Shown here: piece by piece, positions 1 through 64,000 of the stretch
Numbering within the stretch: position 1 is the first letter of the stretch
Layout of the letters: each line of letters begins with the position of its first letter
From: Candidatus Zhuqueibacterota bacterium
Lineage (GTDB): Bacteria > Zhuqueibacterota > Zhuqueibacteria > Oceanimicrobiales > Oceanimicrobiaceae
DNA length: 64,000 bases
NCBI GenBank assembly: GCA_029262055.1
Contig: JAJDAD010000014.1
Location: 1-64,000 of the forward strand
Reading direction: 5' to 3'
Made by a program: the position numbers and the translations under genes
Notes under the pieces: model-generated
The model's database searches: none
Told to the model about the DNA's origin: nothing
What the model saw: the letters and a program-made list of their open reading frames with translations, nothing else

Positions 1-1910
1 ATATCATAACGATAGATTTTTTGATCGCGGCTGACAAACCATGCCTTGTCATCCTCGATGAACAAATCCAGGACATTGCTTAGATCAACCATACGCTGGA
101 ACGGTGACTCTTGCCAACTGTAACCTCCCGATTCCTTTGGAGTGCCCAGCCGGACTCTCTCTCTTTTCCGGCCCGCAATTGCCCAAACGCGGCCCTGGTT
201 GTCTTGAGTAAGGAGATTAACCTTTAATAGTGAATCCGCAAAGAAAGGCGCCAGAGATGAATCCAAAAGGAACTTATCAGAATCTGGGGCAGGCGTATAC
301 AGACCTGCGTAGGTAGCAATTCTGATTCGGTTATCAATCGCATAAACAAAGGCAAGACCCTCAGGAAGTCCATGAGAATGGTTGAAGGTTACTTTGTCAC
401 CTTGTAATGGGTCGTCATCCTTGAGCATAACCCTTGTAACACCCTGAGAAGGTGTTCCAAGCCATAGACGTCCCAGGCGATCTTGCACAATTGTCCGGAT
501 GTCCTCGGAAACACCGGTCACTCTGCCAAGAGATCTCCATTGACCACCAACCGATTTCAGACAGACCAATCCAGTCTTAGTTCCGGCATAAACAAGCCCA
601 TCCTTTTCCGGTGATTGAAAAAAGCAATAGGTTGCAACGCCAACCTTTTCTACTAGTGAAACCCTATTCTGATGGATCTGATAGATGCCGTCAGCAGCGC
701 CTACAAGCAATCCATCACTTGTTGAATGCAAAGACCAGGCTTGTTCTGAAATGCCAGTGATTGGTTTAAAACCTGGGACACCGGTCTAATTTTTCGAAAC
801 AGTATCATAATGAAATACGCCCAGGTTCGTCGCGACGTATAGTTCACCCCTGTGCTTCACTAAAGCGTGCGGCGTTCCACCCAGGCTCAAACGTTGGTCT
901 AGAATTGAAAAAGGGGACGGGAATTCTAGCCGCGATAGACCGTTATTTTGACTAATCCATATCCCGGATTCATTATCATGGAAAACAAAATGTACTTTGT
1001 CATCGAGCAGACCGAGCGCCCTATTTAGGACTTGTTGAACGCGACCATCATGATCGATTACAATGAGCCCGCCAAGTGTGGTTCCCAGAGCCCAACGTGG
1101 TTCCTTTGTGTTTATCATGACGCCGTGGTACACTTTGGCCTGTTTCAGAAAATCATCCGCTTCTGTTTTAAAGGGCGTAATGGTAGAACCGTCGAAAATA
1201 TAAAGACCATCTGTCCTGGTACCGAGAAGCACTTTGCCTTTTGTAAATGGAATAATCACGTAGGTTGTTTTGGTCCTGAACTCATCACCCTGGGGAATCA
1301 GAAGCAGAGAATCGCCTTGCAGCGTTTGGATACCCACGCCACGATCCCAAACATAAATCTCATCACGGACTTGCGCGAGATAACCAAAGGATTTTTGAGG
1401 TTGCCAGGTTATTAGTTTACGACCATCCCACCTGCAAAGGAACCTACTGGTGCGAAAGTAGATACCATGAGTCGTGGAACATACTTCCCAGATCATTCCA
1501 AAATTTCGATAGGCTTCCTCAAGCCTGTCAGCGAGTGAAACGAAGACAAGGCTTCCCGTTGAGTCTGGCTGTAGATAACCAAAATCGCCACGACCGCCGA
1601 TATAAATAACCCCTTGTTTGTCAATGGCCAAGGACACCACCGATTCTCCGCTGAGTGGATGGTGAACTCGCCAGGTGACGCCATCATACTCCAACAAGCC
1701 GGCCGTATTGCCAATGTACATAATGCCACGCTGGTCCTGAACCATAGCCCAATTCTGAGGGTGGGCATCATATTCATTCAAATAATTCTGGACAAAGGGC
1801 ACTCCAGTCTGTGAGGAGACAAAGGAGGCGCTTATCTCCTGCGGGTATAGGCGAGAAACAAGAAAATATGTAGCCGCAATAGAAAGAAACAGTAGAAAAT
1901 TCTTATACAT
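1..1910 (-). pseudogene. Two-component-regulator propeller sensor protein interrupted by an in-frame TAG (also cut by window edge)
   Basis: The frame starts at an ATG (1908-1910) followed by a hydrophobic signal/anchor segment (FLLFLSIAATYFLV). An earlier TTG at 1926-1928 is possible but unlikely. It then encodes repeated short beta-propeller blades with motifs such as GIMYIGNTAGLLEYDG and GIWISQNNGLSRLE, typical of the periplasmic sensor half of hybrid histidine kinases. The frame meets TAG at 786-788. Directly after it, in the same frame and without another stop, about 261 further codons run to base 1 and encode more of the same repeats (DGLLVGAADGIYQI, RTIVQDRLGRLWLGT). No frame change is needed, so one amber codon splits one gene. 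It could be a point-mutated pseudogene, a sequencing error or stop readthrough. Any kinase or output part would lie beyond the left edge. The propeller family is clear, but the sensed ligand is unknown. Confidence 0.75.
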
Positions 1911-2008
1911 GGTCGAGTTTGGCGTCAATCTGTTGGTGCCTATTATTTTTTTTGAGGAGGTACTGCACGAGAGCCGAGAATAGGATGCTCATGGTCATCA
2001 GTCCGTAG

Positions 2009-2027
2009 GGTGCGGTCCTACCGCACC
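2009..2027. repeat. Perfect inverted repeat GGTGCGGT-CCT-ACCGCACC
   Basis: Eight-base arms with a three-base loop. There is no following T-tract on either strand, so it is a poor intrinsic terminator. It lies about 100 bp upstream of the propeller gene and could be an operator or an RNA hairpin. Confidence 0.5.
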
Positions 2028-2207
2028 TCATCATCTCTTTCACCAAGAGTCGGTCTCTGCGCGCGACCAGTCTTTCTGTACCATACCCTTATGGTTGCGG
2101 AAAAACGGTTGCGTACTATTCGAACAAGGTAGGCCTCAGTTGCACCAGATGCAAGGGAAGGGTCGACACTAAATGCGTAGAATCACGCACCGCATCTCAA
2201 TAATCTA

Positions 2208-2235
2208 TTGATTTTTCCCTGCTGACTGTTATATT
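2208..2235 (+). promoter_or_regulatory. Sigma70-like promoter upstream of tRNA-Leu(UAA)
   Basis: TTGATT (2208-2213), 16-bp spacer, TATATT (2230-2235). The -10 matches consensus at five of six bases and the -35 at four. Transcription would start near 2242, about 118 nt before the tRNA. The assignment rests on motif and position only. Confidence 0.5.
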
Positions 2236-2359
2236 AGCGTGCAATCGCAGGGTTTATGCAGGCGCGGATTTCACGACTATATGCGCTGGATCCCTGCGAG
2301 TATCACGAGCCGTCGCTAGCAGACATCAGGCTGAATCACCTGGTGTGTGTTATGAGTTT

Positions 2360-2445
2360 GCCGGGGTGGCGGAATTGGTAGACGCAAGGGACTTAAAATC
2401 CCTCGGAGATTTATCTCCGTGCCGGTTCGATTCCGGCCCTCGGCA
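2360..2445 (+). tRNA. tRNA-Leu (anticodon UAA)
   Basis: The acceptor stem GCCGGGG pairs with CCTCGGC (one G-U), with D arm, anticodon loop CTTAAAA (anticodon TAA), a long class II variable arm (cggagatttatctccg) and T arm GCCGG-TTCGATT-CCGGC. The discriminator base is A and the 3' CCA is not encoded. It decodes UUA. A second leucine tRNA follows 233 bp downstream with the same 5' acceptor sequence. Confidence 0.95.
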
Positions 2446-2678
2446 CTACACTCGTCTATGTCGGCGCTTGCTTGCGCCCGGTTGCCAACGCTTCGTTCGG
2501 ATCTGTTTTAGACGTCATCTCTGGAAACGACCATATTCCGTACGGCAATCCCATCGTAAAACAGCGCCAAATAGTACTTGCTTCTTTCTCACAATATTTT
2601 AGATTCATTTGCTGCCGACGAACCTGAGTTCGATTCGGTAACGTGATTGCACCAGGTAGCCTATACGTAAACGGTATC

Positions 2679-2762
2679 GCCGGGGTGGTGAAATTGGTAG
2701 ACGCGCTGGACTCAAAATCCAGTGGGCTTCGGTCCGTGAGGGTTCGAGTCCCTCCCCCGGCA
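2679..2762 (+). tRNA. tRNA-Leu (anticodon CAA)
   Basis: Acceptor stem GCCGGGG/CCCCGGC, anticodon loop CTCAAAA (anticodon CAA), class II variable arm (gtgggcttcggtccgtg) and T arm GAGGG-TTCGAGT-CCCTC. The discriminator base is A and CCA is not encoded. It decodes UUG. It lies 60 bp upstream of the CPBP gene and may be cotranscribed with the first tRNA-Leu. Confidence 0.95.
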
Positions 2763-2822
2763 CTCAATGTATTTCACTAGCACTCCTCTTGTTCTCTATC
2801 TAATCTCATATCCTGACCAATC

Positions 2823-3578
2823 GTGTCGCATTTTCTGATCATAGCTGTTGCCGGAATCGCCGGCTTGTCTTACTTTGTCTACGTCATGGGTCACTGGCTG
2901 CTGGCAGGTCTCTTTCTGGCGACCGTGGCGACTCGCTTCATCCCCGTGGTTCGAGACTTTGGCAAATTTGTACAGTTTCTCTTCTTGTTCTGCCTGGTTG
3001 CCTTTGGCATCAGCGAACTAGGCATCGCCTATCCGTATTCCCTCATTCTCATTCTTGCCGGTCTCATGTGCGTTATTTTTTATGAAGGCCCGGAATGGGG
3101 TCGCTTGTACTTTGGCTTTGGCCGGACCGCACAATTCTTCAAGACAGCGTTGCTTTACGCGACCTTTTTCGCAGCTTTGTTTGGCCTGGCGATCTATTAT
3201 TCGGTGACACCGGCAGAAAACCCGGTTCCGCTTAGCTGGCCGGTCGACGCTCTTTTCGTGGTTGGGATAGGGTTTGCGTGCTACATGGCAATCGTAGAGG
3301 AGACCATTTTCAGGAGCTTCATCCTGCAGCGCGCCGAAGCGGCGGCCGGAGGCGTCAGTGCGGTGGTGGCGCAGGGACTGTTCTATGGTTTTATGTACTT
3401 CAAAGTTGGGGTGCCAAGTGGCGCGCCAGGCGCAGTGACCGGGGCGTTGTTCGGTATGGCTTTGGGCCACCTGGTTAAAAAAAGCGATAGCATTTATTTG
3501 GCAATGTTTGTACATTTTTTGGTTACATTGTTTGTGTTCATAGAATTGACCCTGCTTGGCAAATTTTACGGAAACTAG
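2823..3578 (+). CDS. CPBP-family (Abi/CAAX-like) intramembrane metalloprotease homologue
   Basis: 251 aa, polytopic membrane protein with about seven hydrophobic segments. The family's glutamate motif EExxxR is present (E159, E160, R164) and a late histidine motif HFLVT (H231) fits the last catalytic motif. The middle FxxxH motif is not intact: the matching stretch reads FYGFMYF with no histidine, so activity is doubtful. The GTG start at 2823 is the first in frame, close behind tRNA-Leu(CAA). The family includes prenyl endopeptidases, bacteriocin-immunity proteins and proteases of unknown substrate. Here the substrate is unknown. It heads the run DUF4416-purM-gpsA. Confidence 0.75.
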   Translation: MSHFLIIAVAGIAGLSYFVYVMGHWLLAGLFLATVATRFIPVVRDFGKFVQFLFLFCLVAFGISELGIAYPYSLILILAGLMCVIFYEGPEWGRLYFGFGRTAQFFKTALLYATFFAALFGLAIYYSVTPAENPVPLSWPVDALFVVGIGFACYMAIVEETIFRSFILQRAEAAAGGVSAVVAQGLFYGFMYFKVGVPSGAPGAVTGALFGMALGHLVKKSDSIYLAMFVHFLVTLFVFIELTLLGKFYGN

Positions 3579-4101
3579 TTTTAAGGAACCGCCGCCAGTC
3601 AAATTCGTTGTGGCAGCTTTGTTTCAAAGCCGGCCTATCCTCGACGCTACGCTGGGATGCCTGCAAGATGAGTTCGGGCTAATCGAATCACGCTCTCGTC
3701 CATTTGCCTTTAATCACACTTCATATTATTCGGATGAAATGGGACACGAACTCAGCAAGCAATTCTTCGCATTCGCAGCGATTGACCGACGGGAAAATGT
3801 CGTCGGTTTAAAGCACCTGATGCTGTCCCTGGAACACAAATTTGCAAGAGATGGCAAACGTACCATCAATCTCGATCCGGCCTATATGGAGCTCCCGAAA
3901 CTGGTAGTGACATCACGCAAGAATTTTGCCCACCGCATTTATATCGGCGAAGGGGTTTTCGGAGACGTACAACTCGTCTTCCAGCACGGGCAGTTTGTCG
4001 CCAATAACTGGACATACCCGGATTACATGCTTCCGGTTGTGCACGAGTTTATGCATGCGGTCAGGGCAACTTACGCCGGTCAACTGGGATCAGCGAAATG
4101 A
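3556..4101 (+). CDS. DUF4416 family protein
   Basis: 181 aa, soluble. It carries family features: an early PVKFVVAALF strand, a segment around Y-M-G-H-E-L, INLDPAYMELPKLVVTS, and a C-terminal NWTYPDY motif. The TTG start at 3556 overlaps the upstream gene by 23 bp. A GTG near 3610 is possible but would remove the conserved N-terminal strand. The stop overlaps the purM start by 4 bp (ATGA), so translation is probably coupled. The family function is not known. Linkage to a purine gene does not prove a role there. Confidence 0.75.
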   Translation: MANFTETSFKEPPPVKFVVAALFQSRPILDATLGCLQDEFGLIESRSRPFAFNHTSYYSDEMGHELSKQFFAFAAIDRRENVVGLKHLMLSLEHKFARDGKRTINLDPAYMELPKLVVTSRKNFAHRIYIGEGVFGDVQLVFQHGQFVANNWTYPDYMLPVVHEFMHAVRATYAGQLGSAK

Positions 4102-5114
4102 GCGCGGTCACCTACAAAGATGCAGGCGTCGATATTGCAGTCGCTGAGCGTGCGACCGACAGCATAAAAGCTCTGGCGGAGTCAACGCACAATCCAAACG
4201 TACTGAAAAACATTGGTTTGTTCTCCGGCTTTTTTCGGTTCGATTCGGCACAGTACCGGGAGCCGGTCCTGGTCTCCAGCATCGACGGTGTCGGAACCAA
4301 GGTTAAACTGGCGCAGCAGGCGGGCGTCTACAACAGCATCGGCGTCGACCTGGTCAATCACTGTGTTAACGACATAGCAGTGTGCGGCGCCAGACCACTG
4401 TTTTTCACAGATTACATTGCGGCGGACAAGCTGGAACCCGAGGCTTTTCGGGAAATTGTTAAGGGAATCGCCCTTGCATGCAAAGCGGCCGATTGTGCCC
4501 TCATCGGTGGTGAAACCGCTGAAATGCCCGGCGTCTATTCGACAGGCAGTTTCGATCTGGCCGGCTCCGTTGTCGGGGTCGTGGAGCGCGACAAGATCAT
4601 TGACGGCTCCGGGATTCTTGCCGGTGACACGTTGCTGGCCATCCCGGCAAGCGGGGTGCACACCAATGGTTTTTCTTTGATTCGCAAGCTGCTGGAACAA
4701 GACAGACTGGCCGTTTCGGATAAGCTGGATGACAGCAGTCAGACCTCAGTCGGGGAAGAGCTGCTGCGTCCGCATAAGTCCTATCTTGATTTGATCAGCA
4801 GAGTCAAAGACACGGCCGGTCTTACCGGCATATCACATGTCACAGGTGGCGGGATTGTGGGCAACAGCAACCGACTGATGCCTACGGGTTTAGAGGTTGC
4901 AGTGGACTGGTGTGCCTGGCAACCGCCTGAGATTTTTCGTTTGATTGAAAGCAGGGGAGAGCTACCGCCCGCAGAAATGCGCAAGGTCCTTAACCTCGGA
5001 GTAGGGCTCGTCTTGATTGTGCGGCCGGAGCGGATCGAAGTTTTTGAAGAAATGTGCAAGGCATCAGGTGAGAATGCATTCAGAATAGGCACGGTAGTCA
5101 CTAAGGAGGAGTAG
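4098..5114 (+). CDS. purM: Phosphoribosylformylglycinamidine cyclo-ligase (AIR synthetase)
   Basis: 338 aa, full length for the family. PurM closes the imidazole ring of formylglycinamidine ribonucleotide with ATP to give aminoimidazole ribonucleotide, step five of purine synthesis, in the cytosol. The family sequence is clear: YKDAGVDI at the N-terminus, the SIDGVGTKVKLA nucleotide-binding strand, HCVNDIAVCGARPLFFTDYIA, IGGETAEMPGVY, and HVTGGGIVGN. The start overlaps the DUF4416 stop by 4 bp. gpsA follows after 5 bp. No other pur gene lies nearby. Confidence 0.97.
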   Translation: MSAVTYKDAGVDIAVAERATDSIKALAESTHNPNVLKNIGLFSGFFRFDSAQYREPVLVSSIDGVGTKVKLAQQAGVYNSIGVDLVNHCVNDIAVCGARPLFFTDYIAADKLEPEAFREIVKGIALACKAADCALIGGETAEMPGVYSTGSFDLAGSVVGVVERDKIIDGSGILAGDTLLAIPASGVHTNGFSLIRKLLEQDRLAVSDKLDDSSQTSVGEELLRPHKSYLDLISRVKDTAGLTGISHVTGGGIVGNSNRLMPTGLEVAVDWCAWQPPEIFRLIESRGELPPAEMRKVLNLGVGLVLIVRPERIEVFEEMCKASGENAFRIGTVVTKEE

Positions 5115-5119
5115 CGGGA

Positions 5120-6112
5120 TTGGCAGATTTCAGCATAATTGGTTCGGGAAGTTGGGGCACGGCGTTGGCCGGCGTCCTGGCCGGTAACGGCAACCGCGTC
5201 TGCATGTGGGGCAGAGACGAAGGTGTGCTGAATGAAATTGCGGGAAAGCAAGTCAACAGCAAGTATCTGCCCGACGCACAACTTCCGGCTACAATCACGG
5301 TCGAAAGCGACCTGTCAAGAGCCGTGGACAAGGCAGAGGCCGTGGTAGTGGCGGTTCCGTCGCATGCCGTCAGGACTGTATTGCAGGACACTGATTTTCC
5401 TAAAAAAATGATTGTGGTGAGCGTTGCCAAAGGCATCGAAAACGGAACACTGCTACGGGTTAGTGAAATCCTGGAGGAAAAGTTTGACGCCGACAGAATT
5501 GCAGTTCTGTCAGGACCCAGCCATGCCGAAGAGGTCAGCCGCGGCGTTCCTACTCTAATGGTAGGCGCATCGAAATCGCTGGAAGTGGCAAAGTGGGTGC
5601 AGCAGGCGTTCATGTCTTCTACGTTTCGGGTTTATACGCACCGCGACGTAGTCGGTGTTGAGATTGGCGGCGCCCTGAAGAATGTTATTGCGTTTGCCGC
5701 CGGGGTCATCGACGGAGTCGGGGGCGGCGACAACACCAAAGCAGCGCTGATCACGCGGGCGCTGGTAGAGACGACCCGGCTGGGAACCAAACTTGGGGCG
5801 GAGCCTCTGACATTTGCCGGGTTGTCGGGAATGGGCGATCTGATCGTGACCTGCATGAGCCGGCACAGCAGAAACCGGCATCTCGGCGAACAAATCGGCC
5901 AGGGCAAGAGTCTGAGCGAGGCGCTTGCCGGAATGGTGATGGTTGCCGAAAGTGTCCGAACAACGGAATCGGCCTATGAGCTGGCCCGGCGGCATGGCGT
6001 AGAGGTGCCGATTATCAAAGAGGCATACAATGTGCTTTTTGAGGACAAAGACCCGCACACGGCTGTGCATGAGCTCATGACCCGCGCTGCCAAGGTCGAG
6101 GACTGGGGATAA
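5120..6112 (+). CDS. gpsA: NAD(P)-dependent glycerol-3-phosphate dehydrogenase
   Basis: 330 aa. It reduces dihydroxyacetone phosphate to sn-glycerol 3-phosphate for phospholipid synthesis. It has an N-terminal Rossmann motif GSGSWGTALA, the GPSHAEEV loop, the catalytic-lysine region GALKNVIAFAAG, and the C-terminal helical domain with TFAGLSGMGDLIVTC. It starts with TTG at 5120 after a strong AAGGAGGAG site that overlaps the end of purM. Confidence 0.97.
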   Translation: MADFSIIGSGSWGTALAGVLAGNGNRVCMWGRDEGVLNEIAGKQVNSKYLPDAQLPATITVESDLSRAVDKAEAVVVAVPSHAVRTVLQDTDFPKKMIVVSVAKGIENGTLLRVSEILEEKFDADRIAVLSGPSHAEEVSRGVPTLMVGASKSLEVAKWVQQAFMSSTFRVYTHRDVVGVEIGGALKNVIAFAAGVIDGVGGGDNTKAALITRALVETTRLGTKLGAEPLTFAGLSGMGDLIVTCMSRHSRNRHLGEQIGQGKSLSEALAGMVMVAESVRTTESAYELARRHGVEVPIIKEAYNVLFEDKDPHTAVHELMTRAAKVEDWG

Positions 6113-6127
6113 GCGAAGGGACTGAAA

Positions 6128-6964
6128 ATGATTAAATCTATCTTAATGCCGGTGGACGGCTCGGGATACACCGAGGCACAACTCAAACACAGTATTCGTC
6201 TTGCCAAAAACTTCGGTGCCGTAATTCGCGTTTTGTCCATCGTCGACGTTCGGATCTTTGAGTGGGCGGTCGTAATGGGTAACGACGGCTTCGTGCCGAT
6301 GATGCCATCGAATGTCTACAAGGAAGAATCCCGGAAAATTATCGAGGGCAAGGCACAGGCGGTGTTGGACAAGTGCTCCGGCATCCTCACCAAGGACAAG
6401 ATTGACTTCTCGGTCGAAAGGATAGACGGCTCCCCTGCGGACATAATCTGCGAGAAGGCTCCGCTGGTGGACCTGCTGGTCATTGGCGCCAGGGGCGAGT
6501 TCGAAAAGTGGAAGAAAACGCTGGTGGGCGCCACCGCTGATGCCGTGGTGCGGCAGTGGAACAAAGCCATCATGCTGACCCCGAAGAAGTTCAAGAAAAT
6601 TTCCAAAATCATGTTTGCTTATGACGGCAGTGAGCGCTCAAATCGTGCCTTGCAATTGGTTGGTCTGCTGGCAACACAATTGAAAGCCCCGGTTACCGTT
6701 ATCAACGTACAGGACAAAGAGTCGCTGCGCCAGAAACTGCTGGAGGAGGCCGGACAATATTTGGAACCGTACAAGATTTCGGTAGACTTGGTGGGCGTTT
6801 CCGGTAATCCGGAGAAGGAGATTCCCAAGGTGTGCGAGGAGCGCAAGTGTGACCTCATCATCATGGGAGCATTTGGCCACTCACGAATACGTGAGGCGAT
6901 TCTGGGTAGTACGACCGAACAGGTCATCCGCAACACAGACGTTCCGGTGTTGCTTTCCAAATGA
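6128..6964 (+). CDS. Tandem universal stress protein (two UspA domains)
   Basis: 278 aa with two UspA folds, about residues 1-150 and 155-278. Each starts with a strand plus D/YDGSE-type loop (MPVDGSGYTEA; FAYDGSERSNRA). The second domain has the ATP-binding pattern GAFGHSRIREAILGSTTEQV, while the first has a looser version (GARGEFEKWKKTLVGATADAV). Such proteins bind ATP or AMP and act in stress survival. The specific role cannot be read from the sequence. Its start (ATG 6128) has an AAGGGA site and it follows gpsA closely. Confidence 0.9.
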   Translation: MIKSILMPVDGSGYTEAQLKHSIRLAKNFGAVIRVLSIVDVRIFEWAVVMGNDGFVPMMPSNVYKEESRKIIEGKAQAVLDKCSGILTKDKIDFSVERIDGSPADIICEKAPLVDLLVIGARGEFEKWKKTLVGATADAVVRQWNKAIMLTPKKFKKISKIMFAYDGSERSNRALQLVGLLATQLKAPVTVINVQDKESLRQKLLEEAGQYLEPYKISVDLVGVSGNPEKEIPKVCEERKCDLIIMGAFGHSRIREAILGSTTEQVIRNTDVPVLLSK

Positions 6965-7080
6965 ACTGACAGAGTGGTAAGATTTGATCAAGTTTCTCTG
7001 TGCCGGAGTCGAGCGGAGCGGTCCTCAGGCACGGGTAGAGTGTGAAAGACCGCTTTGCAAACCAAGACCAGGACAACTTA

Positions 7081-8376
7081 ATGGCAGAAAGAATCTATAT
7101 TTCAGACGCTGGTGACCATGTTGGTCAGGAAGTCAGTGTTCAGGGTTGGCTGTACAACAAGCGCTCAGCAGGCAAGCTGTGGTTCCTGTTGGTCAGAGAT
7201 GGAACCGGGATTATCCAGTCGGTTGTTTTCAAAGGCAACGTGAACGAGGCGCTCTTTCAGGAGTGCGAAGGCATCACGCAGGAATCGTCGGTTGTGGTCA
7301 CTGGTACCGTCAGTGAAGACAAACGCTCGGTTGGAGGCTTCGAGTTGCAGGTGTCAGACCTGCAGGTCCAGCAACTGGCCGAAGAATATCCTATCACACC
7401 AAAGGAGCACGGAACCACTTTTCTGATGGACCACCGTCATCTCTGGCTGCGTTCGGTCAAGCAGAATGCGATTCTGCGCATCCGGCATGAGATTATCCGG
7501 GCCTGCCGGGATTTCTTCGACGGCCGCGGCTTTACGCTGATCGACGCGCCCGTGTTTACCCCGAATGCCTGTGAAGGGACGACAACGCTGTTTGAAACGG
7601 AGTATTTTGGGTCGAAAGCCTACCTGACCCAGAGCGGCCAGCTTTATATGGAATCCGGCGCTATGGCTTTCGGAAAGGTGTATTGCTTCGGGCCGACGTT
7701 CAGAGCGGAGAAGTCGAAGACGCGCCGGCATCTAACCGAGTTCTGGATGATCGAGCCGGAAGTGGCGTACATGGATCTGGATGGCGACATGGATCTGGCT
7801 GAAGATTTTGTGAGCCACGTCGTGCAAACCGTTCTCAAGAACAAGCAAGCGGAGCTCAAGGCAATTGAGCGGGACACAACAGCGCTTGAGCGGGTGGTAA
7901 AACCGTTTCCCCGCATCAGTTACGATGAGGCGGTAGCGATTTTGAAAAAGAACAATGTCGAGTTTGAGGACGGCAATGATTTTGGGGGCACGGATGAAAC
8001 CGTCATTTCCGAGGCCTTCGACCGGCCGGTGATGGTGCACAGGTACCCGGCGCAGATAAAGGCATTTTACATGAAACAGGATCCCGAAGATGAGAGTAAG
8101 GCGCTGTGCGTGGACGTGCTGGCGCCGGAAGGGTACGGTGAAATCATAGGCGGTGGTCAGCGCGAGGATGACCTGGCTGTCCTGCAGCGCAAGATCAAGG
8201 AACATGAGCTGCCGGAAGAAGCGTTCCAATGGTATTTGGACCTGCGGCGCTACGGTACGGTCCCGCATGCGGGATTTGGCATGGGAATTGAGCGCGTGGT
8301 GTCATGGATCTGCGGTCTGAGCCATCTGCGCGAAGCGATTCCCTTTCCGCGGCTTATGCATAGACTGAGTCCCTGA
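7081..8376 (+). CDS. asnS: Asparagine--tRNA ligase
   Basis: About 431 aa. It charges tRNA-Asn. It has an N-terminal OB-fold anticodon-binding domain ([19 protein letters not shown]) and a class II catalytic core with [21 protein letters not shown] (motif 2) and [17 protein letters not shown] (motif 3). The FWMIEPE form and the AsnRS-like ends favour Asn over Asp. I prefer ATG 7081 (AGGA site just upstream) over an in-frame GTG at 7042, because the protein usually begins a few residues before the OB strand. Confidence 0.93.
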
Positions 8377-8377
8377 G

Positions 8378-8845
8378 TTGGCGCGCCAGGATGTCATCGC
8401 TGTCATCGGCGGCGCGGACTGTTCCGATGACATTTCCGACATGGCACAGGCGGTGGGCAGGGAAATCGCCCGGCGCGGAGCTGCCCTGATTTGCGGCGGT
8501 CGCGGCGGCGTGATGACGGCTGCTTGCCGGGGAGCCAAAGAGGAAGGAGGGATGACCATCGGTGTTTTGCCTGGCAGCGATCGGAGCGACGCAAATGAGT
8601 TCGTGGACGTCGCAATCGCCACGGGCATGACGGATGCGCGCAACGTGATCATCGCGCGCAGTGCCGATGCGGCCATCGCCATCGACGGCTCCTACGGCAC
8701 CCTGTCCGAGATCGCTTTCTGTAGGAAATTCGAGGTGCCGGTCATCGGCTTGCGGACCTGGGCGGTGGATGACCGCATCATACAAGCAAGCGGGCCGGCG
8801 CAAGCAGTGGAGCTGGCCTTCTCAAGATTACAGGCGCTGCAATGA
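8378..8845 (+). CDS. TIGR00725-type LOG-like nucleotide-binding protein
   Basis: 155 aa, Rossmann-like. It has an N-terminal IAVIGGADCSDD, the glycine-rich CGGRGGVMTAACRGAKEEGG and a PGSD loop, followed by DGSYGTLSEIAF, which resembles the PGGxGTxxE motif of lysine-decarboxylase-like (LOG) proteins. Cytokinin-riboside phosphoribohydrolase activity is known in some LOG proteins but not established for this subgroup. TTG start one base after asnS; the stop overlaps acyP by 4 bp. Confidence 0.8.
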   Translation: MARQDVIAVIGGADCSDDISDMAQAVGREIARRGAALICGGRGGVMTAACRGAKEEGGMTIGVLPGSDRSDANEFVDVAIATGMTDARNVIIARSADAAIAIDGSYGTLSEIAFCRKFEVPVIGLRTWAVDDRIIQASGPAQAVELAFSRLQALQ

Positions 8846-9117
8846 GTGTCGCGGTTCGTCTCATCGCCAGCGGCCGCGTACAGGGCGTCGGATTCCGTTG
8901 GTTTATTCAACGGCAGGCCAACGAACTTGCGTTGAACGGTTTTGTGAGAAATCTGCCGAATGGCGATGTAGAAATAGAGGCAGTCGGTCCGCCCGCCAGC
9001 ATCGACAAGTTGATACAAAAGACACGAACAGGTCCCGCTTTTGCAAGCGTGGCAGGTGTCGGAATCGAATGGTTGGATTCATGCCCTGAGCATGAATCAT
9101 TTGAAGTTGCGTTATAA
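8842..9117 (+). CDS. acyP: Acylphosphatase
   Basis: 91 aa, the usual size. It hydrolyses carboxyl-phosphate bonds of acyl phosphates in the cytosol. The conserved [11 protein letters not shown] loop with the phosphate-binding arginine is present, as is the [17 protein letters not shown] strand-turn with the catalytic asparagine. The start overlaps the LOG-like gene stop by 4 bp. apt follows after 20 bp. Confidence 0.95.
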
Positions 9118-9137
9118 CCCAAGACGGAGAAGATACA

Positions 9138-9659
9138 ATGGACTTGCAGTCGCATATCAGGAATGTGCAAGATTTTCCCAAGGAGGGAATCGGGTTTAAA
9201 GACATCACGACACTGCTCAAGGACGGCCAAGCTTTTCGTGCGGCTGTGGACGAATTGTCAGCCCCTTTTGCGGAACAAGGTATTTCGAAAGTGGTGGGCA
9301 TAGAATCGCGCGGATTTGTTTTTGGTACGGTTATGGCCTACAATTGGAACATCGGCTTTGTACCGGTCAGGAAACCCGGGAAACTGCCGGCGGACACCCT
9401 GCGCGAGGAATACGAACTGGAATACGGAACCGACAGTCTGGAGATTCATCAGGACGCAATCATGGCCGGCGAAAAGGTGCTGATCGTCGACGATCTGTTG
9501 GCCACGGGCGGAACTGCTGCGGCAACGGTTAAACTGGTCGAAAAGCTGGGTGGCGATATTGCCGGGATCGCGTTTTTGATTGAACTGGCCTTTCTCAGCG
9601 GCCGCAAAAAACTGGAGGGACACAGGATACTCTCCCTGATCAAGTACGACGCGGAGTAA
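9138..9659 (+). CDS. apt: Adenine phosphoribosyltransferase
   Basis: 173 aa. It salvages adenine with PRPP to AMP. The PRPP-binding motif [16 protein letters not shown] is intact. The N-terminal hood [15 protein letters not shown] and the [12 protein letters not shown] segment are typical of Apt, and the KPGKLP flexible loop is present. Good upstream site (GGAGAAG). It is the last gene of the co-directional run starting at the tRNA-Leu genes. Confidence 0.96.
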
Positions 9660-9813
9660 CCCGCACCCGGGACAGGAATCTTGACCTCAAAGCGGGCGCC
9701 ACAAGCGGGGCAGTTGTCTGCTTGCGCTGATGTTTTTCAATGACTTTTACGTTTTTTGTTCTTATTATTATGAGTTAACCTGATAACTGTTTCACTGAAA
9801 TGCGGAGGATATC

Positions 9814-11283
9814 ATGAAAACGCATGTTTTCTTTTCCTTGCCGCTGCTATTCATCGTGGGCACGACTTCAGGCACGGGCTGTGTAGCCCAAAGAAGTGAC
9901 AGCAAAATCGCTATCACAACCGGTTCACAGGAGGCGCTGAGCCACTATCTGATTGCGCGGGATCTGTCAGAGAAAATCAGGGCACAGGAGTCTGTGGCGT
10001 ATTTTGAAAAGGCGATTGCAGAGGATGCCGACTTTGCAATGGCGTACCTGGGACTCGCTCTCAATGGTGGCGGCGCCAAGGTTTTCTTCGATAACATCGC
10101 CATGGCTGTAGAGCTGCAGGATAGGGTCTCGCAAGGAGAGAGACTACAAATCCTTGCGACGGAAGCCGGGGGCAATGGTGACCCGGCGAAGCAAAAACAA
10201 TTGCTGCTGGAACTTGTGGCAAAATATCCCAATGACGAACGGGCGCATAATCTTCTCGGGAATTATCACTTTTTTACGGCGCAGGAATATGACCTTGCCA
10301 TTGCATCCTACAAAGAAGCGCTCGCCATCAATCCTGAGTTTTCACCGCCTTACAACTCATTGGGCTATGCGTTTCGAACACAAGAAAAGTACGACGAAGC
10401 CGCAGAGGCATTTCAGAAGTACATCGAGCTTATTCCGGGAGATCCAAATCCCTATGATTCCTATGCCGAGCTACAGATGAAAATGGGTAAGTTTGAGGAA
10501 TCAATCGAAACTTACAGGAAAGCGCTGGCGACAAACCCGGACTTTGTGCTTTCGCACATCGGCATTGCCAGCAATCTGGTTTTCAAGGGTGAGCATGCCG
10601 CGGCCAGTCTGCAGCTCAAGGAGCTTTACGACAACGCCAAAAGCGACGGCCAACGGCGCACCGCACATTTTGGCAGAATGGTTTGCTCTGTTGATGAAGG
10701 CGACTTTGGCCAGGCCATTGAAGAAGTCGAACAGCGCTATGCGCTTGCCGAAAAAACTGCCGACTACGCGGCGATGGCAGCGGACCTCAATCTGAAGGGG
10801 AATCTCCTGCTGGAAAATGAGCAGACGGATGCGGCTAAGGCGAGCTTTGAGCAGGCCATGCAGGTTGTTGAGGCGTCAAACCTGTCGCAGGAATCAAAAG
10901 AGAATGCCAAGCGCGCACACCTGTTCAATATAGCAAGAGTAGCCCTGGAGCAGGGGGACTTGGAAACGGCCAGGAGTAAGTCTGCGGAGTTCACGGAAAA
11001 GGCAAATGAAAGAAAGAACGCAGTTCAAATACGGCTGGCGCACCAATTAGCAGGTCTGATGGCGTTAGCAGAAGAAGATTACGACGCCGCGCTTGCAGAA
11101 CTGCAACTGTCCAATCAACAGAATGCTTATAACCTGTATCGTCTGGCAGTTGCATATGACGGTCTTGGTGATGTTGACAGCGCGTGGAAAATGCGCAAAA
11201 GGGCGATCAACTTCAATGCGGTTAACGATTTGAATCTGGCTATGGTCAGACACAAGAGCAGGAGGATGATGAGCGCAAAATAG
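9814..11283 (+). CDS. Secreted or lipid-anchored tetratricopeptide-repeat protein
   Basis: 489 aa. The N-terminus has a positively charged start, a hydrophobic stretch and a cysteine at about residue 23 in a loose lipobox (GTGC), so a lipoprotein or a Sec-secreted protein. The body is a chain of TPR units, for example the stretch with YDLAIASYKEALAINPEFSP and KYDEAAEAFQKYIELIPGD, followed by degenerate repeats to the C-terminus. No catalytic domain is visible. TPR arrays bind other proteins, and the partner is not evident. ATG 9814 has a GGAGGA site. Confidence 0.85.
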   Translation: MKTHVFFSLPLLFIVGTTSGTGCVAQRSDSKIAITTGSQEALSHYLIARDLSEKIRAQESVAYFEKAIAEDADFAMAYLGLALNGGGAKVFFDNIAMAVELQDRVSQGERLQILATEAGGNGDPAKQKQLLLELVAKYPNDERAHNLLGNYHFFTAQEYDLAIASYKEALAINPEFSPPYNSLGYAFRTQEKYDEAAEAFQKYIELIPGDPNPYDSYAELQMKMGKFEESIETYRKALATNPDFVLSHIGIASNLVFKGEHAAASLQLKELYDNAKSDGQRRTAHFGRMVCSVDEGDFGQAIEEVEQRYALAEKTADYAAMAADLNLKGNLLLENEQTDAAKASFEQAMQVVEASNLSQESKENAKRAHLFNIARVALEQGDLETARSKSAEFTEKANERKNAVQIRLAHQLAGLMALAEEDYDAALAELQLSNQQNAYNLYRLAVAYDGLGDVDSAWKMRKRAINFNAVNDLNLAMVRHKSRRMMSAK

Positions 11284-11293
11284 ATTCGGGAAT

Positions 11294-11334
11294 CCCATGC
11301 GGGTGGCCCGGAAAACTCCGAACACCCGCACGGG
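11294..11334. repeat. Imperfect hairpin between TPR gene and tRNA-Arg
   Basis: TGCGGGTG (11298-11305) pairs with CACCCGCA (11323-11330), with a further CCC/GGG pair outside an AT/AC mismatch. It lies just after the TPR gene stop. There is no T-run, so termination is possible but not shown. Confidence 0.45.
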
Positions 11335-11354
11335 GTTGAAAGATAGCACAAAAC

Positions 11355-11429
11355 GCCCCTATAGCTCAGTATGGACAGAGCAGTAGTTTCCTAAACTATG
11401 TGTCGCAGGTTCGAGTCCTGCTAGGGGCA
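11355..11429 (+). tRNA. tRNA-Arg (anticodon CCU)
   Basis: Acceptor stem GCCCCTA/TAGGGGC, D arm with AGCTCAG, anticodon stem GTAGT/ACTAT with loop TTCCTAA (anticodon CCT), and T arm GCAGG-TTCGAGT-CCTGC. The discriminator base is A and CCA is not encoded. It decodes AGG. Confidence 0.93.
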
Positions 11430-11471
11430 CTTTCCTTACCCCATTTCGCTCATCACTGACACTTTTATCCC

Positions 11472-12425
11472 ATGTATTTTCTCGGTATCGAAGGTGGAGG
11501 AACCAAATCCGCGGGGGTCCTGATAGATCTCCCCGGTGACGCCATTTATGTTCAAAATGGTCCACCGAGTGCTCTCTCGGCGTTGGGGAAAGATGCTTGC
11601 CAAAAAAATCTGGATGAGCTCATCGGCGCAATCCTTCCGGGTGATGACCGGTCACAGGTTGCAGCCGTTACATTCGGCTTGTCCGGCGTCGGCCGGCAAG
11701 CACAGCGCCAGACTTTGCTGCAAATTGCAAAAGAACTCGGTCTCACCAGTACCAGCGTACTCACCGATGCCGAATTGCTGCATTTTTCCGCCCACAGCTC
11801 CGGACCGGGAATTGCCCTGATCGCGGGCACCGGGTCGATTTGTCTGGTAAGCGATGGCCGGGGAGACTACAAGCAAGTCGGTGGTTGGGGCTTCCTTTTG
11901 GGAGATGACGGCAGCGGTTATGACCTGGGCAAATGCGCGGTGCAGAGCGCATTGACCGAGCATGAAGATGCTCTCGGCCTGTCTGCCCTCACCAAAGCAG
12001 TGTTGCTGCATTACGGTGCGGGTACACCAACCGATTTGATATCCATGGTTTACGCAGCCGACAATCCGCAGGTTTGGCTTGCCTCATGCGCCCGGCTTGT
12101 GTGCGATCTTGCCGGGTCCGGCGAAGAGCACGCGCTCACTTTGGTGCAGGGCGTTGCCGGGCGGCTGATCGAGTTGTGTCTGCGTGGCACCAAATACATG
12201 TCACAGCGTCCCCCGCATCAGGCTGCCATTTTCGGTGGATTGTTGAGTGCTAACTCACCGGTCCGTGCGGCTTTTATGCAGTCAGTTCGGGAGAACAAAA
12301 TCATGATTGATTTGGTGGAGCCCGGCTACATCCCCGCGGCGGCCGCGGGGATGCACGCCATGCAAACGGCGGGACATGCCGTAAGCGATAAACTGCGGCA
12401 GCAACTGAGGACGCTCGTGCTTTAG
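11472..12425 (+). CDS. BadF/BadG/BcrA/BcrD-ATPase family amino-sugar kinase (N-acetylglucosamine/N-acetylmuramate kinase-like)
   Basis: 317 aa, ASKHA fold. The phosphate-1 loop GIEGGGTKSAG, the mid-protein AGTGSICLV (phosphate 2) and the signature GGWGFLLGDDGSGYDLG match N-acetylglucosamine kinases of this family; the adenosine motif IFGGLLSAN is near the C-terminus. Expected reaction: ATP-dependent 6-phosphorylation of GlcNAc and/or MurNAc in the cytosol. The neighbours (NlpC/P60 endopeptidase, dipeptide epimerase, lysA) point to cell-wall recycling, so a MurNAc/GlcNAc kinase is favoured. A glucosamine or benzoyl-CoA-type role is less likely. Confidence 0.8.
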   Translation: MYFLGIEGGGTKSAGVLIDLPGDAIYVQNGPPSALSALGKDACQKNLDELIGAILPGDDRSQVAAVTFGLSGVGRQAQRQTLLQIAKELGLTSTSVLTDAELLHFSAHSSGPGIALIAGTGSICLVSDGRGDYKQVGGWGFLLGDDGSGYDLGKCAVQSALTEHEDALGLSALTKAVLLHYGAGTPTDLISMVYAADNPQVWLASCARLVCDLAGSGEEHALTLVQGVAGRLIELCLRGTKYMSQRPPHQAAIFGGLLSANSPVRAAFMQSVRENKIMIDLVEPGYIPAAAAGMHAMQTAGHAVSDKLRQQLRTLVL

Positions 12426-12510
12426 CCAACAGTGGGTCCATTTGCCTCACGCGGGGGTGGCGGATTCTCTCCCAAGGTGTTCCTACGGAAACATAGGCAA
12501 ACGGCGATCC

Positions 12511-12516
12511 TTGACA
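12511..12516 (+). promoter_or_regulatory. Possible -35 element (TTGACA) upstream of NlpC/P60 gene
   Basis: A perfect TTGACA sits 64 bp before the NlpC/P60 start. No convincing -10 at 16-18 bp follows (AATAGG is the best at 18), so this is a weak promoter candidate. Confidence 0.3.
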
Positions 12517-12579
12517 AATCAAATTGAGATGTGGAATAGGGTAGAAACGAATTCAAACAAGAACGGAAGGTTGTGAGCT

Positions 12580-13452
12580 ATGTTCAACCTGGAAAACAGA
12601 GATCTTGCAGATGATGCGCACATGTTCGGCATCGTGAACATCAGCGTTGCCAACCTGCGCCAGGAACCGGTGTACCAATCGGAGCTGGTTAACCAGACCA
12701 TCCTCGGTACTTTGGTACCGATCTATGAAGAGCAAAATGATTTCTACTATATCAGGAATTGGGATAACTATTTGGGCTGGGTAAGCAAACAGTCGATTTG
12801 TCGGGTTGACCGGGGGGGAGCCGGTCGTTGGTTGCAGGCGGAGCAAATCGTGTTTCCAAAGAACTACGGTTTTGTGTCTGAGTCGGAATCAGAAGACTCA
12901 GATCATCTCACCGACCTGGTTGAGGGTTCTCGATTAAAAAAGATAAAGGGAGGACTACAACACACAACCGCGGAACTGCCCGACGGGCGCATCGGATTTG
13001 TTGCGAACGATTTGCTGGTCAACGAAGAATTGGAACCTGAAGGCAAGTGTGATCCCAACAAACTTGTGCAAGTCGCCAAGAGATTCCTCGGTGTGCCTTA
13101 TCTCTGGGGCGGCACATCTTCGAAAGCGTTCGATTGCTCCGGTTTTGTGCAAACCGCGTACCGGCTACTAGGTCTTGCTCTGCCGCGTAACTCCAGTCAA
13201 ATGGCTGAAGCAGGTGTTCCGGTAGAGATTGATGAGAATCTGGAGAGCATTCGAATCGGGGACCTTCTGTTCTTTGGGAAAACTGAAAAGAGAATCACGC
13301 ATGTTGCCATTGCAGTCGGTGACGGCTTGTTTATCCACTCCGATGGCTTTGTACGCATCAACAGCTTCGACCCTAATCATCCGAAGTACAATGAATACCG
13401 CCACGGGACTTTGTTACGTGCCAGGCGCGTCTTTGACCGGACGGGCAAATGA
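12580..13452 (+). CDS. NlpC/P60 family endopeptidase with N-terminal SH3 domains
   Basis: 290 aa with no signal peptide, so probably cytosolic. Two bacterial SH3-like domains (about 15-75 and 85-150) precede the NlpC/P60 papain-like domain. Catalytic residues are visible: C186 (FDCSGF), H241 (THVAIAV) and H253 (FIHSDG). The arrangement matches YkfC-type gamma-D-glutamyl-L-diamino-acid endopeptidases, which cut L-Ala-gamma-D-Glu-meso-DAP. The gene overlaps the dipeptide epimerase by 4 bp, and the epimerase acts on the L-Ala-D-Glu product, which supports the call. ATG 12580 follows an AGGTTGTGAG stretch. Confidence 0.88.
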   Translation: MFNLENRDLADDAHMFGIVNISVANLRQEPVYQSELVNQTILGTLVPIYEEQNDFYYIRNWDNYLGWVSKQSICRVDRGGAGRWLQAEQIVFPKNYGFVSESESEDSDHLTDLVEGSRLKKIKGGLQHTTAELPDGRIGFVANDLLVNEELEPEGKCDPNKLVQVAKRFLGVPYLWGGTSSKAFDCSGFVQTAYRLLGLALPRNSSQMAEAGVPVEIDENLESIRIGDLLFFGKTEKRITHVAIAVGDGLFIHSDGFVRINSFDPNHPKYNEYRHGTLLRARRVFDRTGK

Positions 13453-14495
13453 GCGGCTTCGAGGTTGAATGTACGCCGATGCGACTGGAGTTGAAGCAGC
13501 GGTGGACCATCGCACATGGCTCCTCTGATTATCGCGACAACGTTTTGGTTAGAATCCGGCAGGACGGGCATGTCGGTTATGGCGAAGCCGGGCTTAGTCC
13601 GCGCTACGCTGAAACCGCGACAACCGTCACCGAAGCGGTTGCCGAACTGACGACTCTTCTACAGGGAAGAGATCTGTCACAGTTCTACACAGTCGGTGAA
13701 ACGATTCAAACTGGTATCGAGGATAACAATGCAGCCAAAGCCGCACTGGACATCGCTGTCATGGATCTCTTCTGCAAACAGGTTGGGCTGCCTTATCACA
13801 AGCTTCTTGGGGTCAACGGGAGCGAGGCTCCGGTGACCAGTTTGTCGATAGGCATGGATTCCCCAGATATTATCTATCAAAAAGTCAAGGAGGCGGGCGG
13901 CTTTCCGGTCCTGAAAATCAAGCTGGGAAGTGGCAACGATGGGGAGATAATTCAGGCCGTACGGGCCGGGACCGACAAACCGCTGTTCATTGATGCCAAC
14001 GAAGGGTGGAAGACGAGGGAGGAAGCGCTGGCCAAAGTCCGATGGCTGCAGACATGCGGTGAGATAGCACTCATTGAACAGCCGATGCCTGCAGACATGA
14101 TAGCTGAAACCGCCTGGGTCAGGGAAAGGTCTGAGATACCGCTCATTGCAGACGAGAGCGTGAAAACCGCGTCTGATATCCCGAGGATAGCACAAGCGTT
14201 TGATGGCATCAACGTCAAACTGATGAAAGCCGGGGGCTTGCAGGAGGCGCTCAGGATGATCGTGCTCGCCCGCACCCTGCAGTTGCGGGTAATGCTCGGG
14301 TGCATGGTGGAGAGCTCAGTGGGCATTTCCGCCGCCGCCTGCATTTCACCGTTTGTCGATTATGCCGACCTAGACGGAAATCTCCTGCTGAAAAACGATC
14401 CCTTTGGCGGCGTCAAACTAAAGGATGCCCGTCCTGTACTCACAGATTGTCCCGGAATTGGGATAATCAAGCCAACTACCGGAATCAACATTTAG
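13449..14495 (+). CDS. Dipeptide epimerase (L-Ala-D/L-Glu epimerase)
   Basis: 348 aa, enolase superfamily, muconate-lactonizing-enzyme type. It has the N-terminal capping domain and a barrel with the KxK catalytic motif (VLKIKLGSG), metal ligands in FIDANEGW and LIEQPM, IADES, and the second catalytic lysine in INVKLMKAGG. The C-terminal MLGCMVESSVG is the dipeptide-epimerase specificity segment. It converts L-Ala-D-Glu from murein turnover into L-Ala-L-Glu for ordinary peptidases. It overlaps the NlpC/P60 gene by 4 bp. Related epimerases can use other dipeptides, but the context supports Ala-Glu. Confidence 0.9.
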   Translation: MSGFEVECTPMRLELKQRWTIAHGSSDYRDNVLVRIRQDGHVGYGEAGLSPRYAETATTVTEAVAELTTLLQGRDLSQFYTVGETIQTGIEDNNAAKAALDIAVMDLFCKQVGLPYHKLLGVNGSEAPVTSLSIGMDSPDIIYQKVKEAGGFPVLKIKLGSGNDGEIIQAVRAGTDKPLFIDANEGWKTREEALAKVRWLQTCGEIALIEQPMPADMIAETAWVRERSEIPLIADESVKTASDIPRIAQAFDGINVKLMKAGGLQEALRMIVLARTLQLRVMLGCMVESSVGISAAACISPFVDYADLDGNLLLKNDPFGGVKLKDARPVLTDCPGIGIIKPTTGINI

Positions 14496-14510
14496 CCAGC
14501 CAAACCTCAA

Positions 14511-15764
14511 ATGCATCATTTTCAATTCAGGGACAAGCGACTGTTCTGCGAGGAGATTCCTGTCGACACAATCGCAGAAGCCGCAAACACGCCTTTATAT
14601 CTCTACAGCAAGCAGACAATTCTCGACAATTTCAGGGAAATCAAGACCGCGTTTTCTGAACTCGACCATTTGATCTGCTATGCCCTGAAGGCCAATAGCA
14701 ACGAACGAATTCTGTCTCTGTTGGCAAAGGAAGGCGCAGGGGCCGATGTGGTTTCCGGCGGTGAAATCTATCTGGCACTGAAAGCCGGTTTTAGCCCCGA
14801 CAAAATTGTCTTTGCAGGTGTCGGAAAAACTGTTGAAGAGATAGAGTACGCACTGAATTCGGGAGTGTTGAGCCTCAATGTTGAGTCCGGGCAGGAGCTA
14901 CAAGTTATCAACGAGATTGCCGGCAGGTGTGGAAAAGTGGCCGACATTGCCTTTCGGGTGAATCCAAATATCGACATCCACGGACACCCTTACATCTCAA
15001 CCGGGAAATCTGAAAATAAGTTCGGGATCGATGTTGCAGAGATGCGCGAACTCGTCATCGAAGCCCAATCATCGGCCAATGTAAAAATAATCGGACTTCA
15101 TTGCCACACCGGTTCGCAAATTATGGAGAGCATGCCGTACCTTAGCGCCTCCAGGTTTTTAGCCACTCTAAAAGACGAGTTATGGGGAGAGGGTGTTGCG
15201 ATAACTCACGTCGACATTGGCGGCGGCCTTGGAGTGGATTACGAGAGTGTTCTGAATGACGCGGGTCAACCAGAATCTGCCCTTGGTGGCCAGGATATCC
15301 TGAAAGAAATAATGCCGGAACTCAAGCAACTGAAGTGCAAGGTCTTGTTTGAACCCGGACGCTCAATCGTAGCTAACTCAGGTATTCTGATTACGAAAGT
15401 GCTGTATGTCAAAGAAACGCGCGGAAAGAAGTTTGTAATCGTGGATGCCGCGATGAACGATTTGATTCGACCCAGCCTGTACCAGGCTTACCATAAAATC
15501 CTTCCTGTTAGGAAGAATAATCGAGAGATAACCGAAGTAGATGTGGTCGGTCCTGTTTGCGAATCTGGGGATTTTCTAGCGAAGAAGCGTTTGCTTCCAA
15601 ACGTCGAGCGGGGGGAGCTTCTCGCTGTAATGACGGCAGGCGCATATGGTTTTTCACTTTCCTCTAATTATAATGCCAGAGTGCGACCCGCTGAAGTCAT
15701 GGTAGATGGATCGGAATTTGAGGTTATTCGCGAGCGCGGAAAGCTGGAAGACTTGTGGAAGTAG
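14511..15764 (+). CDS. lysA: Diaminopimelate decarboxylase
   Basis: 417 aa, PLP-dependent fold III. It converts meso-DAP to L-lysine and CO2. The PLP lysine lies in CYALKANSN, with HCHTGSQI, HVDIGGGLGVDY, FEPGRSIVANSG and the catalytic cysteine in the C-terminal GPVCESGDFLA. ATG 14511 comes 15 bp after the epimerase stop. The placement suggests that DAP released by the upstream endopeptidase can be turned into lysine, though it also serves normal lysine synthesis. Confidence 0.95.
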   Translation: MHHFQFRDKRLFCEEIPVDTIAEAANTPLYLYSKQTILDNFREIKTAFSELDHLICYALKANSNERILSLLAKEGAGADVVSGGEIYLALKAGFSPDKIVFAGVGKTVEEIEYALNSGVLSLNVESGQELQVINEIAGRCGKVADIAFRVNPNIDIHGHPYISTGKSENKFGIDVAEMRELVIEAQSSANVKIIGLHCHTGSQIMESMPYLSASRFLATLKDELWGEGVAITHVDIGGGLGVDYESVLNDAGQPESALGGQDILKEIMPELKQLKCKVLFEPGRSIVANSGILITKVLYVKETRGKKFVIVDAAMNDLIRPSLYQAYHKILPVRKNNREITEVDVVGPVCESGDFLAKKRLLPNVERGELLAVMTAGAYGFSLSSNYNARVRPAEVMVDGSEFEVIRERGKLEDLWK

Positions 15765-15922
15765 ACGTATATACTCTTGCAGAAATGAAAGTATTCAGAT
15801 AAGAGCCTCATTCTGGTTAGTGGAAGGGAAAGTGGCAAAGGAGGATTTCTCAAGCCCTATCTTCCCGGGCAGAGGCTCAGATATATTTTCCGCACTCACG
15901 CAATGCTTTCTGCCACACAGAG

Positions 15923-15950
15923 CTCCGCGCGTTTACGAAAACGCGCGGAG
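15923..15950. terminator. Perfect 12-bp hairpin between convergent lysA and the CobN-like gene
   Basis: CTCCGCGCGTTT, loop ACGA, AAACGCGCGGAG, with no mismatch. It is placed between the ends of two convergent units, so a bidirectional transcription barrier is likely. No clear T-tract follows on either strand. Confidence 0.55.
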
Positions 15951-16017
15951 ATTGTCAGGCTCAGTGCTTTTGTTAAGACCGCACACTACTGGGTCCCCAA
16001 CATGAAAGACATAGTAT

Positions 16018-19000
16018 TCATCGAGTTCTGCGCTTCACGACGCCAAGAATAACCGCCCCCGAAAACAGGATCACGATCGTCAACATCGTAGTGACCGCCG
16101 CCATATTTTCTTTCACGAGTTCCTTGACGTTTTCCAACGTGATGGTTTCCTTTTCGAGCTTCATGCCTTCTTTGGTTTCCGTGACGTCGCCAGTTCGAGC
16201 CAAATCGATTTGGCGGGAGTAAGCTTGCTTGAGCGTCGCCTCCAGGTTATTGCCGATCAGCTCCCGTAATTTGGCGTTGTCACAAACGAAAACGCTACAG
16301 CCGGCCTTGAAATCTCTAACCAGGGTAGCGTGCAAGTTGGCGATGGCCTTGATGGTTTCCTGGTCAGCCGGCCAATAGCCTTTGCGGACGGTTTCCAACA
16401 TGACTGCGGTCATTTCTTGCAACGCGTAGGGATTCTTCTCCTTGAAAAACTCTACCAAGTCGAGATTGTGCTTGTCCTTCACATAGACATCGTAGAGTCC
16501 CTCCCAAAGCTCGGCGTCAATCTCAGCGGGTTTCATAACATTCCAGCCATAGGTATTTCTGAAGGTTTCGGCGAACACCTCAGCGGAAGTGGCGCCGCCT
16601 TTTTGCAATTCCTGAATATACTGAGGATTGAACAGTGTGCTGCGGGTCTCAACCCAGATGGCTTCCTTTGCTCCTTGCACGGAGGGATCATGCGCATTGC
16701 GCAGATCGTTGAAAAAGGCATCCGGGTCGTTGCCTGTGACCTGGCGTACCACAGCGCTGAGTCCTCCCATGAATTCGTAAACATGGTCCAAAGACAGGGG
16801 ACCCCAGGTATTGGAGGATCTCGGCTGTACAACTGTGTCCGTGTTTTGCAGCGCCGCTTCAAAGACTCCAGGTTCAAAGCGTCCCCAGTGGTCTTCTATA
16901 TAGAGGGCGCCCATTGTCTGCAAATACTGCTCGGCGACCTCTTTTTCGTCTTCCCACTTATCGCCGGACTCCACCAGATCCATGATGGCGGCGCCGTAGT
17001 TGCCGCCCACGCCGCCAAATACGCGCGCGTTCGCGAACAGCCGCGCATCCAGCGGCGACAAGCCATTATCCTTCATTTTAGCTTCCGCCTTTGCCGTGCC
17101 TTCTTGCACATAATTCTCGTTGCCATCACCATCGTTTGCCTCGGCTGCCAATGTCACCGCCTTGTTGATGAGATGTATCCGGGAGGTGGCGAGGTCTCGG
17201 AACTGACCGGAAGTCTGCACCACCACATCGATGCGTGGCCGCTGCAGTTTCGCCATTGGAATCAAGCGTACGTCATGTACCGTGCCGCGCGAATTGCGCA
17301 CCGGCTCAACTCCCAAAAGATAGAGAATTTCTGCCAAGGTGACTCCCTGACCGCGGATGAACTCTCCACCCCAGAGGGTGAAAGCGACTTTCTTTGGATA
17401 CGTGCCGTCTTGGCCTAATTTAGCTGCCAGCAGAGCGTCGCCAAGTTTCACTCCCACAGCCCACGATTCCCCGGTCGGCGTTTTCTCCGGGTCGATGCCG
17501 TAGATATTCCGGCCGGTAGGAACGGCCGAGGGATTTCTCACGGCATCGCCACCGGAAGAAGGCGGAACATAGCCGCCTGACAAGGCGTTGGTAACGGCGC
17601 CCAATTCCGCCTGTGGGGAATAATCTATGGCGTCATAGTAGTCCTTGATGGCAAACAGGGTGTTTTTATAAGTCCGCACGACGTCGACATACGCTTTTTC
17701 ATCCTTGTCTTTACTGGGAAATTCACTGTTGGTTTTATCTGCCGGCGCCACGTAGGCAACAGGTGTTACCCCATTAGTCTGCCCGTGCTCCTGACCCGAT
17801 CCCTCTAATTTTCGCAAATCTTCTCTCTCCAGGAATCTATCCGGAGCACTTCCTTTCAACAGGATGCTGTCAATGACTTTGAAGGCCTTGCGCCGGTAGA
17901 CACGGTGAAAATAGTGCCTGTCCTCAAACTGCTCCTCGGTAATCCGGCCTTTGAACACATCCAGTTTCGCCAGGCTATAGGACAACGGATCGATGGCCAT
18001 GGCGCGCACCGTCGCATGAATATGCTCCTCCTCATAACGCTTACCCAATGTGTGCAGGCCGAGTGTAATCTTTTCCCGGTCGAGCAGATGGAGATAATTC
18101 TTGAGCTTGTCCAGCGTCTCAGTCGTCAGTCCCGTTTTGTCGAAATCCGCCAACTGCAAATCTCGATCTAATTCCAGCTCAATGATCGATTTCCGAATGG
18201 ACTGCTCATATTGATTCTTCACCGTTTCGTTTTCAGCGGTGGCATAAGCGTGAATTTTCCTATGCAGCGCTGCCATCGCATCATTAAGCTCGGATTCGGT
18301 GAACGGTGCGGTCAGGTGAGAGGTAATCACTGCGTAGCTTCGCCTCTTGGCGATCAGGGCTTCCCCGGGATTGCTGATGACGTAGACATAGACGTGCGGC
18401 AGTCCGCCGACCAGCGCATCGGGCCAGTCGTATTCCGATAACGCGACCTGCTTCCAGGGGGTGAATTCAAAGTTTCCGTGCGTGCCGAAGTGCATGATGG
18501 CATCCGCTTTGAAGCCGTTTTTCACCCACAAATAAGAAGCAACATAAGGATGCGGCGGCGATTTCTTGGCGCCATGCGCCAGCTTGGAGACATCGTCGCC
18601 ATAAGCTGAAGGCGGCTGCGGCAGAAGAACGATGTTACCAAACCGGACGCGCGCAACTGCAAGATGGCTTTTGCCGTCTTTGTCCACCCGCATAACCTCG
18701 CCCGGCGCCGGGCCGTAATTTTTCTCCATCGCCTCTAGCATTTCGGGAGCTAAGTTCTTCTTGCACCACTCCAGGTAGGTTTCAACCTCAATCAGCTCCG
18801 GCTGGCCTTCTTCAAGATATTTTTGAAATGCGCCCTTGGCATAGGATCCCAAAATCACGCCTTCTCTTTGGATGATCTCCAGCAGTTCATTCTCATCCTT
18901 GGGCAAAAGGCCGGTCTCATACCCCTGCGCTTTAAGGCGTCGCAAAAGCGTGAGAAGCGATGGCGCCACTTCTATTTCACCGGCGACCATGGCATTCAAT

Positions 19001-20157
19001 CCCGGGCCTTTGTAATAGTAAATGGCGATCTTTTTTTCGCGGTTGGGCTTCACCCTAAGCGCCAGCCATTTTTCTGCCAGATCCACAAAAGTCTCAATGC
19101 GGTTCGGGATGCCCTTGAACAAGTACAAACCATGCTCGTCCGGAAACTGAGCGGAAATAACATAGGGGTTGATGCCGCCGTCTAATTCCGGCATGACGAT
19201 GCTCTGACTGAGCATCCCACCCGCCATGCCCTGCTGGCTCTGCAACCACTCATCATACGGCCCAAAGACGCTGATCGGCGCCAGCAGGGGAATGTTCTGC
19301 TCTTTGAGCCATTCGACAGCCACGTCGCCCTTGCCGGAAGCCAATCTGCCATGCGGCAGCAGCACCACCAGATCGGGGTTTATCTCCTTGAGAAACTCGA
19401 GTCGCTTGGAGAAGCCGGACACTGGATAGACGTTGATGCCGCGTTTTTCCAACTCCCTTAGCATGGCATCGATGTGATCGTTCGCCCCGGTGCGCGGGCC
19501 GATGTTGCTGGTCACCAGAGCAACCGTGGGCGCGTCCGGGTCATAATGGCCCTGTTCCTGGTAGTAATTGTGATAGGCCTCGTAGGTGTCGAAATATTGC
19601 TCCTCGGTCAAATGAAACAAGTAATCTTTCGGCAGCACGCGCGCCGCTTGTATGGCCTCGGTAAAGAGCGTTTTGTGGTCAAACATACGGCGTGTGTAAT
19701 TCAAGAGAGCGCGTAGATTGGCGTTACCGCCCTCCCGCAGATAAGCCTCAATGTGCTCGAGATCCTGTCCGGCCAGCGTGGTCAAATCGTTCTCGGTCGT
19801 CCCCCTGTAGACGTAGACATAGGCGCCCTTGCCGGCCGCTTCTTTGAGCTCGTGTGCCTGTTCGTCGGTAAGGTGCTCATTGCCGTGGCCAAAGACATAG
19901 ATGGCGGAATACCCATTCAGAGACGGCGCAGCGCCCTCTCTGAAGGAGAGTCGGTCGAGCGTGACAAAAGAGTTGGCGTCCGCCGCCTCCAGGATTTGCG
20001 CATAGTGAAAATCCATGAAATTGACAAATGCGATACGCGTGGGGCTGACAAACTTCAAATACGAAAAAGTCGTAGCGGATAGCAAGATGATTAGCCCGGC
20101 AACGAGATATTTGCGTTTTGATGCCCACTCTGCGATGGACAGCAGTCTTTGTTTCAT
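16018..20157 (-). CDS. Membrane-anchored CobN/BchH-like chelatase subunit (HmuS-like, predicted heme dechelatase)
   Basis: About 1379 aa. An N-terminal hydrophobic segment (residues ~17-36) and a C-terminal one (about the last 30 residues, before KRRTR) would anchor it in the inner membrane. The CobN/magnesium-chelatase H core is clear, with HFGTHGNFEFTPWKQVALS, an AKRRSYAV segment near residues 550-610, and a GGEFIRGQGVTLAE segment further on. Start at ATG 20157, with GGAG upstream. No CobS/CobT or ChlI/ChlD ATPase and no cobalamin genes lie nearby. Gene order TonB receptor-DUF2162-ExbB-DUF2149-CobN matches hmuRSTUV, in which HmuS is linked to heme iron use in anaerobes. Iron removal from heme is therefore inferred here; another tetrapyrrole or metal chelate is possible. 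Confidence 0.8.
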   Translation of the reverse strand: MKQRLLSIAEWASKRKYLVAGLIILLSATTFSYLKFVSPTRIAFVNFMDFHYAQILEAADANSFVTLDRLSFREGAAPSLNGYSAIYVFGHGNEHLTDEQAHELKEAAGKGAYVYVYRGTTENDLTTLAGQDLEHIEAYLREGGNANLRALLNYTRRMFDHKTLFTEAIQAARVLPKDYLFHLTEEQYFDTYEAYHNYYQEQGHYDPDAPTVALVTSNIGPRTGANDHIDAMLRELEKRGINVYPVSGFSKRLEFLKEINPDLVVLLPHGRLASGKGDVAVEWLKEQNIPLLAPISVFGPYDEWLQSQQGMAGGMLSQSIVMPELDGGINPYVISAQFPDEHGLYLFKGIPNRIETFVDLAEKWLALRVKPNREKKIAIYYYKGPGLNAMVAGEIEVAPSLLTLLRRLKAQGYETGLLPKDENELLEIIQREGVILGSYAKGAFQKYLEEGQPELIEVETYLEWCKKNLAPEMLEAMEKNYGPAPGEVMRVDKDGKSHLAVARVRFGNIVLLPQPPSAYGDDVSKLAHGAKKSPPHPYVASYLWVKNGFKADAIMHFGTHGNFEFTPWKQVALSEYDWPDALVGGLPHVYVYVISNPGEALIAKRRSYAVITSHLTAPFTESELNDAMAALHRKIHAYATAENETVKNQYEQSIRKSIIELELDRDLQLADFDKTGLTTETLDKLKNYLHLLDREKITLGLHTLGKRYEEEHIHATVRAMAIDPLSYSLAKLDVFKGRITEEQFEDRHYFHRVYRRKAFKVIDSILLKGSAPDRFLEREDLRKLEGSGQEHGQTNGVTPVAYVAPADKTNSEFPSKDKDEKAYVDVVRTYKNTLFAIKDYYDAIDYSPQAELGAVTNALSGGYVPPSSGGDAVRNPSAVPTGRNIYGIDPEKTPTGESWAVGVKLGDALLAAKLGQDGTYPKKVAFTLWGGEFIRGQGVTLAEILYLLGVEPVRNSRGTVHDVRLIPMAKLQRPRIDVVVQTSGQFRDLATSRIHLINKAVTLAAEANDGDGNENYVQEGTAKAEAKMKDNGLSPLDARLFANARVFGGVGGNYGAAIMDLVESGDKWEDEKEVAEQYLQTMGALYIEDHWGRFEPGVFEAALQNTDTVVQPRSSNTWGPLSLDHVYEFMGGLSAVVRQVTGNDPDAFFNDLRNAHDPSVQGAKEAIWVETRSTLFNPQYIQELQKGGATSAEVFAETFRNTYGWNVMKPAEIDAELWEGLYDVYVKDKHNLDLVEFFKEKNPYALQEMTAVMLETVRKGYWPADQETIKAIANLHATLVRDFKAGCSVFVCDNAKLRELIGNNLEATLKQAYSRQIDLARTGDVTETKEGMKLEKETITLENVKELVKENMAAVTTMLTIVILFSGAVILGVVKRRTR

Positions 20158-20224
20158 CAAGAACTCCTATATTTGTTTGTAGTCGAACCCCAACCAGGCA
20201 AGCCGAGGCTTGAACACGGGCCAA

Positions 20225-20554
20225 CTATTCCGGCACGTAAATGATCTGTCCGTCTTCCAATTCATAAGCGACGCCGACACGCTTGCCCTGGCCTTCCCCT
20301 TTGCCCGCAGTCGCTTTGTAGCGGGTAATTTTGCCATCCTTCTTGACGATGATCTCCATGTTCTCCTTGCCGGGATTCTTCACCATGGTAAACTCTTCCT
20401 GGCTAAACAACTCCGGCAATTTGAAATGGACCACCATCGCCACCATGAGCGCCACCGCAAAAATCATGGCCAAATCGAAAAGATTTGCCATGCCCGCAAG
20501 TGGATCGGCGTCATTATCCGTGAATTTTCGGCGAGAGAATTTTCGCTGTTTCAT
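20225..20554 (-). CDS. DUF2149 domain protein (HmuT-like, membrane-anchored partner of the CobN-like protein)
   Basis: 109 aa. One transmembrane helix (about residues 24-44, LFDLAMIFAVALMVAMVVHF) is followed by a small domain rich in strands (ITRYKATAGKGEGQGKRVGVAYEL). The DNADPLAGMANLFDLAM start resembles ExbD/TolR-type proteins and is the DUF2149 hallmark. It overlaps the ExbB-like gene by 41 bp and sits 67 bp before the CobN-like gene. Probably it works with the channel as an ExbD analogue. Confidence 0.75.
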   Translation of the reverse strand: MKQRKFSRRKFTDNDADPLAGMANLFDLAMIFAVALMVAMVVHFKLPELFSQEEFTMVKNPGKENMEIIVKKDGKITRYKATAGKGEGQGKRVGVAYELEDGQIIYVPE

Positions 20555-21152
20555 TGTTGCTCACCTCGGTTTGGGCTAACTCGTACAGGTATTGCAAATT
20601 ATTGATGTCCTCGCTAAACCAGCGCTGCTTGAGCAACTGCGTCATGTAGCCGATCACGCCGACAAAAATGCCGACGACCGTTGTAGAAAACGCCACCTGC
20701 ATATTGATAGCCATGGCCGCGATGTCGCCTGCTGCCAGGCCTACCAGCGCCGGGCCCATGGGAATCAGCGTTCCCATTAGTCCGAGCATGGGCCCAACTC
20801 GCATCAAGGTCCGGGCCGCGGACAGCTCCTTGTCATACTTCAGCTCAGCGTTGGCGATGATTTTTTCCGAATGCAGCGGGCGCCAGTTGTCCGCGATCAT
20901 CATACGAAGGTGTTCCGAAAACAGGCCACGCTCTTTCAAAACATCGCTAAAATCCACTTGCCGGACGCTGTGTAGGTTTAGGAGGGTGAACAGCTCCTCT
21001 AATCTCTTCTTGAAGCGGAGTCGGTGCATATAGAGACCGTAGAATCCTCCCAGCATCAACAAGGCCGCCACAAACGCAATCAATAAAAAGACAATCACCG
21101 GAATGAGCAGCCCGGTTGAAATCCAATGCAAGATGTTGGTTAATAGATTCAT
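20514..21152 (-). CDS. MotA/TolQ/ExbB proton-channel family protein (HmuU-like)
   Basis: 212 aa with three transmembrane helices (about 15-40, 110-135, 145-170). The family core appears as RVGPMLGLMGTLIPMGPALVGL and AFSTTVVGIFVGVIGYMTQLL. These proteins use the proton-motive force to drive TonB/Tol-like partners. Together with the DUF2149 protein it may energise the TonB receptor or the CobN-like protein. The start is 4 nt after a 17-codon ORF and so is likely translationally coupled to it. Confidence 0.85.
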   Translation of the reverse strand: MNLLTNILHWISTGLLIPVIVFLLIAFVAALLMLGGFYGLYMHRLRFKKRLEELFTLLNLHSVRQVDFSDVLKERGLFSEHLRMMIADNWRPLHSEKIIANAELKYDKELSAARTLMRVGPMLGLMGTLIPMGPALVGLAAGDIAAMAINMQVAFSTTVVGIFVGVIGYMTQLLKQRWFSEDINNLQYLYELAQTEVSNNETAKILSPKIHG

Positions 21153-21156
21153 ATTC

Positions 21157-21210
21157 CTATCTTCTCCAGTCCAACTCTACTATGGTTAGAACTTTTGCAT
21201 AATCGTTCAT
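21157..21210 (-). CDS. Possible 17-aa leader peptide or coupling ORF
   Basis: ATG at 21208-21210 follows AAGGAGTGACATA, one of the best ribosome sites in the island. The peptide is MNDYAKVLTIVELDWRR, ending in TAG 4 nt before the ExbB-like start. It begins 12 bases after the DUF2162-like gene stop. It may serve only to hand ribosomes to the next gene, or it may be a real micropeptide. No homologue is known to me. Confidence 0.4.
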   Translation of the reverse strand: MNDYAKVLTIVELDWRR

Positions 21211-21221
21211 TATGTCACTCC

Positions 21222-21902
21222 TTATCTAAATCCGTGCTTGATTCTTGACCAGCCGAACCCGACTGCCGCAACTACGGCCATTGCCGCAAGCATGGTGAAT
21301 ATAGTTTTGATATCAAAAGCCAAGAGACTTTGCCGGACGGTGACCCCACGTACAATAAGCGGCAGAAACATGGCCAGCAATATCTGGAAAAACGAAAGGA
21401 CGATCTTGACCTCCATGCGCCACTCCCAATCAGGCAGAAACTGCTTCAGTCCGATGGCGCCGAACCACAAAATACTCAGCAGGATCCCTGAGAAAAGTAA
21501 AGCTGGCTTGTGAAAGGACATGCCAGTGACCACATTGAACAAATAAGTCTGCAAGAAAAATAGCCCTGCCAAAAAGACGCCTGACGGAAGCAAGGACAAG
21601 GATTTGAAAAGCCGGTTGCCTCTTCCCACGTAGTGGCCCTTTATCAGCAGCAAGCCCAGGAGCGCAAATAATATGGCTTCAACAATTTGATAGGTACAGA
21701 CAAACGACAGGATGGTGAAGTCATTCATCAACTGGTAGAGCGTTTGAATGTTGAATTTTATCGCCAGAGGAAAAGCAGCAAAACTTGCTGTGGAAACAGC
21801 GGCGCTCAACAGGAAACGAGGCCCATTCTTTTTCAACAAGGAAAGGTTTGTTACTGTCAGCAAGAAGCCAAATAAGAAAAGTATGGTCAGAAAGAACCAC
21901 AT
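21222..21902 (-). CDS. DUF2162-like polytopic membrane protein (HmuV-like, putative transporter)
   Basis: 226 aa, almost wholly hydrophobic, with about six to seven transmembrane segments starting at residue 2 (WFFLTILFLFGFLLTV). The family call rests mainly on size, topology and position between the TonB receptor and the ExbB/DUF2149/CobN genes, where DUF2162 proteins usually occur. It lacks recognisable ATPase or substrate motifs. It could move the released metal or the tetrapyrrole across the inner membrane, but no residue proves this. Confidence 0.55.
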   Translation of the reverse strand: MWFFLTILFLFGFLLTVTNLSLLKKNGPRFLLSAAVSTASFAAFPLAIKFNIQTLYQLMNDFTILSFVCTYQIVEAILFALLGLLLIKGHYVGRGNRLFKSLSLLPSGVFLAGLFFLQTYLFNVVTGMSFHKPALLFSGILLSILWFGAIGLKQFLPDWEWRMEVKIVLSFFQILLAMFLPLIVRGVTVRQSLLAFDIKTIFTMLAAMAVVAAVGFGWSRIKHGFR

Positions 21903-21963
21903 AGTCTGCTACCTATCTGTGAATAACCTTCTTATCCGTCATTTTGACCACCTCAAGAAGTGC

Positions 21964-22278
21964 TCAATTCAACGTTTTTGAAAAATCAAAGGTGCCTAGG
22001 AGATTCATCCTGGCCTTCGCCAGCAATGTTCGTAACTCAACCGCGGCTTGTCGCGACACTCTCAAAGCGATATAACCACAATTGATGCGTATCTCTGTGG
22101 TTTCCGGCTCGTGGTACATCCGAGAGATGGCCACCAGGGATGTTTCCAAAAGCTTCGCAAATTCTTCCCGGCAGAAGCGCAACTCAACATCGCCGTAGAC
22201 AAGATGCACTCGGCCGGATGGACAGGTGAAGACGTGATTGCCGGTGCATTTGCCGGCGAGTAATTTGCTGCCAATCAT
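21964..22278 (-). CDS. Unknown 104-aa Cys/His-containing cytosolic protein
   Basis: No signal peptide or membrane segment. Four cysteines occur (C11, then FTCPSGRVHLVYG, ELRFC, and RINCGYI), with HLVYGDVELRFCREEFAKLLE giving a strand-turn-helix pattern vaguely like small DUF6686-type proteins. ATG 22278 has an AGGA site. It lies between the TonB receptor and the DUF2162-like gene, so it belongs to the same transcript. A metal- or heme-binding accessory or sensor role is possible but not shown. Confidence 0.55.
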   Translation of the reverse strand: MIGSKLLAGKCTGNHVFTCPSGRVHLVYGDVELRFCREEFAKLLETSLVAISRMYHEPETTEIRINCGYIALRVSRQAAVELRTLLAKARMNLLGTFDFSKTLN

Positions 22279-22312
22279 GAGATTGTCCTAGTGCTATCTA
22301 CACATAAAGGAG

Positions 22313-22339
22313 GTCCCGCCCGGAATATCCGGACGGGAC
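22313..22339. repeat. Intergenic hairpin between TonB receptor and the 104-aa gene
   Basis: GTCCCG/CGGGAC outer stem of 6 bp, one C-A mismatch, inner stem CCGGA/TCCGG of 5 bp, loop ATA. It lies in a 75-bp gap inside the leftward operon with no T-run after it. A processing or partial-attenuation hairpin that would lower expression of the inner-membrane genes relative to the receptor is a reasonable reading. Confidence 0.5.
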
Positions 22340-22353
22340 GATGAGAGTGAACT

Positions 22354-24519
22354 CTAGTAACTCAGGCTAAAACCACTATAGATTTCCCGTCCGGGGCGCG
22401 GTTCGAAGTCGCGTTCCGTGCGATCGAACATATTGTCGATACCGAAATGCAATTTCAAATAACGATTGAATCTCTTACCCAATCGCATGTCCCAGGTCAC
22501 GTAGCTAGGCGACCTGGAGACGGCGGCACTTTCCCCGCGGCCCGAACTGAAGAGCCAGCCGTCGTCATACTCGCCGCGCAAATTAATATTGAGGCCAAAA
22601 GGCTTGTGGTTGAATGCCAGCTTCCAGTCGGCCGTGTGACGCGAGATTCCCAAGAGCTCGTCACCCGTTTCTTTGTCCTCAGAGTTGATAAAAGTATAAG
22701 ATCCTGAGACAGAAAAGTGCTTGGCAAAATGGACTTGAACCGAGCTCTCAAGACCTTCGGTGAAGGCTTCCGCGACATTGTCGGTGACAAAAGTCAGACG
22801 GTTATCTTGCATTCCGGTAAAGTTGGACCTGATAGCGTCCTGCAGGTCGTTGCGAAAAAAGTTGGTCTTGATCAAGAAACGATCGTGCCAATTGAAATCG
22901 GCTCCCAGATTATAACTGGTCGATGTCTCCGGCTGCAAATCTGAATTGCCAAAAACCTGGTACCCCTGAGCGAAGTTGATAAAGGTGCGATGCAGGTCTT
23001 TGATTGATGGTGCCCGGAAACCCTGACCCAAAGAGCCGCGAAGCGAGAGGTTCTCGTTAGCGACGAAATGTAGATTTGCCTTTGGCGAAAGATGTGATCC
23101 AAAGGCCGAGTGGTGATCGAGACGACCACCGACTACCAGGGTCAGGGGCTCAAACAATTGAATTTCATCTTGCAAGTAAGCTACCTTTGTGTTTTCGCTC
23201 TTATGCGGGGTAGAATTGACCTCCGTTGAAACCGTACTGATTTCAACCGCATCAAACGATTCCCGGAAGGCATCCAGTCCGGCCGTAATCAAATGTGAGC
23301 CCCAAAACAGCCGATTATAAACGAGCTCGCCACGGACCTGAGATTCGTTTGTCACGGTCTGGTCTAAACGTCCACTCACTCGGAAAGATTTATCGGTATC
23401 GCGGTCATAATCCGAGGCATACGCTTTGATTTGCAGGTTTGAGCGTGTATCCGGTTTCCAGGTCAAGGCCAGGCTGCCGTGTTTGCGTTTTTCATCCGCG
23501 ACGGTATCGAAGGTCTCGCCGCTGGAGACGCTTACGGGTCGATAGGTTTCGTCATAAACATAGCCGGAGAACGTCAGTTTGGCGCTGGAGGACAGTTCTC
23601 GCGTCAGCTTTCCGGTTAGCGTGGTCTTTTCGTACGGAGACCCATCGTGCGCTACATCAGAGTCGTCGAGATCAAAGCCGTCTGAGAGGTTGCGGCTTAC
23701 CGTGAGCAAACCACCAAATCCGTTTCGGTTGAATTCAAGCGTTCCGCGCGGATCTCTTTTATCGTTGGTGCCAAAGGTAGTGGTAAAGCGTGCGGCCAAC
23801 GGTGCGCTGGCGGTTTTGGTGATAATATTAACGACACCACCCATGGCCTCGCTGCCGTACAGAGAAGAGGAAGCGCCCTTCACAATCTCGATGTGGTCGA
23901 TGCTCTCAACCGGAATTTGCCGCAGGTCGACCAAGCCGTCAGTACGGCCGATGACTTCCTCGCCATCGATCAACAGCAGGATATATTGAGCGTCGAGTCC
24001 CTGCATTTGAATGCCCCAGCCCCGGCCTTCGTTTTTTCGGATTTGCAGGCCTGCCTGTTCCTCCAACACCTCACTAATATCTTCGGCGCCGCTCTCCTCG
24101 ATCTCGGCCAGTGTAACGATATCGGTGGCAACCGGAACATCTTGTAGAGCTTTCTCCGTGCGTGTCGCGGTTACCAATATTTCATCTAATGGCAGGGCGC
24201 GTTCAGCCAGCTCAAAGTTTGCCTCAGCAGTAGCCTCCGGATGTACGGTCACTGGTACCGCCACCACCTGATAAGCAATCATCGAAGCTCGAACGCTGTA
24301 GGTTCCGGCTGGTACATGCGCAATCCTATATTCACCCTGGCGATTGGTGGCGCCGCCCAATACCGTGCCCGCAATCGTCACATTGACACTGACCAGGGGC
24401 TGGCCCGTTGCTGAATCAACCACTCTGCCGGCGATTTCTCCTTTGTTCTGGGCAAAAACAGGTGTTAGAATCAATGAAATCATGCCGATTGCCCGGCCTA
24501 TCGTTAGTTGTCTTTTCAT
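22354..24519 (-). CDS. TonB-dependent outer-membrane receptor (HmuR-like, predicted heme receptor)
   Basis: About 721 aa. A signal peptide (MKRQLTIGRAIG...FAQ) is followed by a carboxypeptidase-regulatory-like domain (about 27-105), a TonB-box-like EILVTATR, a plug domain (to about 250) and a 22-strand-type barrel. FRAPS and NSDLQPETS resemble the FRAP/NPNL motif pair of heme receptors, but the same pair occurs in many other receptors, so specificity rests on the neighbouring hmuSTUV-like genes. Start at ATG 24519 with AAAGGAG upstream. It has a 250-bp upstream leader region with hairpins. Confidence 0.85.
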   Translation of the reverse strand: MKRQLTIGRAIGMISLILTPVFAQNKGEIAGRVVDSATGQPLVSVNVTIAGTVLGGATNRQGEYRIAHVPAGTYSVRASMIAYQVVAVPVTVHPEATAEANFELAERALPLDEILVTATRTEKALQDVPVATDIVTLAEIEESGAEDISEVLEEQAGLQIRKNEGRGWGIQMQGLDAQYILLLIDGEEVIGRTDGLVDLRQIPVESIDHIEIVKGASSSLYGSEAMGGVVNIITKTASAPLAARFTTTFGTNDKRDPRGTLEFNRNGFGGLLTVSRNLSDGFDLDDSDVAHDGSPYEKTTLTGKLTRELSSSAKLTFSGYVYDETYRPVSVSSGETFDTVADEKRKHGSLALTWKPDTRSNLQIKAYASDYDRDTDKSFRVSGRLDQTVTNESQVRGELVYNRLFWGSHLITAGLDAFRESFDAVEISTVSTEVNSTPHKSENTKVAYLQDEIQLFEPLTLVVGGRLDHHSAFGSHLSPKANLHFVANENLSLRGSLGQGFRAPSIKDLHRTFINFAQGYQVFGNSDLQPETSTSYNLGADFNWHDRFLIKTNFFRNDLQDAIRSNFTGMQDNRLTFVTDNVAEAFTEGLESSVQVHFAKHFSVSGSYTFINSEDKETGDELLGISRHTADWKLAFNHKPFGLNINLRGEYDDGWLFSSGRGESAAVSRSPSYVTWDMRLGKRFNRYLKLHFGIDNMFDRTERDFEPRPGREIYSGFSLSY

Positions 24520-24600
24520 CACGTTTTCTCCTTTCGCGATCAACCGAAATTCGCTTGATCTTTAGCGCTGATATTGTATATTGCAAACAGAAAAGGGCGG

Positions 24601-24623
24601 ACCCCTCCCGTGAGGGAGTAGGT
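24601..24623. repeat. Hairpin in TonB-receptor leader
   Basis: CTCCC-GTGA-GGGAG stem-loop flanked by ACC/GGT. On the leftward transcript it is followed by CCGCCCTTTT, a short U-rich stretch, so it could act as a weak terminator or attenuator upstream of the receptor. Confidence 0.4.
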
Positions 24624-24672
24624 TTAAAAGTTACTTTGGCGAGTATCTTCAGTCCTTTTCGATTCTGTATTG

Positions 24673-24707
24673 GCACTGTCCGCAACCTTACCCGGGACGG
24701 GCAGTGC
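24673..24707. repeat. Inverted repeat in TonB-receptor leader
   Basis: GCACTG/CAGTGC outer arms with further inner pairing interrupted by one mismatch, loop containing CCCGGG. It lies about 65 bp after the FeoB-associated small gene and 150 bp before the receptor. It may separate feo expression from receptor expression. It does not match the cobalamin riboswitch core. Confidence 0.4.
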
Positions 24708-24771
24708 TTTGTTTTACACTATGTTTCCGGCAGTATCACTTCCTTTCCAGCAGTTTATTCCTCTTCTATTT

Positions 24772-24930
24772 CTAATTGTTTGACTTCGAAGTCATTATTT
24801 TGTTGAGTTCACATTTCGCGCATCCCTCTTTTGCGTCTTCACCACGCGTGAACTGCCTGATGAACTTACGACCTGTGTACAGGGCTGCGATCACCACCAA
24901 TGCAAATACGACTATTTCCTGGATTCCCAT
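24772..24930 (-). CDS. FeoB-associated Cys-rich membrane protein
   Basis: 52 aa, beginning MGIQEIVVFALVVIAALYTG and ending SKSNN. One transmembrane helix (about residues 4-19) is followed by a basic stretch and a CxxC pair (GCAKCEL). This is the layout of the small Cys-rich membrane proteins that follow feoB in many bacteria. It starts 2 nt after the feoB stop. It probably supports Fe(II) transport through FeoB. Confidence 0.85.
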   Translation of the reverse strand: MGIQEIVVFALVVIAALYTGRKFIRQFTRGEDAKEGCAKCELNKIMTSKSNN

Positions 24931-24932
24931 AT

Positions 24933-27092
24933 TCACCCCAGCCCCAGGGCGATGCCACCCTGGTACACGATGAGTGACCCAAGATAGGCCATGGCGGTCA
25001 TGTATGCGACCATAATGACGGGCCAGCGCCAGCTATTGGTTTCGCGCCGTACGATTGCCACAGTTGACATACATTGGCATGCGAAAACAAAGAACACCAT
25101 GAGCGAAACCGCCACCAATGGCGTATACACGGGTTGTCCGGTTTCCGGATCCACCTCGTTGCGGAGAATTTCCCTGAGGGTCTGCGAGTTCTCATCTGCG
25201 TTTTCAACGTTGTAAATGGTAGCCATCGTGCTGACCAACACCTCCCTGGCGGCAAACGAGGTGATGAGGCCAATCCCCATCTTCCAGTCGAAGCCCAGCG
25301 GTCGGATCACCGGTTCGATCACTTGCCCGAGCTGGCCGGCGTAGCTTTGCTTAATAGCCTGACTAGAATTAAGATGGTCCGCTCTGGGATAGGATGACAG
25401 AAACCACAGTACAATAGAAATTGCCAGAATGATTTTGCCCGCAGTCATCACGAAAATTCGCGCACGTTCAAACATTTGCAGCAATATCCAGCGCAACGAT
25501 GGCATGCGGTAAGGCGGCAATTCCATTACGAAAGTAGAAGGTCTTTGCTTGCGGCCAAGGAAGCGTGTAAAGACAAAAGCGGCCACAACAGCACCAAAAA
25601 TACCGAGAAGATAGAGTGCCAGCAGGACAAGCCCGGGCAGCGTAAAGATACCAAGCACCGCCGTAGCAGGGACAAAAGCACCTATGATCAGGGCATAGAC
25701 CGGTAGTCTGGCGCTGCAGCTCATAAGGGGGGCGATCATGATAGTCACAAGCCGGTCCCGCGACGCGGATATGGTGCGGGTGGCCATGATTCCGGGGATC
25801 GCACAAGCAAACGAAGAAAGCAGCGGAATGACCGAGCGACCGCTCAAACCCGTACCGCGCATGAGCCGGTCCATGATGAACGCAACGCGGGCCATGTAGC
25901 CGGTATCTTCCAGCAGAGAAAGGAAAAAGAACAAAAACAGGATTTGTGGCAGGAAGACCAGGATTGCACCAACGCCGGTGATGGCACCGTTGACCAGAAG
26001 GTCTTCCAGGACACCGTCCGGCATGACAGTCGCAACCTGGTCCCCGGCCCAGGTGACCAGGCTGTCGATGGCGGCCATCGGTACTTCCGCCCATGAAAAG
26101 ATGGATTGAAAAATCAGGGCAAACAGGATGAGAAAACACAGAGGCCCGGCTACCCGATGGGTGAGCACTTTGTCGATTATCTCGGAAAACCGGGGTCGCT
26201 CTTTACCTGTTTTCTGAATTACGTCACGACAAATCTCATCGACCCATTTGTAGCGTAAGTTCGTTTCAAGTGTTGTCCAGTCTAGTTTTTGTTGTTGCAG
26301 GCCGTCCCGGCTCGCAGCCACCAACGTCGAGAGGCGAGATTGTTCTCGTTTCATCTGACCATTTGTGGTGGTCAGCCATTTTTCCAGGGCTACATCGCTG
26401 GAGACGATCCTGACGGCCTCCGACTGACTGGCAGTGCCATGCATGCCTGCATTATCCCGCAACCATCCAGCTATTGGTTCGATTACGTCTGAAACGTCAG
26501 TCCCTATCTTCATTGCGGAGCCGCCAGTATTGCCATTCGGTCGGAAAGCCATCGACAGAATTCTGTCTTTCAGCTCGGGTATTCCGGTCCTTTTGTTGGC
26601 TACCAGAGAGATGACGGGACAACCCAGCCTGTCAGCAAGCTTGCTGGTGTTCAGCTCAATGCCGCACTGTGCCGCAGCGTCCATCATATTGGCCGCCACG
26701 AGTACGGGCAACCCAAGTTCAATAACTTGAGTAACCAGGTACAGGTTGCGACTTAAGTTGCTGGCGTCAACCACCACAACAACCAGACGCAGGTTACCGA
26801 GTGCGTTCGAGTGTCCATGAACGATATCAGACGCAATTTTGTCGTCAAGGGATTTAGGGATGAGACTGTAAAGGCCAGGCAGGTCGTGGACTCTAACTTC
26901 CCGGCCGCCACCGTGGATGCGGCCGGTTTTCTTTTCAACCGTTACGCCTGGGTAATTCCCGACCTTCTGTCGCAGGCCGGTGAGTGCATTGAAGACCGTG
27001 GTTTTTCCAGCATTTGGATTGCCAACAATCGCAATATCAACCGCCTCAGGCGTCTGCTTATTTTGCTCCGAAAACTGGGCGCGGTCAGTCAT
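24933..27092 (-). CDS. feoB: Ferrous iron transport protein B
   Basis: About 719 aa. The N-terminal G domain has GNPNAGKTT (G1), DLPGLYSL (G3) and a G4-like NMMD. It is followed by the helical GDI-like region and two Gate domains with multiple transmembrane helices and conserved segments such as PLLSSFACAIPGIMATR and FACQCMSTVAIVRRE. It imports Fe(II) across the inner membrane in a GTP-dependent way. Start at ATG 27092 (GTG 27095 also in frame). feoA lies just upstream, so Feo is complete with the small partner downstream. Confidence 0.96.
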   Translation of the reverse strand: MTDRAQFSEQNKQTPEAVDIAIVGNPNAGKTTVFNALTGLRQKVGNYPGVTVEKKTGRIHGGGREVRVHDLPGLYSLIPKSLDDKIASDIVHGHSNALGNLRLVVVVVDASNLSRNLYLVTQVIELGLPVLVAANMMDAAAQCGIELNTSKLADRLGCPVISLVANKRTGIPELKDRILSMAFRPNGNTGGSAMKIGTDVSDVIEPIAGWLRDNAGMHGTASQSEAVRIVSSDVALEKWLTTTNGQMKREQSRLSTLVAASRDGLQQQKLDWTTLETNLRYKWVDEICRDVIQKTGKERPRFSEIIDKVLTHRVAGPLCFLILFALIFQSIFSWAEVPMAAIDSLVTWAGDQVATVMPDGVLEDLLVNGAITGVGAILVFLPQILFLFFFLSLLEDTGYMARVAFIMDRLMRGTGLSGRSVIPLLSSFACAIPGIMATRTISASRDRLVTIMIAPLMSCSARLPVYALIIGAFVPATAVLGIFTLPGLVLLALYLLGIFGAVVAAFVFTRFLGRKQRPSTFVMELPPYRMPSLRWILLQMFERARIFVMTAGKIILAISIVLWFLSSYPRADHLNSSQAIKQSYAGQLGQVIEPVIRPLGFDWKMGIGLITSFAAREVLVSTMATIYNVENADENSQTLREILRNEVDPETGQPVYTPLVAVSLMVFFVFACQCMSTVAIVRRETNSWRWPVIMVAYMTAMAYLGSLIVYQGGIALGLG

Positions 27093-27103
27093 CACTGGTA
27101 CGT

Positions 27104-27331
27104 TCAGGCCTTCTTGACCATAATGGCTTTTGCTTCGGCACAGCGGATGGACAGATGATATCCGCGCACCTCCACTTCCAGCGGGTCGCCAAGTGGTGCA
27201 AATTTGACCAATCTAACCGGCGTTCCGGGGGTCAGCCCCATCTCCGCCAAGAGACCTGCGTCAACGTTGCCGTTCATGACTTTCTCAATGACCGCGGTTT
27301 CATCTTGTTTTAGTTCTTTTAAAGCCAACAT
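27104..27331 (-). CDS. feoA: Ferrous iron transport protein A
   Basis: 75 aa, a small SH3-like protein with GLLAEMGLTPGTPVRLVKFAPLGDPLEVEVRG, the usual FeoA core. It acts on the cytosolic side with FeoB. It stands 12 nt before feoB and 17 nt after the small membrane-protein gene, in one leftward operon. Confidence 0.93.
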   Translation of the reverse strand: MLALKELKQDETAVIEKVMNGNVDAGLLAEMGLTPGTPVRLVKFAPLGDPLEVEVRGYHLSIRCAEAKAIMVKKA

Positions 27332-27348
27332 GGTTGTTCGTCTCCGCT

Positions 27349-27903
27349 TCAGCTTTTGACCTGGCTAAGCTTCATTTCTCGCTTAGTTATGTGAGGAGCA
27401 TCGTTTGTAAAGACGGGTTTGGTGTTTCCGTTCCGGCCCCGTGTAAAGCGCGCTACTTCAAAAATGAGAAATCCAATGACCGCTTGAAAGGATAGAAAAG
27501 AGACGATTTTGAGGATCGCAAATTCCGGCCTGACAAAACGGACAAGCCAACCGGATCCTTCGTTGAGCAACGCAAAGAGAAAGCCACTGACAATAATGAA
27601 GACTTTGACTCGAAATGAATAGGGAGTGAAGATAAGCAAGTGAGTCAACAGCAAGACAACCATCGCGATCATGGGCAGATGAGAGTGGCTGACTTCGAGC
27701 ATCGATTGATAGGTGCGTGGCATCTTGAACAGTTCTTCAGATCCCAAATAGTAGTTCCGAACAGATTGGGTGGTGAAGTCCATTTTTGCCAAATAGAGCG
27801 CAAAATTGCTTACCCAGAAAGCGGTCATAAACACCATGGTCAAAACCAGTGTAAGCCGCATAAGCGGTTGGCTTTGAAAACCGCCTTGTTGCATGTACTT
27901 CAC
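27349..27903 (-). CDS. Unknown membrane protein with about four transmembrane helices, paired with FMN-binding protein
   Basis: 184 aa. Hydrophobic segments occur near residues 15-38, 75-92, 97-112 and 130-148. The second starts with HSHLPMIAMVVLLLTHLLIF, whose histidines could ligate heme b. The GTG start overlaps the FMN-binding gene stop by 4 bp (GTGA) and has GGAGGAG upstream. I do not recognise a family. Its tight coupling to a secreted flavoprotein suggests an electron-transfer or assembly partner in the inner membrane. Confidence 0.6.
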   Translation of the reverse strand: MKYMQQGGFQSQPLMRLTLVLTMVFMTAFWVSNFALYLAKMDFTTQSVRNYYLGSEELFKMPRTYQSMLEVSHSHLPMIAMVVLLLTHLLIFTPYSFRVKVFIIVSGFLFALLNEGSGWLVRFVRPEFAILKIVSFLSFQAVIGFLIFEVARFTRGRNGNTKPVFTNDAPHITKREMKLSQVKS

Positions 27904-28442
27904 TGCTGCTCCTCCTTAGAGATGATTAGGTCGTAGATAGCCAGTGTTTTGCGTACACTTTGGGTTGTGGTCTGAGCTGTTAGTGTCGCGCCGGTGATGT
28001 TGTGAATACCCCGTTTCGGCCAAAGCTGGTTACTTAGAATCTTTTGTTTAAACTGATGAAGCCAATTGGGGGTAGGCAGATAATCTAACGGTTCATAGAA
28101 AGCTAATATTTCTACAAATCGCACCGAACCATCCGAATTTAATACTGTCATAATGGTCTCAGGTTTCGTGCGCACGACATTTGTCTGGAAAAAAGCGTAC
28201 CCGGCCACCGAATCCTGATGAGTGCCATAGTAGTAGGTGATTATTTTTGACTCAAGTTTGCTCTTCGCCGCCTTTTGAACGGCGTCTGTCTGCTCGTCCG
28301 TGAGAAACAAGACACGGCGCTCAATTTGCACACTGTCGGGAAAAGCCTGCCTGAGTGCATCCTCTTTGGTTTTGAAAACCTGTGCCTGACCGCTCACTGT
28401 AGTCAGGCACAGGCAAGAAAAGATGACAATTGTTCTAATCAA
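27900..28442 (-). CDS. Secreted FMN-binding domain protein
   Basis: 180 aa with an N-terminal signal peptide (about residues 1-20), so periplasmic or outer face of the inner membrane. The C-terminal FMN-binding domain carries NITGATLT (T150-G-A-T153), where the usual covalent FMN site is the threonine of an S/TGAT motif. The position normally held by aspartate is histidine here (HNITGAT). Such domains carry electrons outside the cytosol. Its place in an iron island suggests ferric or heme iron reduction, which is an inference. Confidence 0.8.
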   Translation of the reverse strand: MIRTIVIFSCLCLTTVSGQAQVFKTKEDALRQAFPDSVQIERRVLFLTDEQTDAVQKAAKSKLESKIITYYYGTHQDSVAGYAFFQTNVVRTKPETIMTVLNSDGSVRFVEILAFYEPLDYLPTPNWLHQFKQKILSNQLWPKRGIHNITGATLTAQTTTQSVRKTLAIYDLIISKEEQQ

Positions 28443-28466
28443 AGGCCTAGTCTTTCCAAAAGTGAT

Positions 28467-29768
28467 CTAGAACAGGTAATTGACCGCGAGATTGAATTGA
28501 TCGACAGCAGTATTCCCTTCGTTATCGCGATTGATGTAGTCTGCCTTGAATGCAACGTTGGGGTGCGGCTTATATCTTAACCCAAGGCTCAGGTTTGTTC
28601 TCTCCCGGGCCGGATTCTTGGCAAAGCCCGTCGGAACTTCGTCCTGAGTGTTGAATTGTTCGTACTGGATGAACGGCGCAAGAGAGTGCGTTGTGCCAGG
28701 CATAAGCAAAGGCAGAACGTCATAGGCAGCCGTAAGGTAGAAACCGTTCTGTGTTTCACCGATGCTCTTGCTGCCGCTCAGTCCGAGGGCGCCATTCAAA
28801 CGTGCAACATCGTCTATTGTCGACTGCGCGAACAAGCCGCGCAACTCCAGGCCCCGCCTTTCGAGTGTAAAATGCAGTGCGAACATCGTCACTGAAGCGT
28901 CTATATCAGAGCCGGTCGAATCAACCATTGCCTGGCCGGTGTTGCCCAGAAAAAATGAGCCGCCAAAGTCCAGGCCGGGAATGCCGGTGTAGTTGAGGCG
29001 ACCGGTCACAGCCAGATCTTCTGCAATGGCTTTGCTACCATTTTGACGACCACTGCGAATACCATTGGAAGAGAACCGCGATGCGTCAAGGCTTTCCGTT
29101 ACGTAAAGTTTGTAGCCAATTCCGGTTTTAGTGGCACCTACAAATCCAAAGCCGTTAGCACGCCACGTGGACGGGATAATTCTACGCTCAGCTTCGGGTC
29201 GCAACGACCCATGGAAAGTCGGGGGTTCGTGCAGCTCGTTGACGATTCCAACCGGCATGAGGAGCATTCCTGCCCGGAAGTTGATCGCAGGATGTAGCTG
29301 GGCCTCAATGAACCCGAATTCAACCGCAACTTCTCCTTCGGCGCCTTCTGCGGTCTTGGCGTGCTCAAACTCAATCTCTGAGTTGAAGAGGAGCCACTCG
29401 TTGAACCGATAGCCAAAGTAGACGATACTGCGCAGGAAGTCGATTTGATTTGTCGCACCTGAAGCGCTGCCGTCATCCCGGTCTTCAGAGAAGTTCTGGT
29501 ATACCATTTCGCCATAGCCGGCGACTGACACGCCGCTTTGTTCTACCTGATAAATCCTTGAGGCGGCAGGCCCCATTCCATACTGGCTTTCGTATTCCTG
29601 ATTTGCCACAGCCCCAAGTTTTGTCTTTTCGATTTCTTCAGTAAGCAAGTCAAGCCTTCGCATTAGCTCTTTTAGCGTGTCTTGTTTCGTTGGTTGTTGC
29701 GCCAGCACAAGCTGTGGAATAGTGACGAGCAAAAGCAGTGCCAGGCTGAAAAACAGAGAGCGTTTCAT
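28467..29768 (-). CDS. Outer-membrane porin-like beta-barrel protein
   Basis: 433 aa. A signal peptide (MKRSLFFSLALLLLVTIP...LAQ) is followed by a short coiled-coil region (DTLKELMRRLDLLTEEIEK) and then alternating amphipathic strands ending in NLAVNYLF with a terminal phenylalanine, as expected for an outer-membrane barrel. Segments such as LGLRYKPHPNVAFKADYI are typical of porins. Start site GGAGGAAC is strong. It is the first gene after the promoter at 30106-30134. The solute is unknown; iron chelates or an electron-transfer complex partner are possible. Confidence 0.8.
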   Translation of the reverse strand: MKRSLFFSLALLLLVTIPQLVLAQQPTKQDTLKELMRRLDLLTEEIEKTKLGAVANQEYESQYGMGPAASRIYQVEQSGVSVAGYGEMVYQNFSEDRDDGSASGATNQIDFLRSIVYFGYRFNEWLLFNSEIEFEHAKTAEGAEGEVAVEFGFIEAQLHPAINFRAGMLLMPVGIVNELHEPPTFHGSLRPEAERRIIPSTWRANGFGFVGATKTGIGYKLYVTESLDASRFSSNGIRSGRQNGSKAIAEDLAVTGRLNYTGIPGLDFGGSFFLGNTGQAMVDSTGSDIDASVTMFALHFTLERRGLELRGLFAQSTIDDVARLNGALGLSGSKSIGETQNGFYLTAAYDVLPLLMPGTTHSLAPFIQYEQFNTQDEVPTGFAKNPARERTNLSLGLRYKPHPNVAFKADYINRDNEGNTAVDQFNLAVNYLF

Positions 29769-30073
29769 TTAAAGTTCCTCCGGTCGTTAAGATTTTCGAT
29801 CAGTGCAGCTTGAACCGCAAGAAACATGGATTTGAGCTGTGGTTAACCAATTGACTTTGCCCACTGTTTTTAGTACCATTACGGTGGAACGTTGGTGTGG
29901 TTGTCATCATTTCCAGCGAATCCAATAGCGCATCAGCAAGCCGCAATCTTGTTGGTGCGTTTTTACTTACGGTATTTTAGCCTGATCGAGTTTACAAAGT
30001 TAGAATAACCAGTTACGAACTTTCCCAGAAATGAGAAAGCTACCAAATGTTAATAATCGTTCCGATTACGATA

Positions 30074-30094
30074 AACTGAGACTCGGTCTCAGTT
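30074..30094. promoter_or_regulatory. 21-bp perfect palindrome, predicted operator
   Basis: AACTGAGAC-TCG-GTCTCAGTT, nine-base arms with no mismatch. On the leftward strand it spans about +5 to +25 relative to the predicted start, a classic place for repressor binding. The sequence is not a typical Fur box; the length and symmetry would suit a DtxR-, Rrf2- or TetR-type dimer. No regulator gene is linked. Confidence 0.65.
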
Positions 30095-30105
30095 ACGACA
30101 TCGCA

Positions 30106-30134
30106 ATCTTACAAATCCAATTCTCGAATGTCAA
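30106..30134 (-). promoter_or_regulatory. Sigma70 promoter for the leftward iron/heme operon
   Basis: On the minus strand: TTGACA (30129-30134), exactly 17 bp, TAAGAT (30106-30111). The -35 is perfect and the -10 matches four of six bases. Transcription would start near 30099 and run left to the porin gene. Confidence 0.7.
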
Positions 30135-30177
30135 GACCTTTTTTACAAATCTAACTTAAGGAACGCGTCAAAGTGAA

Positions 30178-30183
30178 TATAAT
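30178..30183 (+). promoter_or_regulatory. Possible -10 (TATAAT) for the hem operon
   Basis: Perfect TATAAT about 320 bp before hemA, but the sequence 17 bp upstream (CTTAAG) is a poor -35. It may depend on an activator or be chance. Confidence 0.3.
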
Positions 30184-30503
30184 GCTAAGCTTGGCAGGGA
30201 AGGTGGCATCCTGGGCTAACAGGATCGTAGTGCACTTTTCATATTTGTGGCCGCGTTTTCATTTTGAAAAGCCGCAGCCATAAAAAGAGCCTGGTATAGT
30301 AAGTTCATTCGTGTCGCCAAGCTTGAATCTAAGACGGGCATAACGATCTTAGATCTGTATAAATAATATGTTACAGAAAGTCAGTTTGTTCTGCGATCCT
30401 GCCAAGGGTAGTTATTGTGGCCATTTGGTCAAGTGGCATCATTTTTGTTAGAAAAAGAGAATAATTCCGATTCTTATTTCCAGATTTGTTCCGGAGTAGC
30501 TGC

Positions 30504-31823
30504 ATGCACATATTGACTATAGGGTTAAGCCACGAGACGGCGCCGGTAGAAGTACGTGAGCGGATGGCATTCAGAAACGATGATATACTTATGGCTTTAC
30601 GGGAGTTAAGCCACACTGGGCAGGACGGTTCCCCTGTATTGCATGAAACCATCATCCTATCTACTTGCAATCGCGTTGAACTCTACTGTACATGTTCTAA
30701 TATTGAGACTGGACGAAGAGAATTACTGTCATTTTTAAGAAAGTTTCACGGCCTTTCGGTTGATTACACAGAGCAGTATCTTTATTGTTATGCAGATCTT
30801 GATGCGATAAACCACCTGTTTTCGGTCGCCAGCAGCATTAAGTCGATGGTGCTGGGAGAAAACCAGATTCAAGCCCAGATCAAACAGGCGCTGGATACTG
30901 CCAGAGACCAGCAGAGCACTGGAACCGTTCTCACTGCACTTTTCCAGGCCGCGCTGTCAGTTGGAAAACGAGTTCGCAACGAAACCAAGATCAGCGAGCA
31001 CTCTCTTTCAATCAGCAACGCTGCTGTCAATTTTCTGCAAAGAAATGTCCCCGAGCTTGCCAACAAGAAGTTGTTGGTGGTCGGCAATGGTAAAATGGGT
31101 CTTTTGGCAGTACGCAGTCTACTGAAACGAGGTGTTAGCGACCTCACGATTATTAACCGGACATTTGAAACCGCGCTCGATGTGGCTACTGAACTAAATG
31201 TCAAAGCAGCCCACTTTGAGGACCTGGAAGCCGAACTGGAAAAATCCGACGTTGTAGTGTGTTCGACGGGAGCCCCAGGGGTAGTGTTGACAGAAACCAT
31301 GGTTGCCGCCGCTGCCGCAGACAGGGAAGAGTCGCTGTATATTATCGACATTGCCGTACCGCGCGATGTCGACGAGAACGTGGCTCATCTGCCCGGTGTT
31401 GCACTTTATAATGTGGATGAGTTGCAGGACCACCTTGACTCCAACCGAAACAAGAGAGCAAAGGAGCTTGACCACGTGCATGCAATTATCGCCGAGGAGA
31501 TCCGGAAGTTCGACTCCTGGCTATGCTGCCTTAAAGTCAAGCCTGTGATCACGAGCTTGCGGAATCTGGCTGACGATATTAAAGAACGGGAACTGCGTCG
31601 TGCGATGGGGCGTTTCGAAGCCACGCTCTCTGACAAGGACCAGCAGATCGTTCAGGATCTTACGAATCGGATTGTAAATAAGATGTTACATCAGCCGCTG
31701 GTTAAACTCCGGGAGGAAGCTGGTGAAGGAAACGGAAATGGTTATGCCGCCGTTGTTAGGAATCTGTTCGGACTTGAAACTACCAAAGACATCGATGAAC
31801 TCGAATACAAGTCAGTTGCATAA
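30504..31823 (+). CDS. hemA: Glutamyl-tRNA reductase
   Basis: About 439 aa. It reduces glutamyl-tRNA with NADPH to glutamate-1-semialdehyde, the first committed step of C5 heme synthesis. The catalytic cysteine lies in ILSTCNRVELY, followed by GENQIQAQIKQAL, the Rossmann segment LLVVGNGKMGLLAVRSL and the C-terminal dimerization helices. I use ATG 30504 (MHILTIGLSHETAP) with GGAG upstream rather than the TTG at 30486. It opens the hem operon. Confidence 0.96.
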   Translation: MHILTIGLSHETAPVEVRERMAFRNDDILMALRELSHTGQDGSPVLHETIILSTCNRVELYCTCSNIETGRRELLSFLRKFHGLSVDYTEQYLYCYADLDAINHLFSVASSIKSMVLGENQIQAQIKQALDTARDQQSTGTVLTALFQAALSVGKRVRNETKISEHSLSISNAAVNFLQRNVPELANKKLLVVGNGKMGLLAVRSLLKRGVSDLTIINRTFETALDVATELNVKAAHFEDLEAELEKSDVVVCSTGAPGVVLTETMVAAAAADREESLYIIDIAVPRDVDENVAHLPGVALYNVDELQDHLDSNRNKRAKELDHVHAIIAEEIRKFDSWLCCLKVKPVITSLRNLADDIKERELRRAMGRFEATLSDKDQQIVQDLTNRIVNKMLHQPLVKLREEAGEGNGNGYAAVVRNLFGLETTKDIDELEYKSVA

Positions 31824-32739
31824 AGTACGAATCGGAACGCGCCGCAGTCTTCTCGCCAAGGCACAAAGCAAATGGGTTGCTGCGCAGCTTTCGAAACTTA
31901 ATCCCCAGGTAGAGACCGAACTGGTCGAGATTGTGACCACCGGTGATCGGATTCTGCAAGCGCCGCTGAGCGAAGTGCCTGGAAAAGGCCTCTTCGTTAA
32001 GGAAATCGAAGAAAAGCTGCTGAGTGGGGAAATTGATTTGGCAGTGCACAGCATGAAGGACGTTCCGGCCGATTTCCCGCCGGGATTGGGCATCGGAGCC
32101 GTGGCCGGCCGGGTCGACCCGCGCGATGTGCTGGTAACCAGGCATAACAAAAATATAGAAGAGTTGCCCGCGGGCGCCAGCATTGGAACAAGTAGTCTGC
32201 GCAGAAAAGCCCAACTACGAAAATGGCGGCCAGATCTAAATATTGTGGATATCCGCGGCAACATAGACACCCGGCTCCGGAAATCCGAGACGACGGAGTA
32301 CGACGGCATTATACTCGCTGCCGCAGGTTTGCTGCGCATGGGCTGGCATGACCGAATTCAGCAGTTTCTGAAATGTGACTTGATGGTACCGGCAGTTGGG
32401 CAGGGCGCCCTGGCCATCGAGACCAGAAACAGAGACGCGGCCACGAAACAAATCGTATCATCCCTCAATTGCTCCAAAACTGACCGCGCCGTGACTGCTG
32501 AGCGCTTGTTCATGGAAGGCATGGGGGGAGGTTGTCAGTCTCCCATGGGCGCTTTTTGTCGCGAACGCAACGGAGAGATAATCTTTCACGCTTTTTATGC
32601 CGCCCAGGACGGCAGCAAGTTCCTGCATGAGGAGAGGGTGGGCCGACTCGAACAGGTGTCGGGGTTTGCGAGAGAACTTGTTGCTCAGTTCAAAGAGGAA
32701 TTGGCAGAGTCTGCGAATGCGGTTGAGGCTCTCAGGTAG
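31795..32739 (+). CDS. hemC: Porphobilinogen deaminase (hydroxymethylbilane synthase)
   Basis: About 314 aa. It links four porphobilinogens into hydroxymethylbilane. IGTRRSLLAKAQ at the N-terminus, DLAVHSMKDVPAD with the catalytic aspartate, GTSSLRRKAQL, DIRGNIDTRL and the dipyrromethane-cofactor cysteine in GGGCQSPMGAF are all present. ATG 31795 overlaps hemA by 29 bp; longer in-frame starts would extend without family support. Confidence 0.96.
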   Translation: MNSNTSQLHKVRIGTRRSLLAKAQSKWVAAQLSKLNPQVETELVEIVTTGDRILQAPLSEVPGKGLFVKEIEEKLLSGEIDLAVHSMKDVPADFPPGLGIGAVAGRVDPRDVLVTRHNKNIEELPAGASIGTSSLRRKAQLRKWRPDLNIVDIRGNIDTRLRKSETTEYDGIILAAAGLLRMGWHDRIQQFLKCDLMVPAVGQGALAIETRNRDAATKQIVSSLNCSKTDRAVTAERLFMEGMGGGCQSPMGAFCRERNGEIIFHAFYAAQDGSKFLHEERVGRLEQVSGFARELVAQFKEELAESANAVEALR

Positions 32740-33517
32740 GACCATCGTTGTTACCCGTGCCCTCGGGCAGGCAACTGAACTTATTTCCCTTTTCGAGCGT
32801 CAGGGTGCTAACGTACTACACATACCGTCCATTCAGATGGTGCCCCCTGCTTCATGGCAAGCCTGCGACCGGGCAATTTCGCGTCTCGAACATTTTGACT
32901 GGGTTGTGTTTACCTCCGGCAACGGGATCGCTTTTTTTACGGCCCGCCTGCGTGAACTCAACGTTCCAATCACGAGGTTACAGGAACGCCAAATCGCTGC
33001 AGTAGGCGAATCAACCTCCGAGTGCCTGCACAAACACGGCGTGCGGGTCACTTTGCTCCCCAAACAATTTAATGCCATCGGGCTGCTGAATTCCTTTCAG
33101 GAAATCGATCTGACTGAGTCGGACATCTTGCTGGTCCAGCCCGAAAAACACAGTGGAGAGCTATCTAAAGGATTGCATGCACTGGGAGCGGAACCAGTAG
33201 AAATAGCTGTGTACAGAAATCAAGCGCCTGATTTAAGCGAGTGTGCCGATCTGGCAGGCTTACTTAAATCTGATCATGCGGATTTATTAACCTTTACAAG
33301 TCCTTCAACTTTTCGTAATTTTGTCGCCGCCGTTGGCCGCACTAAGTTGGAACAGTGGCAAGCGGGCGGTTGCCACATTGCGGCAATCGGGCCTTCGACT
33401 GCAAAGGCGATAGAAAATCAACGCGTCAAAGTGGACATTTTACCCGAAGAATCCAGTGCCAGAGGATTACTGGCTGCCATCGAAAACTTCTATTGTGAGA
33501 TAGTTGATGAAAAATGA
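32717..33517 (+). CDS. hemD: Uroporphyrinogen-III synthase
   Basis: About 266 aa. It closes and inverts ring D of hydroxymethylbilane. The family is divergent, but GRTIVVTRALGQATELISLFE, WVVFTSGNGIAFF, AAVGESTSECL and LLTFTSPSTFRNFVAAVG, with AAIGPSTAKAIE, are typical. Start chosen at ATG 32717, which overlaps hemC by 23 bp. Its position between hemC and hemE supports the call. Confidence 0.9.
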   Translation: MRLRLSGRTIVVTRALGQATELISLFERQGANVLHIPSIQMVPPASWQACDRAISRLEHFDWVVFTSGNGIAFFTARLRELNVPITRLQERQIAAVGESTSECLHKHGVRVTLLPKQFNAIGLLNSFQEIDLTESDILLVQPEKHSGELSKGLHALGAEPVEIAVYRNQAPDLSECADLAGLLKSDHADLLTFTSPSTFRNFVAAVGRTKLEQWQAGGCHIAAIGPSTAKAIENQRVKVDILPEESSARGLLAAIENFYCEIVDEK

Positions 33518-34559
33518 TTTGCTCCTCCGGGTTTGCCGGAGACAACCAGTAGAACGAACACCAGTGTGGATTATGCGACAAGCGGGCAGATATCTGCCGG
33601 AATACCGGCAGGTACGGGATAAGAGTGATTTTCTTACTATGTGTCGTACACCGGAAATCGCCACTGAGATCACACTGCAACCCATTGACATTATCGGCGT
33701 GGATGCCGCAATTATATTTTCAGATATACTTGTGATTCCGGAGGCGATGGGGTTGCCATTGCGTTTTTCGGAGGGAACGGGTCCGATTCTTGACAAGCCC
33801 CTGCGCAACGAAAAGGACTTTGATGAGCTGTTACCCGTCAATGTAGAAGAGGATCTCGGTTTTGTGCTCGAAGCCTTACGCATGACCCGGCGGGAACTGC
33901 AGGACAGAGTGCCGTTAATCGGGTTTGCCGGGGCACCGTGGACACTTGCCGCGTACATGGTTGAAGGCGGCGGGTCGCGGAATTTCATCGAAATAAAGAA
34001 ACTGCTTTATGCGAGACCGGACTTGCTCAAGGGACTTCTGGCCCGACTTGCCGACGCTGTGGCAGACTATCTGTGTGCACAGATCAAGGCAGGGGCCCAG
34101 GTCGTCCAGATCTTTGACAGTTGGGCGGGCATGCTGACGCCACCACAATTCAGAGAGTTTGCACTGCCGTACCTCAAGCAGATTGTTAAGAAAGTAACCG
34201 GCACCGGCGCTCCCGTCATTGTATTTGCCAGAGATGCCGGTCATTCTTTTGCCGAGCTTTCCGAAATCGGTGCCGACGTTTTGGGCGTGTCGTGGACAGA
34301 GGATCTCGCTGTCGCAAGGAAAGCCGTTGGCGACAAGGTTGTCCTGCAAGGCAATCTCGACCCCTGTGCCTTGTTTGCGCCGGTCGACCGGTTAAAGAAC
34401 GAAGTTGAGGAAGTTCTTGCCAAAGCCGGGCAGGAACCTGCCCATATATTCAATCTTGGGCATGGTATTTTGCCACCGACGCCCGTAGCCCACACGCAAG
34501 CGATGGTGGACTTTGTGCGTGAACTGAGTCCAGCTTTTCACCAGAAGAAAGAAGAATAG
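33507..34559 (+). CDS. hemE: Uroporphyrinogen decarboxylase
   Basis: About 350 aa. It removes four carboxyl groups from uroporphyrinogen III to give coproporphyrinogen III. The signature VWIMRQAGRYLPEYR is intact, with GFAGAPWTLAAYMVEGG, FDSWAGMLTP and NLGHGILPPTP. ATG 33507 overlaps hemD by 11 bp. hemN follows after 3 bp. Confidence 0.97.
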   Translation: MKNDLLLRVCRRQPVERTPVWIMRQAGRYLPEYRQVRDKSDFLTMCRTPEIATEITLQPIDIIGVDAAIIFSDILVIPEAMGLPLRFSEGTGPILDKPLRNEKDFDELLPVNVEEDLGFVLEALRMTRRELQDRVPLIGFAGAPWTLAAYMVEGGGSRNFIEIKKLLYARPDLLKGLLARLADAVADYLCAQIKAGAQVVQIFDSWAGMLTPPQFREFALPYLKQIVKKVTGTGAPVIVFARDAGHSFAELSEIGADVLGVSWTEDLAVARKAVGDKVVLQGNLDPCALFAPVDRLKNEVEEVLAKAGQEPAHIFNLGHGILPPTPVAHTQAMVDFVRELSPAFHQKKEE

Positions 34560-34562
34560 AAT

Positions 34563-35966
34563 ATGCAAGCAAGCCCGTCCAAGGCCATCCAGGTCGATGT
34601 AGAGATGCTCAAGCGTTACGACAAGCCCGGGCCACGATACACGAGCTATCCCACCGCACCATGTTTTTCCACGGAATTTGGACCGCCTGAATTTGAGGCG
34701 GAGATCGTAAGGACAAACGAGTCGTCCGATGCTCCTGATCTGTCGCTCTATTTCCACATGCCTTTCTGCGATACATTATGCTATTTCTGTGGCTGCACAA
34801 TGATCATTACGCGCAATCGCGCTCGTATCGACGAGTATCTCGATTTCATGGCGCTTGAGATTGCGATGATTGCCAAACTGGTCAACAAGGGCCGCAAGGT
34901 GGCGCAGTTGCACTGGGGCGGCGGCACGCCAACCTACCTCGACCCGGATCAAATCCGGAGAATATTCGGTGTAATCTCCGATAATTTCGATTTCCACGAT
35001 GACGCAGAGATCGGGGTTGAAATCGATCCGCGGGGAATGACAGGCGAACATTTCGATGCGCTGCGGGAAGTTGGCTTCAACCGGGCGAGCATGGGGGTTC
35101 AAGACTTCAATCCAAAAGTGCAGGAAGCGGTGAATCGGCTGCAGCCCGAAGAACTCACGCGCTGGGCGTATGAAAGCCTGCGGACGCGCGGTTTCGAAAG
35201 CATCAACCTGGATCTGATCTACGGGTTGCCTTTTCAGACCAGGGCAACCTTCGAAGACACTCTGGAGCGCATCGTCGACATATCGCCAGACCGGTTGGCC
35301 GTTTTTAATTATGCACACGTGCCGTGGATGAAGAAGCATCAACGCATCATAGAGGAAGACAGCTTGCCAAACGCCTCAGAAAAGCTACGCTTGCTCAAGT
35401 CTACCATTGAAACATTGACGGGCTCCGGTTATGCATACATTGGCATGGACCATTTTGCCAAACCGGACGACTCCCTGACGCGCGCCTTTGAACAGAAAAA
35501 GCTGTACAGAAATTTCCAGGGCTATTCTACCAAATCAGGATGCGATTTGTATGCCCTTGGCATGTCCAGCATCAGTCAACTGGACAGTGTATATGCGCAA
35601 AACGTAAAGGAATTGCCTGAATACTATGCGTCTCTGCAGGCGGGTAAGTTGCCGGTCGAACGTGGCTACCGGCTCAATCGGGACGACCAGATTCGCAGGC
35701 ATGTGATCACGCGATTGATGTGCGACTTTGAATTGAGCAAACAAGAGGTAGAAGATCGTTTTAGCCTGGATTTTGATGCATACTTCGATGAATCTCTGGC
35801 AAAGCTGGAACCGTTGCAGCAAGACAAGTTGCTTGAATTTGAAAATGGAAAGATTAACGTGACCCAGATGGGCCAACTGCTTATCCGCAATATCGCGATG
35901 GCCTTTGATACCTATCTCGGAGAAATGAAGTCTAAAGAAACGCCCATGTTTTCCAAGACCGTTTAG
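34563..35966 (+). CDS. hemN: Oxygen-independent coproporphyrinogen-III oxidase (radical SAM)
   Basis: 467 aa, the length of true HemN. The 4Fe-4S/SAM motif CxxxCxxC is visible in FCDTLCYFCGC. It is preceded by the HemN-specific KRYDKPGPRYTSYPTAP and followed by LHWGGGTPTYL, EIDPRGMT and GMDHFAKPDDSL. It decarboxylates coproporphyrinogen III to protoporphyrinogen IX without oxygen. This fits life with little oxygen. Confidence 0.95.
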   Translation: MQASPSKAIQVDVEMLKRYDKPGPRYTSYPTAPCFSTEFGPPEFEAEIVRTNESSDAPDLSLYFHMPFCDTLCYFCGCTMIITRNRARIDEYLDFMALEIAMIAKLVNKGRKVAQLHWGGGTPTYLDPDQIRRIFGVISDNFDFHDDAEIGVEIDPRGMTGEHFDALREVGFNRASMGVQDFNPKVQEAVNRLQPEELTRWAYESLRTRGFESINLDLIYGLPFQTRATFEDTLERIVDISPDRLAVFNYAHVPWMKKHQRIIEEDSLPNASEKLRLLKSTIETLTGSGYAYIGMDHFAKPDDSLTRAFEQKKLYRNFQGYSTKSGCDLYALGMSSISQLDSVYAQNVKELPEYYASLQAGKLPVERGYRLNRDDQIRRHVITRLMCDFELSKQEVEDRFSLDFDAYFDESLAKLEPLQQDKLLEFENGKINVTQMGQLLIRNIAMAFDTYLGEMKSKETPMFSKTV

Positions 35967-35978
35967 CGAGACCAGATT

Positions 35979-37226
35979 ATGGAACCGTTGCAATTCCTGC
36001 GACAATATAAATTCGATGACCGAATGGTGAACGGTGACTTCTTCCCGGAAGACAGGTTGGATATTTCCGAAGGGGATCGGGTCGGGGTCGTGCTGCTTAA
36101 TCTGGGTGGGCCGAATTCTGTGGAGGAAATAGAGCCTTTTCTCTACAGTCTTTTCATGGATCCCGCGATTATCGACATTCCGGTTGGCGGTATTTTTCGT
36201 CATTGGCTCTGCAGTTTCATCGCCCGCTCACGTTCCAACAAAGTAGCGAAAGACTACGCGTTGATCGGTGGCGGCTCTCCTATCAACCGGCTGACCTATG
36301 ACCAGGCGAGCAATCTGGAAAAGGCCCTGGACCGGTTCTACGGGCAGACAACCGATGTTGCGTTTAAAGTATACATTGCCATGCGCTACTGGCATCCGAC
36401 CACTGAGGAAACCGCGCTCCGCATGAAAGAGGATGGCGTGAACAAGGTAGTGCTGCTGCCGTTGTATCCGCAGTACTCAAAGACCACCACCGGCGCTTCG
36501 CTGGTTTACTGGTGGATGTTGCAGGAGGAAGGCGAGATCGAGCGGTGCCCGACAGTTGCCGTAAATGAATACGCTACCCACCCGAAATATGTTCAAGCGA
36601 TTAGCGACCGAATCGACCAGAAATTGGCGGCCTTCCCGGAGGAGACACGGTCCGGAGTGACCCTTGTCTTCAGCGCGCACGGGACACCACTCTATGAGAT
36701 GAAGCGCCGGAAGGACCCGTACTGCTGTCTGATTCACTCCACTGTCGAGCAAGTCATGAATTATCGCGGCGACGACTTGCCATATCATGTTTCTTTTCAA
36801 AGCAAGGTGGGGCCGTCTGAATGGTTGACACCTAGTACGCCGGACAAACTGAAGGAATTGGCCGATGCCGGACGCCGGTTGGTTCTTGTGATTCCAATTG
36901 CGTTCGTGACCGACCATATCGAAACCGCCTTTGAACTGGACATCGAGTTTCGGGAGGTAGCGATGGGACTGGGCTTGCAGCAATATGAGGTAACCGACGG
37001 TCTCAATTCCCATCCGCTGTTCATCGAAGCCCTGGCCGAGGCTGCAGTTGCCAAACTTCGTCTGCCGACAAATGAAGCCACCACAAGTGAGGCAGCGGAG
37101 TTTTATGATTACAATGCGCTGCCACGAGCCTCTTCCGAGGAAAGAGGTTGTCGCTGTCATCAATGCGAGTTCATAACCGAGGCGGTGCAGTGGACCCCGA
37201 CGTCCGTGCATCCGGCAGCTGATTAG
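35979..37226 (+). CDS. hemH: Ferrochelatase, long form with C-terminal cysteines
   Basis: 415 aa, longer than the usual 310-360. It inserts Fe(II) into protoporphyrin IX. LLNLGGPNSVEEIEPFL, GGGSPINRLT, the catalytic histidine in VFSAHGTP and the acidic FVTDHIETAFELDIEF are present. The C-terminus adds a tail with C391, C393 and C396 (GCRCHQCE), plus CC in the middle (YCCLIH). Similar cysteines hold a 2Fe-2S cluster in some bacterial and animal ferrochelatases, so a cluster is plausible here. Twelve bp after hemN. Confidence 0.93.
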   Translation: MEPLQFLRQYKFDDRMVNGDFFPEDRLDISEGDRVGVVLLNLGGPNSVEEIEPFLYSLFMDPAIIDIPVGGIFRHWLCSFIARSRSNKVAKDYALIGGGSPINRLTYDQASNLEKALDRFYGQTTDVAFKVYIAMRYWHPTTEETALRMKEDGVNKVVLLPLYPQYSKTTTGASLVYWWMLQEEGEIERCPTVAVNEYATHPKYVQAISDRIDQKLAAFPEETRSGVTLVFSAHGTPLYEMKRRKDPYCCLIHSTVEQVMNYRGDDLPYHVSFQSKVGPSEWLTPSTPDKLKELADAGRRLVLVIPIAFVTDHIETAFELDIEFREVAMGLGLQQYEVTDGLNSHPLFIEALAEAAVAKLRLPTNEATTSEAAEFYDYNALPRASSEERGCRCHQCEFITEAVQWTPTSVHPAAD

Positions 37227-37228
37227 CC

Positions 37229-38668
37229 ATGTCAAATACCGCATTTAAGAAAGCGGATGTAGTCGTGATCGGAGGCGGCATCTCCGGCCTTGCGACCGCA
37301 TTCAGGTTAAAACAAGCCGGACTTGACGTTGTTTTGCTTGAGAAATCCCATGACCTCGGGGGTGCGATCCGAACGAGGCAATTGGGTGAGTTCCTCATGG
37401 ATTGCGGCCCGAACAGCACGCTGGAAACTTCCCCCGAGATCGCGCAATTCGTGGAAGCTATTGGGCTCGGTGAGTCGCGGATTTATGCCAATGAAGATGC
37501 AAGCCGGCGCTATATTTTGCGCGATGCCCGCCTGCATGCGCTCCCTATGAGCCCGGCACAGTTTGTCAAGACCCCGATCTTTTCCGCGAAGGGCAAGCTC
37601 AGGTTATTTGCGGAACCGTTCATTGCCAGGCGCACCAGCGACGAAGACGAAACTGTGGCTGCTTTCGTCCAACGCCGGGTCGGAAAAGAATTCTTGGATT
37701 ATGCCATCAACCCGTTTACTGCCGGCGTCTATGCCGGAGATCCTGGCAAACTCAGCATCCGGAGCGCATTCGCGAAGATCTACAATCTCGAGCACGAATA
37801 CGGCAGCCTGGTGATGGGCGCCATAAAAGGCGCGCGGGCCCGACGCAAGTTGGGCGAAACGGCGAAAACCAAGGCACGTCTGTTTTCATTTAAACATGGA
37901 ATGGGTGAGTTGATTGACGCCCTGGGCACGCATCTCAAGAGCAACATCCAAACCGGGTGCACGATTACAGACATTCGTGCGTCTGAATCCCGGGAAGTCG
38001 AATATGAAATTTCAGGCCAGAAGAATGGCGAGGACTTCACGGTCACAACGGATAGTGTGGTCCTGACTACACCTGCTGCGGTCACTTCGACATTGCTGCG
38101 GGACCTCGACTCGCAACTGGCGGCCGACCTGAACGCAATCACTTATCCGCCGGTAGCCGTCCTCTTCCTCGGCTTCAAAGGGCCGGTGCAGTGCCGGCCG
38201 CTGGACGGATTTGGCTTCCTGGTTCCTGAAGTGGAAAAGCGCAAGATCCTCGGCTGTATTTGGAGTTCGACTATTTTCCCGGGACGGGCGCCCGAAGGCG
38301 GAGCAGCCCTGACGATTTTTGCCGGCGGCATGCGGCAGCCTGAGATAGCCGGACTGGCTGACGCGGAATTAATTGATACTGTTTTAGCTGAACTGGGTGA
38401 ACTTCTGGACTTGCAGACAAAGCCGGATTTGGTAGAGATCCAACGCTGGCCAAGGGCCATTCCGCAGTACGAGCTTGGCCACCAACAAAAAATGCTGGCG
38501 GTCGAGCGTTTTGAAGAGACCCATCCCGGGATCTTTCTGTCCGGCAACTACCGCAACGGCATTTCGATTGGGGATTGTGTCTTACAATCGGGCCGGATTG
38601 CCGACACCGTTCGCCAGCACTGCAAAGCGCCTAAACCTACTAAACCGGATGAAGTTCTCAATGTTTAG
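37229..38668 (+). CDS. hemY: Protoporphyrinogen oxidase, FAD-dependent (HemY type)
   Basis: 479 aa. FAD motif [20 protein letters not shown] at the N-terminus, [16 protein letters not shown] in the middle and [23 protein letters not shown] at the C-terminus are typical of the oxygen-dependent oxidase. It turns protoporphyrinogen IX into protoporphyrin IX. HemN upstream is oxygen-independent, so the pathway is a mix. A coproporphyrinogen-oxidising version is possible in principle, but no hemQ is linked. Confidence 0.93.
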
Positions 38669-39632
38669 ACCAAAGATCAGGCCGCGCCGACTGCGGGGGA
38701 GCTCGGAAATTCGTCGCATGGTGCGCGAGACGCAACTCTCGGTGGATGATTTGATTCATCCCTTTTTTGTGACTCATGAAGACAAGCCCAAAACGCCGAT
38801 CCAGTCCATGCCCGGCCAATATCAGTTCTCGGTGGAGGAACTAATCCGGGAAGTACAGTCGGTGCAGGCCTTAGGGGTACTAGGCGTCATCCTGTTTGGC
38901 ATTCCTGCCGTCAAAGACGCTGTCGGGTCGGATAGCTGCGACGACAACGGCATCATCCAGACCGCAGTGCGCGCGTTGAAGCAAAACGTTTCCGGGATTT
39001 CGGTGATTACGGATGTCTGCTTCTGCGAATACACCGACCATGGCCACTGCGGTGTAATCAAGGACAATTACGTCGACAACGACGCTACTCTGGAGCTGCT
39101 GCAAAAGCAGGCGGTTTCGCACGCCAAAGCCGGAGCCGATATGATTGCGCCTTCGGGCATGATAGATGGCATGGTTGGCGCGATGCGCGCAGCTCTGGAT
39201 GCCGCGGGCTTTGACAAATTGCCTATCATGAGTTACGCCGTCAAATATGCCTCGGCCTTTTACGGTCCATTCCGCGACGCGGTGGACTCCACGCCACAAT
39301 TCGGCGACCGCCGTACACATCAGATGGACCCGGCCAATAGCAGAGAAGCACTGCGCGAAGCCGAGCTGGATGTGCGCGAGGGCGCGGATTTTCTAATGGT
39401 GAAACCTGCGTTGTCCTACCTGGATGTTATTGAGAGGATTAAAGCGAGGTTTGATTTGCCCCTGGCTGCCTACAATGTCAGCGGCGAGTACTCGATGGTG
39501 AAAGCAGCAGCGGAGCGCGGCTGGATTGACGAACAGAAAGTGGCTTTGGAGATTTTGACTTCAATTAAGAGAGCAGGCGCAGACCTGATTCTAACCTATC
39601 ACGCTAAAGACGCAGCCAAATGGCTGGCATAA
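38661..39632 (+). CDS. hemB: Porphobilinogen synthase (5-aminolevulinate dehydratase)
   Basis: About 323 aa. It condenses two aminolevulinates. [18 protein letters not shown] opens the family sequence. The zinc site [13 protein letters not shown] has all three cysteines, so a zinc enzyme. The Schiff-base lysines lie in [18 protein letters not shown] and in [10 protein letters not shown] nearby. Start chosen at ATG 38661, which overlaps hemY by 8 bp; ATG 38649 is also possible. Confidence 0.96.
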
Positions 39633-39633
39633 A

Positions 39634-40917
39634 ATGAAGATCAAACATTCGCAAACGCATTTCAAAGCAGCACAAGAGTTGTTGCCGGGTGGCGTCAACA
39701 GCCCGGTTCGCGCCTTTAAGGGCGTCGGCGGCACACCCCTGTTTATCGAGCGTGCGGAAGGCGCGCACCTTTATGATGTGGACGGAAATCGTTACATTGA
39801 CTACGTCGGTTCCTGGGGGCCGATGATCGTCGGACATGCCCATCCCGACGTCGTGAGCGCCGTCAAGGAAGCGGTGCATCGGGGGACCAGTTACGGCGCT
39901 CCCACCGCAGTAGAAATTGAATTGGCCAAAATGGTAGTAGAAGCGATGCCATCGATTGAAATGGTGCGCTTTGTCAACTCGGGCACCGAGGCTACCATGA
40001 GCGCGCTCCGACTTGCGCGCGGCTTTACCGGGCGTAGCAAGATCATCAAGTTCGAAGGATGCTACCATGGTCATGCCGATATGCTGCTGGCACAGGCCGG
40101 GTCCGGAGTGACGACATTGGGCTTACCGGACAGCCCGGGCGTTCCGAAAGAGACCGTTTCGAACACACTGCTGGCTCGGTTCAATGACTTGGAAAGTGTA
40201 CAGCGCCTATTCGAGGAAAATCCGAAAGAGATCGCGGCCGTAATCATCGAGCCGGTGGGTGGCAACATGGGCGTTGTTCCGCCCGTCGATGGCTTTCTTG
40301 GTGGCTTGCGTCAGCTCACGAAAGACCAGGGGACGCTCCTGATCTTCGACGAAGTCATGACCGGGTTCAGGGTGGCTTATGGTGGCGCCCAGTCCATTTT
40401 TGGCGTGACCCCGGATTTGACATGTTTGGGCAAGGTGATCGGCGGTGGTTTTCCCGTCGGGGCGTATGGCGGGCGCAGAGAAATCATGGAAATGGTTGCT
40501 CCGGTTGGACCGGTCTATCAGGCAGGCACGCTTTCCGGCAACCCGATCGCGATGACCGCGGGCATCGAAACACTGAAAATCTTACGCCAACCCGGGACGT
40601 ACGATCACCTGGACAGCCGTTGTGCCAGGTTATCCGAAGAGCTCAGAAATGCGGCTGATGCGGCAAAAATCCCTTATTATCAAACCTCTGTCGGCTCGAT
40701 GTCCTGTTTGTTCTTCACAGACAGGCGAGTGGTAGACTTCGACACCGCAAAAACCTCTGATACAAAGCGTTACGGCCGCTACTTCCACGAGATGCTGAAG
40801 CAGGGGGTCTACCTGGCGCCCTCGCAGTTCGAGGCGGCGTTCGTTTCCCTGGCACACACGGATGAGGACCTGCAACAAACCTGTTCCGCCAGCGCTGTGG
40901 CTATGAGCAAGCTCTAG
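39634..40917 (+). CDS. hemL: Glutamate-1-semialdehyde 2,1-aminomutase
   Basis: 427 aa, PLP-dependent class III aminotransferase fold. It converts glutamate-1-semialdehyde to 5-aminolevulinate. [35 protein letters not shown], the PLP lysine segment [17 protein letters not shown] and [10 protein letters not shown] are clear. One base after hemB. It ends the hem operon, which thus covers every step from glutamyl-tRNA to heme. Confidence 0.97.
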
Positions 40918-41096
40918 GCAAAGCGTGGCAACTCATGCCGGCGCTGTACCCTTACCTGCGGATACTAGTGCCTGATGATTCCGTCATCGGCCCGTTTCCG
41001 ACATTTCACTTGCATTTCAGCGGTGTGTTTTTACTTTAAAAACTGTTTGAACCCTAACCCATTGAGTTGCGGTTTTGCCGAAAGGGCGATTTAGCT

Positions 41097-41447
41097 ATGT
41101 CAGAAAAGGCTGCAAAGGCGAACGACCACATCAGTTTGGATGTAGAGACTATTTTACAGACCACCGAGGCCAGAAATTATCTGAACCAGATAAACCAGGT
41201 GAGCCGCGTACTGTTCATGAAAAACTCCCAGGTCGAGTTTAAGGGCGAAGAAATCCTTAAGACCGGGTATATTTCGGACTGCAAAAGTGTTCTTTTGTAC
41301 AAATGTCCCAATGGCTACTTTTTGTTCTGCAACAAGGTGTTTAGCATGAACAACTGGTCAACGGCTGCGACAGACACCGTAGAACTATTGGCGCAAATCG
41401 AAGACAGCGAAATCAAGAAAAGAGTGGAAGCGGTGATTTCCGAATAA
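41097..41447 (+). CDS. Unknown 116-aa soluble protein
   Basis: Start at ATG 41097 (MSEKAAKANDHIS); an upstream in-frame ATG at 41067 has less support. The body has mixed helix and strand with ETILQTTEARNYLNQINQV and a cysteine-bearing strand run (SDCKSVLLYKCPNGYFLFCNKV). No signal or membrane segment, and no family that I recognise. It follows hemL by about 180 bp and precedes an SRPBCC gene by 63 bp. Confidence 0.6.
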   Translation: MSEKAAKANDHISLDVETILQTTEARNYLNQINQVSRVLFMKNSQVEFKGEEILKTGYISDCKSVLLYKCPNGYFLFCNKVFSMNNWSTAATDTVELLAQIEDSEIKKRVEAVISE

Positions 41448-41510
41448 ACGCAGGATACCCGAAGGTTACCTCAAATGTGATATCTGGCCAAAGAGGACAA
41501 AGGACGGACC

Positions 41511-41936
41511 ATGACTGAAATTACTCGTTCGATTGAAATCTTCGCCCCAAGAGACCGTGTTTGGGCACACATTGAACCGCAAAACTGGACCAGGATTTTC
41601 AATTTCGTAAAGGAAGTACACGGTTATCCGGTCACGGAAGCAGGCGTTGGCACCAAAGTAAACGTCGTTGCCGGAGTCAATGGGAAGAATTCGGTTAAGT
41701 ACAGCGTAGAGATACTGGAAATTGTCGAGAAAGAAAAAATCGTCTACCGCCGCTACGATGGCCCTTTGACTGGTACTGGTGTCATTCAGATTAAATCATT
41801 GCACACCGGCACGCATCTTCGCCGGATTAGCTACTACACCGATGATTTGTCCCCGGAGACCTTGCGCACCCTGGGCGTGGCAATGGAGAAAGACAATTTG
41901 CGACTGAAACAGGTTATCGAAGAAAGCGCGGCTTGA
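41511..41936 (+). CDS. SRPBCC (START/Bet v1-like) ligand-binding protein
   Basis: 141 aa. The ITRSIEIFAPRDRVWAHIEP start, with a strand and a helix containing W, is the usual SRPBCC opening (IxIxAPxExVWxxI). The curved-sheet fold binds hydrophobic ligands. The ligand is unknown. It shares orientation and close spacing with the 116-aa protein. Confidence 0.75.
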   Translation: MTEITRSIEIFAPRDRVWAHIEPQNWTRIFNFVKEVHGYPVTEAGVGTKVNVVAGVNGKNSVKYSVEILEIVEKEKIVYRRYDGPLTGTGVIQIKSLHTGTHLRRISYYTDDLSPETLRTLGVAMEKDNLRLKQVIEESAA

Positions 41937-42100
41937 TGAGACTTAGCCCAATGGGGCCAGGTTGTTTTGCGTGCTCAGCGTCAGGCTAAGGTTTTCCTGC
42001 CTTAAATATAATCAGAATAAATCTCAATATTTCCAGAAACCGGCACGGGTTTTGGCCTTGACTTACACCGCACGATTTCTGTTCTGAAGGGAGTCCTGTT

Positions 42101-45100
42101 TTGTCTATTTCATTCGGGTTGGTTTCTTGGCGGTACGGCTGCCGACAGTTAGAAACAACAGTGTTGCCTGTCCCGGTCGAGTTTCATATCTCCCGCAAAG
42201 CGCGCGAAAAATATGAGTTCGACGACAGTCTGTTCTCTGCTTCGGGCAATGTGGTAATCGCCAACTTTACTGCAGCACGACTCTTTGCAGACAAGATGAA
42301 CACAGTCAGAAGTACGTCGGGCGCGCAGGACGACATGGTGCGGGCCGCGGAGGTCAATTCCCTCGGCCTCATCGACGAAATGCTGCACCAGATCATCGCC
42401 ATTTACCGCAGCCAGGTCAATCCACGTGTTTTCAATCAGGCGGCCGAATGGCTTAGGGAGGAAGTTGGAGACGATGCTCTTGAGCGGACAATGCTTAAAT
42501 TTGTGGAAGAGTTTCCGCCAATAGCGGTTTATCAAAAACGTATCGCTGCGCCGGACTATCTCGCCGGGCAAACTGATGGTGTACCAAACCGGATGATCTG
42601 CCTGGAAGAGATGCTGCTGCTCTGGCTGGCCAATCTCAATCCTGCCTTTACACCCTTTCTGGAGCTTTTCGATCATTCGGTGTTAGCGCAGCAGACCCCT
42701 TACGTCAAGCTGATGAACAGCCTGTCCCGGTTCTTTGTGACCCAGCCCAAGTTTGGGCCGGGCAAAACGGATTTATTCAGCTTGCTGCGACAGCCGGCGA
42801 TAGTCCGTCCTCATTCACTCCGGGAACAGTTGCTGTTTATCACCGGAACCTGGGGATTTATGCTCAGCAGCTTTATGCTGCGCATGATGCGCGGACTCGA
42901 TTTCCTGAAGGAGGAAAGCAAGCCGGTCTTCCACGGCCCGCCACCGACGGAAGTCCTTGAGTTCGGTGCTGGTTCGGAAGAAGATGTGGTCGAGCATGAG
43001 CCGGAGCAATTCAGTCCGGACTTGCACTGGATGCCGAATTTAGTCCTGATCGCCAAGAGCACGCTGGTTTGGCTCGATCAACTCTCCAAAAAATATGAGC
43101 GCAACATTCAGTACCTGAACCAAATCCCGGACGAAGAGCTCGATGCGCTGGCCCGGTGGGGCTTCACCGGGCTGTGGTTGATCGGCATCTGGCAGCGCAG
43201 TGCAGCTTCGCAAAAGGTAAAGCGCATGTGCGGCAACCCTGAAGCCGAGTCCTCAGCCTATTCTTTGTTTGACTATGAAATCGCTCCCGAGCTGGGAGGT
43301 GCTCCGGCGCTTGACGATCTGCGCTCCCGGTGTTGGAGCCGCGGGCTGCGGCTGGCCTGCGACATGGTGCCGAATCACACCGGGCTTGATTCCAAGTGGA
43401 CCCGCGAAAACCCGCACTGGTTTATTGGCTTGCCGTACAGTCCATTTCCGAGTTACAGTTTCGGCGGTCCAAATCTCTCTGATGATGCGCGTTACGGCAT
43501 CAGGATTGAGGACAAATATTTCAATCAGACTGACGCGGCAGTGGTGTTTAAGCATGAAGATTATTGGACCGGCGATGTGCGTTACATATACCACGGCAAC
43601 GACGGCACCAACATGCCCTGGAATGACACCGCGCAGCTCGATTATCTCAATCCCGAAGTCCGTGAGGCTGTGATTCAGAAGATAATCGATGTAGCGCGCA
43701 TGTTTCCTGTTATTCGATTTGACGCCGCGATGACCCTCGCGAGGAAACACTTTCACCGGCTTTGGTACCCGGAGCCCGGTAGCGGCGGTGATATTCCGTC
43801 GCGCTCGGAATTCGGCTTGACCAAACGTGAACTCAACCAATTGATACCCAACGAGTTTTGGCGGGAGCTTGTGGACCGGGTCGCTCAAGCAGTCCCGGAT
43901 TGTCTGCTGTTGGCGGAAGCATTCTGGCTGATGGAGGGCTATTTTGTCCGCACCCTGGGCATGCACCGGGTCTACAACAGCGCCTTCATGAACATGCTGA
44001 AGAATGAAGAAAACCAAAAGTACCGCAGGACCGTCATCAATACGATTCAGTTCGAACCGGAGATCTTAAAGCGTTATGTGAACTTTATGAACAATCCGGA
44101 TGAAGACACTGCGGTGGAGCAATTCGGCGACGGCGACAAATACTTCGGTGTGTGTATGCTGCTGGCAACCATGCCGGGGCTGCCGATGTTCGGGCATGGC
44201 CAAATCGAAGGTCTGCGCGAAAAGTACGGAATGGAGTACCGCAGGGCTTACTGGGACGAGCAGGTCAACACAGGCCTGGTCGAGCGGCATGAGCGCGACA
44301 TCTTTCCCTTGCTCAAGAAGCGTTATCTGTTCGCCGAAGTGGAGAACTTCTTGTTTTATAATTTTGTGACCAGTGATAATTATGTCAATGAGAATGTTTT
44401 CGCATATAGCAACCGCACCGACGATGAAGCGGCACTGGTGATTTTTCACAACAAATACGACCAGACGAGAGGGTGGGTGCGTGCTTCCGTTCCTTTCGTT
44501 GAAAAGGTGACAGACAATAGCGAAACCACGCTGGTTCAGCGCTCGCTGCAGCATGGCCTTAATCTGCCGCTGGAGCCATCCTACTATGTCATTTACAAGG
44601 ACTTGATTTCCGGCCTGGAATACATCCGGAGCAATCGGGCAGTGGTGGAGGAGGGATTGTTCTTTGAACTGCAAGCTTATGAATACCATGTGTTTACTGA
44701 CTTTTTTGTCGTGCAGGACAATGACGAAGCGCACTACGGACAAGTACACGAATATCTGGATGGACGCGGCGTGCCCAGCCTGGTTCAGGAGCTGCAGGAA
44801 ATCGAATTGAAACCCGTCCTTGAGATAGTTGACGATCTACTGTCCTATGCCAGGTTTAAAGAGTTTTGTGACGCGCGTACGTCCTTAGGTGACAAGAAAT
44901 GGCGGAAGGCGCTGCTCGATCCGTTCCGGGACGGCGTGGAAGATCTGTTCGCGAGAAGCAAGGAGTTTAAGGATGGGACGGCCAACCCAAGAACGCTGGC
45001 CAAAAACACTCTTGAAACATTTGAGGCTGGTTTGCGACTGGATGCCATCGGCAGCCGTTTTCGCATGAGCGGGTCAAAAGCACTGCAACGCGCACTCTCA

Positions 45101-45730
45101 GAGATTACAGAATGGGCGTTTACGGACGAACGGCAAGCAGCGACACTCTACAGTTGGCTGATTCTGCATGGCCTGGGCAAACTACAGTCCGAAGAGGACT
45201 ACGGACAGGCCGGCGCAGCTATTCTTGAGGAGTGGCCATTGGACAAGAGAATCGAAGGGCTGGTCTCTGACTGCGCAGCATCCGAAGCAGAGTTGCCGGA
45301 GCCGGCCCACTTGCTGCCAATCCTGTGCGTTCATCAGGATTGGTTTCTTGATGAAAAACCCGTGAGGTTACGGGAGCACAGAATCCTGAGGACTCTTCTT
45401 GCGGACCCACGGGTGCGAGGGTTCCTGATGGTAAACAGGTTTGAAGACGTGTTTTGGTTCAACAAAGAACGCTTCCAAACACTGCTGCCTTTCCTTTTGA
45501 CTATTGCTGTTATCAAAATCACCTCCGGGAGAAAAACCGCCGGCAAGTCGATTGCGGAGAGGATTCTCGCAGTGCACCGGATCGTAGAAAAGTGGCGTAA
45601 GTCCGCCGACGCATCTGAGTACAAAGTAGAGCACCTTCTGAGCGGATTACAGCCTGCACCGCGGTCAGTCAAACGTAAGCCGAAGAAACGTAGCGTGGCA
45701 CGTTCGCGCAAGCCGAAGCCAGCCTCTTAA
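42101..45730 (+). CDS. Very large GH13-like alpha-amylase family protein
   Basis: 1209 aa with no signal peptide, so cytosolic. The GH13 barrel lies roughly at 330-760: ARWGFTGLWLIGIWQRS, CDMVPNHTGLDS (region I), VIRFDAAMT with nucleophile D541, LLLAEAFW with acid/base E606, and a late motif FMNNPDED with D667/D669. Before it are about 320 residues and after it about 400 residues (helical, basic end KRKPKKRSVARSRK) that I cannot assign. TTG 42101 has AAGGGAG upstream. Probably acts on alpha-glucans or in glycogen metabolism; the exact reaction is open, including transferase activity. Confidence 0.75.
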   Translation: MSISFGLVSWRYGCRQLETTVLPVPVEFHISRKAREKYEFDDSLFSASGNVVIANFTAARLFADKMNTVRSTSGAQDDMVRAAEVNSLGLIDEMLHQIIAIYRSQVNPRVFNQAAEWLREEVGDDALERTMLKFVEEFPPIAVYQKRIAAPDYLAGQTDGVPNRMICLEEMLLLWLANLNPAFTPFLELFDHSVLAQQTPYVKLMNSLSRFFVTQPKFGPGKTDLFSLLRQPAIVRPHSLREQLLFITGTWGFMLSSFMLRMMRGLDFLKEESKPVFHGPPPTEVLEFGAGSEEDVVEHEPEQFSPDLHWMPNLVLIAKSTLVWLDQLSKKYERNIQYLNQIPDEELDALARWGFTGLWLIGIWQRSAASQKVKRMCGNPEAESSAYSLFDYEIAPELGGAPALDDLRSRCWSRGLRLACDMVPNHTGLDSKWTRENPHWFIGLPYSPFPSYSFGGPNLSDDARYGIRIEDKYFNQTDAAVVFKHEDYWTGDVRYIYHGNDGTNMPWNDTAQLDYLNPEVREAVIQKIIDVARMFPVIRFDAAMTLARKHFHRLWYPEPGSGGDIPSRSEFGLTKRELNQLIPNEFWRELVDRVAQAVPDCLLLAEAFWLMEGYFVRTLGMHRVYNSAFMNMLKNEENQKYRRTVINTIQFEPEILKRYVNFMNNPDEDTAVEQFGDGDKYFGVCMLLATMPGLPMFGHGQIEGLREKYGMEYRRAYWDEQVNTGLVERHERDIFPLLKKRYLFAEVENFLFYNFVTSDNYVNENVFAYSNRTDDEAALVIFHNKYDQTRGWVRASVPFVEKVTDNSETTLVQRSLQHGLNLPLEPSYYVIYKDLISGLEYIRSNRAVVEEGLFFELQAYEYHVFTDFFVVQDNDEAHYGQVHEYLDGRGVPSLVQELQEIELKPVLEIVDDLLSYARFKEFCDARTSLGDKKWRKALLDPFRDGVEDLFARSKEFKDGTANPRTLAKNTLETFEAGLRLDAIGSRFRMSGSKALQRALSEITEWAFTDERQAATLYSWLILHGLGKLQSEEDYGQAGAAILEEWPLDKRIEGLVSDCAASEAELPEPAHLLPILCVHQDWFLDEKPVRLREHRILRTLLADPRVRGFLMVNRFEDVFWFNKERFQTLLPFLLTIAVIKITSGRKTAGKSIAERILAVHRIVEKWRKSADASEYKVEHLLSGLQPAPRSVKRKPKKRSVARSRKPKPAS

Positions 45731-45839
45731 GTATCTGTTTGCAAAGTAGGCGCTTGCTCCGCGGGCGGGCATGAGCCAGGACGCCGCCTGCGTACACCAT
45801 TCTATCCAACCCGATTCATCAACAACGGAGAGGTTCTAA

Positions 45840-47780
45840 ATGACCCCGCAGGATGAGGTACAACCTTTTATACCGGCAACGACGTCACTTCCGGAGATCA
45901 CGGTAAAAGCCACGATTTTGGGCGTCGCACTGTCCATAGTCCTGGGGGCCGCCAATGCATACCTGGGCTTGTTTGCGGGTTTGACGGTATCGGCATCGGT
46001 TCCGGCGGCCGTCATTTCCATGGCGATTCTAAGTCTTTTTAAAAGGTCGAACATTCTCGAGAACAACATCGTGCAGACTGCGGCATCGGCTGGTGAGGGA
46101 CTGGCGGCCGGGGTGATTTTCACGATCCCCGCACTTTACCTGATCGGGGTCTGGACTGATTTCAACTATTGGGAGACGACACTGATTGCGGGGTTTGGAG
46201 GCGTTCTCGGCGTCATGTTCACGGTCCCTCTCAGGCGTGCACTCATCGTTGAAAACCCGTTGCGATTTCCGGAGGGTGTGGCCACGGCAGAGGTTTTGAA
46301 AGTTGGCGCCACCGGCGGCGCCGGTGTCAAGGTCGTTGCTCAGGCCGGAGTCATCGGGGCCCTGTTTAAGTTCGGCGAAGCCGGCCTGAAGCTTTGGCGC
46401 GGTTCTGTCGAAGTTGCGGCAGGGCTTGGCAATTCCGTGGTCTACTTTGGCTCAAACTTGTCGCCGGCATTGGTGGGCGTGGGCTACATTGTCGGGATCA
46501 ATGCCGCACTTTTGATCTTTGCAGGCGGCGTGATAAACTGGTATGTTTTTATTCCTATATTGACGGCCATGCAGGGCGGCATACCTGCTGGCGAAACGGC
46601 GGTCGATGCGGCCAGTGCGATGTGGTCAACACAGACCCGCTACCTCGGGGTGGGCGCCATGATGGTAGGCGGTATTTGGGCCCTCATCAGCATACGCAAG
46701 AGCCTGCTCAACGGCGTACGCTCCGGTTTGCATGCCTACCGCGCCCGCAAGGCCGGCGCCGGCGTGGTCCGCACTGAACAAGACACACCGATGCAGTGGG
46801 TGCTGATAGCTATCCTGATATCAGTGCTGCCACTTTTCTTAATCTTCCAATATTTTACCGGCAATATTGCCCTTTCGGCTTTCATGGCGGTTATCATGAC
46901 GATTGCCGGGTTTCTATTTTCTTCGGTCGGCGGTTACATGGCGGGACTGGTCGGTTCCTCCAATAATCCGATTTCGGGAGTGACCATCGCCACTATCCTG
47001 ACCAGCGCTTTACTGCTCCTCGCCTGGTTGGGGACCGGCAGCAGCATGGGCCCGGCGCTGGCGATTCTTATCGGAGCTGTCGTCGCCACCGGCAATGCGA
47101 TTGCTGCGGACAACATGCAGGACCTCAAGGCTGGCAGACTCCTGGGTGCCACTCCTTACAAGCAGCAGATTATGCAAGTGATTGGCGTGGTGGCGGCGGC
47201 GTTTGTAATGGCGCCGGTCCTGACACTGCTTCTGAATGCCTATGGTATTGGCGAGCCGACTACAGCGCACCCGCAACCGCTTGCGGCCCCGCAAGCTAGC
47301 TTGATGGCTGCGGTGGCGACAGGTGTCTTTGGCGCGGGCCTGCCCTGGGCCATGGTGGTCTGGGGCATGGCGATTGCCGCAGCGACGATATCTTTCGATT
47401 TGTATTTGGAGGCCAGAGGGAGCTCGTTTCGTGCCCCGGTGCTCGCGGTAGCGGTGGGGATTTATCTGCCGTTGGAACTTGAAATTCCGATTCTTGTGGG
47501 CGGAATAATCGCCTGGGTCATTGGCCGGTCACGCAAGTTCGCAGGTTCCGACCAGGAGCAGCCGGAACAGAACGGACTGCTGTTTTCCGCGGGTCTGATC
47601 ACTGGTGAGGCGCTGGTCGGCATTCTTCTGGCCATCCCCATTGTCATTTACCAGAGAGACGATGTGATGGCGCTTTTCGGAGTGAGAGATTGGAACGGCC
47701 TGGGAGTGCTTCTGTTAGGTGCGGTCGTCCTGTTGCTCTACCGCCAGGGAACCCGTCAGGAAGGGTCGCGCCTCGTTTAA
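45840..47780 (+). CDS. OPT-family transporter
   Basis: 646 aa with about 15 transmembrane segments. EITVKATILGVALSIVLGAANAYLGLFAGLTVSASVPAAVIS and TAASAGEGLAAGVIFTIPAL, followed by FPEGVATAEVLKVG, are OPT hallmarks. Relatives import oligopeptides or metal chelates with protons. Which one applies is not visible here. ATG 45840 has GGAGAGG upstream. It ends 22 bp from the convergent HAD gene. Confidence 0.9.
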   Translation: MTPQDEVQPFIPATTSLPEITVKATILGVALSIVLGAANAYLGLFAGLTVSASVPAAVISMAILSLFKRSNILENNIVQTAASAGEGLAAGVIFTIPALYLIGVWTDFNYWETTLIAGFGGVLGVMFTVPLRRALIVENPLRFPEGVATAEVLKVGATGGAGVKVVAQAGVIGALFKFGEAGLKLWRGSVEVAAGLGNSVVYFGSNLSPALVGVGYIVGINAALLIFAGGVINWYVFIPILTAMQGGIPAGETAVDAASAMWSTQTRYLGVGAMMVGGIWALISIRKSLLNGVRSGLHAYRARKAGAGVVRTEQDTPMQWVLIAILISVLPLFLIFQYFTGNIALSAFMAVIMTIAGFLFSSVGGYMAGLVGSSNNPISGVTIATILTSALLLLAWLGTGSSMGPALAILIGAVVATGNAIAADNMQDLKAGRLLGATPYKQQIMQVIGVVAAAFVMAPVLTLLLNAYGIGEPTTAHPQPLAAPQASLMAAVATGVFGAGLPWAMVVWGMAIAAATISFDLYLEARGSSFRAPVLAVAVGIYLPLELEIPILVGGIIAWVIGRSRKFAGSDQEQPEQNGLLFSAGLITGEALVGILLAIPIVIYQRDDVMALFGVRDWNGLGVLLLGAVVLLLYRQGTRQEGSRLV

Positions 47781-47802
47781 ACCAGGGCAGCCTTAGAAAG
47801 TG

Positions 47803-48513
47803 CTAAACACCGGTGGCGGTCGCCAATGTCCGCAGGTCCGGCACTTCGTAGTCCGCTTGCACTGCGGCGGGTGGCGTCGCACCAAATCCCTTCTGGCCGT
47901 GCCTGCGATTGACCCAGGCCGCCTTGAACCCAAGTCGCTGTGCCGGTGCAATGTCGTGAAATAAACTCTGGGCAACATGCACTATCGCCTCCTTCGGCAC
48001 GCCGGCATTGCTCTGTAGATACTCGAAATTTGCCAACCCGGGTTTATAAGACCCGATTTGCTCGGCGGTAAGAATCTTGTGAAATTCCACCCCAAGCTTC
48101 CTCTGTGAGTACGCGAACAGGTCATCATCGATATTCGAGAGAATCACCAGCCGAAAGCGCTGGCTGAGCCTTCTGAGAGCGTCCGCCGAGTCCGCAAACG
48201 GCGGCCAGTTCCGAACGCAAAACCCGAATTCGTGAACCTGTCTTTCAGTGGGGGTAAAACAGAGCTCTTCGGCCAGGCTCAGCAGAACGGCTCTTAAAAT
48301 GGCTTTGTAATTCTTAAACGGTCCGCGCTCTGCAGCAGCCTCATGCCGGGCGTAGAGTTCCAGTAGCTTGTCCTTTGCCAAAATAATCTGGTGCTCCGCC
48401 AGAATGGGCATCAGGGCAGCGTTGAGGCCGTCCTCCCAGTCAACAATAGTCCCGTAGCAGTCGAAGCTCAGGACTTCAATGTCGGAGAAATCGATTGCCT
48501 GCTGGTCCGTCAT
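47803..48513 (-). CDS. HAD-superfamily hydrolase, type II haloacid-dehalogenase-like
   Basis: 236 aa. Nucleophile motif SFDCYGTIVDWEDG, RLVILSNIDDD (motif II), cap domain, the catalytic lysine region GSYKPGLANF and the final HVAQSLFHDIAPAQRLGFKAAWVNR. These match the L-2-haloacid dehalogenase subgroup. The true substrate may be an ordinary phosphate ester. Confidence 0.88.
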   Translation of the reverse strand: MTDQQAIDFSDIEVLSFDCYGTIVDWEDGLNAALMPILAEHQIILAKDKLLELYARHEAAAERGPFKNYKAILRAVLLSLAEELCFTPTERQVHEFGFCVRNWPPFADSADALRRLSQRFRLVILSNIDDDLFAYSQRKLGVEFHKILTAEQIGSYKPGLANFEYLQSNAGVPKEAIVHVAQSLFHDIAPAQRLGFKAAWVNRRHGQKGFGATPPAAVQADYEVPDLRTLATATGV

Positions 48514-48593
48514 CTCTTCCCAAATTGCAAAGACATCAAAGCACGGCCAGGGCGGACGCTACATCATGCCGTCGCCCTGTGTTCAGATTAGGA

Positions 48594-49892
48594 CTAATTG
48601 TGTTTATAAACAACGCCTCCCTTCATAACAAACGCAACTTGCTGGAGCGCTTCTATGTTGGTGAGTGGATTGCCTTTGACTGCAACGATATCCGCATATT
48701 TGCCAACCTCAAGACTGCCCAGGTCATCCTGCAGCTGCATCAACTCCGCCGCGACCATGGTTGCCGACTTGATGGCCTGCATTGGAGTCATGCCATAGTC
48801 AACCATGGTTTTGAACTCCAGTGCGCCGGTTCCGTGCTCAAATGCCCCGACGTCAGTGCCAAATGCAATTTTGACGCCGAGCTTCATGGCCTTCTGGAAA
48901 ACGCGTTTATGCGACTTTACAATTTTCTGCCGTAACGGGTCCTTTGCCTTCTCTTCATTTTCGGGAAAGTAGACCGAGAGTGTCGGCGACCAGAAGGTTC
49001 CATTCCGCAGCATCATGTGCAATTGCTCATCGGTCAGAAAGAAACCGTGTTCAATTGAGCGCACGCCGCCCAGAATTGCATTGGTTGCGCCTTGCCCGCC
49101 ATAGGCATGGGCGGCCACCGGAATGCGCCAGCGCGCACTTTCATCCACGATCATTTTGACTTCCTCTAAACTCATCTGGCTCAGCGGTTCGTGCGTGTCC
49201 GGGTCGATATGCCGGATGGTGCCGGTGGTGTAAATTTTTATCCAGTCCGTGCCATATTTGATTTGGCGACGGACTTCCGCGATTTTTTCGGCTGGGCTGT
49301 CCGCGATAGCCGCCGTTTGCGGAACGTCAATGTGGGGCGCCAGGCCGGTTAGATTCATGTGCCCGCCCGTGATGCTGATAGCCATGGTCGACACCTGTAA
49401 TCTCGGGCCAACGATCAGTCCCTGCGTGATCGCATCGCGAATAGCGACATCCGCGAAGTTGGCGCCCTCGGAATCAATATCACGTAAAGTGGTGAATCCA
49501 GCCTCCAGGTTCAGTCGCGCGCCGCGCGTGCCTTCGATGGTACGAAACGGAATCGATTTGTAAAGTACCGGATTGCCGTCTGGGTTATCAGGCGTCAGGC
49601 AGATATGCGTGTGAGTATCGATGAGGCCGGGGAGAACCGTGTGGTCGGACAAATCGACCACGGTCGCGTCAACGGGGATAGCGAGGCCGGATCCCAAGTT
49701 GAAAATTCTCTCACCGCGGATAAGGATGACCACGTCTTTTTGGGCTGAATTCGCAATGCCGTCGATGAGCCGGCCGCATTTGAGCGCAACCAGTGGCTGT
49801 TGGCCGGCGACCGGCAGCGTAGCTGTGACCATTACTACGACAGCGCTAAGTAGCGCGATTACCCGGTTCATGTTTCGTTCTTGGCTTTTCAT
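48594..49892 (-). CDS. Secreted amidohydrolase-family protein (imidazolonepropionase-like)
   Basis: 432 aa. ATG 49892 has a very good site (AGGAGAAGGT). A signal peptide follows (MNRVIALLSAVVVMVTATLPVAGQ), so it is exported. Metal-binding motifs: DTHTHICL, a lysine in DWIKIYTTG, HAYGG, EHGFFL and FGTDVGAF. These secreted amidohydrolases often act as dipeptidases or on cyclic amides. The substrate is unknown. Confidence 0.88.
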   Translation of the reverse strand: MKSQERNMNRVIALLSAVVVMVTATLPVAGQQPLVALKCGRLIDGIANSAQKDVVILIRGERIFNLGSGLAIPVDATVVDLSDHTVLPGLIDTHTHICLTPDNPDGNPVLYKSIPFRTIEGTRGARLNLEAGFTTLRDIDSEGANFADVAIRDAITQGLIVGPRLQVSTMAISITGGHMNLTGLAPHIDVPQTAAIADSPAEKIAEVRRQIKYGTDWIKIYTTGTIRHIDPDTHEPLSQMSLEEVKMIVDESARWRIPVAAHAYGGQGATNAILGGVRSIEHGFFLTDEQLHMMLRNGTFWSPTLSVYFPENEEKAKDPLRQKIVKSHKRVFQKAMKLGVKIAFGTDVGAFEHGTGALEFKTMVDYGMTPMQAIKSATMVAAELMQLQDDLGSLEVGKYADIVAVKGNPLTNIEALQQVAFVMKGGVVYKHN

Positions 49893-50017
49893 ACCTTCTC
49901 CTGTTCAGAAGTTTGGGCCCGGCCAGTGGTGGCTTCCGACAGCCGGTTGGGACCGGCTTGGCCCTGAGCGGTTTGCAGCACTACGCGCGCAGGTGAACGT
50001 CACTCCTGCGATTGTGA

Positions 50018-50986
50018 TTACTCAGGTAATACTTGCAATCCCGCTCGGTTGGTTCGGGCTGTTCTTGAAAAGAGACAAATGTCCTTGTCAAATAGAAAAC
50101 GCCACAGCAATCGTGTCCACGATCTATGCCAAACCAGCGTGTCGTAGTGCTCGGGCGCCATTGCGCGTATTTTGGGCAAACGGTTCCATGGGATCGACTG
50201 AAAGTCATGATGTTCGTTATGGTGCCCCACGTTGAAAGCCAACAGGTTGAAAGGCCCATAGTAACTGTAAGTCTCCTGGTTCGGATCGATCATGTAGTGT
50301 TCTTGAATCCAGCGTGCGCCCAGTGGATGCAGCCCCACCGCAAAGACCAGGGAGGACAGGAAATACAAGACAGACATCGGTCCCCACATAGTGAAAATCC
50401 AAAAGTTGAAAGCAAAAACACTCAAAGTATTGAACCACCACCATGCGCTCAAGAATTTGATTTCCCGCAAGCGCGGTGGTCGCAAGCCCTGGAAGACGGC
50501 AAACAGCAACAGCCACAGGGCCTTGCCCAGCGCAGTGTTGCCGGTGAGGCGGGCCTCCCACCTGCTTGGTAGATCGGCATCCAGTTCATAAATGCCCTGG
50601 AAGGTGTGGTGTTTGAGATGGTACCCTCGAAATGCGATTGAGCTTGGAATGCAGTTGACCAGATCTGCCAGGACTACCGAAAGTAGATTGGCGCTCCTCC
50701 TCTTGAAAATCAAGTCGTGGCTGCCTTCGTGGATCATAACAAATAACCCATGGCTGATGAAAGCTCCGATGACATAAGCAGTGATTAAGACCAACCACAA
50801 ACTTTGGTCGCGTAAGAAAAAGGCCAAACCGACCTGGGAAGCGACGAGTGCAACTATGATAAGAAAACTAAGAGGATTCCGGCCGATTAACTCTCGAATC
50901 TCCGGATGGTCTTTCAGAATCAATTTGGTCCGACTACTGTGCGGCTCGGCGTCCGTGGAAAAAGTAAACTCTTTTGGGCATGCCAC
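50018..50986 (-). CDS. Sphingolipid delta4-desaturase (DES1)-like fatty-acid desaturase
   Basis: 322 aa, membrane-bound di-iron desaturase with three histidine boxes: HEGSHD (86-91), HLKHH (123-127) and HNEHH (256-260). The C-terminal part is strikingly like animal DES1: ETYSYYGPFNLLAFNVGHHNEHHDF, with EHYM just before and IPWNRLPKIRAMAPEHYDTL after. DES1 puts the 4,5-trans double bond into dihydroceramide. Here the acceptor is unproven and no sphingolipid synthesis gene is in the window. GTG 50986 has GAGGAGG upstream. Confidence 0.85.
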   Translation of the reverse strand: MACPKEFTFSTDAEPHSSRTKLILKDHPEIRELIGRNPLSFLIIVALVASQVGLAFFLRDQSLWLVLITAYVIGAFISHGLFVMIHEGSHDLIFKRRSANLLSVVLADLVNCIPSSIAFRGYHLKHHTFQGIYELDADLPSRWEARLTGNTALGKALWLLLFAVFQGLRPPRLREIKFLSAWWWFNTLSVFAFNFWIFTMWGPMSVLYFLSSLVFAVGLHPLGARWIQEHYMIDPNQETYSYYGPFNLLAFNVGHHNEHHDFQSIPWNRLPKIRAMAPEHYDTLVWHRSWTRLLWRFLFDKDICLFSRTARTNRAGLQVLPE

Positions 50987-51253
50987 GATGGTTTCCTCCT
51001 CGAATGTAGTGGTTCATGGTTATGTTGCACACAAAGCCAGCGTCGGCATCTCTTTGTGCTTAACGCAACAAGGCTCGTCTTCCACCCAGGAAAGATCTTA
51101 TTGTAGTTTTGTGTAGGTGATTACGGACTGCAGGTGGTCCAATATACCTAACCGAAAAATAGAACTCAAGAGATAGTTGCGGGTGAAAGTACTTGCGTGA
51201 TAAGCCTCGTGGTTCTACATTATGCAACTGTGAAGAATTGCTGAGAGCACTGA

Positions 51254-53182
51254 ATGAGGTCCGGAAAGAAATTGAACAAAACAGGGCTGCGGAAGACACT
51301 TTCGCGGGTGGAGAGCAAACTACGGAGGCTCAAACCCGGGTGGAATGGGCGCGAGACGGCCCGGAAAGAGGTGGGCACGCCTTTCCAAACAGTTGCCGAA
51401 GCCACGGCTGCTGCGATCTTCATCTTTCAAGGTGCACAACTATGTTATGCCAACCCAATGGCCGCGCAGATTACCGGATATTCTGCCGATGAACTGGTGC
51501 AGAAGCAGTTTTGGGAGATCATCCACCCCGAGTTTAGAGACATGGTAAGGGAGCGCGGTCATGCACGCCAACGAGGAGATGGGGTACCATCGAGATATGA
51601 AGTCAAAATTCTAACAAAAAGCGGCGAAGTGCGCTGGGTCGATTTTACCGGACGCGTAATCGAGTTTAAGAAAGAAAGCGCTGTGCTGGGAACCGTCATT
51701 GATATTACCGAGCGCAAACAGACTGAAAAGGCACTACGTTTCGCGAAGTTCGCTGTTGATAACAGCGTCGATGCCATTTACTGGGTCAAATCAGACGGAA
51801 CCATTTTTTACGTCAACCGCTCCGGCTGCGAACTGGTCAGCTATTCTGAGGAAGAGCTGCTCTGCATGACCTTCGTGCAGTTGAATGTTGAGTTTTCCGA
51901 GGAAGACTGGCCGACAAAATGGATCGGAATGCGCCAAGCAGGAACCAGTTTGTTTGAATCACAGCACATAGCCAAGTCGGGGAGAGTTTTCCCGGTTGAG
52001 ATTTTGGGCACCTGCTTGTGGTATCGGGGGCATGAGTACATGTGCGCCTGTGTACGTGATATCACTGCCCGCAAGCATGCCGAGAAAGGTCTTCTGGCGA
52101 GCGAGGAACGCGTTCGCCTGACGTTGGAAGCTCTCGAGGCCGGCGGCTGGGATTGGAATGTCAGCACGGGCGAGGTTTTTTTCAGCGATAGTTGGCTGCG
52201 CTCCCTCGGGTACTCAAGGAGTGAAGTGACGCCGGATATTGACTTTTGGAAGAGCCTGCTGCACCCTGACGACCTGGCAAACGCTGAAAAATGTCTGGCG
52301 AGCCATTTTGCGGGTGATACACCTTGTTATGCTTGTGAAAACCAGCTGAGGCTGCACTCCGGCGATTTTCGCCACAATTGCACCAGGGGGAAGGTTGTAT
52401 CACGCAATGAGGCGGGCCTACCGACGCGGATGGTTGGCACGGATACGGACATCTCGGAGCAGAAGGAGACCGAGCGCGAGTTACAGGAACGCGGTGAGAA
52501 GTTGCGTGGTTTAACAGCATACCTGCAGTCAGTACGGGAAAAGGAACGAACAGCCATTGCCAGGGAGATGCATGATGAATTGGGCCAGGTGCTCACGGTG
52601 CTTAAGATGGATCTGGCGCTGATGGGGGCGGATATTGGTGAAGCTAAAGGCCGTGAACGCTTCACGAGCATTGCGTCGGAGATCCAAGGTATGCAGGACC
52701 TGATCGACAAAACAATCGTGAGGGTCAGGGAACTTGTCCGTAGTCTTCGACCGGAAGTTCTGGACACACTTGGCCTGATACCGGCCCTGCATTGGCAGGC
52801 GGATGATATCAGCAACCGGTCGGGGATGACATGCGCGTTCAAGTGTCACCTGCAGGAGCATCCGTTCGAGAGTGAATTCGCGAATGCAGTTTTCAGGATT
52901 TTCCAGGAAACACTCACCAATATTATGCGTCACGCAAAAGCCACAAAATTTTGCGTTGACATCGCTGAACAGGACGGCAACCTGCTCCTACGCGTGAGTG
53001 ACAATGGTGTCGGTATTGCAGATACCCAATTTGTGGACGAAAGGACTTATGGCCTAATGGGGATGAAGGAGCGGGCGTTCATGTTAGGTGGCACTCTTGA
53101 GATCATGAGCTCGCCGGGCCAGGGCACTACCGTTGTCGCTATCTTGCCTATGTCTGTTTCAACACCCTTGGTGCCGGCATGA
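51254..53182 (+). CDS. PAS-domain sensor histidine kinase (NarL-type, HisKA_3)
   Basis: 642 aa without transmembrane helices. Three PAS domains (about 45-155, 160-285, 290-410) are followed by the HisKA_3 dimerization helix with phospho-acceptor H440 (ARE-MHDELGQ) and a HATPase domain (SDNGVGIADTQF, GLMGMKERAFMLGGTL). It overlaps the response regulator by 4 bp, so the two form a system. The start is unclear: a different frame from 51193 encodes a coiled-coil-like peptide (EELLRALNEVRKEIEQNRAAED) that could be the real N-terminus, joined by a frameshift near 51310-51320. Confidence 0.9.
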   Translation: MRSGKKLNKTGLRKTLSRVESKLRRLKPGWNGRETARKEVGTPFQTVAEATAAAIFIFQGAQLCYANPMAAQITGYSADELVQKQFWEIIHPEFRDMVRERGHARQRGDGVPSRYEVKILTKSGEVRWVDFTGRVIEFKKESAVLGTVIDITERKQTEKALRFAKFAVDNSVDAIYWVKSDGTIFYVNRSGCELVSYSEEELLCMTFVQLNVEFSEEDWPTKWIGMRQAGTSLFESQHIAKSGRVFPVEILGTCLWYRGHEYMCACVRDITARKHAEKGLLASEERVRLTLEALEAGGWDWNVSTGEVFFSDSWLRSLGYSRSEVTPDIDFWKSLLHPDDLANAEKCLASHFAGDTPCYACENQLRLHSGDFRHNCTRGKVVSRNEAGLPTRMVGTDTDISEQKETERELQERGEKLRGLTAYLQSVREKERTAIAREMHDELGQVLTVLKMDLALMGADIGEAKGRERFTSIASEIQGMQDLIDKTIVRVRELVRSLRPEVLDTLGLIPALHWQADDISNRSGMTCAFKCHLQEHPFESEFANAVFRIFQETLTNIMRHAKATKFCVDIAEQDGNLLLRVSDNGVGIADTQFVDERTYGLMGMKERAFMLGGTLEIMSSPGQGTTVVAILPMSVSTPLVPA

Positions 53183-53811
53183 TTAAAATCTTGATCGCTG
53201 ATGACCACTATCTTATCCGCGAAGGATTTCAAAGGCTGATCCAGCGCGAAGTGGATATGACCGTTGTTGGCGAAGCTGAAAGTGCTGCAGCTGCTATTGA
53301 GTTTTTCAAACACAATGAGTGCGATGTTGTTGTGTTGGACATAAACCTGCCGGATCGTACCGGTCTCGACGTCCTGAGTGACTTGAGAAGGGAAAACCCC
53401 CAAACGAAAATACTCATTTTAAGTATACATCCGGAAGAAAGGTTCGCTATGCGCGCCCTAAAATCCGGTGCTTCCGGCTATGTTACAAAGGAGGGAGCCC
53501 CCGAAGAATTAATCAATGCCATTCGGAAAGTGCATCATGGTGGCAGATACATCAGCAATTCGCTGGCGGAACATTTTGCTGTCGAACTTTTTGATGATGG
53601 GAAAAAGCAACCACATGACAAACTCTCACAGCGTGAGTTTCAAGTATTTCAGATGATCGGGGCCGGAAAATCGATGAATGAAGTGTCCACGCTCCTTGCT
53701 ATCGGGTTGAGCACAGTTAATACTTACAGAGCGCGCGTTCTGGAAAAAATGGGTATGAAATCCAATGCCGAAATCATCCACTATGCGGTTAAGAACGGGT
53801 TGGTGGACTAA
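53179..53811 (+). CDS. LuxR/NarL-type response regulator
   Basis: 210 aa. Receiver domain with acidic pocket (ADDH), phosphorylation site D54 (VVLDINLPDRTG) and conserved K in GYVTKEGAP. The C-terminal LuxR helix-turn-helix starts at LSQREFQVFQMIGAGKS. It is translationally coupled to the upstream kinase. The target genes are unknown. Confidence 0.94.
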   Translation: MIKILIADDHYLIREGFQRLIQREVDMTVVGEAESAAAAIEFFKHNECDVVVLDINLPDRTGLDVLSDLRRENPQTKILILSIHPEERFAMRALKSGASGYVTKEGAPEELINAIRKVHHGGRYISNSLAEHFAVELFDDGKKQPHDKLSQREFQVFQMIGAGKSMNEVSTLLAIGLSTVNTYRARVLEKMGMKSNAEIIHYAVKNGLVD

Positions 53812-54000
53812 CCCACTCTGTTGAACCCGCCATAGATTCAGACTCACATCTCGTCTTCCATAGCCGCTTATGGGCCTCTGCCTCAAAATCAGACAGGGTT
53901 GTCGTCCGATTTGCGACACAAAATTAGACGATTTAGCGACGGCAGATATACGCTTTTCTCATTATCATAACTACTAGTCGATTCAACAGCGGTCCTGTCT

Positions 54001-54372
54001 ATGAAGATACTGATTGCCGATGATTCCGAACAAATCAGGGAAAGATTAAGCAGACTCCTGTCAAGGTTGCCTGACAGCGAGATTGTGGGTGAGGCCGTAG
54101 ATGGGGTCGACGCGGTTAAGCAAACAATTGCGCTTAATCCTGATGTGCTGGTCCTCGACATTAAAATGCCGGGGAAGACAGGCATCGATGTCATCAAGAG
54201 ACTTCGGCCAGAGATGACGAGCCTGATGATTGTTGTTCTAACAAACTTCGCCTCTGAGCAAGTCAAAAATGAAAGTTTGAAAGCGGGGGCCGACTTTGTT
54301 TTTGATAAGTCCAATGAATTTGACGAAGTCAGCAAAGTCATCGATAACACAAGCACAAGAATTGGCCGATAG
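54001..54372 (+). CDS. Single-domain response regulator
   Basis: 123 aa, receiver only. Phosphorylation site D53 in LVLDIKMPGKTG, with N-terminal ADDS and late threonine/lysine (VLTNFAS; DFVFDKSNEF). No output domain, so a CheY-like or phosphorelay intermediate. It lies 189 bp after the LuxR regulator and may serve the same kinase. Confidence 0.9.
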   Translation: MKILIADDSEQIRERLSRLLSRLPDSEIVGEAVDGVDAVKQTIALNPDVLVLDIKMPGKTGIDVIKRLRPEMTSLMIVVLTNFASEQVKNESLKAGADFVFDKSNEFDEVSKVIDNTSTRIGR

Positions 54373-54458
54373 GTAGTTGACTAAATGATAGCTCATCACG
54401 CTTGGCAGGAGGAAGGGCCCGCTATTGCCGTAGGGCTTCACTTTTCAATAGGAGATTA

Positions 54459-54653
54459 ATGATGGAGACAGAATTCCCAAAGTGTCAGCGGTGCGATGAC
54501 GGACTGCTTATCCCGTTGTCGGATTATGGCCGGGAGGGATCTTCCGTGATGTATAAAGCCTGGGTTTGTATCAACCCGGAATGCGGTTATAATCTTCGCA
54601 TCGACAACGGCGAAGTCAGTGTGGGAAAAGCGCCGGAACCGTCGACGAGGTAG
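54459..54653 (+). CDS. Small zinc-ribbon-like protein
   Basis: 64 aa (MMETEFPKCQRCDDG...). Two cysteine pairs (KCQRC and VCINPEC) with about 30 residues between suggest one zinc site. ATG 54459 has AGGAG upstream; a longer frame from 54402 lacks support. Function unknown. Confidence 0.7.
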   Translation: MMETEFPKCQRCDDGLLIPLSDYGREGSSVMYKAWVCINPECGYNLRIDNGEVSVGKAPEPSTR

Positions 54654-54664
54654 AGCGTCTATGC

Positions 54665-54690
54665 GGCGGTTGCTGTTCAGCGCAACCGCC
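54665..54690. terminator. Bidirectional hairpin terminator candidate
   Basis: GGCGGTTGC, loop TGTTCAGC, GCAACCGCC: perfect 9-bp stem exactly between the ends of convergent genes. There is no long T-run. Confidence 0.5.
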
Positions 54691-55385
54691 TACCATATCC
54701 CCGGTATAAATCGCTTGGTCGACATGGCGTACTGTCGGTAGGCACTGTCGAACTCATCGACTGCCTCTTGTTCTTCAAACTTCGCCAGCCAGTAATACGC
54801 TACCATCATCACCGGCCACAGACAAAGCGTTATCAAGGATGGCCAGTGTAAGATCCAGCCGAGGGTGAAGAGCATAATTCCCGTATACTGAGGGTGGCGA
54901 ACGTATTTGTAGATCCCGCGATCGACGAGTCCGGTGGCGCCGTGAATTTGCTTCCAGCCGACTGCAATAATTATCACACCGACTATACTGAGAGCTGTTC
55001 CCGCCGTGGCGGGCCAGTGTCCTAGCGCCCGAAAATATCCCGGAGCAATTCGAGGAATATCAAACAGCGGCGACGCGATAAAAATGAAGAGCGGCCAGCC
55101 AAACATCTCAGTCATCAGGGCGATGACGAAAGCAAAAAAAGTACCGCGTGATTTCCAGACATGCCGGGTCGGTTTGCGGTAAGGCAGCAGCGCAAGAAAA
55201 GCCAACACTATCACGATATTGACCACAATTAGGCCTGCATTCCCAAAGTTTGCCCGAATCCAACGAACCGTAATGGGAGGTCCATGGAGCGGTAGAAGTT
55301 CCACTGCGTAGATGCCAATAAATAGAATAATAGCTGTCCATCCCAACAATGTCATTAATCGCGAAGTGTTGCCTGTTTCGGGCAT
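54690..55385 (-). CDS. Isoprenylcysteine-methyltransferase/phospholipid-methyltransferase-like membrane protein
   Basis: 231 aa, about six transmembrane helices. The C-terminal GIYKYVRHPQYTGIMLFTLGW and following aromatic helix are the signature of the ICMT/PEMT-like methyltransferase superfamily (RHPxY). SAM would be the donor. The acceptor lipid or other substrate is not known. Confidence 0.8.
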   Translation of the reverse strand: MPETGNTSRLMTLLGWTAIILFIGIYAVELLPLHGPPITVRWIRANFGNAGLIVVNIVIVLAFLALLPYRKPTRHVWKSRGTFFAFVIALMTEMFGWPLFIFIASPLFDIPRIAPGYFRALGHWPATAGTALSIVGVIIIAVGWKQIHGATGLVDRGIYKYVRHPQYTGIMLFTLGWILHWPSLITLCLWPVMMVAYYWLAKFEEQEAVDEFDSAYRQYAMSTKRFIPGIW

Positions 55386-55442
55386 AATCCCTCCAATGTG
55401 CCTTACTACATAATTCCCCAGACTGTCAACTAACCATGCACC

Positions 55443-57107
55443 TCATTCCCATTTTATAGAATATTGCGGCAGGACATCAATTGGAAGATCTTTGACCCGG
55501 TCGATGCTGCTAGCCAGGGCTGGGGTCAATGTGGCCCACTTGTCAAAGAAGGCTTGCACGTTACGATTGTCACCATCGCCCTCCAGCACGAGCAGCTCTG
55601 CGCTGAGACGCTTCAGACCCTCACGAATCCGGTCGAAATCAACGGTCCATCTCTGACTGCTGCCGTCAAAGGTCAGGGCCTGTTCCTCGGCAAGATAATT
55701 CAAAGCCACGGCAGCGGCTTTTGCATGTGCTTGGTTCAGTCCGAAACGCAGGGAACGGAAGAGACTGCCCAGGTACGAAACATAGAAAGTTTTCTCCTTG
55801 TCTTTTTCAACCACATCCCGGTCCATCAGGTAGGCCAGGCTGTAAAGTCCAACCACGTCGGCTTTGCATTCCTCCAGGGCGTTGTAATTCGGACCGATGG
55901 CAGCATTGACGGCCTGCCCTTGCTTTGGTCCGACCTTTACGGTGCGCGGGCCGATGGCATGGCATATCTCGTGCATCAATACAAATTGAAAGAATCCCGC
56001 ATCCGATAGATAGGGTAGCTGTGAGTCGGCAATCAGGCGCTGGCTGACGGGCTTAATAATCGCGTTGAATCTGGCTTCAAACATATTTTTCCAGAAGGTC
56101 TTTTTTGTGCCCTTCTGTTTGTGTACGGCGGGATCGTTAGGCAGATTGGTGGCTACGGCCTGGTACCCCGCTGCGGCCTCTCCGGCACGGAGAACATCGC
56201 GGACAACGACAAACTTGGCGGTCAAGCCTTTAACCACGGATTTGTATTCGTCGGGCACCGGCAGGTTTTCCTCCATTTCCTGCAAGTATTTTGTGTACTT
56301 GTCAAGATTCTTTGACTCCTCTTGGTCGACCACTTCGATAGAAGCTTCGTATTTTGCCTTTACACCTTTGATGCCATCGGAGTAGGTTTCAAAAGGGCCA
56401 AAGACGATATCGAATTTATTGCCCTCCACGTCGATCCAGGCGACATCAGCGTCGTAGTAATCGTCAGTTGTTAGCGCCTTCGCCTTCACGCGCAGGAACT
56501 CCGCGAACGACTTGTTGTCGGTCAGGTCTGCGCATTCGTTCAACAATTTGACAATTGCATCGACATACTCTTTGTACTCGTTGTAGTAAGAAACGGCCTT
56601 GTACCCGCCCTGGCCATCTTTCCGGATGACGGTGTACGGCGACATAAACCGTCGTTGCTCCTCCTCAGGCAGCGTGGCGTAATATTGGTCGAATTCTTCA
56701 GCGCTAAGTCCACGCGGATAGATCTCGTCACCGGGGTAAAACTGTTCGTCGCCGATAAAAGTTTCGTGCTCGTTTAGCAGTTCAAACGGTCCTGCATTCC
56801 TTTTAACCAGAGTCAGGAGTTTGTCCGCATGCGGATCGCCGCTGCCCTGTTGCAGACTAGCACGCAGCGCCAGTCCCGCCTTGGAGGTTTGCAGCCAGTA
56901 GATCGTGTCCACATAGGCAGCGGCCGCGAGCAGTTTCTGCAGGATAACTTTGTCATTCGCTTCGAAGCCGCTGGCGTCGAAACGCATTTCGTACGGCGTG
57001 TATTGTGCCAGGTAGCGGTCGATCCTGCTCTTTTCTCCTTCGACTTCCGGTGAATTGAACTGGCAGGACATGAGCAGGATAAGCAGGAGGCAGGGGACTC
57101 TCTTCAT
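55443..57107 (-). CDS. Dipeptidyl-peptidase III-like lipoprotein (family M49)
   Basis: About 554 aa. The start MKRVPCLLLILLMSC has a clear lipobox (LMSC), so an outer-membrane or periplasmic lipoprotein; ATG 57107 has GGAGAA upstream. The zinc motif is HEICH (379-383), a five-residue form instead of the usual M49 HExxGH, with the second motif EECKAD (412-417). DPP III removes dipeptides from the N-terminus of short peptides. A five-residue form (HEISH) is known from Caldithrix abyssi DPP III. Most DPP III are cytosolic; this copy is exported. Confidence 0.85.
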   Translation of the reverse strand: MKRVPCLLLILLMSCQFNSPEVEGEKSRIDRYLAQYTPYEMRFDASGFEANDKVILQKLLAAAAYVDTIYWLQTSKAGLALRASLQQGSGDPHADKLLTLVKRNAGPFELLNEHETFIGDEQFYPGDEIYPRGLSAEEFDQYYATLPEEEQRRFMSPYTVIRKDGQGGYKAVSYYNEYKEYVDAIVKLLNECADLTDNKSFAEFLRVKAKALTTDDYYDADVAWIDVEGNKFDIVFGPFETYSDGIKGVKAKYEASIEVVDQEESKNLDKYTKYLQEMEENLPVPDEYKSVVKGLTAKFVVVRDVLRAGEAAAGYQAVATNLPNDPAVHKQKGTKKTFWKNMFEARFNAIIKPVSQRLIADSQLPYLSDAGFFQFVLMHEICHAIGPRTVKVGPKQGQAVNAAIGPNYNALEECKADVVGLYSLAYLMDRDVVEKDKEKTFYVSYLGSLFRSLRFGLNQAHAKAAAVALNYLAEEQALTFDGSSQRWTVDFDRIREGLKRLSAELLVLEGDGDNRNVQAFFDKWATLTPALASSIDRVKDLPIDVLPQYSIKWE

Positions 57108-57592
57108 ATTCGGTTCTCCGATTTTCACATTGGGACGACTTTGTCTGTCCCATTGGGCAAATAGCAAAATAGCAATTCAAGCAGAAAGCAAGGTTGGAAA
57201 AAATGGCGGATTTGTAAAGGAAATAATTTGCAGATCAGCATGATTCTACCAATCCGTGAAGATGGGTCAAGCGCAGAACTCTGGTGAGCCTCCTGCTGCC
57301 TATTGGGAAAAGCGCACCCGTGCAGGTGTGCGGCATTGCCACGTCGAAGCCGGTCCGGAATCCTAGCCTTCGCGCTAATCTGTAGTACGGTCAGATGTTC
57401 CCTGAGGAAAGCGCCCGTTGCAGTTGTTATTACATTTATTGCGGTGATTGATTCATGGTATCTATGAAGATGAAAGTTGCCCGGCGTTTTCTGGCGAGTG
57501 CGACAATTCTAATGACACGGCCAGTACTCTGTGTCATTCATGTCACACTTTGCGCCGGTCGTTACAAGGTCGGACTGACTGTGGTCTGCGGG
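57108..57592. other. Intergenic region upstream of DPP III-like gene and downstream of kmo
   Basis: 485 bases with no supported gene. The leftward promoter for the lipoprotein should lie here, but no convincing -35/-10 pair was found. No terminator-like hairpin with T-run after kmo was seen. Confidence 0.5.
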
Positions 57593-58939
57593 TCACAGGC
57601 CATACTTTGATAGCAATGAGTCGACAATATCCCAGTCGAGTTTGTCGACATGGTCAACGGAGCCGGCGAGTTGGTGCAGAATGTCATTCTGGATTTCTCC
57701 CCGGGACTGGGCCTGAGAATATGGCATTCGGCGAAAAGTGACCATCGTATATCTTGGGGTAAAGCGCTCACCATAACGTTGTTCCAGCGCGAACTCGATT
57801 TCTTTCTTGAGTAAAAAGCTGGGATCGGCTACATGCTCCCGCATTTCAAAGTAATTGTCCACTGCCATTTGTGCGATTGCATCCGCCTCAGGTTTTCTTA
57901 GACGTTCGAACTCGGCAAATACTTTTTGCCAATCCGTGCCATATTTCCCGACGCAGTCGTCAAAGACGGTACAGTCCTCAAAAGAGCAATTCATTCCCTG
58001 TCCAAAGAAGGGCACGACAGCGTGCGCTGCGTCACCCAGTAGACAGACCTTATCCGTGAAGTACCAGGGCTTGCAGCGCACAGTTGCCAGCTTGCCGGTC
58101 GGGTTTGCAAAGAAATCCTGCACTAACGTCGGCATAAGCGGCACGGCGTCGGGGAATTCCGCTGCAAAAAAGGTCTGAACCTCTTCTTCCTGCACAAGCG
58201 ATTCGAAGCTTGGGTGGCCTGTTACGGGAAAGAAAAGAGTGCCGGTGAAACTGCCGTCAAAATTGGGTAGCGCGATCAGCATGAATCTGCCACGCGGCCA
58301 GATGTGTAGCGCATTTTTCTCCATCATGAAGGTGCCGTTCTCGCCTGCTGGGAACAGCAATTCCTTGTAGCCGTGGGTCAGAGATTCTATCGACAGCGAG
58401 TGTTCGCGCCCGCGCAGCAGGTCGGCCCGAATCACCGATGCGGAACCATCGGTTGCCAGCACGACCCGACTATCATGCACTGCTTTGGCACCGGTCTGGG
58501 TGTCTGCAAAGGTTGCTTCCCCGCTCTCGCGGTCGATGCCGACACACTCCTGATCGAAATGAAAAACAACGCCGTGGGCATTTTCAGCTTCGTCCATGAG
58601 ATGTCGGTTAAGCTCGCCTCTCGAGATCGCGTTTATGTACTCGGAGTCATCGCTGCTGTACTTGTGGAAGGAAAACTCTCCGTCCCTGGAATGCATCAAC
58701 CGTCCGTGCATCGGAATGGAGCGCGCCAGAATCCGTTCGGACAGGCCGACCTGGGAGAGCGCGTGGATGCCACGGGTGGACAAAGCCAGGTTTATGGAAC
58801 GACCAGCGCTGATTCTCTGCTTACGCATATCCGGCCGACGCTCAAAGACCTCGACTTCAAAGCCGCGACGGGCCAGGAAGATGGACAAAAGAGGGCCGGT
58901 CAGGCCGGCACCGATGATTGTGATACGCTCTTTTTTCAA
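57593..58939 (-). CDS. kmo: Kynurenine 3-monooxygenase
   Basis: 448 aa. FAD-dependent hydroxylase that turns L-kynurenine into 3-hydroxykynurenine with NADPH and O2. IIGAGLTGPLLSIFLARRG (FAD binding), GRSINLALSTRG, and LLGDAAHAVVPFFGQGMNCSFEDC are diagnostic. The TTG start at 58939 is forced by the FAD motif beginning at residue 9. It is the last gene of the leftward kynurenine operon. Confidence 0.95.
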   Translation of the reverse strand: MKKERITIIGAGLTGPLLSIFLARRGFEVEVFERRPDMRKQRISAGRSINLALSTRGIHALSQVGLSERILARSIPMHGRLMHSRDGEFSFHKYSSDDSEYINAISRGELNRHLMDEAENAHGVVFHFDQECVGIDRESGEATFADTQTGAKAVHDSRVVLATDGSASVIRADLLRGREHSLSIESLTHGYKELLFPAGENGTFMMEKNALHIWPRGRFMLIALPNFDGSFTGTLFFPVTGHPSFESLVQEEEVQTFFAAEFPDAVPLMPTLVQDFFANPTGKLATVRCKPWYFTDKVCLLGDAAHAVVPFFGQGMNCSFEDCTVFDDCVGKYGTDWQKVFAEFERLRKPEADAIAQMAVDNYFEMREHVADPSFLLKKEIEFALEQRYGERFTPRYTMVTFRRMPYSQAQSRGEIQNDILHQLAGSVDHVDKLDWDIVDSLLSKYGL

Positions 58940-58979
58940 TCAGTGATTACCAGTGTAGAGCCGGATGTGCCACTCACCG

Positions 58980-59498
58980 TCATTGCTCTTCCCCTTCCGC
59001 CAGCATGAATGACCAGCAGAAACCGCCCAGAACTTTTGCCGCAAACTGTCCAAGCATGATATCCCAAAGCAGGGGAAATCCGAAGGCCAGCGCGGGAAAG
59101 ACCAACGAGTCAACCAAAGCGCTCGGTACGTTTGAGCCATTGATCCGCAGCCAACGTGGATACTTGCCCAATGCGTGATACACGAAGGAGTCGACAGTCG
59201 CAGCAGCGGCAAAAGCGATAAAAGAAGCGGCGGCGATGTCACGTGAATCTTGATTGAGCAAGAATGAGACCGCCGAGCCTGTGCCGATGAGGATGGCCAT
59301 GCGCCACAACAGCCCGCTGCGGTGCCAACGGTCGTGCAGATGGTCTCTGGCCGTTAAATCAAGGCCGATAAACAAAAATGCTGTGACCACCGCTATGCGC
59401 GGACCGAAGAGCGTTACCGCGAGGTTGGCAAGGATGATAGCCGCCAAGTACCAAATAACATAGACCGCTGTGCGTCTTTTCTTGACCGTCTCAACCAT
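58980..59498 (-). CDS. VUT-family (queuosine-precursor-transporter-like) membrane protein
   Basis: 172 aa, about six transmembrane helices. It looks like YhhQ/VUT proteins: AAIILANLAVTLFG, FLFIGLDLTARDHLHDRW, SFIAFAAAATVDSFVYHALG and NVPSALVDSLVFPALAFG. These transport preQ0/preQ1 or an unknown vitamin. Its position within kynurenine genes could mean only shared transcription. Confidence 0.8.
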   Translation of the reverse strand: MVETVKKRRTAVYVIWYLAAIILANLAVTLFGPRIAVVTAFLFIGLDLTARDHLHDRWHRSGLLWRMAILIGTGSAVSFLLNQDSRDIAAASFIAFAAAATVDSFVYHALGKYPRWLRINGSNVPSALVDSLVFPALAFGFPLLWDIMLGQFAAKVLGGFCWSFMLAEGEEQ

Positions 59499-59515
59499 GG
59501 ACAGTGCCAGAAGGC

Positions 59516-59782
59516 TTAGAACTTGCCCAACTGGTCTGTGGGGATTCCCATTTCCACCAGCATGATCGGGATTTCGTCGTCGATTCGGTAGATGGTTTTT
59601 TCGTCGACCGTGATCAGTGCTTCCTGTAGTGGCTCCTTTACGGCCTTACCATCTTTGAAGGTGACACTGCCGCCTGAGATCTGTTTGTTCACTGCGTCAA
59701 TTCGTTCTTGCGTCAAAACGCTTAATTCAACTTTGGTTTCGGGGCAGCACAGAATGTCCAACAATTCCTTGTCGATGGCCAT
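59516..59782 (-). CDS. Trm112-family (UPF0434) small protein
   Basis: 88 aa from ATG 59782 (MAIDKELLDILCCPETKVEL). LLDILCCPETKVEL and the late YRIDDEIPIMLVEM are the family ends. Only one Cys pair (CC) remains and no second pair, so zinc binding is doubtful. Trm112 activates methyltransferases in eukaryotes; the bacterial role is unclear. Confidence 0.85.
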   Translation of the reverse strand: MAIDKELLDILCCPETKVELSVLTQERIDAVNKQISGGSVTFKDGKAVKEPLQEALITVDEKTIYRIDDEIPIMLVEMGIPTDQLGKF

Positions 59783-59897
59783 AGCTTCTTTCCTCTTTTT
59801 TGGGTTATGAGAGCGGGTCCTGCAATGAGTACACGTTGCTGAGGCTTTTCGTAGCCGGTAAAGTTCCTTCCTCGCTGCAACCACCGTGGCAGTTGGG

Positions 59898-61196
59898 CTA
59901 GAGTGGAAGCTGAGCATGCTCCTCTACCAGAACGTCGACGAATAAGTAGACATCGTGAAACGTGTTGTACAGTGGCACAGGCGCGACCCGTATGACATCC
60001 GGAGTGCGCCAGTCACAAATCACATTGCGTTCGTTCAGTTTGTCAAACAAAAGCCGGCCATTTCCTGCTACTCGCAGAGAGAGCTGGCAGCCGCGCTGCG
60101 CTTCATCCAGCGGGGTTAGAATTTCCACAAAGGAGGAACATCTCTCCTTTAACAGAAACTCCAAATAGCCGGTCAGTTTTACACTCTTGGCACGTAAACG
60201 CGACATTTCTGCTTCGTCAAAAATATCCATGGCTGCGCGCAAACTCGCCAGCGGCAAGATGGAGGGATTGCTCAACTGCCAGCCCTCCGCGCCCGCGATT
60301 GGCTCATAGTCCGCTGGCATGTCAAACCGGGTGTCCTTGTTGTGACCCCACCAGCCGGCAAACCGGGGCAGGTCAGTGTGACCGGCATGCCGCTCATGCA
60401 CAAAACAACCTGCGACACATCCGGGGCCGCCGTTGAGGTATTTGTATGAACACCACACAGCAAAGTCTGGTCCCCAGTCATGCAGCTCAAGTGGAACATT
60501 GCCAGCCGCGTGTGCCAGATCAAACCCGACAACGCACCCCTTACTGTGTCCGGCTGTCGTGATCCCGGCCAGGTCCATGAGCTGGCCATTGTAGTAATTA
60601 ATTGCCCCCAAGAGCACGAGTGCGACTGAATCGCCCTCCTGGTCAAGAACGTCCTGAACGTCATCACACTGAATGGTCGACTCGCCATTCCGGGGGGACA
60701 ATTCGATCAGCGATGTTTGGGGCTCATAACCATGGTAGCGGATCTGTGATTGCACGGCATAACGATCCGAGGGAAAGGACATCGCTTCGACCAAGATCTT
60801 ATGCCGTGTGGGCGTGGGTCGATAGAAAGAAACAAGCATGAGATGCAGGTTGACGGTCAGCGTGTTCATGTTGACCACCTCCACTTCATGTGCTCCCATC
60901 AGCCGAGCGGTCTGCTCTGTTAGGTATTCATGGTATGGCAGCCACGGGTGCCTGGCATGAAAATGACCATCGACCCCGAGTTTAGCCCAATCTTCAAGTT
61001 CTTCTGAGACATAGCTGTGTGTGGACTTTGGTTGCAGCCCAAGGGAATTTCCGCAGAGATAGATGCATTCCTGGCCATCCTTTGCACCGGGTATGTAGAA
61101 TTGATCGCGGAAGGAGGCCAGCGGGTCTGCGGCATCCATCGCAAGAGCGGCATCCGGAGTGTTGGTGTAAGCAGGTATGTCTTGTGATGTGACCAT
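59898..61196 (-). CDS. kynU: Kynureninase
   Basis: About 432 aa. PLP enzyme that splits (3-hydroxy)kynurenine to (3-hydroxy)anthranilate and alanine. The PLP lysine is in WCSYKYLNGGPGC, with NSLGLQPK, HARHPWLPYHE and GFDLAHAAGNVPLELHDWG. Start at ATG 61196; a TTG 12 bp upstream is possible. Its product feeds 3-HAO at the head of the operon. Confidence 0.95.
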   Translation of the reverse strand: MVTSQDIPAYTNTPDAALAMDAADPLASFRDQFYIPGAKDGQECIYLCGNSLGLQPKSTHSYVSEELEDWAKLGVDGHFHARHPWLPYHEYLTEQTARLMGAHEVEVVNMNTLTVNLHLMLVSFYRPTPTRHKILVEAMSFPSDRYAVQSQIRYHGYEPQTSLIELSPRNGESTIQCDDVQDVLDQEGDSVALVLLGAINYYNGQLMDLAGITTAGHSKGCVVGFDLAHAAGNVPLELHDWGPDFAVWCSYKYLNGGPGCVAGCFVHERHAGHTDLPRFAGWWGHNKDTRFDMPADYEPIAGAEGWQLSNPSILPLASLRAAMDIFDEAEMSRLRAKSVKLTGYLEFLLKERCSSFVEILTPLDEAQRGCQLSLRVAGNGRLLFDKLNERNVICDWRTPDVIRVAPVPLYNTFHDVYLFVDVLVEEHAQLPL

Positions 61197-61247
61197 TTTG
61201 CGTGGCAAATATAGGAATCGTTGCCAAAGGAAACAAGCAGGAATTTT

Positions 61248-62099
61248 CTAAAGCCGGCCATGTCCTTTCGAGCGTTGAGACTCCGCCAGAGGATTGAGTT
61301 TGTAGAGCACCGGCCTGCTTGGCGCGGCATCCGCGACAAAAGCGGGTAACTGTAGATTCAACAAATAGATGCCATCAGCGACCTCGTCCGGGACATAGAT
61401 CATTTCCGTGATGGTCTTGCTGGAAACGCGGTTTGGGTCCAGTTCATGTTTCCCCTTACGAATTCCCCAGAAACGGTGGTGCGCTGTCAGGTTGCCGCCG
61501 TCAAAGGTTCTGTCAACCGACGGAGTGTCCACCAAAAGATGTTGCACCTTGAGTTCGTTTAGAAATTCAGTAGCCTGAATGGAGAAATAGGGTGGAGGCG
61601 GATCTGAGTATTCCCGCCGCATTTTGTCGTCGGCATTGGGTAGTGTTCTGATTGCCAGGGCGGTCAGAAATTCTTCCGGAACGGTCGCGACCGCTTCGTG
61701 CAAACGCCCGCGTGTCAGGAGAAAGTCTGAAGAGTGGGGTTTTGGATAGGACGTTTCTGTTGCCCGAATGGCACCTTCAGGTTCCACGGAAATCAAGGCT
61801 GCTGGTAACAAGAAATCACGCAGAATGGAGTTGACCGAGATTCTGGCATTCGTGATGTGTCCAAGACATTCCGTATGCGTGCCGTTACAGTGCGGGACAA
61901 GCGTGTAATGTTCAAAGTTACAACTACCGCCTCTGCGCGTATCACCGACGAATGAGCCATCTTCGTATGCCTGCGCTGAGGCCTTTGGTACTCCGTAAAC
62001 ACTGGGCTGGTCGCCGTGAAAATCAAGAGGAATGGAAATATCAAGGGGATTGTCGAGGTCGACTGAATAATTGGTAGTGCCTGCTTTGAAAACTAACAT
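61248..62099 (-). CDS. Cyclase-family protein, probable kynurenine formamidase (KynB-like)
   Basis: About 283 aa from ATG 62099 with TTGGAGACAAG upstream. The metal motif HCNGTHTECLGH fits the HxGTHxDxPxH cyclase/KynB pattern with glutamate in place of aspartate. KynB hydrolyses N-formylkynurenine. It is longer than typical KynB (about 210 aa), so the substrate call relies on position between ACMSD and kynureninase. Confidence 0.75.
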   Translation of the reverse strand: MLVFKAGTTNYSVDLDNPLDISIPLDFHGDQPSVYGVPKASAQAYEDGSFVGDTRRGGSCNFEHYTLVPHCNGTHTECLGHITNARISVNSILRDFLLPAALISVEPEGAIRATETSYPKPHSSDFLLTRGRLHEAVATVPEEFLTALAIRTLPNADDKMRREYSDPPPPYFSIQATEFLNELKVQHLLVDTPSVDRTFDGGNLTAHHRFWGIRKGKHELDPNRVSSKTITEMIYVPDEVADGIYLLNLQLPAFVADAAPSRPVLYKLNPLAESQRSKGHGRL

Positions 62100-62168
62100 C
62101 TTGTCTCCAATGTTGTGACTTGGTTTCGCCGGCATAAGGGTCATTATTCAGGCAGTCGGAGCAGCAGG

Positions 62169-63233
62169 TCAAGTCCCGGACGCAGGGATTATCGGATCTG
62201 CTGCTTTACCAAGCCATGCCAGCGCTGAGCCGCTCAGCAATTGTTGCCTGGTTTCGTCTGTTAAGTGCGACATCGATTCAATCAGTTGCCCCGGATGCTC
62301 CTCGCCCAGGGGAAATGGATAATCCGAACCGAGCGCGATGCGCCCGGAGCCGACTGCATCGATCAAGTAGTTCAGTATTTTGGGATCATGGACCAGCGAA
62401 TCGACGAAGAATTTACCCAGGTAGTCGCGTGGGTTCACCGGGTTGTCGATTGCGCACAGGTCCGGCCGGACCCGGAACCCGTGCTCGATTCGGCCGATAT
62501 TGGCTGGGAAAGTCCCGCCGCCGTGCGCGAAGGCCACGCGCAGTTTGGGCAGTCGTTCGAGGACACCCCCAAAGATCATTGAACAGATTGCCCTGCTGGT
62601 TTCCGCGGGCATGCCTACCAGCCAGGGAAGCCAGTACTGCGGCATTTGCTCCTTGCCCACCATGTCCCAGGGGTGCACGAACAATGCAGCGTCCATTTCC
62701 GCCAACGCCTGGAAAAACGGAAAGAGGTTAGGGTCGTTCAGGTTCCAGTCATTCACATGCGTGCCAATTTCGACCCCGGCCAGGCCGAGCTCCTTAACGC
62801 AACGCTGTGCCTCTGCAATTGCGAGGTCGGGGTCTTGCATCGGCACCGTACCCAGTCCGACGAACCGCGTCGGGTAGTCGGTGACGATGCCTGCGATGTG
62901 GTCGTTTAACCTGCGGGACAGATCGAGAGTGTCTTCGGGCTTGGCCCAGTAACTGAACATCACGGGAACGGTGGAAAGGACCTGCACGTCGACGCCGGTC
63001 TTGCCGCATTCTTTCAGCCGTGCTCCGGGCGACCAGCAGTTCTCGGCGATTTCCCTGAAGAAAGTGCCGTCAAGCATCATCCTGGCGCACCCGGGGTGGT
63101 GATGCTCGAGATTAATGAAACCCCCGTAGCCGTACTTTTGCTTCAGATTTGGCCAATCTCTCGGCAGGATATGTGTATGAATGTCAATCTTAAAAGGATG
63201 CACGGCAGTCCGTTCAGAGCAAGAATGCGTCAC
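62169..63233 (-). CDS. 2-Amino-3-carboxymuconate-6-semialdehyde decarboxylase (ACMSD)
   Basis: 354 aa, amidohydrolase-2 family. Metal ligands in DIHTHILP, FVHPWDM and FAHGGG, and the GSDYPFPLGEEHPG segment near the end, are all typical. It decarboxylates the ring-opened 3-HAO product, steering it away from quinolinate. GTG start overlaps the 3-HAO stop by 4 bp, so coupling is tight. Confidence 0.93.
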   Translation of the reverse strand: MTHSCSERTAVHPFKIDIHTHILPRDWPNLKQKYGYGGFINLEHHHPGCARMMLDGTFFREIAENCWSPGARLKECGKTGVDVQVLSTVPVMFSYWAKPEDTLDLSRRLNDHIAGIVTDYPTRFVGLGTVPMQDPDLAIAEAQRCVKELGLAGVEIGTHVNDWNLNDPNLFPFFQALAEMDAALFVHPWDMVGKEQMPQYWLPWLVGMPAETSRAICSMIFGGVLERLPKLRVAFAHGGGTFPANIGRIEHGFRVRPDLCAIDNPVNPRDYLGKFFVDSLVHDPKILNYLIDAVGSGRIALGSDYPFPLGEEHPGQLIESMSHLTDETRQQLLSGSALAWLGKAADPIIPASGT

Positions 63234-63763
63234 TTTTTCATCGGCGCTGCCATGGTGCTGCCGCAGTTGTTGCAGGTCCGCAATTCGTCGGAGTCATGAT
63301 ATTTTTCCATGACGCTCTTCAGCTTGTGCACAATGTCGGAAGGTTTGTCCAGGTGGAAGTACTCTTCGTACACCTTTTCTCCACAGCTTTCACAAAACCA
63401 CATGCAGCCGTCATTTTCGTGCGGGCTTCGGGTCCTTTCTATGACCAGGCCGATTGAGCCTTCCGTCCGTTGGGGTGAGTGCGGTACTTTCGGGGGTAAC
63501 AGGAAGATCTCGCCTTCGCGTATCGGGATATCTACGTTCTTTCCATTGTCGATGACCTTTACGACAATGTCTCCCTCTATTTGATAGAAAAACTCTTCAC
63601 CCTCGTTGTAGTGGTAATCTTTGCGTTTGTTCGGTCCTCCGACAACCATAATGATAAAATCTTCCGCTTCGTCGTATACGCACTTGTTGCCGATGGGCGG
63701 TTTCAGCAGGTCGCGATGTTCGTCAATCCATTTTCTGAGGCTAAATGCCGCTAAGCTCGACAT
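63230..63763 (-). CDS. 3-Hydroxyanthranilate 3,4-dioxygenase
   Basis: 177 aa, cupin. Iron ligands lie in KDYHYNEGEEFFYQIEGD and PPKVPHSPQR. The C-terminus has two CxxC pairs (ESCGEKV; CNNCGSTM) that form the rubredoxin-like second iron site of bacterial enzymes. It opens the ring of 3-hydroxyanthranilate with O2. The AGGAGGAAG site before ATG 63763 is very strong. Confidence 0.95.
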   Translation of the reverse strand: MSSLAAFSLRKWIDEHRDLLKPPIGNKCVYDEAEDFIIMVVGGPNKRKDYHYNEGEEFFYQIEGDIVVKVIDNGKNVDIPIREGEIFLLPPKVPHSPQRTEGSIGLVIERTRSPHENDGCMWFCESCGEKVYEEYFHLDKPSDIVHKLKSVMEKYHDSDELRTCNNCGSTMAAPMKK

Positions 63764-63949
63764 GATTTCTTCCTCCTGAATTCATCGAGTCAGAAACCAC
63801 CATCTTGTTGCGGCTGTTCTGACGCGTCATTTCTTTTTGAGCTCTTGCGAGGTATTAGATAGGCTCATTGGCCGGTCCGGAGATGTGTCATTACTTTCGC
63901 ACCGCCGATGAGCAATCCCTTGATCGTACGGCCTAGACGGGAGTTTACG

Positions 63950-64000
63950 TCAAACCGTCGCGATGCACTTGAGCTCGATGGCAATTGGCGTGGGCAGGGA
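63950..64000 (-). CDS. Possible C-terminus of a RidA-family deaminase (cut by window edge)
   Basis: The last 16 codons before TGA (63950-63952) read SLPTPIAIELKCIATV. The LPxPxxxIELKCIA pattern resembles the end of RidA-family proteins, which include 2-aminomuconate deaminases found next to kynurenine-type catabolic genes. The evidence is short, and another reading frame across the same bases is also open. Confidence 0.4.
   Translation of the reverse strand, partial: SLPTPIAIELKCIATV

Follow-up and report, generated by a model that had tools for sequence, protein, structure and literature searches.

A diverged Fur box as the probable operator of an iron-uptake operon in an uncultivated KSB1 lineage

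The window, that is, the whole 64,000-nucleotide stretch that was analysed (from the genome called G000 here), holds a promoter on the minus strand, a palindrome directly behind it and an operon for iron uptake. The relevant features are the following.

30129-30134, minus strand: -35 hexamer TTGACA, read from the sequence and kept with a 17-nt spacer in relatives
30106-30111, minus strand: -10 hexamer TAAGAT, read from the sequence
30074-30094, no strand: Element A, a perfect 9-3-9 palindrome with the 15-bp core TGAGACCGAGTCTCA; candidate Fur-type operator
30050-30068, minus strand: Element B, TAATCGGAACGATTATTAA, a second conserved leader element, defined by conservation in relatives
29769-30099, minus strand: untranslated leader of about 330 nt, the first gene starting only at 29768
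28467-29768, minus strand: first gene, an outer-membrane beta-barrel (porin-like) protein of 433 aa
27900-28442, minus strand: FMN_bind-like secreted protein of 180 aa (sub-threshold Pfam match)
27349-27903, minus strand: small membrane protein of 184 aa, no known family
27104-27331, minus strand: FeoA-like small protein of 75 aa, assigned by inspection of its sequence
24933-27095, minus strand: FeoB ferrous iron transporter (TIGR00437, above cut-off)
24772-24930, minus strand: small Cys-containing membrane protein of 52 aa after FeoB, assigned by inspection
22354-24543, minus strand: TonB-dependent receptor, assigned by class and not by substrate

The candidate operator overlaps the predicted start region of the porin to FeoB operon. 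The gap before FeoB is occupied by FeoA, and no remnant of a DtxR gene was found in the leader or before FeoB. The TonB-dependent receptor is likely co-transcribed with the iron-uptake genes; a terminator-like site lies past its gene, at 22339-22313. The heme genes, from hemA onward, run rightward from 30486 or 30504 and start about 390 bp away. The first-pass annotation had placed an "iron/heme operon" under repressor control; the heme part falls away with this separate divergent start, whereas control of the iron-uptake operon is supported by the conserved position of the site, by like sites at other iron genes of a sister genome (G003) and by an alternative operator in relatives that lack Fur.

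The left-pointing TTGACA-17-TAAGAT promoter proposed in that annotation is exact in sequence and coordinates on the minus strand, with a spacer of 17 nt, and transcription is predicted to start near 30099. Read on the minus strand from 30094 to 30074, the palindrome is AACTGAGAC-CGA-GTCTCAGTT; its 9-bp arms (30074-30082 and 30086-30094) are 100% complementary and stand 3 nt apart. The same annotation had described a perfect 21-bp palindrome at about +5 to +25, which is likewise exact and which, taking +1 near 30099, we place at about +6 to +26. To meet one perfect inverted repeat as large as this in 64 kb is unremarkable: such repeats occur at four places in the window and at 0-4 places in shuffled sequences (mean 1.7). 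Two GC-rich perfect inverted repeats lie at 12329-12353 and 15923-15950. Promoter-like matches are equally ordinary, with two in the region against a shuffle mean of 2.1. The combination of palindrome and promoter goes beyond chance because of its position and its conservation in relatives, and not because of the repeat or the promoter score alone. With up to three mismatches allowed, the full palindrome has one match in the window (0.02 expected) and no other in the 5.7-Mb genome, in which a reversed control pattern matches three times. The idea that G000 has a regulon with many copies of the exact palindrome was accordingly rejected, given the single copy and near matches that fall within or next to unrelated coding sequence; scattering of copies at random, which the first-pass annotation would have counted against an operator, is not a question that arises with one full copy.

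For comparison, the porin orthologue was located in seven other genomes of the family. In G003 (assembly 89% complete, 8% contamination) the orthologous operon begins with TTGACA-17-TATACT, followed by AATTGAGAT-TTA-ATCTCAATT and then Element B. This palindrome differs from that of the window by two changed pairs, both of which preserve the symmetry, and the distance from the -35 hexamer to the palindrome core is 43 in both genomes; Element B, too, keeps its distance, 66 bp from the -35 in both. A DtxR/MntR-like gene stands between the G003 promoter and the porin, with ATGTTTTAATATTAAAACAA ahead of the gene. G001 and G007, which belong to one genus, have an exact Element B but lack the palindrome; both features are missing in G002, G004 and G005, and the G006 leader was left out because its contig ends there. 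Conservation of the palindrome, for which a comparison with relatives had been proposed, is thus partial: G003 retains it, G001 and G007 lack it, and the Fur-less genomes have another repeat in its place.

The whole module occurs a second time in G003, where it precedes a gene for an Fe(III)-binding ABC transporter protein (named futA here on the basis of its sequence). When G003 was searched genome-wide with the pattern AAYTGAGAYNNNRTCTCARTT, the three best matches (0, 1 and 2 mismatches) were the leaders of the operon, of futA and of a fur-like gene, and the other two matches with 2 mismatches overlap long open frames; the pattern was written after the G003 sites had been seen, so the ranking speaks to specificity and does not amount to a blind test. 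All ten 3-mismatch matches in G000 overlap long open frames. The copies that could form a regulon are those at the operon, futA and furB in G003, and those at the operon and, as a weak half-site only, at furB in G000. A search for a G000 orthologue of the Fe(III)-binding protein returned only a relative of 26% identity. Elsewhere in G000, at C41:5367-5387 (L195), a weak palindrome-like sequence, AATTGAAATGACAGCTCAAAT, lies close to where a methionine sulfoxide reductase-like gene begins.

Element B sits 23 bp further into the leader than the palindrome. G000, G001 and G007 share it letter for letter, and G003 has two near-identical copies, one of them at C133:1591-1609; in the form TAATCGGAACGATTNTTAA it lies 63-68 bp from the -35 in all five leaders from these four genomes. 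A standard PerR box is TTATAATNATTATAA, and Element B does not read as one. Further copies were sought and rejected: matches to TAATCGNNNCGATTA are enriched in Fur-less genomes too, and those inspected are coding, including pstA and a xanthine dehydrogenase-like gene.

Fur-family proteins (PF01475) are present in G000, G001, G003 and G007 and absent in G002, G004, G005 and G006. G000 encodes two above cut-off (C32:32435 and C32:51822), which represent two types. A PerR-like Fur is found in all four Fur-bearing family genomes and keeps the HYH ligands in the aligned copies; that of the window's genome is FurA (G000:C32:51822). The other type, FurB, occurs in G000 and G003 only. FurB of G000 (C32:32390-32842; PF01475 E-value 5.9e-21) has both CxxC pairs, CMRC and CNEC, and lacks the HxH regulatory ligands, reading WKPNGYLVC where others read HYHxxC. 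Its G003 counterpart (C90:7465-7881) keeps the CxxC pairs, and both the HxH and the NHS histidine are missing. Among 63 genomes of the class queried with FurB, the G003 protein is 45% identical and the next best only 30%, so close FurB relatives are confined to G000 and G003, and within the family these two alone carry the palindrome. Both furB promoters have TGAGAYTGAAT right after the -10, although the G000 site is only a half-conserved match. That the palindrome tracks FurB while Element B tracks the PerR-like Fur is suggestive only, as such correlations of regulator and site come from few genomes (seven informative ones) that are related to each other. FurA belongs to the same superfamily, keeps its HYH ligands and occurs in genomes with Element B, yet G001 and G007 have PerR-like Fur proteins and no palindrome.

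The palindrome resembles a Fur box, an inverted repeat with TGATAATNATTATCA and TGAGAATNATTCTCA variants. Fur boxes have a 7-1-7 pattern and tolerate sequence change, with 50-80% identity to the consensus across bacteria (PMC7536154). Element A shares a 15-bp core with TGAGA...TCTCA ends and likewise lies over the start of an iron-uptake promoter, but its inner bases differ (TGAGACC-G-AGTCTCA). Against the canonical TGANAATNATTNTCA it scores 12/15, which taken alone is not significant (P = 0.30); the G003 site scores 13/15. Two acidobacterial relatives of the operon, found by a search with the porin, have textbook Fur boxes (TGAGAATGATTCTCA, TGAAAATGATTTTCA) directly after the promoter, in the position of Element A. 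These boxes, TTGAGAATGATTCTCAA in L114 and TTGAAAATGATTTTCAA in L112, match the consensus at 15/15, which not one shuffle out of 200 attained, and each of the two genomes has a Fur gene. Of two relatives with Fur in the class, G027 has a Fur-like match of 14/15 and G052 is borderline. Element A is probably a divergent Fur box. The promoter differs from a standard Fur-box promoter in having a second conserved element after the site.

A different repeat occupies the porin leader where Fur is missing. Wherever the leader of a Fur-less genome could be read (eight genomes: G002, G004, G005, G021, G030, G033, G042 and G050), it contains a TTGTTTTAATATTAAAACAA-like repeat, with 15-19 of 20 positions matching and shuffle P <= 0.03, the motif having been chosen from the very leaders scored. 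Among the Fur-bearing genomes, eight in number, a clear match (19/20) is limited to G003, where the DtxR-like gene is present as well; G052 has a weak one (15/20), and the G000 leader has none (best 11/20, P = 1.0). The DtxR/MntR-like gene is part of this operon in G002, G003, G004, G005 and G006 and divergent from it in G030, and the repeat may be the operator of this accompanying gene. In Fur-less KSB1 relatives (L005, L014, L015, L017, L009 and others) the porin leaders contain TTGTTTTAATANTAAAACAA-like inverted repeats, which probably serve a DtxR/MntR-like regulator as its operator. DtxR/MntR-type proteins repress feo-type operons in response to metal, a trait that the palindrome's presumed repressor would share, but their associated repeat differs in sequence, and gene and repeat are both missing at the G000 locus. 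In another G000 locus (L139, C54:30000-46000), a DtxR-type regulator (C54:36640) lies upstream of a second feoB-like gene and a distant porin paralogue downstream of it.

From the computed layout, its conservation, the other G003 sites, the acidobacterial Fur boxes and the exchange of repeats in Fur-less relatives, we infer that the site is bound, which protein binds it, that iron is the signal and that the effect is repression and not activation. The palindrome is probably the operator of a Fur-superfamily repressor, a diverged Fur box likely bound by FurB, at the operon of porin, FMN_bind protein, membrane protein, FeoA and FeoB. A Fur-type dimer, or two, would sit on the initial transcribed region; the site overlaps the first transcribed bases, so that in its metal-loaded state the repressor, once bound, would obstruct RNA polymerase as long as iron suffices, and would free the promoter upon iron shortage. 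FurB, the most likely binder, also appears to repress its own promoter through the related, half-conserved site, an autoregulatory-looking arrangement familiar from Fur repressors. The main weakness of this Fur reading is that FurB does not have the HxH regulatory ligands of a typical Fur repressor. Other ligands may serve it for sensing, or the sensing of iron may fall to FurA while FurB has a different role.

Three other explanations bear on the same observations. The palindrome could work as RNA, a 5' hairpin of the mRNA (with a small Element B hairpin) that stabilises the leader or acts as a post-transcriptional switch. The transcript does fold into two neat hairpins, that of the palindrome at -10.5 kcal/mol, a value matched by no shuffle; the pairing survives the G003 changes, and inverted repeats directly follow the promoter in Fur-less relatives too. 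However, the futA copy as RNA hardly folds (-1.3 kcal/mol) although one DNA half-site is intact, the first 66 nt of the leader are not unusual as a whole (z -1.5), and an Rfam search of the leader gave no match near threshold, its sole match being sub-threshold and due to chance. Action as DNA is favoured because the futA copy keeps a half-site while barely folding and because the sites at that position in the acidobacterial relatives are textbook DNA operators, and we regard the RNA explanation as unlikely. An operator for another type of regulator still encoded in G000 (DtxR/MntR, Rrf2, TetR or other), the choice offered by the first-pass annotation, seems similarly improbable. The atypical metal ligands of FurB, the DtxR/MntR-like regulators that accompany the same operon in relatives and the DtxR-type gene beside the second feoB-like locus speak for it; against it stand the absence from G000 of both the in-operon DtxR-like gene and any TTGTTTTAATATTAAAACAA-like match, and the likeness of the site to the Fur boxes that a different phylum has in this position. 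The regulator classes named in that annotation are probably wrong for G000; a DtxR/MntR-like protein does seem to act in the relatives, but through another operator, which is missing from the G000 leader.

Alternatively, iron control might run through Element B alone, possibly with the PerR-like FurA as its binder, and the palindrome would be incidental. The near-invariant sequence and spacing of Element B are in keeping with such a role, and so is its distribution: the family's four genomes that encode a PerR-like Fur have it, and G002, G004 and G005 do not. The palindrome, however, is kept in G003 through compensating changes and recurs at futA and partly at furB, whereas Element B has no further convincing copies and related 15-mers occur in Fur-less genomes as well, making this account very unlikely.

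If the palindrome is indeed a diverged Fur box, it provides a concrete, testable site and regulator for iron control in an uncultivated KSB1 lineage, and raises the issue of how a Fur protein devoid of the usual sensor ligands responds to iron. The kind of switch is already known; what is added is a divergent member with an evolutionary series around it. We tentatively suggest, as a possibility that the sequence comparisons raise, that the iron-import operon keeps its promoter spot across phyla while the repressor is exchanged: a canonical Fur box in Acidobacteria, a DtxR/MntR-like site in Fur-less KSB1 genomes, both in G003, and in G000 a diverged Fur box with an HxH-less Fur and a new element. 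A literature search for cases in which Fur and DtxR replace each other at a single operon found nothing usable. If the suggestion is right, the genomes line up from Fur only through both to DtxR/MntR-like only, a natural series in which to follow how a metal switch can be swapped while the operon stays under control.

At 30256-30270 the window has a second palindrome, TTTTCANNNTGAAAA, upstream of the divergent hemA. Its placement upstream of hemA is conserved in G000, G002, G004 and G005 (copies outside the window are at L003:1204, L005:1277 and L008:1215); in G007 it lies upstream of the porin, with no hemA found nearby. It occurs in genomes with and without Fur and is possibly an operator of the heme operon.
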